Shown here: piece after piece, positions 1 through 34,408 of the stretch
How the letters are laid out: each line of letters begins with the position of its first letter
How positions within the stretch are numbered: the stretch's first letter is position 1
From: Bacillota bacterium
GTDB taxonomy: Bacteria > Bacillota > Clostridia > CAKSNL01 > HGM11501
DNA: 34,408 nt
Assembly: GCA_030705805.1 (NCBI GenBank)
Contig: JAUZPY010000010.1
Coordinates: forward strand, 1 to 34,408
Direction of reading: 5' to 3'
The notes under the pieces: model-generated
The model's database searches: none
Seen by the model: only the letters and a program-made list of their open reading frames with translations
Told to the model about the DNA's origin: nothing
Made by a program: the position numbers and the translations under genes

Positions 1-2
1 AA

Positions 3-212
3 TTTGAAAAATGTGCCGCCACTATGCACAAGCTGGATAACAGGATTCTTAATTCATTCAGCGTTCCCATTACCAACAGCTTTACCCAAGGCTGCAATAA
101 CAAGATTAAAGTTCTTAAAAGAAATGCCTACGGTTACAGAAATTTCAAACGCTTCAGAAACCGTATTTTACATATGTTTTCTCATCAAAAAAGAGCAAAA
201 GAATACAGGTGA
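3..212 (+). pseudogene. C-terminal fragment of an ISL3-family transposase, open at the window edge
   Basis: The frame is open from base 3 and reads ...NSFTQGCNNKIKVLKRNAYGYRNFKRFRNRIL..., the typical ISL3 (DDE) transposase C-terminus; stop at 210-212. It may be intact upstream of the window. Confidence 0.8.
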
Positions 213-374
213 CAGCTTAAATCGCTGCCACCTGTACAAATCCACTTTTTCGGATTACCCCAACTATTGACAAAGAGCCCAAAAAAGCTGCAAAAGAATA
301 CAGGTGACAGCTTAAATCCCTGCCACCTGTACAAATCCATTTTTTCGGATTACCCCAACTATTTACAAAGAGCC
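186..374. repeat. Head-to-tail tandem duplication (186-279 and 280-374, about 95 bp each) of the ISL3-like element's right end
   Basis: 85-bp core 195-279 vs 290-374 differs at 3 positions by eye. Each copy ends in CCCCAACTATT(G/T)ACAAAGAGCC, i.e. GGCTCTTTG(T)CAATAGTTGGGG on the other strand, resembling an ISL3-type terminal inverted repeat. Each copy also carries an ACAGGTG..CACCTGT hairpin. Confidence 0.8.
300..330 (-). terminator. Hairpin just downstream of rpoC that could act as its terminator (supplied by the IS end)
   Basis: ACAGGTGACAG/CTGCCACCTGT stem; on the minus strand it is followed by ATTCTTTT. A second copy lies at 205-235. Confidence 0.45.
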
Positions 375-378
375 TTTA

Positions 379-3300
379 TTAATAGTACTTTATATCAATC
401 GGATGAACAATTTCAACATCTTGATATTCGGCAACGCCTGTACCGGCAGGTATAAGCTTACCGATAATAACGTTTTCTTTCAGGCCAAGCAAAGGATCAC
501 TCTTGCCCTTTATTGCAGCTTCTGTCAGAACCCTTGTAGTTTCCTGGAATGATGCTGCCGACAGGAAGGAGTCTGTAGCAAGAGAAGCCTTCGTAATACC
601 TAAAAGTAAATCCTTACATACAGGAGGCACTGTCCCGTCTGCTTCAGCTTTTTCACAAGCTTCAATATATTGAAGCCTGTCAATCATAGAGCCTATCAAA
701 AGACCCGTGCTGCCGGGTTCGTCAACTTTAACCTTCTTAAGCATCTGACGAACAATAACCTCAACGTGCTTATCGGAAATTTCAACGCCCTGCTGGCGGT
801 AAACTCTCTGTACTTCCTGAACCATATACTGGTGTACAGGAGCTACGCCTTTTATTCTTAAGATATCATTGGGGTTGATAGGACCTTTTGTGAGAGCATC
901 GCCGGCTTTAACCTCATCTCCATCCCTTACCTTAAGTTCTACACCATAACGGATTGAGTAAGTTTCTGTCTCGCCGGTATCATTGTTTGTAACAACAGCT
1001 TCTCTCTTTTGCTTCGTCTCACTTATCTTAACAATACCGTCAATTTCAGTGATTGTAGCAAGTCCTTTAGGCTTTCTTGCTTCAAAAAGCTCTTCTATTC
1101 TGGGAAGACCTTGTGTGATATCGTTTGATGCAACACCGCCGGTATGGAATGTTCTCATTGTAAGCTGCGTACCCGGCTCACCTATAGACTGAGCTGCAAT
1201 GATACCAACAGCTTCACCAACGTTAACCATAGTGCTTGCGGCAAGGTTCTCACCATAACATCTGGCACAGACACCTATCTTAGCTCGGCAGGTTAAAACT
1301 GAACGAACTTTAACAGACTCCACACCTGCTTTTTCTATTGCTACAGCTTCATCCTCATTGAACATATGCCCTGCTTCAAACATTATTTCACCTGTTTCAG
1401 GATTAACCAGGTCATCTACAAGGATTCTGCCTGTAAGACGTGCACTTAAGGACTCAATCATTTCATTGCCGTCCTTTATAGATTCAACAGTTATACCGTC
1501 GTGAACACCACAGTCATCTTCTCTGATTATAACATCTTGGCTTACATCAACCAGACGACGTGTAAGGTAACCTGAGTCAGCTGTCTTAAGAGCTGTATCG
1601 GTAAGACCTTTTCTGGCACCATGGCTGGATATAAAGTATTCCAGAATATTAAGACCTTCACGGAAATTAGACCTGATAGGAATTTCAACTGTACGTCCCT
1701 GTGTATCCGCCATAAGTCCACGCATTCCGGCAAGCTGACGAATCTGGTTCTTACTACCTCTGGCTCCTGAATCAGCCATCATAAACAGTGAGTTAAACTG
1801 GTCAAGGTTATCCATAAGCGCTTTTGTAACCTTTTCATTTGCAGTCTCCCAAGTCTTTATAACTGCAGCATAACGCTCATCACCTGTAAGCTGTCCCATC
1901 TTATACAGGCCTTCAATTTTATCAATCTGTTCTTCGGCTTCTGCCAAATATTCCTTCTTTTTGCCGGGTACTTCCATATCAGATACGGAGATGGAAATTG
2001 AACCTACTGTTGAATAATGATATCCCATAGATTTGATATTATCAAGTACAACGGCAGTCTCAGTTACGCCATGTTTCTTTATACACCTGTCAATTATCTT
2101 ACCAAGCTTAGATTTTCCTGTTAAGAAGGTAACCTCAAACTTCAGGCAATCCTCCGGCTTAGTTCTTTCAATAAATCCTAAATCCTGAGGAATCTTTTCA
2201 TTAAATATCATTCGGCCTACAGTAATGTCCATAAGGCCTGAATATTCTACGCCATCAACCTCTTTAACAATCTTAACCTTTACAGGTGCATGGAGGCCAA
2301 CATCCCCGTTTTCATATGCAAGCATTGCCTCTATGGGACTTGCGAAAAATTTTCCGTGTCCGATTTCGTCTTCTTTTACCATAGTTAAATAGTAAGAACC
2401 AAGTACCATATCCTGTGTAGGTACAGTTACCGGCTTACCATCTTGTGGCTTTAAAAGGTTGTTTGCAGACAGCATTAAGAATCTTGCCTCTGCCTGTGCC
2501 TCCGGTGAAAGAGGTACATGGACTGCCATCTGGTCACCGTCAAAGTCTGCATTATAAGCTGTACATACGAGTGGATGAAGCTTAATTGCACGTCCTTCAA
2601 CAAGTACGGGCTCGAATGCTTGTATACCAAGCCTATGAAGTGTAGGAGCACGGTTTAAAAGAACAGGATGCTCTTTTATAACGGTTTCAAGAACGTCCCA
2701 AACCTCAGGCTTTACTCTTTCAACCATTCTTTTAGCACTCTTTATATTATGCGCTAAACCCTCTGCAACAAGGTTCTTCATAACGAAGGGTTTAAACAAC
2801 TCGATAGCCATTTCCTTTGGCAAACCGCACTGATATATTTTAAGTTCCGGTCCTACAACGATAACGCTACGGCCTGAATAGTCAACACGCTTACCTAAAA
2901 GGTTCTGTCTGAAACGTCCCTGCTTACCCTTTAACATATCAGACAAAGATTTTAATGCTCTGTTGCCGGGACCTGTTACAGGTCTGCCTCTTCTGCCGTT
3001 ATCAATAAGTGCGTCAACAGCCTCCTGAAGCATTCTCTTCTCGTTACGAACAATAATATCAGGAGCTTTTAACTCAAGAAGTCTTTTAAGACGGTTATTT
3101 CTGTTAATAACTCTTCTATATAAATCGTTTAAGTCGCTTGTTGCAAAACGGCCACCGTCAAGCTGTACCATGGGTCTGATTTCCGGAGGAATTACCGGAA
3201 CAACATCCATAATCATCCATTCGGGCTTATTATGAGACAGCCTAAATGCTTCAACAACCTCAAGTCTTTTTACTAAGCGTGCTTTTTTCTGGCCTTGAGC

Positions 3301-3894
3301 TGTTTCAAGTTCCTCATGAAGCTGGGCAGAAAGAATGTCAACGTCTATTTCTGCCAAAAGCTTCTTAATTGTCTCTGCGCCCATGCCTGCTTCAAAGCTA
3401 TCCCCGTATTTTTCTCTTGATTCATGATATTCCTTTTCAGACAAGCACTGATACTTTACAAGGTCAGTTCTCTTTCCGGGATCAGTTACCATGTAAGATG
3501 CAAAATACAGTACCTTTTCAAGTACTCGGGGTGATACGTCAAGGAACAAGCCTATTCTCGAAGGAATACCTTTAAAATACCAGATATGGGATACGGGAGC
3601 TGCAAGCTCAATATGGCCCATACGTTCTCTTCTTACCTTTGACTTTGTAACTTCAACACCGCAGCGGTCGCAGACAATTCCCTTATAGCGAATTCTCTTA
3701 TACTTACCGCAGGCACACTCCCAGTCCTTCTGAGGGCCAAATATTCTCTCGCAGAAAAGTCCGTCCCTTTCAGATTTAAGAGTTCTGTAATTTATTGTCT
3801 CAGGTTTTTTTACTTCACCGTGGGACCATTCGCGAATTTTTTCAGGTGATGCAAGCCCGATTTTTATTGAATCAAATGTATTAAATTCTATCAT
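379..3894 (-). CDS. rpoC: DNA-directed RNA polymerase subunit beta'
   Basis: 1171-aa ORF with the catalytic motif [17 protein letters not shown], zinc-finger [23 protein letters not shown] and trigger-loop region; follows rpoB. Confidence 0.99.
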
Positions 3895-3908
3895 TTTACG
3901 GTCCCCCT

Positions 3909-6900
3909 TTATTCAATATCGTCACTGATAATGCTGTCAAGATCCAGCCCATCGCCAAATCCGTCCTGATTATCAGTAAGTTCAAAGAGCTCATCATCAT
4001 CTATAACGCCTTCTGTTTCATCCTCATCAACATCAAAAATGTCTTCGCTCTCTTCATCTTGTGTAAATCCTGATTCCTCAAGTCCATCATCTACCATACT
4101 TTTCTTGATTTCCTCAATGGTATCAACCGATGCCTCTTCATAATCGTCAGATTCCGTATCCTTCAGTTCTATCTCCTTATTGTTCTTGCCCATAACTTTA
4201 ATGTCAAGACCAAGGCTCTGCATTTCTTTTATAAGAACTCTGAAAGACTCAGGAATACCCGGCTTTGGAACATTCTCACCTTTTACAATAGCTTCATAAG
4301 TCTTTACACGTCCTATAACGTCGTCCGACTTAACCGTCAGAATTTCCTGAAGAGTATAAGCAGCGCCATAAGCCTCCAGCGCCCAAACTTCCATTTCACC
4401 GAATCTCTGACCGCCAAACTGAGCTTTACCGCCTAAAGGCTGCTGAGTAACCAGTGAATAAGGACCTGTTGAACGTGCATGCATCTTGTCATCAACAAGG
4501 TGCAGGAGTTTAAGGAAGTAAATATATCCTACAGTTACAGGATTATCAAAGGGCCGTCCTGTACGTCCGTCATATAAAGTAGTCTTACCATTTTCGGAAA
4601 GACCTGATTCCTTTAACAATTCTCTGATGTCTGCTTCGGATGCACCGTCAAATACCGGTGTGGCTATCTTATATCCCAGCCTCTTTGCGGCCATACCAAG
4701 ATGAACTTCAAGTACCTGACCAATGTTCATACGTGAAGGAACGCCAAGGGGATTAAGAACCAAATCAAGGGGAGTACCGTCAGCAAGATAAGGCATATCT
4801 TCTTCAGGTAAAATTCTTGATACAACACCCTTGTTACCGTGACGACCAGCCATTTTATCACCTACAGAGATTTTCCTCTTCTGGGCAATATAGCAGCGTA
4901 CCAGCTTATTTACTCCGGGTGACAGTTCGTCGCCGTTTTCTCTTGTAAATACCTTTACGTCAACAATTATTCCGCATTCTCCGTGAGGAACTCTAAGTGA
5001 AGTGTCTCTGACTTCTCTTGACTTCTCTCCGAAAATAGCTCTTAAAAGTCTTTCTTCGGGTGTCAGCTCGGTTTCACCTTTCGGTGTTACCTTACCAACC
5101 AAAATATCACCGGCTCTAACCTCAGCGCCTACTCTTATAATGCCTCTCTCATCCAAATAACGAAGAGCATCTTCACCCACATTGGGGATGTCGCAGGTAA
5201 TTTCTTCCGGTCCTAATTTTGTATCTCTGGCTTCTGATTCATATTCTTCAATATGAATAGTCGTATATATATCTTCTCTTACAAGTTTTTCATTAAGAAG
5301 AACAGCGTCCTCATAGTTATATCCTTCCCAGGTCATGAAACCAATAAGCATATTGCGACCAAGTGCCAGTTCGCCGTTGCTGATTGCAGGGCCATCACAG
5401 ATTACGTCTCCTGCCTTTACTCTTTCACCGCAATCAATTATAGGCTTCTGGTTAAAGCAAGTGCCTTGGTTTGAACGGGTAAACTTTATAAGCTTATGCT
5501 CTTCAAGATCACCGTCGTCTGTTCTGATGCTGATAAAATCTGCCGCAACCTTTTCAATAACACCGTCATGCTTTGCAAGCTGAGCGACACCTGAATCTCT
5601 TGCAGCCTTATATTCCATACCGGTACCGACAATAGGAGAATCTGTACGAAGAAGCGGAACAGCCTGTCTCTGCATGTTGGAACCCATCAGTGCACGGTTA
5701 GCATCGTCGTTTTCAAGGAAAGGAATCATTGCGGTAGCAACGGATATAACCTGCTTAGGCGAAACGTCCATGTAGTCAATTTTAGACGCTTCAATTTCCA
5801 TGATTTCGTTTCTGCGTCTTGCCGCAACTTTCTTATCCCTGAATTTCTTATTATCATCAAGTTCTTCATTTGCCTGTGCAACAACGTATTCGTCCTCAAC
5901 ATCTGCTGTCATATACTCTATTTCATCTGTAACAATGCTGTCTACTACCTTTCTGTATGGAGCTTCGATGAAACCGTATTCATTTATCTTTGCATAAATG
6001 GACAGTGAGTTAATAAGTCCGATATTGGGACCTTCAGGAGTTTCTATAGGGCACATACGTCCATAATGAGTATAGTGAACGTCACGAACCTGGAATCCCG
6101 CTCTGTCTCTGGAGAGACCGCCGGGGCCGAGTGCGCTTAAACGGCGCTTATGGGTAAGCTCTGATAAAGGATTATTCTGATCCATAAACTGCGACAGCTG
6201 GCTGGATCCAAAGAACTCCTTTATAGTTGCAACAACCGGTCTTATATTGATCAATGACTGGGGTGTAGCAGCGTCAAGCTCCTGAATTGACATTCTCTCC
6301 CGTACGCCTCTCTCCATTCTGGAAAGACCCATTCTAAACTGGTTCTGGAGAAGTTCGCCGACGCAGCGAAGTCTTCTGTTTCCTAAATGGTCTATATCAT
6401 CATAGTTACCGATACCTGACATAAGGTTGTTAGCATAATTTATAGATGAAAATATATCGTTTACAGTAACGTGCTTGGGTATAAGTTCATCTCTTCTTGC
6501 TTTTAAAGCTTCCTTTATTTCATCTTCATTTGCTGCTTTTTCTACTATGTCTTCTATTACTTCACGTACAACCTTTTCTGTTATACCATATTCTTTCGGG
6601 TCAAATTCAACATATCTTTCGGCATGAACCATATCATTGGAGAACACCTTAACAGGAGCTGCTCCGGGCTCTACATACCTTTTGTCGGGGTACAGCATTA
6701 CCACATTTACTCCTGCAAAATCAATGTTTTCTGCGTCCTGTTTAGTTATCAGCTTGCCTGTTTCAACCAAAATTTCACCGGAAAGGGGATCAACAATGTT
6801 TTCAGCGGCAATCTGACCGCGAATTCTGCCTAGCAGGGAAAGCTTCTTATTATATTTATATCGGCCAACCTTTGCAAGGTCATATCTTTTCGGATCAAAA

Positions 6901-7673
6901 AATAAATTATTAATAAGAGTCTGCGCACTGTCGTCTGTGGGAGGCTCGCCCGGACGAAGCTTCTTATATATTTCAAATAAAGCTTCTCTCTTAGTTGTTG
7001 TGGGATCTTTTTCCAAGGTTGTACGAAGTCTTTCATCATCACCAAAGACTTCCATAAGTTTAACCTCGGAATCAAGCCCTAAAGCTTTTATAAGCTGAGT
7101 TACAGGTATCTTTCTTGTCCTGTCTATACGTACATAAAATATATCATTTGAGTCTGTTTCGTATTCAAGCCAAGCACCACGGTTAGGAATCATCTGAGAG
7201 TTAATAAGCGGTCTGCCGTTTTTATCAGGCGTCTCAGTAAAATATATACCCGGTGAACGTACCAGCTGGGAAACAATAACTCTCTCCGCACCATTTATAA
7301 TAAAGGTGCCTTGATCTGTCATAAGCGGAAAATCGCCCATGAAAATATCTTGCTCTTTAATTTCTCCAGACTCTAAATTGATAAGTCTTACCCTTACCTT
7401 GAGAAGTGATGCATAGTTTGTGTCACGCTCTCTGCACTCCTCAATGGAGTATTTGGGCTTATCCTCCAGGTGATAATCGATGAACTCCAGCATAAGTGTA
7501 CCATTGTGATCCATAATAGGAGAAATGTCGTGGAATACTTCCTTCAGACCTTCTTCCAAAAACCACTGATACGACTTTTTCTGAACATCAATAAGGTTAG
7601 GCATTTCCAAAACTTCATCGATTTTTGAAAAACTCATCCTAGTGTTTTTGCCCATTTTTTCAGGATGTATCAT
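3909..7673 (-). CDS. rpoB: DNA-directed RNA polymerase subunit beta
   Basis: Beta subunit with motif [38 protein letters not shown]. The ORF track starts at 7730, but ATG at 7673 ([12 protein letters not shown]..) has an AAGGGAGG Shine-Dalgarno 7-8 nt upstream and is the more likely start. Confidence 0.98.
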
Positions 7674-7754
7674 ATCCGGCCTCCCTTTCTTAGCCTTTGT
7701 TAAGGCTTTGAAATAAAATATTTCTTGCAATCTGGCTTTTTATATGTTATTATC

Positions 7755-7791
7755 ATATTGTAAAGAGTTATATCTAACCAATTTACAATAT
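7755..7791. promoter_or_regulatory. Perfect 10-bp inverted repeat at the predicted 5' end of the rpoB transcript
   Basis: ATATTGTAAA (7755-7764) / TTTACAATAT (7782-7791), 17-nt spacer. Confidence 0.6.
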
Positions 7792-7799
7792 AGGAATTT

Positions 7800-7828
7800 A
7801 TTATATCATAAAAATATTTTCCAGTCAA
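7800..7828 (-). promoter_or_regulatory. SigA-type promoter for rpoBC
   Basis: Minus strand TTGACT (7823-7828) - 17 bp - TATAAT (7800-7805); implies a leader of about 120 nt to the ATG at 7673. Confidence 0.75.
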
Positions 7829-7870
7829 TATTAAAACAAGCACTTTTTGTTGAAATTGTACACAAATTCC

Positions 7871-7899
7871 TTGAATTTTCGGGGAATTTTTTCTATATT
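7871..7899 (+). promoter_or_regulatory. Candidate promoter for the ArsR-like regulator / GH2 unit
   Basis: TTGAAT (7871-7876) - 17 bp - TATATT (7894-7899); overlapping inverted repeat AAATTCC (7864-7870)/GGAATTT (7883-7889). Confidence 0.5.
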
Positions 7900-7946
7900 T
7901 TATATTTAGAGATTTAGCTAATTATTTAATTATATGGAGGTTTTTT

Positions 7947-8219
7947 ATGAATGATGAAGTTTTCAAGGCTTTAGCAGACCCTGTAAGAAGAAAAATTTTA
8001 GAAATGCTGGGCACAAGAAATATGTCTGCAGGCGACATAGCATCAAATTTTGATATTACCGCCCCTTCCATAAGCAGGCACCTCTCAATATTAAAAACCG
8101 CAGATTTAATAACAGATAAGCGTGAAGGTCAAAGATTAATCTATTCGTTAAATACCTATGCTGTCCGTGAAGTTATCAAATGGTTTTACACGAGCTTCGG
8201 CAACATCTGGATTAAATAA
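7947..8219 (+). CDS. ArsR/SmtB-type winged-helix regulator (SdpR-like, no cysteines)
   Basis: 90 aa: ALADPVRRKILEMLG..SAGDIASNFDITAPSISRHLSILKTADLI..REGQRLIYSLN. RBS TGGAGG upstream. Confidence 0.88.
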   Translation: MNDEVFKALADPVRRKILEMLGTRNMSAGDIASNFDITAPSISRHLSILKTADLITDKREGQRLIYSLNTYAVREVIKWFYTSFGNIWIK

Positions 8220-8302
8220 TGGCAATAATGTTTTAAAATACGGCAATATTCTTATAGATATATCAATTCTCAAATGTTAAAATTACATTGGGAGGTATGT
8301 TT

Positions 8303-11092
8303 ATGAAAAAAGTTGAAACGCATGATTTTATATATTATACGGGTGAAAAAGACAGACCGGTAAATTTTAACGGACAAGAAAGCTTCTCCATAGAGCAGCG
8401 TCTTGAATTTTTAAATAAGTATCAGGAAAATGCAAGAAAATGGTATGACGACCCGGATTTTCTGTCCAAAGCAGCAACCGACACCGAGGTAGATGCTTTT
8501 TTAGATAATTACAGCTTGTCTATGCCAAAGGTCAGAAAGGTCATTCCCTTTGACACCATGACGGCATATAAAAAAGACGAAGTGACGCAGTACCGTAATT
8601 TGCATCTATATTGCGGAGCTAAGTTTACAGGTGAAGAAATTATTTTGGACAATCAGGGAATACGGCCCAATCCGTCTGTAAAGTATGAGTTCCCCGCTCC
8701 CCTCTCTTCTTTTACAATTGCAATGGATATATTTATACCGAAGGATTATAAAAGCACGCAGGCGACCGCTTGCGGTCACAACACTTCAGGCCGAGTAATT
8801 GAGCTTAGGTGCGGCACATTAGACAGAGTAAAGGTAAAGTTTTTCTGCTCCGGACTTACAAGAGCATATGAAGATAAGTGGATTCCAAGGACTAAAGAGC
8901 TTAGTCCTTATAAATTCGGAGAATATAACCATTTGGAAATAAACGTAGGTGAAAACATTACTATATCCCTTAACGGCATCCCCTGCGAAAGCCCTGTCGG
9001 CTCATACATAACCGGTCCTTGTGATAACCTGTTTTTGGATTCCGGTATGCTTTCCAAGTCTTTTTGGAAAGTAAAAAATATTGAAATTGACGGCGAAAAA
9101 ATAAACTTTGAAAAAAATATAAGTAAAGAAAGCGCCACAGAGATTATTGGCGAAGTCAGCCTTCCTTATGCAATCGGATCACATAAAAATAAAGATAAAG
9201 AATTATACCTTGAGAAAACTTTCACCATAGATAATTTTGAAAAAGCGGTTCTCTCACTTACAACGCTTGACCCTTACGGAAAGGCATGGCTTAACGACAA
9301 TCTGATTCTTGATACCAACACCTTTGAAAAAAGCGATATTGATGTAACAAAGTTCTTAAAAAAAGGGGAAAACAGATTAAAAATAATGGTAAAACCCAGA
9401 GGGCCTGAGGTTTACTGCTTCTGGCACAGGCATAATGACTGTTACTTTGGCTGGCTGTGCGGTGAAGTATATCTTACTTTAACTAAAGAAACTCATTTTA
9501 ACGAACTGACTGTTATTACCCACTCTGCGGCAGACTTTGCAAAAGGTACTGTAAAGCTATCTTTAAACAAGCCTTTTAAAGGCACTGTAAAAGTAACTGC
9601 CGAGGAATGTTATCCCGGAAAATCGGAAGCGGTAACCTTAGCAAGTTCCGAAATTGAAAATGACAGCGCTGTGCTTTCTTTTGAGAAAGATCTTAAACTA
9701 TGGAGCAGCGATAACCCTGTTCTTTATGCTGTAAGGGCAATACTTATTGACGAAAACGGCAATGAAACAGATGACTTGGTTGAAGAAACCGGATTCAGAA
9801 CTGTGGAAAGCAAAGACGGAGCAATCTACATTAACGGGCATAGGCAGATGTTAAACGGTGCGCTTTTAATGCAATTCCTGCCGCCCTTTGACCAAGTTCC
9901 TGTAAATCATACCTGCCCTTTGGCCAAACAAATTGCATGGCAGATTCAAATGCTTAAAAACATGAATGGAAACTTTCTCCGCCTTCATATGCTTGGCTAT
10001 GGCTCTAACGATAAACGCTATGCAAGAATTTGCGACAGGCTTGGAATAATGCTTATCTGGACAACAAGGTATATTGATACTTTGGAATCTTTGGTGTGGC
10101 CTGATCCGTGGTCTGAAAAGGAGCAATTTAAAAAGCAGATGAAGGACGTTCTGAATCACCCTTCAATTGTTGTTTGGGAAGGCTCAAATGAATTTTATCC
10201 TAAGAATCTGTTTGAGATAGACCGAATGTATGACGATTTTATAGACACTATTTTATCTGTGGACAAAACACGTCTTATCTGTCCCTGTTCCCACCTTTAT
10301 TATGATGACTGTGTCTGCTACAATGATGCCGGCACAAAAGATAAAGAAAATAATGACGTAATGTCAGGACATGGCTGGCGACACCCGCAAATTATCAGAA
10401 GCGCTCATCCGTATGTTACCGCCTGCGGCTACGGTCAAGGCTTTGAGCGTATGAGAAAACAGGATCTGGATTTTCAGCCGGAGCTTTTTAAAAGCAAAGA
10501 ACACGCTTATCTTGCAACAGAATTTGCGGTAACTTCCCTTCCAAATCCAAACACACCGGAGGCAAAGGTAGCTACCTACTATGATTCCTATGAAAGAGGA
10601 TGTGAGCCCCCTTATATAGGCAGGGTTTTTGAACAAAGCGAATGGGCCGAGAGTCAGGCTCTTGCAGCATTCTGCGCTTTCAATGCAGTAAAGATTTTCA
10701 GGTCTTTAGGCGTTGACGGAATGACTTGGTGCTGTTTATCCAGCGGAGCAAACAATGGCTCTTATATGAAGCCTCCCATTGATTTTTACGGGTATAAAAA
10801 AATAGGTTTTTACTCACTCAAAGATGCCTTTAATTCCATTTTTGCATCTAAAAAGGATATAAACGTTGCCTACGGAACAGAAGATAGCATGACTCCTATC
10901 CTATTAAATTCAGGAAAAGAAGGTACGGTTAAAGTAACCTGCATCATATATGATGAAGAGGATAACATAACAGATACTAAAGTATTTGAGAAGGTAAGTA
11001 TAAAAGAAAAAGATTATGCACTTGATTTGCCGTCCTTTAAGCCGAATTTTAAAGATAAAGGCTATTACACCATTAAATGGACTGTTGAATAA
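8303..11092 (+). CDS. Glycoside hydrolase, GH2-like (beta-galactosidase/beta-mannosidase superfamily) with an extra N-terminal region
   Basis: Long ORF with GH2-like signatures VVWEGSNEFYP (acid/base) and YLATEFAVTS (nucleophile region), and a sugar-binding/jelly-roll region (WLNDNLILDTNTFEKSDIDVTKFLKKGENRLKIMV). No signal peptide. Start ATG 8303 with GGGAGG at 8290-8295; the track's 8288 is a TTG. Confidence 0.8.
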   Translation: MKKVETHDFIYYTGEKDRPVNFNGQESFSIEQRLEFLNKYQENARKWYDDPDFLSKAATDTEVDAFLDNYSLSMPKVRKVIPFDTMTAYKKDEVTQYRNLHLYCGAKFTGEEIILDNQGIRPNPSVKYEFPAPLSSFTIAMDIFIPKDYKSTQATACGHNTSGRVIELRCGTLDRVKVKFFCSGLTRAYEDKWIPRTKELSPYKFGEYNHLEINVGENITISLNGIPCESPVGSYITGPCDNLFLDSGMLSKSFWKVKNIEIDGEKINFEKNISKESATEIIGEVSLPYAIGSHKNKDKELYLEKTFTIDNFEKAVLSLTTLDPYGKAWLNDNLILDTNTFEKSDIDVTKFLKKGENRLKIMVKPRGPEVYCFWHRHNDCYFGWLCGEVYLTLTKETHFNELTVITHSAADFAKGTVKLSLNKPFKGTVKVTAEECYPGKSEAVTLASSEIENDSAVLSFEKDLKLWSSDNPVLYAVRAILIDENGNETDDLVEETGFRTVESKDGAIYINGHRQMLNGALLMQFLPPFDQVPVNHTCPLAKQIAWQIQMLKNMNGNFLRLHMLGYGSNDKRYARICDRLGIMLIWTTRYIDTLESLVWPDPWSEKEQFKKQMKDVLNHPSIVVWEGSNEFYPKNLFEIDRMYDDFIDTILSVDKTRLICPCSHLYYDDCVCYNDAGTKDKENNDVMSGHGWRHPQIIRSAHPYVTACGYGQGFERMRKQDLDFQPELFKSKEHAYLATEFAVTSLPNPNTPEAKVATYYDSYERGCEPPYIGRVFEQSEWAESQALAAFCAFNAVKIFRSLGVDGMTWCCLSSGANNGSYMKPPIDFYGYKKIGFYSLKDAFNSIFASKKDINVAYGTEDSMTPILLNSGKEGTVKVTCIIYDEEDNITDTKVFEKVSIKEKDYALDLPSFKPNFKDKGYYTIKWTVE

Positions 11093-11141
11093 AATTCCTC
11101 AGTATTTAAAAATACACGCATACACATTCTAATTATAGCAT

Positions 11142-11177
11142 AAAAAATCTGCTTCATAATTATGAAGCAGATTTTTT
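11142..11177. terminator. Bidirectional terminator between convergent GH2 and mltG
   Basis: Near-perfect palindrome AAAAAATCTGCTTCATAA/TTATGAAGCAGATTTTTTT. Confidence 0.9.
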
Positions 11178-12163
11178 TATTTGCTGTCATGTTCCGCTCT
11201 GGTTTTTGAAAATACAGTGGTTCCGTCAGACAGGGTTTTAAAATAATAATACGGAGTATCCTCCGGATACAAAGCAGCTTTAATCGCCGCCTTTCCGGGA
11301 CTTGCTATCGGCCCTACAGGAAGACCCGTATACTTATATGTGTTATAAGGAGAGTCTATCTTAGTATCTTCAATAGACAATACACTCTTTCTCTCTTTTA
11401 AAATATATTGCACTGTTGCACAGGATTGAAGCGGCATCCCGATTTTAAGCCTGTTATGAAATACGCTCGAAACCTTGCCCATATCATTGATATTACCGGC
11501 CTCACGCTCAATAACTGAAGCAAGATTAATGACCTGATCCATAGTCATACCGATTTGATCCGCTCTTGCCTGATATTCAGGCGTCCAGATGCTGCCAAAG
11601 CCGTCAAGCATCTTCTGAATAATTGTATGCGCATCGCTGCCTTTTGATATGTTATATGTTGCCGGAAACAAATAACCCTCAAGGTGGTTTTCCCTACTGG
11701 GAACATTCTTTAAAAAGCCATTCTGAAAGCTTCCGTTTTGTGCTTCCTTTAAAAATTGATCTTCGGTTATATCAAAAACCTGTGATACCCTTTTGGCGGT
11801 GCGATATATTTCAAAGCCTTCCGGAATAAGCAATTTTATAGTATTCTCGTCAGTACCCATCCCCGCAAGCTCATTTAAAGCATCCTTATACCCCATTCTC
11901 TGATACATTATATGAGTTCCTGCTTTAAGATTTTTGTCCATATCCCTTTTTTCTGCATACAAAACAAATAAGTTAGGATATTTTATTACTTTTGTCTCTT
12001 TTAAATTTTTCGCTATTTCTTTTAAACTCATACCTTGTGTAACAGTTATGCTGACCTGGGCACCTATTTTCCCCTTCTTGTCTAAGGTTATGCTGACGGT
12101 AAAAAATACAACTATTGTAAGTATGAGAGCCAAAACAGCATCCAGTATTATCTTCTTTCTCAC
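11177..12163 (-). CDS. mltG: Endolytic murein transglycosylase MltG (YceG-like)
   Basis: N-terminal TM segment, LASVIEREAG, VFHNRLKIGMPLQSCATVQY, SPYNTYKYTGLPVGPIASPGKAAIKAAL motifs. Confidence 0.95.
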   Translation of the reverse strand: MRKKIILDAVLALILTIVVFFTVSITLDKKGKIGAQVSITVTQGMSLKEIAKNLKETKVIKYPNLFVLYAEKRDMDKNLKAGTHIMYQRMGYKDALNELAGMGTDENTIKLLIPEGFEIYRTAKRVSQVFDITEDQFLKEAQNGSFQNGFLKNVPSRENHLEGYLFPATYNISKGSDAHTIIQKMLDGFGSIWTPEYQARADQIGMTMDQVINLASVIEREAGNINDMGKVSSVFHNRLKIGMPLQSCATVQYILKERKSVLSIEDTKIDSPYNTYKYTGLPVGPIASPGKAAIKAALYPEDTPYYYFKTLSDGTTVFSKTRAEHDSK

Positions 12164-12181
12164 AAAATCAATTCCTTTAAT

Positions 12182-12721
12182 TTATATATAAAGCATTGAG
12201 CTTTTAAGGTTGTCCGCAGATTTTCCGGTTATATATTCAACTAACGCAAAGGCAAATAAATGTGCTGTTCCGGCACTGCGGGAAGTTATTATATTACCGT
12301 CAATCACAACAGGCTCAGCTGCAAGCTCTGCACCTGTCAGCTCCTTTTCATGACCCGGGAAGCAAACTGCCTTTTTCCCTTCAAGAAGCCCCAGCTTTCC
12401 TAAAACAGAAGGTGCCGCACAAATTGCAGCTACCATTTTCCCTTCATTTGCAGCTTCTTCTATAAGGAAAGCAGCTTCCTTGCTTGCCTTTAAATTTGTC
12501 GTGCCCGGCATACCTCCGGGGAGAATTACCCCTTCACAGTCTTTAGCCTTCAAGGCTTTTTTTATTGATATATCACTTTTTACTTCAATTCCATGTGAAC
12601 CTGTTACTTTTTTACCGGTAACGCCTACCGTCATTACATTTATTTTAGCTCTTCTTAATATATCAACCTGCGTAAGAGCTTCTATTTCTTCAAAGCCTTC
12701 TGCTAATAATACATAAAACAT
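12182..12721 (-). CDS. DJ-1/PfpI family protein
   Basis: 179 aa: LAEGFEEIEALTQVDILRRA...VILPGGMPGTTNL..VAAICAAPSVLGKLGLLEGKKAVCFPG. Confidence 0.93.
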   Translation of the reverse strand: MFYVLLAEGFEEIEALTQVDILRRAKINVMTVGVTGKKVTGSHGIEVKSDISIKKALKAKDCEGVILPGGMPGTTNLKASKEAAFLIEEAANEGKMVAAICAAPSVLGKLGLLEGKKAVCFPGHEKELTGAELAAEPVVIDGNIITSRSAGTAHLFAFALVEYITGKSADNLKSSMLYI

Positions 12722-12747
12722 GAAAAGTCCTCCTTTAGATATATACC

Positions 12748-12776
12748 ATGATATATTATAACCTAAAAATTGTCAA
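12748..12776 (-). promoter_or_regulatory. Promoter for the DJ-1 / mltG operon
   Basis: Minus strand TTGACA (12771-12776) - 17 bp - TATCAT (12748-12753). Confidence 0.6.
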
Positions 12777-12830
12777 CAATAAAGCGTTTATCAAATTAGA
12801 TAAGGGTTATAAAATAATTTTTAAAATATA

Positions 12831-12880
12831 TTGACATTTATCTATATATAGCATAATATAATATATAGATAGTTATCTAT
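12831..12880 (+). promoter_or_regulatory. Promoter with overlapping ArsR-type operator repeats
   Basis: TTGACA (12831-12836) - 17 bp - TAATAT (12854-12859); ATAGATA GT TATCTAT at 12865-12880; TATCTATATA (12839-12848)/TATATAGATA (12862-12871). Confidence 0.65.
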
Positions 12881-12895
12881 GAATGGAGGTATAAT

Positions 12896-13195
12896 GTGAA
12901 TACCATTGATTTTGCGCTTATATTTAAAGCGTTATCTGACTCAAACAGGCTTAAAATTGCAGAAATGCTTTCACAAAATGGCGAACTTTGTGCTTGCAAA
13001 ATTTTGGAACGCTTTGAAATCACGCAGCCGACACTTTCCTACCACATGAACATACTTTGCGAATGCGGATTGGTAAAGTCCAGAAAGGAAGGCAGATGGG
13101 AGCATTATTCTCTGGATGAGAATAATTTAAAATCGCTTCAAGCGTTTGTAAACTCATGGCAGGTGCCGGATGATTTAGGGGGGTGCAGCGAATGA
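12896..13195 (+). CDS. ArsR family metalloregulator with a Cys-x-Cys motif
   Basis: 99 aa: ALSDSNRLKIAEMLSQNGELCACKILERFEITQPTLSYHMNILCECGLVKSRKEGRW. GTG start, GGAGG at 12885-12889. Confidence 0.92.
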   Translation: MNTIDFALIFKALSDSNRLKIAEMLSQNGELCACKILERFEITQPTLSYHMNILCECGLVKSRKEGRWEHYSLDENNLKSLQAFVNSWQVPDDLGGCSE

Positions 13196-14187
13196 TTTGG
13201 GACTTTATTCAAAATCAAATATTAGGTCTTAAATGGATTAACGTGTTAATCGGAAAATTGCTTACGATGTGCGGCTTGAACATCCAAGGCAGAATCGGAG
13301 GCAGCCTTCAGTTTTTCATTTATGACACAATTAAGATTTTCATTCTTTTGTCCTTCCTGATTTTCATTATTTCTTATATCCAAAGCTACTTTCCACCGGA
13401 ACGAACTAAAAAGATACTGGGCAGGTTCCACGGAATATGGGCAAATTGCCTTGCGGCTCTGCTCGGAACGATAACACCCTTTTGCTCGTGTTCATCCATA
13501 CCGCTGTTTATAGGATTTACAAGTGCCGGACTTCCGGTTGGCGTTACTTTTTCCTTCCTGATATCATCTCCGCTGGTTGACTTAGGCTCGCTGATTCTTT
13601 TAACCAGCGTGTTCGGCTGGCAAATAGCCATATCTTACGTTGTAGTCGGGCTGATTTTAGCGGTAATCGGAGGGTCTCTTATTGAGAAGCTGCACATGGA
13701 AAAATATCTGGAGGACTTTGTTAAAAGTGCAGCTGCCTTTGATATTGACGCACCGTCCATATCGGTAAAAGAAAGGCTGTCTTATGCAAAAGGCCGTATG
13801 ATGGAAACTGTAAAGAAAGTGTTCTGGTACGTTATTATAGGCGTAAGCATCGGAGCACTGATCCATAACTGGATACCGGCAAGCTTTATACAGGCGGTAC
13901 TTGGCAGCAAAAATCCCTTCTCAGTAATTATTGCAACCGCCATCGGCATCCCCATGTATGCGGACATCTTCGGCACTATTCCGATTGCGGAAGCCCTGTA
14001 CGGAAAAGGAGTTGGCCTTGGCACGATACTTTCTTTCATGATGGGAGTAACCGCACTTTCGCTGCCTTCAATGATTATGCTGAGGAAAGCCGTTAAGCCT
14101 AAGCTTCTCGGCGTGTTTGTTGCCATTGTATCAATAGGCATTATAATAATCGGTTACACATTTAACGCATTTCAATTTCTGTTTTAG
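13192..14187 (+). CDS. ArsP/DUF318-type permease (putative metalloid/metal efflux)
   Basis: Polytopic protein with TPFCSCSSIPLFIGFTSAGLPVGVTFSFLISSPLVD. ATG at 13192 overlaps the ArsR stop (ATGA), so translational coupling is likely; the ORF track starts at GTG 13183. Confidence 0.85.
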   Translation: MIWDFIQNQILGLKWINVLIGKLLTMCGLNIQGRIGGSLQFFIYDTIKIFILLSFLIFIISYIQSYFPPERTKKILGRFHGIWANCLAALLGTITPFCSCSSIPLFIGFTSAGLPVGVTFSFLISSPLVDLGSLILLTSVFGWQIAISYVVVGLILAVIGGSLIEKLHMEKYLEDFVKSAAAFDIDAPSISVKERLSYAKGRMMETVKKVFWYVIIGVSIGALIHNWIPASFIQAVLGSKNPFSVIIATAIGIPMYADIFGTIPIAEALYGKGVGLGTILSFMMGVTALSLPSMIMLRKAVKPKLLGVFVAIVSIGIIIIGYTFNAFQFLF

Positions 14188-14199
14188 GAGGTATTTATT

Positions 14200-14517
14200 A
14201 TGTCTTTGTTTAAGAAAAAACCATGTTGTAATATAGATGCAGCAAAAATTGAGAAAGCAAATAACGAAAAAAGCACCGGCGCTAAAGTCAAAATCCTTGG
14301 CGGAGGCTGTGCAAAATGCAATCAGCTGGAGGCAAACACCCTAAAGGCGCTTGAGCAGCTTGGACTGGATACCACTATTGACCATGTAAAAGACTTTAGC
14401 CAAATAGCTTCTTACGGCGTTATGACAACCCCTGCAATTGTATATAACGGCAAAGTGCTTTCCTATGGCAAGGTGTTAAGCGCAGATGAAATTGCTGCTC
14501 TTATCAAGGCTCAATGA
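14200..14517 (+). CDS. Small thioredoxin-like (redox-active disulfide) protein with an extra N-terminal CC pair
   Basis: 105 aa: KVKILGGGCAKCNQLEANTLKALEQLGLDTTIDHVKDFSQIASYGVMTTPAIVYNGKVLSYGK; N-terminal KKKPCCNID. Confidence 0.85.
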   Translation: MSLFKKKPCCNIDAAKIEKANNEKSTGAKVKILGGGCAKCNQLEANTLKALEQLGLDTTIDHVKDFSQIASYGVMTTPAIVYNGKVLSYGKVLSADEIAALIKAQ

Positions 14518-14619
14518 GGGATTTAAAGGCTTTAATGAGGAACTCCAAAGGCTTAAAAGCTTAATAAGAATATTAAAGCTTAATGAGGAATTTTACCCAC
14601 AAGGGTTCCCCGATACAAA

Positions 14620-14658
14620 GCACAAAAAAACCGGAGAAATCTCCGGTTTTTTTTGTGC
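14620..14658. terminator. Bidirectional terminator between the arsR operon and htpG
   Basis: GCACAAAAAAACCGGAG aaat CTCCGGTTTTTTTTGTGC. Confidence 0.92.
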
Positions 14659-14681
14659 CGTATGGCACACTTGTTATTTTA

Positions 14682-16460
14682 TTAGCTAAGCATAGAAAGG
14701 CTCTCTATGCTTCTTTTTATAAATTCGTTCAGTTCTAAAGCGGAAAGAGGCTGATCTGCCAAACGGGCAAGATCATATATTTGCTTAGCAATAATTCCTG
14801 CTTTTTCATCTTCCATATTAACTAAACTTCCGACAAGGCTGTTGCCCAGATTTATAAGAAGCGTTTTATTTTCTGGAAATTCCATTCCGCCGCCCATAAC
14901 CTGTGACATCATCTTCATCCTGCGTTCATATTCATTTGACATAACAAATGCCGGTATTTCCTTATTCTTAAGTACCTGCGCATCCAGAAGCGCACCTTCG
15001 GGAAGCACCTTTTTAAATATTGCTTTGACTTTTTCAGCGTCTGCTCCCTCTTCCTGGCTTTTGAAGCTGTCCGGAGTTACCGAGTCAATGCTCATAAACT
15101 TAATGCCTTCATTTTTATATTCCAAGAACTGAACAAAGGTAGAATCTATAAGACCCGGCAAAAGCATTACCTCTATGCCTTGATCGCTGAACATGTTAAG
15201 GTACTGAAGCTGATAATCCGAACTGGTTGCATAATAAACTTCCTTTTTATCTTCTCCCAAATACTCTTTCAGTGTGACATATCTTTCAAGAGTAGTCTTG
15301 AATATAAGGCAGTCACCTACTTTTGTATAGAATTTAGGATCGCTCATGCAGCCATATTTAACAAAGCCGTTAATGTCCTCCCAATATTTTTCATAGGTTT
15401 CCTTTTCGTTTTTAAACAGCTCCGTAAGCTTGTCTGCAACTTTTTTTACAATGTGGTCTGAAATCTTTGTTACGGTTTTATCATTCTGCAAAAAGCTTCT
15501 GGAAACATTCAAAGGCATATCGGGGCAATCGATAACGCCCTTTAACATGAGCAGAAATTCAGGTATTATCTCCCTTATGTTGTCTGCTACAAAAACCTGA
15601 TTGTTATACAGCTTAACCGGACCTCCCACAAGGTTTGTGGGGTTCTTTTCAACCACCGGGAAATAAAGAATGCCCTTTAAATTAAAAGGATAATCGGTAT
15701 TAAGGTGAATCCAGAAAAGCGGTTCATCAAAACGGTTAAATACTTTCTTGTAGAAATTCTTATATTCATCATCTGTACATTGAGAAGGAGCTTTCATCCA
15801 TAAAGGCAGAACCTCATTAACCATTGTTCCCTTATCCTCTCCTGCCTGATAGCAGAAAATAGGGACAGGCAAAAAGGAACAGTACTTATCCAAAATGCCC
15901 CGGATTGTTGATATAGAAAGATACTCCTCGTCCTCGTCGTTTATATGCAGAATAACGTCAGTTCCTCTAAAAGCTCTGGTGCCCTCGCCCATCTCATACT
16001 CGGTACCGCCGTCACAGCTCCAATGAGCCGGTTTAGCTCCCTCTGCAAAGGACAAGCTTTCAATTTCGACATTGCCCGATACCATAAAGGCTGAGAAAAA
16101 GCCCAAGCCAAAATGGCCGATAATCTGATTTGACGGGTCCTTGTCCTGATATTTATTTAAAAACTCCTCGGCGCCCGAAAAAGCAACCTGAGTAATATAT
16201 TTTTCAATTTCGGAATCAGTCATACCTATTCCGTTGTCTGTTACGGTAATAGTTTTATTCGGCTTGTCCACAACAACATGAATTTCATATTCCTCGTCAT
16301 CAGGAATTGCTGCCCCCGCATCCTTGACCTTTTTCATCTTTGTGACTGCATCACAGCCATTGGATACAAGTTCTCTTAAAAATATATCCTTGTCTGAATA
16401 AAGCCATTTTTTAATTATAGGAAAAATATTTTGTGTATGAATTGTAATATTACCTTTCAT
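14682..16460 (-). CDS. htpG: Molecular chaperone HtpG (Hsp90)
   Basis: 592 aa with LRELVSNGCDAVTK, DNGIGMT, IGHFGLGFFSAFMV, SRSFLQND. Confidence 0.98.
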   Translation of the reverse strand: MKGNITIHTQNIFPIIKKWLYSDKDIFLRELVSNGCDAVTKMKKVKDAGAAIPDDEEYEIHVVVDKPNKTITVTDNGIGMTDSEIEKYITQVAFSGAEEFLNKYQDKDPSNQIIGHFGLGFFSAFMVSGNVEIESLSFAEGAKPAHWSCDGGTEYEMGEGTRAFRGTDVILHINDEDEEYLSISTIRGILDKYCSFLPVPIFCYQAGEDKGTMVNEVLPLWMKAPSQCTDDEYKNFYKKVFNRFDEPLFWIHLNTDYPFNLKGILYFPVVEKNPTNLVGGPVKLYNNQVFVADNIREIIPEFLLMLKGVIDCPDMPLNVSRSFLQNDKTVTKISDHIVKKVADKLTELFKNEKETYEKYWEDINGFVKYGCMSDPKFYTKVGDCLIFKTTLERYVTLKEYLGEDKKEVYYATSSDYQLQYLNMFSDQGIEVMLLPGLIDSTFVQFLEYKNEGIKFMSIDSVTPDSFKSQEEGADAEKVKAIFKKVLPEGALLDAQVLKNKEIPAFVMSNEYERRMKMMSQVMGGGMEFPENKTLLINLGNSLVGSLVNMEDEKAGIIAKQIYDLARLADQPLSALELNEFIKRSIESLSMLS

Positions 16461-16496
16461 TAGTCAAACCTCCGATTATTTTATCAGGCGTAAACC

Positions 16497-16530
16497 AAAG
16501 GGCTTCGGGCGGTTTGCCCAAAGCCCTTTT
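16497..16530. terminator. Hairpin terminator between the GGGtGRT gene and htpG
   Basis: AAAGGGCTTcGGGCggtttGCCCAAAGCCCTTTT; the T-tract is better on + than on -. Confidence 0.6.
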
Positions 16531-16544
16531 ATTACATTGGTTAA

Positions 16545-17543
16545 TTATTTAGCACATTCTTCGACTGCGACTGCAACCGCAACCGTTGCGCCGACCATGG
16601 GGTTGTTGCCCATACCGATAAGTCCCATCATTTCAACATGAGCAGGAACTGAAGATGAGCCTGCAAACTGTGCGTCAGAATGCATTCTGCCCATAGTATC
16701 GGTCATGCCGTAGGAAGCAGGGCCTGCTCCCATATTGTCTGGGTGAAGTGTTCTGCCTGTGCCGCCACCGGATGCAACTGAGAAGTATTTCTTGCCAAGA
16801 GCAACACATTCCTTCTTATATGTACCTGCAACGGGGTGCTGGAATCTTGTGGGGTTAGTTGAGTTACCTGTAATAGATACGTCAACGCCTTCTTTATGCA
16901 TAATAGCAACGCCTTCACGCACGTCATCTGCGCCGTAGCAGCGAACATTTGCTCTGTCCCCTTCTGAATAAGCCTTTTCATGTACAATTTTAAGTTCGCC
17001 TGTATAGTAATCAAATTCTGTTTCAACAAAGGTGAAACCGTTGATTCTTGAAATTATCTGTGCTGCATCTTTTCCAAGACCGTTAAGAATTACTCTTAAA
17101 GGCTCTTTTCTTACCTTGTTAGCTGACTTAGCTATACCGATAGCACCTTCAGCTGCCGCAAAAGATTCATGTCCTGCTAAGAAAGCAAAGCACTTTGTAT
17201 CTTCTCTTAAAAGCATAGCAGCGAGATTGCCGTGTCCAAGGCCAACCTTTCTGTCATCAGCTACAGAACCGGGAATACAGAATGACTGTAATCCTTCTCC
17301 GATAACTTCGGCAGCTTCGGCAGCGGTCTTTACGCCCTTCTTTATAGCAATTGCCGCACCTACTGTATATGCCCAGCAAGCGTTATCAAAGCAAATAGGC
17401 TGTATACCTCTTACTATGGCAGCAACGTCAATGCCCTTTTCGTCGCAAATCTTTTTTGCGTCTTCAATAGAAGCTATAGAATACTTATTCAAAGCTTCGT
17501 TAATTTGTTTTATTCTTCTTTCGTAACTTTCAAATAAAGCCAT
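16545..17543 (-). CDS. GGGtGRT-family protein (function unknown)
   Basis: ASGGGTGRTLHPDNMGAGPASYGMTDTMGRMHSDAQFAGSSSVPAHVEMMGLIGMGNNPMVGATVAVAV. Start ATG 17543 preceded by AGGAGG (9-nt spacing); the track's 17552 ATG directly abuts the RBS. Confidence 0.9.
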   Translation of the reverse strand: MALFESYERRIKQINEALNKYSIASIEDAKKICDEKGIDVAAIVRGIQPICFDNACWAYTVGAAIAIKKGVKTAAEAAEVIGEGLQSFCIPGSVADDRKVGLGHGNLAAMLLREDTKCFAFLAGHESFAAAEGAIGIAKSANKVRKEPLRVILNGLGKDAAQIISRINGFTFVETEFDYYTGELKIVHEKAYSEGDRANVRCYGADDVREGVAIMHKEGVDVSITGNSTNPTRFQHPVAGTYKKECVALGKKYFSVASGGGTGRTLHPDNMGAGPASYGMTDTMGRMHSDAQFAGSSSVPAHVEMMGLIGMGNNPMVGATVAVAVAVEECAK

Positions 17544-17557
17544 TTTAAGCATCCTCC

Positions 17558-18250
17558 TTATTCTTCTCTTGGGTCTATTACTTTTGCTGCTTCGTCAAAG
17601 CGTCCATACTGTCCGGAAGCTTTCTTTAAAGCTTCGTCAGCAGGAATGCCTTTTTTTATCATATCCATCATCTTTCCAAGATGAACAAATTTATATCCGA
17701 TTACGCAGTTTTCATTATCCAATGCTACTTTAGTTATGTAACCTTCGGCAAGCTCTAAGTATCTAACGCCCTTAGCCTTTGTTGAGAAAATAGTCCCAAT
17801 CTGGCTTCTTAAGCCTTTGCCAAGGTCCTCAAGTCCTGCACCAACGGGCAATCCGCCTTCGGAAAAAGCCGTCTGAGTTCTGCCATACACTATCTGCAAG
17901 AACAGTTCTCTCATAGCTGTGTTAATAGCATCACAAACGAGGTCAGTATTAAGTGCTTCAAGAATTGTCTTGCCGGGAAGGATTTCTCCTGCCATAGCTG
18001 CGGAATGAGTCATACCTGAACAGCCTGCTGTTTCAACTAAAGCCTCTTCAATTATACCTTCTTTAACATTTAATGTAAGTTTACATGTACCTTGTTGAGG
18101 AGCGCACCAGCCGATACCGTGAGTAAGGCCGGAAATGTCCTTAATTTCTTTTGCCTTTGTCCACTGTCCTTCCTGTGGAATAGGAGCACTTTGATGACGT
18201 GCATCTTTCTTTACCACGCACATCTGTTCAACTTCGTGTGAATAATTCAT
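17558..18250 (-). CDS. NifU/IscU-like iron-sulfur cluster assembly scaffold protein
   Basis: IscU-like pattern GIIEEALVETAGCSGMTHSAAMAGEILPGKTILEALN with several conserved-looking Cys. ATG 18250 has AAAGGAG upstream; the track's 18289 start is less likely. Confidence 0.85.
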   Translation of the reverse strand: MNYSHEVEQMCVVKKDARHQSAPIPQEGQWTKAKEIKDISGLTHGIGWCAPQQGTCKLTLNVKEGIIEEALVETAGCSGMTHSAAMAGEILPGKTILEALNTDLVCDAINTAMRELFLQIVYGRTQTAFSEGGLPVGAGLEDLGKGLRSQIGTIFSTKAKGVRYLELAEGYITKVALDNENCVIGYKFVHLGKMMDMIKKGIPADEALKKASGQYGRFDEAAKVIDPREE

Positions 18251-18279
18251 ATGAAAACTCCTTTCAAAATTCTTGTCAT

Positions 18280-18308
18280 ATTCTATCACTTGTATAAAAA
18301 TATATCAA
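18280..18308 (-). promoter_or_regulatory. Promoter for the NifU-like / GGGtGRT operon
   Basis: Minus strand TTGATA (18303-18308) - 17 bp - TAGAAT (18280-18285). Confidence 0.7.
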
Positions 18309-18342
18309 GTATTTTTTCCTTTTTTCGTGATTTTTCCTCATT

Positions 18343-18394
18343 ATAAAAAAAGAATGATGAATAAACAATGAAAAATTCACTGCTTATTCATCAT
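18343..18394 (-). terminator. Terminator after the small DUF2007-like gene
   Basis: Minus strand ATGATGAATAA..TTATTCATCAT stem (18384-18394 / 18354-18364) followed by TTCTTTTTTT. Confidence 0.85.
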
Positions 18395-18408
18395 ACATGC
18401 CAAAAATA

Positions 18409-18606
18409 TTAAAAGCCGCCATCTATAATTATGTTATGAGCCTCCTCAACTTCTGATTGAGGCACCAGTATTTCATATACGTTGGCTTCTCCTTCAGGAG
18501 CTTTATTTATCGGCCTAACCTTAACAAGCACTCCGGATGCTTCCAAAAGTTTTTGAAGAGCCTCCGCAGCTTCCTTGTTTTGTGCCATATACACAACAGT
18601 CCACAT
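18409..18606 (-). CDS. Small DUF2007-like (putative signal-transducing) protein
   Basis: 65 aa MWTVVYMAQNKEAAEALQKLLEASGVLVKVRPIN...YEILVPQSEVEEAHNIII; ATG 18606 with GGAGG at 18615-18619. Confidence 0.75.
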   Translation of the reverse strand: MWTVVYMAQNKEAAEALQKLLEASGVLVKVRPINKAPEGEANVYEILVPQSEVEEAHNIIIDGGF

Positions 18607-18830
18607 AGTGGACACCTCCGCATCTATACCTAAAAAGGTATTTTACTTTAAGGCAAAAAAGATTTATATTATGCTCATCTGAATTTTAGGGAGTACTGAT
18701 TAATAGAAAATCACAAGGCGTCAAATATTGTTTTTATAAAAGTACAACCCTTAAAAAATTTTTTAAAAGCATAATAAATTTATAAATAAGATTCTTCGAT
18801 TCTTGATTATACCCTAAAAGCAGGAAAAAA

Positions 18831-21800
18831 TCAATACTTTTTATTTTCAGGGTGTATGCCAAGAGCTTCAGCTTCTAAAATAAATTCATTACTTCCCGAA
18901 ACATAGTATGTTGTTTGTATTATTTTGTGGGGCGTTTTTATATATAACGGATACCCACCAATGTGCTTTCTTACTACCGGATTCAGCTCGTCAAGCCTTG
19001 ATAAATCAGAAGCTTCCAATATAAAAGGCTCGGTATTTTGCTCCTTTAATGCAACAAATGAATCCGCAGTTAATTCACAGGTTCCGTCGTCGCGATAGTT
19101 TATATGACCTCTGGCAAAGATTGGTGAGTCAACATTAAGGATTTTCTCATATGTTTTTAAAACCTTCGGAAAAACAATGACCCTTAAATTACCTGTTGCA
19201 TCCTCCAAATTGATAAAGGCCATTATAGTCCCTGACTTAGTAATTTTCTCCTTCTTATCAGAAACCAATCCGCAAACAGTTACTCTCTCGCCGTCTTTTA
19301 CCTGAAGCTGCGAAAACTCACCTTCAGAAAACATTGCCGCGCTCTCGGATAAAACGCTAATGTTAATACAGCTTGCCTGCCTTATCTGCGATGCATATTG
19401 GAGAAGCGGATGGCCTGACAAATATAAGCCCGTCGCTTCCTTCTCCATTGTAAGCTTTATCTTTAAATCATATTCGGGAATATTGGGAAACTCATCCCTT
19501 GGCTCTTCCTCCGAATCCTCAAAAAAGGAAATCTGACCTTCTAAGTTATTTTTAATATCTTTCGAAGTACCTGAAAGTGCGCCTTCATACACAGCTAAAA
19601 GCTGCGCTCTGTTTGCTCCGGTAAAATCAAAGGCTCCGCTTTTTATCATTCCTTCCAAAGCTCTTTTGTTAAGGTCAGAAGCTCTCATTCTACGGCAAAA
19701 ATCATAAAGTCCCGTAAAGTCGCCATGCTCTTTTCTCTCTTCAACACATTCTTTTATAAAGCTTCTTCCTACGTTCTTTATTGCAGACAAGGAATAACGT
19801 ACCAAGCCCTCTTCAACGGAAAATAAATCGCTGCTTTTATTAATATCAGGCGGAAGTACTTTAATACCCATTTCACTGCAGCTTTGAGTATAACCCGATA
19901 CCTTGTCGGAACTTCCCTGCTCACTTGTCAGCATGGCTGCCATAAATTCAACCGGATAATAATATTTGAGATAAGCTGTCTGATAAGCTATTACAGCGTA
20001 TACCGTTGCATGTGATTTGTTGAAGGCATACTTTGCAAAGTCAGTCATCTCATCAAAAATTTCACCCGCTGCCTTTTCATCAACACCTCTTGACAATGCG
20101 CCCGGCACATTTTCTTCTTTGGAGCCGTAAATGAAGTTCTTTCTTTCCTTCTCCATTACGTCCATTTTCTTTTTACTCATAGCACGTCTAACCAAGTCAG
20201 CTCTGCCAAGGCTGTATCCGCCAAGCTCCCTTACAATCTGCATTACCTGCTCCTGATATACGATACAACCGTACGTCATATCCAGTATTGGCTCAAGCAA
20301 CGGTGTTTTATACTTTATGTCACCTTTATTTTTATTTTCAATATATCTGGGTATAAAATCCATAGGACCCGGACGATACAAAGATATCCCGGCAATAACG
20401 TCCTCAAGACTTGTGGGGGCAAGCTCTTTCATAAAGCTTGTCATCCCCCGGCTTTCAAGCTGGAACACACCTGAAGTATCTCCTTTGGCAATCAATGAAT
20501 ATACCTGTGGTATATTGTAGTCAATAGCATCTATATCTATCTCTATGCCCTTTGCTGCTTTTATATTCGCAATAGCATCTCTTATCACGGTCAGGGTTCT
20601 AAGACCCAAAAAGTCCATTTTCAAAACGCCCAGCTTTTCTAAGTTACCCATAGCAAACTGAGTGGTGATGACATCATCATTAAGCTGAAGCGGCACTCTT
20701 TCATAAACCGGTTCATCAGTTATGACTACTCCGGCAGCGTGAGTTGAAGTATGCCGCGGCATACCTTCTAACGCCATAGCGGTATCAAGCAGCTTTTTAA
20801 TTTCTTCGTTTACCTCATAGACCTCTTTAAGCTTAGGGCTTGTTTTAAGCGCCTTACCGATAGTCATTTTAAGCTCATTGGGAATCATCTTTGCCACAGC
20901 ATCAACTTCAGAATATCCAACTCCCAAAGCCCTGCCTACATCCCTGACTGCACCCCTTGCAGCCATAGTACCGAAAGCAATTATCTGCGCTACGTGGTCT
21001 GCCCCGTACCGCCTGTTTACATATTCTATAACTTCTCCTCTGCGTTCATAGCAAAAGTCTATATCCACATCAGGCATGCTGATTCTTTCAACATTTAAGA
21101 ATCTCTCAAACAGCAAATTGTATCTTATGGGGTCAACATTGGTTATATGTAGAGTATAAGCAACCATGCTACCCGCGGCACTACCTCTGCCCGGCCCTAC
21201 CATAATTTTCTGGCTTCTTGCAAACCTTATGAAGTCCCATACAATTAAAAAGTAATCTGTATAGCCCATAGAAGAAATTACATCAAGCTCATAATTCAAT
21301 CTGTCAAGGTATATTTTGTCACAGTTTTCTCCATATCTTTCTTTAAGGCCCTCACTGCACAGCTCTCTCAAATATTGCTCGCTGGTCTTCCCTTCCGGCA
21401 CGTCAAAATTAGGCAGATGTGATTTGGAAAAGTCAAATTCCACATTGCACATCTCGGCTATTTTTTCAGTGTTATCTAAGCACTCGGGAATATAAGAAAA
21501 AAGCTCCCTCATTTCATCTTCTGTTTTCAGATAAAACTCTTCCGTAGACATCCTCATTCTGTTTTCTTCATCTACTGTATGTCCGGTTTGAATACAAAGC
21601 AAAACGTCCTGATACTTTGCGTCCTTCTTTTCTATGTAATGAACATCGTTAGTGCAGACAAGCTTGGTGTTTGTTTCTCTTGCAAGAGAAATAAGCATCG
21701 GATTAAGCTCCCGCTGCTCCGGTATTCCATGGTCCTGAAGCTCCAGATAAAAATTCTCCGGGCCAAATATTTCTTTATATTCATTAAGACGCTTTAAAGC

Positions 21801-22259
21801 ACCTTCTTTATCTCCGTTTAAAAGCGCATAGGGGATATCACCTTTAAGGCAAGCGGAAAGCGCAATAATTCCTTCGCCATGCTCCCTTAAAAGTTCCATG
21901 TCTATTCTGGGTTTATAATAAAAACCTTCCGTAAACCCGGCGCTTGACAAATACATTATGTTGTTATAGCCTTCCTGATTCTTAGCAAGAAGCACCAGGT
22001 GGCCATACTTATTATCAATGCCGGATTCTTTATCAAAACGTGTTCTTTTAGCTGTGTAGAGCTCACACCCTATTATAGGGTGAATGCCCCTGTCCTTAGC
22101 CGCCTGATAAAAGTCAATTACCCCGTACATGGCTCCGTGGTCTGTAATGGCAACATGCTTCATTCCAAGCTCTTTTGCCCTGTCAAGAAGATCATTTATC
22201 CTGCAGGCGCCATCAAGAAGACTATATTCAGTATGTAAATGTAAATGAACAAAGCTCAT
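18831..22259 (-). CDS. dnaE: DNA polymerase III subunit alpha
   Basis: 1142 aa, N-terminal PHP domain (HLHTEYSLLDGA, ITDHGAMYG), GPGRGSAAGSMVAY, MPDVDIDF, OB-fold C-terminus. Confidence 0.98.
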   Translation of the reverse strand: MSFVHLHLHTEYSLLDGACRINDLLDRAKELGMKHVAITDHGAMYGVIDFYQAAKDRGIHPIIGCELYTAKRTRFDKESGIDNKYGHLVLLAKNQEGYNNIMYLSSAGFTEGFYYKPRIDMELLREHGEGIIALSACLKGDIPYALLNGDKEGALKRLNEYKEIFGPENFYLELQDHGIPEQRELNPMLISLARETNTKLVCTNDVHYIEKKDAKYQDVLLCIQTGHTVDEENRMRMSTEEFYLKTEDEMRELFSYIPECLDNTEKIAEMCNVEFDFSKSHLPNFDVPEGKTSEQYLRELCSEGLKERYGENCDKIYLDRLNYELDVISSMGYTDYFLIVWDFIRFARSQKIMVGPGRGSAAGSMVAYTLHITNVDPIRYNLLFERFLNVERISMPDVDIDFCYERRGEVIEYVNRRYGADHVAQIIAFGTMAARGAVRDVGRALGVGYSEVDAVAKMIPNELKMTIGKALKTSPKLKEVYEVNEEIKKLLDTAMALEGMPRHTSTHAAGVVITDEPVYERVPLQLNDDVITTQFAMGNLEKLGVLKMDFLGLRTLTVIRDAIANIKAAKGIEIDIDAIDYNIPQVYSLIAKGDTSGVFQLESRGMTSFMKELAPTSLEDVIAGISLYRPGPMDFIPRYIENKNKGDIKYKTPLLEPILDMTYGCIVYQEQVMQIVRELGGYSLGRADLVRRAMSKKKMDVMEKERKNFIYGSKEENVPGALSRGVDEKAAGEIFDEMTDFAKYAFNKSHATVYAVIAYQTAYLKYYYPVEFMAAMLTSEQGSSDKVSGYTQSCSEMGIKVLPPDINKSSDLFSVEEGLVRYSLSAIKNVGRSFIKECVEERKEHGDFTGLYDFCRRMRASDLNKRALEGMIKSGAFDFTGANRAQLLAVYEGALSGTSKDIKNNLEGQISFFEDSEEEPRDEFPNIPEYDLKIKLTMEKEATGLYLSGHPLLQYASQIRQASCINISVLSESAAMFSEGEFSQLQVKDGERVTVCGLVSDKKEKITKSGTIMAFINLEDATGNLRVIVFPKVLKTYEKILNVDSPIFARGHINYRDDGTCELTADSFVALKEQNTEPFILEASDLSRLDELNPVVRKHIGGYPLYIKTPHKIIQTTYYVSGSNEFILEAEALGIHPENKKY

Positions 22260-23161
22260 CTAAGTTCCCTCGCAATATCAGATATCTTCTTTAATCTATG
22301 GTTAACACCGGACCTACTCAGGCCTGACAAAACAGCTAACTTTGCTAAGCTTTCGTCCGGATTTGCCAGCCTTAATAATGCCATTTCCTGAAGCTGATCA
22401 TCAATGGCATCAAGACCAATGGTGGTCATTATGATTTCAATATCCCTTATTGACTCGCTGGCTGCATCGTTAGTTTTTTGCATATTTGCAACTTCGCAGT
22501 TAGTCATCCGGTTAATCTGATTTTTTTCTTCCTTTTCAATTTTTATGTTCATAAATTCCATAAGGGATTTATGCGCCCCGATAATGTTTAAAACAGTCTC
22601 TATGCTTTCAAAGCTTTTAAAGTACAAAACATAGTATTTCTGCCTTTTTATAATTTTAGGACTTTCGTCAAAGAAATCCAGTACCGAAGAAAGATCCTCT
22701 ACAGCCTGCGCACGCTTGGCCACAAATTCAAGGTGATATGTTTTCTCCGGCTCTAGCATTAGTCCTCCGCCAAGGAAAGCACCTTTTACAAAGCTTTTAA
22801 CGCAGCAGGACTCCTTAAGAATTTCAGAGCTTATTTCAAAATCTGCCTTTAGTGCGGAATTTGTTTTCTTTAGTCCTTTTAATATAATGTCAGCATCTTT
22901 TTCTTCATAATACAAAGAGAAGCACTTTCCGCCCCTTCCTGTATTTGCCGGGCTTAGAAGCCCGTCTTTAAGTCCGAACACCTTTTTGCATAAAAAAGAT
23001 ACCCGTTTGCCTGTTCTGTCACTATCTACAATAAACCTGCCGCCTGTGTCTGTAATTTTGAGTGTAAAAGAAGCAATGCCTGCAAGTTCTGCAAGCATAC
23101 AGCATTTCTTTTTAGTATCAAGTAAAAAAAGCTCGTCTTTTACCGCCGATGAAAACGACAT
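22256..23161 (-). CDS. whiA: DNA-binding protein WhiA
   Basis: 301 aa: SFSSAVKDELF..CCMLAELAG, C-terminal HTH LRLANPDESLAKLAVLSGLSRSGVNHRLKKI. Stop overlaps the dnaE start (ATGA). Confidence 0.96.
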   Translation of the reverse strand: MSFSSAVKDELFLLDTKKKCCMLAELAGIASFTLKITDTGGRFIVDSDRTGKRVSFLCKKVFGLKDGLLSPANTGRGGKCFSLYYEEKDADIILKGLKKTNSALKADFEISSEILKESCCVKSFVKGAFLGGGLMLEPEKTYHLEFVAKRAQAVEDLSSVLDFFDESPKIIKRQKYYVLYFKSFESIETVLNIIGAHKSLMEFMNIKIEKEEKNQINRMTNCEVANMQKTNDAASESIRDIEIIMTTIGLDAIDDQLQEMALLRLANPDESLAKLAVLSGLSRSGVNHRLKKISDIARELR

Positions 23162-23169
23162 AAGACCAC

Positions 23170-24027
23170 CTACTTTTTGTCTTTATCTCTATGTGAAGTA
23201 TTAACCTTATAGCCTGCTTTCATAAGATAGCAGCCCAGCCATTCGGCAATTGCCACACTTCTGTGTCTGCCTCCGGTGCAGCCTATAGCTATAACTAAAT
23301 TCGTTTTTCCTTCGTCAGAATAATTCGGCACAAGAAAGTCCATCATATCAGCCAACTTGTCCGTAAATGTTTTAGTAATTTCACTGGCAAATACATAATC
23401 CGCCACGCTCTTATCCGTGCCGTTTAAATGCTTCAGCTCCGGCTCATAAAAAGGATTCGGCAAAAATCTGACATCAAAAACCAAGTCGGCATCAAGTGCC
23501 ATACCGAATTTGAATCCGAAAGACTCCACTTCGATTTCCAAAGTTCCTTGCTCGCTTCCGGCTGAATAAAGGTTCATAAGCCTTTTTTTAAGACCTGATA
23601 GCGGCATATTTGACGTATCTACAATATGGTCGGACATTGCCTTAATGGGAGCTAAAAGCTCCCTTTCTTTTTCAATACCCTCCATAACGTTTCCTTCTCC
23701 GGCCAGGGGATGCTTCCTTCTGGTCTCTTTGTATCTTTTAATAAGGGTATCGTCGCTGCAGTCAAGAAACAAAATTTCATACTCATAGCCGTTCTTTCGA
23801 AGCGTCTGAAGCTCTGTTTCCATTTGCTCAAAGAGGTATCCTCCCCGAAGGTCCATAACCAATGCAACTTTTTCAAGTTTGCCTGCGGAATGCCGGCAAA
23901 TATCTGCAAATTTATCTATAAGTATAGGTGGAAGATTATCTATGCAGTAATAGCCCATATCTTCCATACAGTGAATAGCCTGAGTTTTTCCTGCTCCGCT
24001 TATACCTGTTACTATTACAAAACTCAT
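23170..24027 (-). CDS. rapZ: RNase adapter / NTPase RapZ (YvcJ)
   Basis: VTGISGAGKTQAIHCMEDMGYYCIDNLPP, IGCTGGRHRSVAIAEWLG. Confidence 0.97.
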   Translation of the reverse strand: MSFVIVTGISGAGKTQAIHCMEDMGYYCIDNLPPILIDKFADICRHSAGKLEKVALVMDLRGGYLFEQMETELQTLRKNGYEYEILFLDCSDDTLIKRYKETRRKHPLAGEGNVMEGIEKERELLAPIKAMSDHIVDTSNMPLSGLKKRLMNLYSAGSEQGTLEIEVESFGFKFGMALDADLVFDVRFLPNPFYEPELKHLNGTDKSVADYVFASEITKTFTDKLADMMDFLVPNYSDEGKTNLVIAIGCTGGRHRSVAIAEWLGCYLMKAGYKVNTSHRDKDKK

Positions 24028-24031
24028 TAAT

Positions 24032-24928
24032 CTATTCCTCCATTCCTATAACTCTTACTTCCTTTTCAAGCATAACCCCGTCTTTTTCAAAGACGGTTTT
24101 TTGAATATGTTTTATAAGGTCTAGTACATCCTTAGACGTTGCTCCGCCGACATTTATTATAAAGCCCGCATGAAGGTCGGAAACCTCGGCTCCACCTATT
24201 CTGCACCCTTTGAGTCCTGCGCCTTCAATAAGTGCACCGGCAAAATATCCTTCGGGTCTTTTAAAAATACTGCCTGCACTTGGGTAAGATAACGGCTGCT
24301 TTTCTCTCCTGCTTTTTGCGAGCATTGCCATTTTTTCTTTGATTTCTTTTTCGCTGCCTTTTTTAAGCTTTAAAACAGCACCGGTTATTAAATAGTCTTT
24401 TCCCGTATAAAAGCTTTTACGTTTTCCGAACTCATTATCAGTTACTTCGTGTTCCTCACCGTTTTCATCCAAATAAAAGCTTTTAATTACAACATGGCTC
24501 ATCTCTCCGCCGTAAGCACCTGCGTTCATGAATATTGCACCCCCAAGGCTTCCGGGTATTCCGGATGCAAATTCCAGTCCGGTAAGAGAATTTTCCGCTG
24601 CAAACTGTGCCAGATGAGTCAAAGAAACTCCGGCATCCGCAAAGAGCAATTCGCCCTCTGATTTAACAAAGTCAAAGCCTTGAGATAATATTATAACTAG
24701 GGTATCTATACCACTATCACTGACAAGCACATTAGAGCATTTCCCAAGAATTATGGGCTTTATACCTTCACTTTTGCACAGCTTTATAATTTCCTTAATT
24801 TCTTCTTTATTTTTCGGGCACGCCAGATACCTTGCAGGGCCACCTGTTTTAAAGGTGGTATACTCTGACATTAGTGCGTTTTCCTCTGCGGTTGTAATAT
24901 TTTTCAGTTTGTCAAAAAAAGTATCCAT
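24032..24928 (-). CDS. murB: UDP-N-acetylmuramate dehydrogenase
   Basis: FKTGGPARYLACP, GKCSNVLVSD, GLEFASGIPGSLGGAIFMNAGAYGGE, YPSAGSIFKRP. Confidence 0.97.
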   Translation of the reverse strand: MDTFFDKLKNITTAEENALMSEYTTFKTGGPARYLACPKNKEEIKEIIKLCKSEGIKPIILGKCSNVLVSDSGIDTLVIILSQGFDFVKSEGELLFADAGVSLTHLAQFAAENSLTGLEFASGIPGSLGGAIFMNAGAYGGEMSHVVIKSFYLDENGEEHEVTDNEFGKRKSFYTGKDYLITGAVLKLKKGSEKEIKEKMAMLAKSRREKQPLSYPSAGSIFKRPEGYFAGALIEGAGLKGCRIGGAEVSDLHAGFIINVGGATSKDVLDLIKHIQKTVFEKDGVMLEKEVRVIGMEE

Positions 24929-24947
24929 GGTGCCTCCCTTAAACTAA

Positions 24948-25889
24948 TTAATGCTTACCTAAAAATGCAGCACCTATAAGACCCGCATCATTGCCAAGAC
25001 GTGCAATTTCCAATCTTGTCTGGTCAACGTCCTTGCTATAGCGGTATTTTTCTACAAATTCAGTAATGGGCTTTAAAATAGTATCGCCCTCTTTACTTAT
25101 TGCACCGCCGATTGCAAGAACTTCAGGCTGAAATATGTTTACAATGTTAGTAATACCCTCAGAAACATACCCTATCCATTCATCTACGATCTTTTTACCT
25201 AATTCATCACCGTCTTTAGCAGCAAGGAAAGCGGTTTTTCCGCCTACTTCTTCAAGGTTATTTTTGCAAAGTGATGCAAGGTAAGAATTGGGGTTTTCTA
25301 ATATTGCCTGCTTAGTCGCATCAATAAGTCCTGTTACGGACGCATAAGCTTCATAGCAGCCTTTTCTTCCGCAGGTACACTTCTTCCCGCCCTTGACTAA
25401 TGTCATATGACCCAATTCGCCTCCGGCTCCGTTAAATCCGGAAAACAGCTTACCGTCAATTATAATGCCTCCGCCAACGCCTGTGCCGAGAGTTACAAAA
25501 ACAAAACTTTTCATGTCTTTTTTAAGCATTACATATTCACCAAGGGCGGCACAGTCGGCATCGTTTCCCATATATATAGGCTTATTTATATATTTCTGCA
25601 TTTCGGATCTGATGGGTGTATTTCTAAAGTTAATGTTATTTGCATAGACAATTATGCCTCTGTTATTGTCAATTGTACCCGGGCTTCCTATTCCGACAGA
25701 CTCTATATCATCCATTGATACTCCGGCCGTTTCAGCAGCTTCTATAGCACACAATGCCATATCCTTTGCAATTTCCTCGTAACCTCTATGTGCAAGAGTA
25801 GGTCTCTGTGCTCTGTTAATTATCTTGCCGTCCTCGTCTACAAGACCTGCTTTTATATTTGTGCCTCCAAGATCTATTGCTAAGTACAT
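24948..25889 (-). CDS. ROK family protein (glucokinase-like)
   Basis: IDLGGTNIKAGLVDEDG, TLGTGVGGGIIIDGKLFSG, GHMTLVKGGKKCTCGRKGCYEAYAS. Confidence 0.93.
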   Translation of the reverse strand: MYLAIDLGGTNIKAGLVDEDGKIINRAQRPTLAHRGYEEIAKDMALCAIEAAETAGVSMDDIESVGIGSPGTIDNNRGIIVYANNINFRNTPIRSEMQKYINKPIYMGNDADCAALGEYVMLKKDMKSFVFVTLGTGVGGGIIIDGKLFSGFNGAGGELGHMTLVKGGKKCTCGRKGCYEAYASVTGLIDATKQAILENPNSYLASLCKNNLEEVGGKTAFLAAKDGDELGKKIVDEWIGYVSEGITNIVNIFQPEVLAIGGAISKEGDTILKPITEFVEKYRYSKDVDQTRLEIARLGNDAGLIGAAFLGKH

Positions 25890-25926
25890 TATTATTCCTC
25901 CAGTTTATCATATAGAATTGCATTTA

Positions 25927-26898
25927 TTAATTTTCTGATTCTTCTTCGTCATCTTTATGACTTAGTGTATATTCCATTTGCTTTGTTATACGCTCAGACA
26001 GTTCTTCTGCCGCATTAAAGCCCATTTTTTTCTGTCTGTTATTCATAGCCGCAACTTCAACAATTACGGCCAGATTTCTGCCCGGGCGAATAGGTACTGT
26101 TATAGACGGGATTTTTATTCCCAGAATATCTGTTGTTTCATCTTCAATACCCAAGCGGTCATATGCTTTATCTTTATTCCACTGTTCAATATGTATGATT
26201 AAATCAATTTTTTCTGTTTCCTTAACTGCACCCATACCAAAAATCTTGCGTACGTCAACTATTCCGATACCTCTGATTTCAATAAAGTGCCTGATAATTT
26301 CCGGGGCGGTTCCCACAACGGATATGGAAGATACTTTTTTAATTTCGACTGCATCGTCCGCTACCAGACGGTGACCTCTTTTCACAAGCTCTACAGCCGT
26401 TTCACTCTTGCCTACGCCGCTTTCTCCAAGTATCAGTACTCCTTCGCCGTAAACCTCAACAAGAACGCCGTGGCGAGTAATTCTGGGCGCCAGTTCAACA
26501 TTAAGCCATGCAATTAAAGTGCTCATAAAAACAGAGGTTCCCTTTGGCGTTCTGTATAAAGGCACTCCAAATTTCTTTGCTGCCTCAAGAAGTTCCGGAA
26601 AAACGTCAAGCTCTCTGGTTATTATGACAGCAGGCAGCTTGCATGCAAAAAGCTTATCCAAAACTTCTTTTCGAAGCTGCGGTGTTAAACTTCCAAGATA
26701 ACTGTGCTCGACCTTACCCAAAATCTGAATTCTGGTATTGTCAAAGAAATCAAAATATTCTATGGCAAGCTGTATGCCGGGTCTGTATATATCTGAGTTT
26801 TTAATCTTTACTTTTTCTACATCCTTTTGTTCATGAAGGATCTCAAGCTCAAAGTGATCCACCATTTTTCTCAAAGGTACGGAAAATGCCTGATCCAT
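25927..26898 (-). CDS. hprK: HPr kinase/phosphorylase
   Basis: Walker A GESGVGKSETAVELVKRGHRLVADDAVEI; IEIRGIGIVDVRKIFG. Confidence 0.97.
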   Translation of the reverse strand: MDQAFSVPLRKMVDHFELEILHEQKDVEKVKIKNSDIYRPGIQLAIEYFDFFDNTRIQILGKVEHSYLGSLTPQLRKEVLDKLFACKLPAVIITRELDVFPELLEAAKKFGVPLYRTPKGTSVFMSTLIAWLNVELAPRITRHGVLVEVYGEGVLILGESGVGKSETAVELVKRGHRLVADDAVEIKKVSSISVVGTAPEIIRHFIEIRGIGIVDVRKIFGMGAVKETEKIDLIIHIEQWNKDKAYDRLGIEDETTDILGIKIPSITVPIRPGRNLAVIVEVAAMNNRQKKMGFNAAEELSERITKQMEYTLSHKDDEEESEN

Positions 26899-26916
26899 GT
26901 TAATCGCCCCATCTTT

Positions 26917-29900
26917 TTATGATATTGTTATCTTAACCGTATTCTTTTTCCCACTACCGTCAGTTGCCGTCGCTGTTATCGTAACAGTACCTGACCTTCC
27001 GTTTAATGTAACAAGCCCGTTTTCATCTACAGTCGCATATCTTGTATTACTTACGCTCCACACCACATTATCTCCTGCCGGAGCCGGGTATGTTTTAGCG
27101 GTAAACTGAATCTCGGCATACTTGCTTTCAACAAAGGTCTGTCCTGTTACATCACTGTCATCCTTTAAAATTCTCACGCTTTCTGCTACCGGTCTTACTG
27201 TGATTACAGCAGAGCCTGATACATAGCTTCCGTCCTCAGAAGTTGCTGTTATGGTAACCGTTTCAATATTCTCTATTGATTTTGCCGTTACTTTTCCGGA
27301 GCTTGATACCGTTGCTAACTCAGCGTCTGATGAAGACCATGTGACTTTTTTGTTCGTGGCATTATCAGGAGAAGTGTTTGCTTGAAGGGTTATACTTTTC
27401 CCCTCCGCAACATCGGTTGACCCTGTAATATTTATTTCTTTTGCTAATATTGCTACATTAATTGTTACTGTTGCCGCTTTCTTAGAGCCGTCCGCAGCTG
27501 TAGCCGTGATCTTAACCATACCGGTTTTTAGTCCGGTCACAGTTACAAGTCCATTCTCATCCACTGTTGCAACCTTTGTGTTGTTTGAACTCCATGTGAC
27601 TAAATTCGATGCATCAGAAGGGTCGGTATATGCCCCCAGCTGCAGCGTTTTTTCCTCTGAACCTAAATCTATTCCAAGTGTGCCTCCCGTTACGTCTTTA
27701 TCACGGCAGGTTATATAAACTTTAGTTGTAACAGGCGTTACTTTGATTGTTATTTCGCCTTTAATGAAGCTTCCGTCAGCAGCAGTTGCTGTTATAACGG
27801 CAGAGCTTATCTGTGATACATTCCTCGCCGTTACCTTCCCTGAGCTTGATACAGTCGCTACGCTTGTATCTGATGATGTCCATGTAACCCTTTTGCTGGT
27901 AGCGCCCAGCGGCAGCACATCAGCAGTTAAAGTAATGCTTTTTCCTGCAGCAACCTCGGTGCTTCCCTCAATATTTATTTCCTTTACCAATGTAGCAACA
28001 TTTATTTCAACTGACGCATATTTTCTGCTACCGTCAGAAGCCAAAGCAGTAATTGTGACTTTTCCGGACTTTCCACCTATAGCTGTCACTAAACCGTTTT
28101 CATCAACAGCTGCAATTTTTGAGTTATTTGAACTCCATGTAACTAATTTTGAAGCGTCAGAAGGGTCAGTATATGCCCCCAGCTGCAGCGTTTTTTCCTC
28201 TGAACCTAAATCTATTCCAAGTGTGCCTCCCGTTACGTCTTTATCACAGCAGGTTATATAAACTTTAGTTGTAACAGGCATTACTGTAATTGTTATTTCA
28301 CCTTTAATGAAGCTTCCGTCAGCAGCGGTTGCTGTTATAACGGCTGAGCTTATCTTTGATACATTTTTTGCAGTTACTTTTCCTGAGCTTGATACAGTTG
28401 CTACACTTGTGTCCGATGATGTCCATGTAACCTTTTTGCTTGTAGCGCCCAGCGGCAGCATATTAGCAGTCAAGGTAATGCTTTTTCCGGCAGCAACCTC
28501 GGTGCTTCCCTCAATATTTATTTCCTTTACCAATGTTGCAATATTTATTTCTACTGAAGCATATTTTCCGCTGCCATCGGTTGCCAAAGCTTTAATTATG
28601 ACTTTACCGGACAGACCTAAAGCTGTTACTAAACCGTTTTTATCCACTGTTGCAATTTTACAGTTGCTTGAACTCCATGTAACATTATCACCGGCTTCAT
28701 CGGGGAATGTGTGAGCTTGCAGCATAATTGTTTTGTCCGGAAGTCCCATATCTATTGCAAGAGTTTTAACTATATCATTGCTGCTTTCTCCGGTAATATT
28801 TACGCTTGTGCATGTAGGGATTACGGTCATCTTTATTACGGCATTTATACTGTTATCGTCATAAGCATAAGCCGTAACAAAGCACTCACCTATAGCTCTT
28901 GCGGTAATTTTACCTGTTGAACTTACCTGTGCAACTCCTGTATCGGAAGATACCCATTTAACTGTTGTCTTGCCGGGGGCACCTGTTCCATTCTGAACCT
29001 GAATTACCGGGTACAGGCTTTGCCCCTTTGAAAGGGTAATCTCTGTTTTATCGGTAACCAGCCTTCTGTTTTTAACTGTTAAGGTACATGAGCTATGTAT
29101 GGTTCCGTTTTCAGCATATGCGGTAATTACCGCGCTGCCCGCTGCTTTTGCAGTTACTATGCCTTCCGAGCTAACACCGGCAACACTATCGTTACTGCTT
29201 GACCAAGTTATATTTTGGTTAGTTGCCTCATTTGGAAATGCAGAAGCATTAATTTTCTTTTCTTCTCCTGTTATAAGGCAAAGCCCTGTATTATCTAAAG
29301 CTACTTCCGTTACCGGAACATAAGCTGAAACCTCTACTGCTATTTGGGGAGTGGCATCTTTTGATATTCTGTAATAGATGCCGTTATTTTGCACTATTAC
29401 ATATTCGTCTGTTTTTTTGGTATTACCGTTAAAGCTGACCTGGTACTTATATTCCCCGGGCGTATGTTCCTTAAAGGTTTCACACGTAACCTTTTCAATA
29501 TTAAAGGTCACAGGTGAGTCATCTTCATCAACTGCACCTAAGGCAGAAGGAAAGAGCTTTAAAATATCGCTTTCAGAATATGTTTTGTTTACCTCAACTT
29601 TCAAAATATCGGAAAATCCCTTAATTTCTTTTGTTACTATCACTGTAACTTTGCCTTTTACGTCAGCTCCTAAAGTGTACTCATTGTTATTATATATAAT
29701 AGTCTTAATTTTTCCGTCAAGACTTATTGTTCCGTCAATTACCGCTTCAAAATTGTATGTACCTTCCGTATTATCAACAAAACCAACACTTTCCCAGTAC
29801 TTAACAGGTATTAAAATAGTATCTTCATCTGTAATGTTAGCTGTTAACTCAGTCGGAAGCAGAGAAGCAATTTCGGGTTTTGTCTTTCCTTTCTGAGCAT

Positions 29901-32139
29901 AGAAGGTTTCCGCATCATCTACCGATGCTATTTCAGCTAAAACCTTAACGACTGCCGTGAGTTTTATATCATCAGACAGCTTGTATTCATTTTCCCCATA
30001 AGAAAGCAGCAGGTAGCCGTCTTTTTCTTCGCCGTCAAAAGCAGCTGTAAAAGTATAATTTCCGGCTGCATTTGCATTGAAGTTATCACAAGTCCAGCTC
30101 TTCACACTCAATGTACCCTTATTGCCGCCTTTATCTAAAAACTCTATCGAATTAGGAAGCAGTGCTTTCGCTTGCTCAAAAGTTTTTCCGACACTTATTC
30201 TGACATCTGACACCGGGGTTAAGGAATCAATTACTCCTGTTACCCGGACTTGCCCGATAGCTATAGTATCTTGACAAAGCTTATAATATTTATCCCCGGC
30301 ACTTATTATTTTATAGCCGGCTTTTTCTTCTCCGCCAAATAATGCACTGAAATTATAAATTCCGGGAGCAAGTGAATTAAACCCGTCACAGCTCCATGAG
30401 GAAACAGTCAAGGTTACACTGTCGCCCTTGTTATCCAAAGCAGTTAAATCAGATGCAAGAATTTTAATTGCATCTTGGGCGCTTGTACACTGGTCAACTT
30501 TTATACCTTCAGCATTTTGAATTGAAGTAATGGTGCTTATAAGCGTTACTTTTTGCCCTGGCATTTTATCTAAGTTAATTTTATATCTAAACCCGTCTAC
30601 ACCCTCTGCAACAATATACTCGGGAGCAGTGTCTATTGCATTAAATGCAGCCTTAAAGATATAGTCGCCTTTAGAATTTGCATCGTAATTATCACAAGAC
30701 CATGATAAAGGTGTAAAGCTTACACTATTCCCGAATATGTCCTGAGCTTTTAGTGTATCGGAAAGCATCAAAATAGCAGCATCCTTGTCCGAAAAAACGT
30801 CGGCAAGCACCGTCTTTAGCTCATCAAATCCTTCTAGCTCGGCTATCGCTGATACCTTTACAGATACGGTAAGTTCATTAGGAACCTTATAATTTACACC
30901 GTTTACATTAACAACCGTGTAATTTTCAAATTTAGCAGTATCCCCGTCAAATGATGCCGTAAACTCAAAATTGCCGGCGGAATTGTTTACATAGCTTCCG
31001 CAGCTCCACCCTTTAACCGGTATACTTAAAGCATTATTACCCGAATCAAGCGCTCCTGCTGCGTTCGGCAAAAGATTAATCACATCCAAAACAGTTTTAC
31101 CTGCGTCAATTGTAACGTCATCTAATTTGTCAAAGCTTTTAATCAGTCCGTAAACATCGACGGAAACCCAAGCAGCAGCCGAATCTGGAAGACGGTATCT
31201 GACATTGCCTATTGTAATCAATTTATAATTTGCCCCTTGAGGTCTTTCTCCGTCAAAATCCGCGTTAAAGTCAAAAATGCCCGGTGTGCCTTCCGAAAAG
31301 TTTTTGCAGCTGAAAGAACTTATACCTATTGTCAGTGTGTTGCCCTGTGAATCCACAGCTGTTACGCTGCCGGGCAGCAAGGCAGCAATGTCAGAAAGCG
31401 TTGCTCCCACATCCGTGCTTACTTCCTGCAAACTATTAACAGTTTTAATTAAACCTGTAAATTCGATTTCCGCTGTAAGATTTATGCCTTTTACCCCATA
31501 CTTTTCATCAGGCAAAGTATCAACAGTTCCGGATACCGCTACCTTCCCCGGACTATCTAAACTTTTATTACTGTCCCATGTTACAGCGCTTACAGAAGAA
31601 GACCCGTCGACAAAAATCACTTTTACCTGCGAAGGCAACATTGAGGTATATTCTGTCCCTATGGGCACATCTTTTAAGCTGAATACAGCGTCTTCGCCTT
31701 CAATGGTTTTGACCGCTGTGATTATTTTTGACATATCATAGAAATAATTGCCCGGTATATCAGTACCACCAAGAATTGCTTTATAGGACGTGTAATCACT
31801 TTGAATAGCTGCATAAATTTCTTTCTTTATTGAAAAATCAAAAGAAAAGCTGCCGGACTCATCTGTCTGGAAAAAATTTATGTAGATAATATCATCTGGA
31901 TTTATCGTGTCAAAGTCAAAAGGTGAATTTGTTTTTGCAACAGTCACAGAGACCGTTTCGCCCTCTGCAGGGTTCGTTATCTTGCCTGTTAATGTAAAAA
32001 ACGTATAGGCGTCGTCCTCACCCTTAAAGTGAATGCTGACATTGCCGAAATCGGCAGCATCGGCAAAGGCTGAGAATGAAAAAGCAAAAAGCAATATTAA
32101 TAGCATCATAAGCAATGCAAATACAACTTTTTTGGACAT
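26917..32139 (-). CDS. Secreted 1740-aa repeat protein: signal peptide, Big_4-like region, seven ~102-aa repeats, about nine Big2 (bacterial Ig-like) domains
   Basis: N-terminus MSKKVVFALLMMLLILLFAFSFSAFADA; repeated VTWSSSDTSVATVSSSGKVTAK Big2 signature; RBS AGGAGG upstream of 32139. Confidence 0.9.
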   Translation of the reverse strand: MSKKVVFALLMMLLILLFAFSFSAFADAADFGNVSIHFKGEDDAYTFFTLTGKITNPAEGETVSVTVAKTNSPFDFDTINPDDIIYINFFQTDESGSFSFDFSIKKEIYAAIQSDYTSYKAILGGTDIPGNYFYDMSKIITAVKTIEGEDAVFSLKDVPIGTEYTSMLPSQVKVIFVDGSSSVSAVTWDSNKSLDSPGKVAVSGTVDTLPDEKYGVKGINLTAEIEFTGLIKTVNSLQEVSTDVGATLSDIAALLPGSVTAVDSQGNTLTIGISSFSCKNFSEGTPGIFDFNADFDGERPQGANYKLITIGNVRYRLPDSAAAWVSVDVYGLIKSFDKLDDVTIDAGKTVLDVINLLPNAAGALDSGNNALSIPVKGWSCGSYVNNSAGNFEFTASFDGDTAKFENYTVVNVNGVNYKVPNELTVSVKVSAIAELEGFDELKTVLADVFSDKDAAILMLSDTLKAQDIFGNSVSFTPLSWSCDNYDANSKGDYIFKAAFNAIDTAPEYIVAEGVDGFRYKINLDKMPGQKVTLISTITSIQNAEGIKVDQCTSAQDAIKILASDLTALDNKGDSVTLTVSSWSCDGFNSLAPGIYNFSALFGGEEKAGYKIISAGDKYYKLCQDTIAIGQVRVTGVIDSLTPVSDVRISVGKTFEQAKALLPNSIEFLDKGGNKGTLSVKSWTCDNFNANAAGNYTFTAAFDGEEKDGYLLLSYGENEYKLSDDIKLTAVVKVLAEIASVDDAETFYAQKGKTKPEIASLLPTELTANITDEDTILIPVKYWESVGFVDNTEGTYNFEAVIDGTISLDGKIKTIIYNNNEYTLGADVKGKVTVIVTKEIKGFSDILKVEVNKTYSESDILKLFPSALGAVDEDDSPVTFNIEKVTCETFKEHTPGEYKYQVSFNGNTKKTDEYVIVQNNGIYYRISKDATPQIAVEVSAYVPVTEVALDNTGLCLITGEEKKINASAFPNEATNQNITWSSSNDSVAGVSSEGIVTAKAAGSAVITAYAENGTIHSSCTLTVKNRRLVTDKTEITLSKGQSLYPVIQVQNGTGAPGKTTVKWVSSDTGVAQVSSTGKITARAIGECFVTAYAYDDNSINAVIKMTVIPTCTSVNITGESSNDIVKTLAIDMGLPDKTIMLQAHTFPDEAGDNVTWSSSNCKIATVDKNGLVTALGLSGKVIIKALATDGSGKYASVEINIATLVKEINIEGSTEVAAGKSITLTANMLPLGATSKKVTWTSSDTSVATVSSSGKVTAKNVSKISSAVITATAADGSFIKGEITITVMPVTTKVYITCCDKDVTGGTLGIDLGSEEKTLQLGAYTDPSDASKLVTWSSNNSKIAAVDENGLVTAIGGKSGKVTITALASDGSRKYASVEINVATLVKEINIEGSTEVAAGKSITLTADVLPLGATSKRVTWTSSDTSVATVSSSGKVTARNVSQISSAVITATAADGSFIKGEITIKVTPVTTKVYITCRDKDVTGGTLGIDLGSEEKTLQLGAYTDPSDASNLVTWSSNNTKVATVDENGLVTVTGLKTGMVKITATAADGSKKAATVTINVAILAKEINITGSTDVAEGKSITLQANTSPDNATNKKVTWSSSDAELATVSSSGKVTAKSIENIETVTITATSEDGSYVSGSAVITVRPVAESVRILKDDSDVTGQTFVESKYAEIQFTAKTYPAPAGDNVVWSVSNTRYATVDENGLVTLNGRSGTVTITATATDGSGKKNTVKITIS
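27600..28640. repeat. Near-identical 543-bp tandem unit (two copies) within the Big2 array
   Basis: TGCCCCCAGCTGCAGCGTTTTTTCCTCTGAACC.. recurs at 27631 and 28174 (543-bp offset = 181 aa), and flanking sequence is almost identical. Confidence 0.9.
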
Positions 32140-32177
32140 GTTAAACCTCCTATTTAAAGCCTTTTAACCCACAGAAT

Positions 32178-32206
32178 ATTCTATCATTTTTATCTATAAT
32201 TGTCAA
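32178..32206 (-). promoter_or_regulatory. Strong SigA-type promoter for the repeat protein / hprK operon
   Basis: Minus strand TTGACA (32201-32206) - 17 bp - TAGAAT (32178-32183). Confidence 0.75.
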
Positions 32207-32421
32207 TTTATATTATTAATGCTTTCTTTAATATTTCTATAAGCTATATTTTTTTAATTTTTGTTTTATGCTTTTTATTTTTATGCACTCTATGCATAGA
32301 CCAATCTCCCAAATAAGAAAAAACATTCGTGTTTTATGTCAGATTTTAAATATATATTTTAAGAATGTCGAATTTTGTTTTTTTATTGGACTAATTCCTT
32401 TGTTTTCAATGGGTTTAAAAG

Positions 32422-32516
32422 TTATCCACAACCTATTTCATTTCAACTCGTTTAGATGTGGATAAGGTGCATAAATCGGTTGATAACTGCAATTTCAGGG
32501 GTTTTATTGGGGATAA
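32422..32516. promoter_or_regulatory. DnaA-box cluster (two perfect inverted 9-mers plus one near match)
   Basis: TTATCCACA 32422-32430; TGTGGATAA 32457-32465; TGGGGATAA 32508-32516 (1 mismatch). Confidence 0.55.
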
Positions 32517-32648
32517 AACCATCTTAAAAATAAATTTAGATTAAATGATAAATGTAAATTCCTGACATTTTTGTTAGAATTAGATTATGATTTTATGCGT
32601 GAAAGGAAATTTTTTACAGTATAAAACTATTGCTGGAAATTATTAAAC

Positions 32649-32677
32649 TTGTAATTTTTTAAAATTTATGCTATAAT
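32649..32677 (+). promoter_or_regulatory. rnpB promoter
   Basis: TTGTAA (32649-32654) - 17 bp - TATAAT (32672-32677), about 8 nt before the RNA 5' end. Confidence 0.75.
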
Positions 32678-32684
32678 ATTAATT

Positions 32685-33092
32685 GAGCAAGACAGACAAT
32701 CGCGGTGCGCATATGCGCAATGAGGAAAGTCCGGGCTCCGGGGCAAGGATGCCGGGTAACTCCCGGTGAAGGTAACTTTAAGGAAAGTGCAACAGAAATA
32801 TACCGCCCTTAAGCATAAGAGAGTTAAAGCCGCATAGTTTAAAAAACGTAAAAGTGTGCTGTGCGTGTTTGATTCTCTTATGCTTAGGGGTAAGGTTGGA
32901 ATGGTGAGGTAAGAGCTCACCGGCGCCTGGGTAATCAGGCGGCCATGTAAACCCCATCCGGAGCAACGCTGGCGTGGCGGAAAATGTTATAGACGGCCCG
33001 TCTCTTTTTCGGTCAGCGGCTTGAGCCATGCAGAGATGTACGGCCTAGATAGATGATTGTCCAACGACAGAACCCGGCTTATAGGCTTGCTC
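32685..33092 (+). ncRNA. rnpB: RNase P RNA (class A)
   Basis: Conserved GAGGAAAGTCCGGGCTCC and ACAGAACCCGGCTTATAGG (P4); P1 pairing GAGCAAG (32685-32691)/CTTGCTC (33086-33092); GGTGAGGTAAGAGCTCACCGG. Confidence 0.96.
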
Positions 33093-33096
33093 GTAA

Positions 33097-33132
33097 AAAA
33101 GAGGAGAAGCATAATTGCTTCTCCTCTTTTTT
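33097..33132 (+). terminator. rnpB intrinsic terminator
   Basis: GAGGAGAAGC ataatt GCTTCTCCTC TTTTTT. Confidence 0.93.
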
Positions 33133-33151
33133 ATATTTAGTGCTTTAGCAA

Positions 33152-33210
33152 AAAAAGGCGACCGAAGTCGCCTTTTTAATAACCGCCCGCATAGCGGGGC
33201 GGTTATTAAA
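33152..33210. repeat. Two further stacked hairpins: GGCGAC cgaa GTCGCC with A/T flanks, and a 14-bp-arm inverted repeat TTTAATAACCGCCC..GGGCGGTTATTAAA
   Basis: Read directly from sequence: 33157-33172 and 33175-33210. Confidence 0.8.
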
Positions 33211-33278
33211 ACTTAAGTCGGAGTATCCACCTCGTGCTATAATAAGGATGTTCAAGTCAAATTATAAAACAAATAGTT

Positions 33279-33300
33279 TAGCACACGCTTATGTGTGCTA
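33279..33300 (-). terminator. Hairpin downstream of the P-type ATPase
   Basis: TAGCACAC gcttat GTGTGCTA; weak T-tract on the minus strand. Confidence 0.5.
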
Positions 33301-33304
33301 TTTA

Positions 33305-34408
33305 TCATAGTTTTATTCTTCTTACGGAAAGTGAATTGAGTACTACGCTGACTGAGCTTGCAGCCATAGCCGCCGCTGCGATTACAGGGCTTAAAAAGCC
33401 TAAGGCAGCTATCGGAATTCCAATAATGTTATAGAAAAATGCCCAGAACAGATTTTGCCTGATTTTTCGCATAGTAGCTCTGGCCAGTGCTACCGCTCTC
33501 GCTACGTCCTTCATATCGCTCTTCATTAAAACTACGTCACCGGTTTCAACCGCCACGTCAGTTCCCGAACCGACAGCTATACCTATATCGGCTTCAGCCA
33601 GAGCCGGAGCATCGTTTATACCGTCACCTGCCATTGCAACAATAAAGCCGTTATTCTTTAATTCCTTGATTTTATCTGCCTTTACGTCGGGCAGCGCTCT
33701 TGGAATGATATTAGTAATGCCTGCAATCTTCCCTATAGCCCCGGCTGTGCTGGCATTATCCCCGGTTAAGAGATAAGATACTATGCCCATACTTTTAAGC
33801 CTTTCAACAGCCTCTTTGGAGCTTTCCCGCACTTTATCGGATACTGCGATTATCCCGACAAACCTGCCATCCTTGGAAACGCACATAACAGTTTTTCCGC
33901 TTTGTTCATATTCATCGGTTTTGGCGAGCGTTACATCTGTGCCTTCCTTGGCAAGGAAGTCCTTTGTACCTATAAGAACTTTACTGCCGCCTACCACTGC
34001 GGATATTCCCATGCCTGCATGAGCTTTAAAATTCTGGATCTCCGATAAGCTGCCTAAGCCTTTCCCGTATTCAGCAACAGCCTGACCCAAAGGATGCTCG
34101 GACTTGGATTCTGCGGATGCGGCCAAAAGTACCAGTTCTTTTTCGTCAATTCCGACAGGCGAAACATCTGTTACCTCCAGTTTTCCTTCGGTTAGTGTAC
34201 CTGTTTTATCAAAAACCACCGTATCTACTTTTGATAATCTCTCAAGATGTTCTCCGCCTTTAATCAGTATGCCGTGCTGGGCGCCTTTTCCTGTGCCGAC
34301 CATTATTGCCGTCGGCGTTGCAAGACCTAATGCGCAGGGACACGAAATAACTAAAACAGCTACTCCGTGCATGACGGCAGCTTCACCTGTTGCACCTGCT
34401 AAAAGCCA
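33305..34408 (-). CDS. Heavy-metal (CPC-type, likely copper) P-type ATPase, C-terminal part; truncated by the window edge
   Basis: [70 protein letters not shown]. The frame stays open through 34408 ([15 protein letters not shown]..), so ATG 34372 is internal. Confidence 0.95.

Follow-up and report, generated by a model that had tools for sequence, protein, structure and literature searches.

An intergenic element next to rnpB in a Bacillota genome is probably a DnaA-box cluster external to oriC that, judging from its box sequences and by analogy with Bacillus subtilis, would bind DnaA cooperatively and limit the DnaA free for initiation. Such a cluster would probably hold DnaA back, helping to time replication, rather than being an origin. 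The element lies in the window, by which is meant the whole 34,408-nucleotide stretch of DNA that was analysed; similar clusters occur about once per genome, away from the origin, in many Firmicutes. The initial annotation had offered a DnaA-titrating or regulatory site among several possible functions, and this is the reading favoured by the boxes, their geometry, their conservation and their changing loci; a near-single copy number and a separate oriC with DnaA-trios were likewise observed. DnaA binding, a preference for ATP-DnaA, and an effect on the timing of initiation are expected from work on B. subtilis and from the box sequence.

Organisation of the box cluster

The boxes occupy a 544-bp non-coding gap between the start of a minus-strand Big_2 ORF (26917-32139) and rnpB, with an A+T content of 0.63 over the boxes and 0.77-0.82 in the flanks, in agreement with the AT-rich non-coding setting originally described. 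The inverted pair of perfect boxes (A and B, 26 bp apart) and the one-mismatch box (E) recorded in the initial annotation were all recovered; its list was nevertheless incomplete, as two weaker in-register boxes, C and D, had been missed, and it is from these that the strongest comparative signal comes. Five boxes (A-E) are therefore clustered in intergenic DNA at 32422-32516, in keeping with a DnaA-box cluster (DBC) defined by several boxes within about 100 bp. The core spans 32457-32488 and consists of the three same-strand boxes B, C, and D, with starts at 0, 9, and 21 bp; in the window copy, C, D, and E deviate from the perfect box. In the following list, G001 and G002 are relatives from the same family.

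32414..32543 (about 130 bp), no strand: conserved element of the intergenic gap, with 75% identity across 131 bp to a non-orthologous place in G001 (contig C9, 26881-27011)
32422..32430, plus strand: DnaA box A, TTATCCACA, in opposite orientation to the other boxes; kept as TTTTCCACA in G001 and as TTATCCACA in G002
32457..32465, minus strand: DnaA box B, TTATCCACA, which opens the tandem array
32458..32488, plus strand: stretch matching the three-box core pattern GTGGAWAANGTGNAWAANNNNGTTNATAACT
32466..32474, minus strand: DnaA box C, TTATGCACC, abutting box B (9-bp spacing)
32478..32486, minus strand: DnaA box D, TTATCAACC, at a 12-bp spacing from box C and followed by an invariant CT on the plus strand
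32508..32516, minus strand: DnaA box E, TTATCCCCA, one mismatch, downstream and in the same orientation as B-D
32178..32206, minus strand: promoter-like TTGACA-17-TAGAAT (consensus match only), before the Big_2 surface-protein gene and about 215 bp from box A
32649..32677, plus strand: promoter-like TTGTAA-17-TATAAT (consensus match only), just before rnpB and about 130 bp beyond box E
32684..33097, plus strand: rnpB (class A RNA of bacterial RNase P), adjoining the element; adjacency not conserved

The Big_2 ORF encodes 1740 amino acids with nine Big_2 domains and heads a same-strand run of hprK, a ROK kinase gene, murB, rapZ, whiA, and dnaE. Beyond rnpB, three consecutive hairpin-forming inverted repeats were seen by eye at 33095-33215, and the contig ends in a truncated heavy-metal P-type ATPase gene (33305-34372, minus strand). 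The product of the latter is 49% identical to a P-type ATPase encoded beside an array in Monoglobus (L168), where the orientation relative to the array differs; the shared neighbour may be a coincidence.

Two exact 9-mers this close had been judged unlikely by chance in 34 kb, and this holds for their closeness more than for their number. The window contains two exact boxes where 0.35 are expected, and 5 of 100 window shuffles also reach two, which is only mildly unusual. Among the 23 TTATCCACA sites of the 2.016-Mb genome, however, the window pair is the only close one, and simple arithmetic from these figures predicts about 0.009 pairs within 35 bp. The genome-wide scan of this 9-mer, which the initial annotation had suggested, revealed no enrichment in the organism's own genome (23 sites, whereas the reversed control has 30).

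Conservation within the family

When the gap was compared with relatives by BLAST, positions 32414-32543 matched G001 (E = 3e-15) at a site away from the rnpB locus of that genome, and the alignment retains minus-strand boxes C and D in addition to the inverted pair. Boxes A, B, and C of the G001 copy (L056:6900-7010) have all changed from the TTAT to the TTTT type, as if the DnaA-box preference had drifted in that lineage. A similar set of boxes, with two mismatches to the core pattern, is found at yet another locus in G002, a member of a third genus, where the inverted box A is preceded by the same AAAAG as in the window. The element was not detected in G003, a family member whose genome is 75% complete. 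Conservation in relatives, whose absence the initial annotation had named as a refutation, was thus found in three of four family genomes, with each copy at a different locus: the neighbours are a MATE transporter gene and a GH28-like gene in G001 and a TIM-barrel gene in G002, and rnpB lies elsewhere in both.

A spacing-specific array in Clostridia and Bacilli

An initial array pattern with a fixed inverted partner was abandoned, since outside the family it retrieved mostly other box clusters with two to three mismatches; dropping the inverted box gave a clean signal. The resulting core pattern has at least 119 exact-match stretches in a scan of GTDB genomes, 80 of which were listed as loci, and most of the listed matches come from Clostridia and Bacilli, a few records being from Armatimonadetes and Aerophobetes. 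Alignment of 68 non-redundant copies yielded the consensus CTGTGGATAA-TGTGGATAA-NTC-TGTTRATAACT. Even in columns on which the pattern sets no condition, these copies show the letters of a DnaA box (T in 94% before box B and in 88% at the B/C junction, G in 70% within box C, and T in 80% before box D), and beyond the array conservation drops sharply. The flanking boxes recur less regularly: a good same-orientation box lies 31-66 bp downstream in 23 of the 68 relatives, where shuffling predicts 0.5, and 14 have an upstream box in inverted orientation, where 0.8 would be expected.

With one mismatch allowed, 381 genomes of the class contained 60 matches in 59 genomes, that is, one per genome except for a single genome with two. 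Neither the reversed pattern nor a pattern with one base added between boxes B and C gave any match in the same 381 genomes. The array is not universal, as 322 of these genomes have no match to the pattern; it is, however, a real, spacing-specific, and essentially single-copy feature. No match was obtained in a plasmid collection, and a literature search of partial coverage found no description of a conserved array of this kind.

Genomic positions of the arrays

Among the 80 listed loci, 31 flank tsaD (gcp), whose 3′ end is the most frequent position, followed by comF/hpf/secA (15), sigH (9, after pta-ackA), and trmB (4); two lie in the prmC-tsaC gap, one in the dnaA-dnaN gap, and 18 elsewhere. 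In Clostridioides difficile (L155:4459-4489) and Paraclostridium (L118:762-792), the array is located upstream of hpf-secA. Four Bacillaceae carry it downstream of tsaD/gcp facing an ABC-F gene, between convergent gene ends, and two Listeria carry it between prmC and tsaC, upstream of tsaC (ywlC). Through these six genomes, the tsaD and tsaC loci can be matched to two DnaA regions of B. subtilis, one downstream of gcp/ydiF and the other upstream of ywlC, so that related arrays occur at loci bound by DnaA in that organism. Both regions are among its strongest in vitro DnaA sites, with a Kd for ATP-DnaA of 0.15 uM at gcp/ydiF and 0.25 uM at ywlC, and at low DnaA concentration the recovery of gcp/ydiF DNA was 16-fold better with ATP-DnaA than with ADP-DnaA (PMC4447404).

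In contiguous genomes, the distance between array and dnaA, calculated from rounded genome sizes, is about 5-16% of the chromosome in seven cases (G300, G072, G242, G135, G200, G365, and G027, the last four from one genus) and about 44% in another (G151), so that closeness to the origin is not a consistent property of the array; the window's own assembly consists of 152 contigs.

The origin of replication

The initial annotation had also considered that the boxes might belong to the actual origin, and had called for dnaA and dnaN to be located. Both genes were found on contig C66, where dnaA is followed by dnaN and has yidC, jag, and mnmE on its opposite flank, and the window is contig C2; the array thus lies outside the dnaA-dnaN locus, the usual place of the origin in Firmicutes. 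The dnaA-dnaN gap of this genome reads TTATCAACA-AATTCACCG-GCTC-TACTATTACTAATAA, that is, tandem boxes followed by DnaA-trios, in the manner of the basal unwinding system (BUS) of bacterial origins (PMC8287927). Beside the boxes, three TAN trios were counted in this oriC, none in the window, none in G001, and one in G002. The window was therefore rejected as oriC, and a replication origin of any kind, secondary ones included, is very improbable here, even though the boxes adjoin A+T-rich DNA and one array does form part of an origin. That array, in Lentilactobacillus laojiaonis (L121:6838-6868), constitutes the box part of the dnaA-dnaN origin and is directly followed by four DnaA-trios, a number reached by no other collected array; a dnaA-dnaN position is otherwise absent from the 80 listed arrays. 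The Lentilactobacillus case suggests a common design for off-origin arrays and the boxes of origins. The window array has the tandem DnaA boxes of a BUS but differs from it in location and in the absence of trios, and because trios are absent (window, G001) or single (G002), the array looks like the box portion of an origin with no unwinding portion attached.

Alternative functions

DnaA could instead act here as a transcription factor for rnpB or for the Big_2 operon running to dnaE, coupling their expression to the DnaA level. The cluster does sit between two promoter-like sites, and in B. subtilis some genes, ywlC and sda among them, are repressed or activated by DnaA at such clusters (PMC4447404); each promoter-like site, however, is separated from the boxes by more than 100 bp. 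DnaA control of the operon, as suggested in the initial annotation, is weakened further by the different neighbours in G001 and G002, by the prevalence of the tsaD 3′ end among listed relatives, and by the convergent gene ends that enclose the Bacillaceae arrays. Local gene control, although possible, does not account for an element that persists while its neighbours change, and as the explanation of the element it is rather unlikely. It is extremely improbable that the inverted pair represents nothing more than the two arms of an RNA hairpin (a small RNA, leader, or terminator). The two boxes do form a perfect 9-bp inverted repeat, and a 161-nt segment folds with a z-score of -2.4, but folds of tighter, 106-nt segments from the three family members show no greater stability than shuffles (z = -0.85, -0.63, and -0.34; the G001 segment omits the initial base of box A), and no Rfam match was obtained up to an E value of 1. 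Furthermore, box C of G001, which lies outside the stem, underwent the same kind of change as the arms, and an inverted partner at the same offset occurs in none of the 68 relatives, all of which keep the tandem array. The hairpin was rejected on these grounds.

A different possibility is that the array switches the state of DnaA, changing its bound nucleotide rather than merely holding the protein, as do datA and DARS in Escherichia coli. The strict 9-bp spacing (60 matches against none with an added base), the near-single copy number, and the independence from neighbouring genes are all compatible with such a switch. Control in B. subtilis is, however, placed at DnaA oligomerisation and not at its nucleotide state (reviewed in PMC5295017), and a cooperative binding site would demand fixed spacing equally, which leaves a state switch improbable. 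The E. coli loci datA, DARS1, and DARS2 are likewise non-coding, single-copy DnaA-box clusters of constrained arrangement that control DnaA (PMC4585315), and their likeness to the array is one of arrangement. An analogue of these loci would be expected to stimulate ATP hydrolysis or nucleotide exchange on DnaA.

A model for DnaA control

The DnaA-box cluster outside oriC remains the preferred reading. By analogy with B. subtilis, DnaA, probably in its ATP form, would bind cooperatively to the three same-strand boxes, with the same-orientation box on one side and the inverted box on the other helping it to bind. The element is not expected to open DNA because no DnaA-trios stand beside the tandem pair. 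Passage of the replication fork would double the cluster and thus provide added DnaA sites after initiation, and the DnaA held there would leave less of the protein free to start replication at oriC. B. subtilis lacking its six oriC-external clusters initiates early (PMC5295017; PMC13220808).

The DBCs of B. subtilis (Okumura et al. 2012, as cited in PMC5295017 and PMC13220808) are likewise non-coding DnaA-box clusters away from oriC, and the DnaA-bound gcp and ywlC places correspond to array sites in Bacillaceae and Listeria. They differ in being six in number, whereas the present arrays, recognised from sequence, amount to one three-box match per genome, and the window locus is a different one. 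Titration by itself would not call for strict geometry, and the element may therefore serve a more specific function. Its fixed 9-bp spacing points to an oligomer of defined form rather than to loose titration alone, so that an action like that of datA or DARS is conceivable. A broader proposal, tentative and on balance unlikely, is that this near-single-copy 9/12-bp array, which changes location while conserving its sequence in Clostridia and Bacilli alike, represents a Firmicutes element dedicated to DnaA control that would assemble a defined off-origin DnaA oligomer and possibly switch the nucleotide state of DnaA in the manner of the E. coli loci.

How DnaA is limited is less clear in Firmicutes than in E. 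coli. A usually single-copy array of fixed geometry that keeps its sequence and changes its neighbours would make DnaA control separable from the regulation of any particular gene. In species with one array, it offers a simple target for deletion, and its pattern provides a sequence signature with which such clusters may be found across the phylum.
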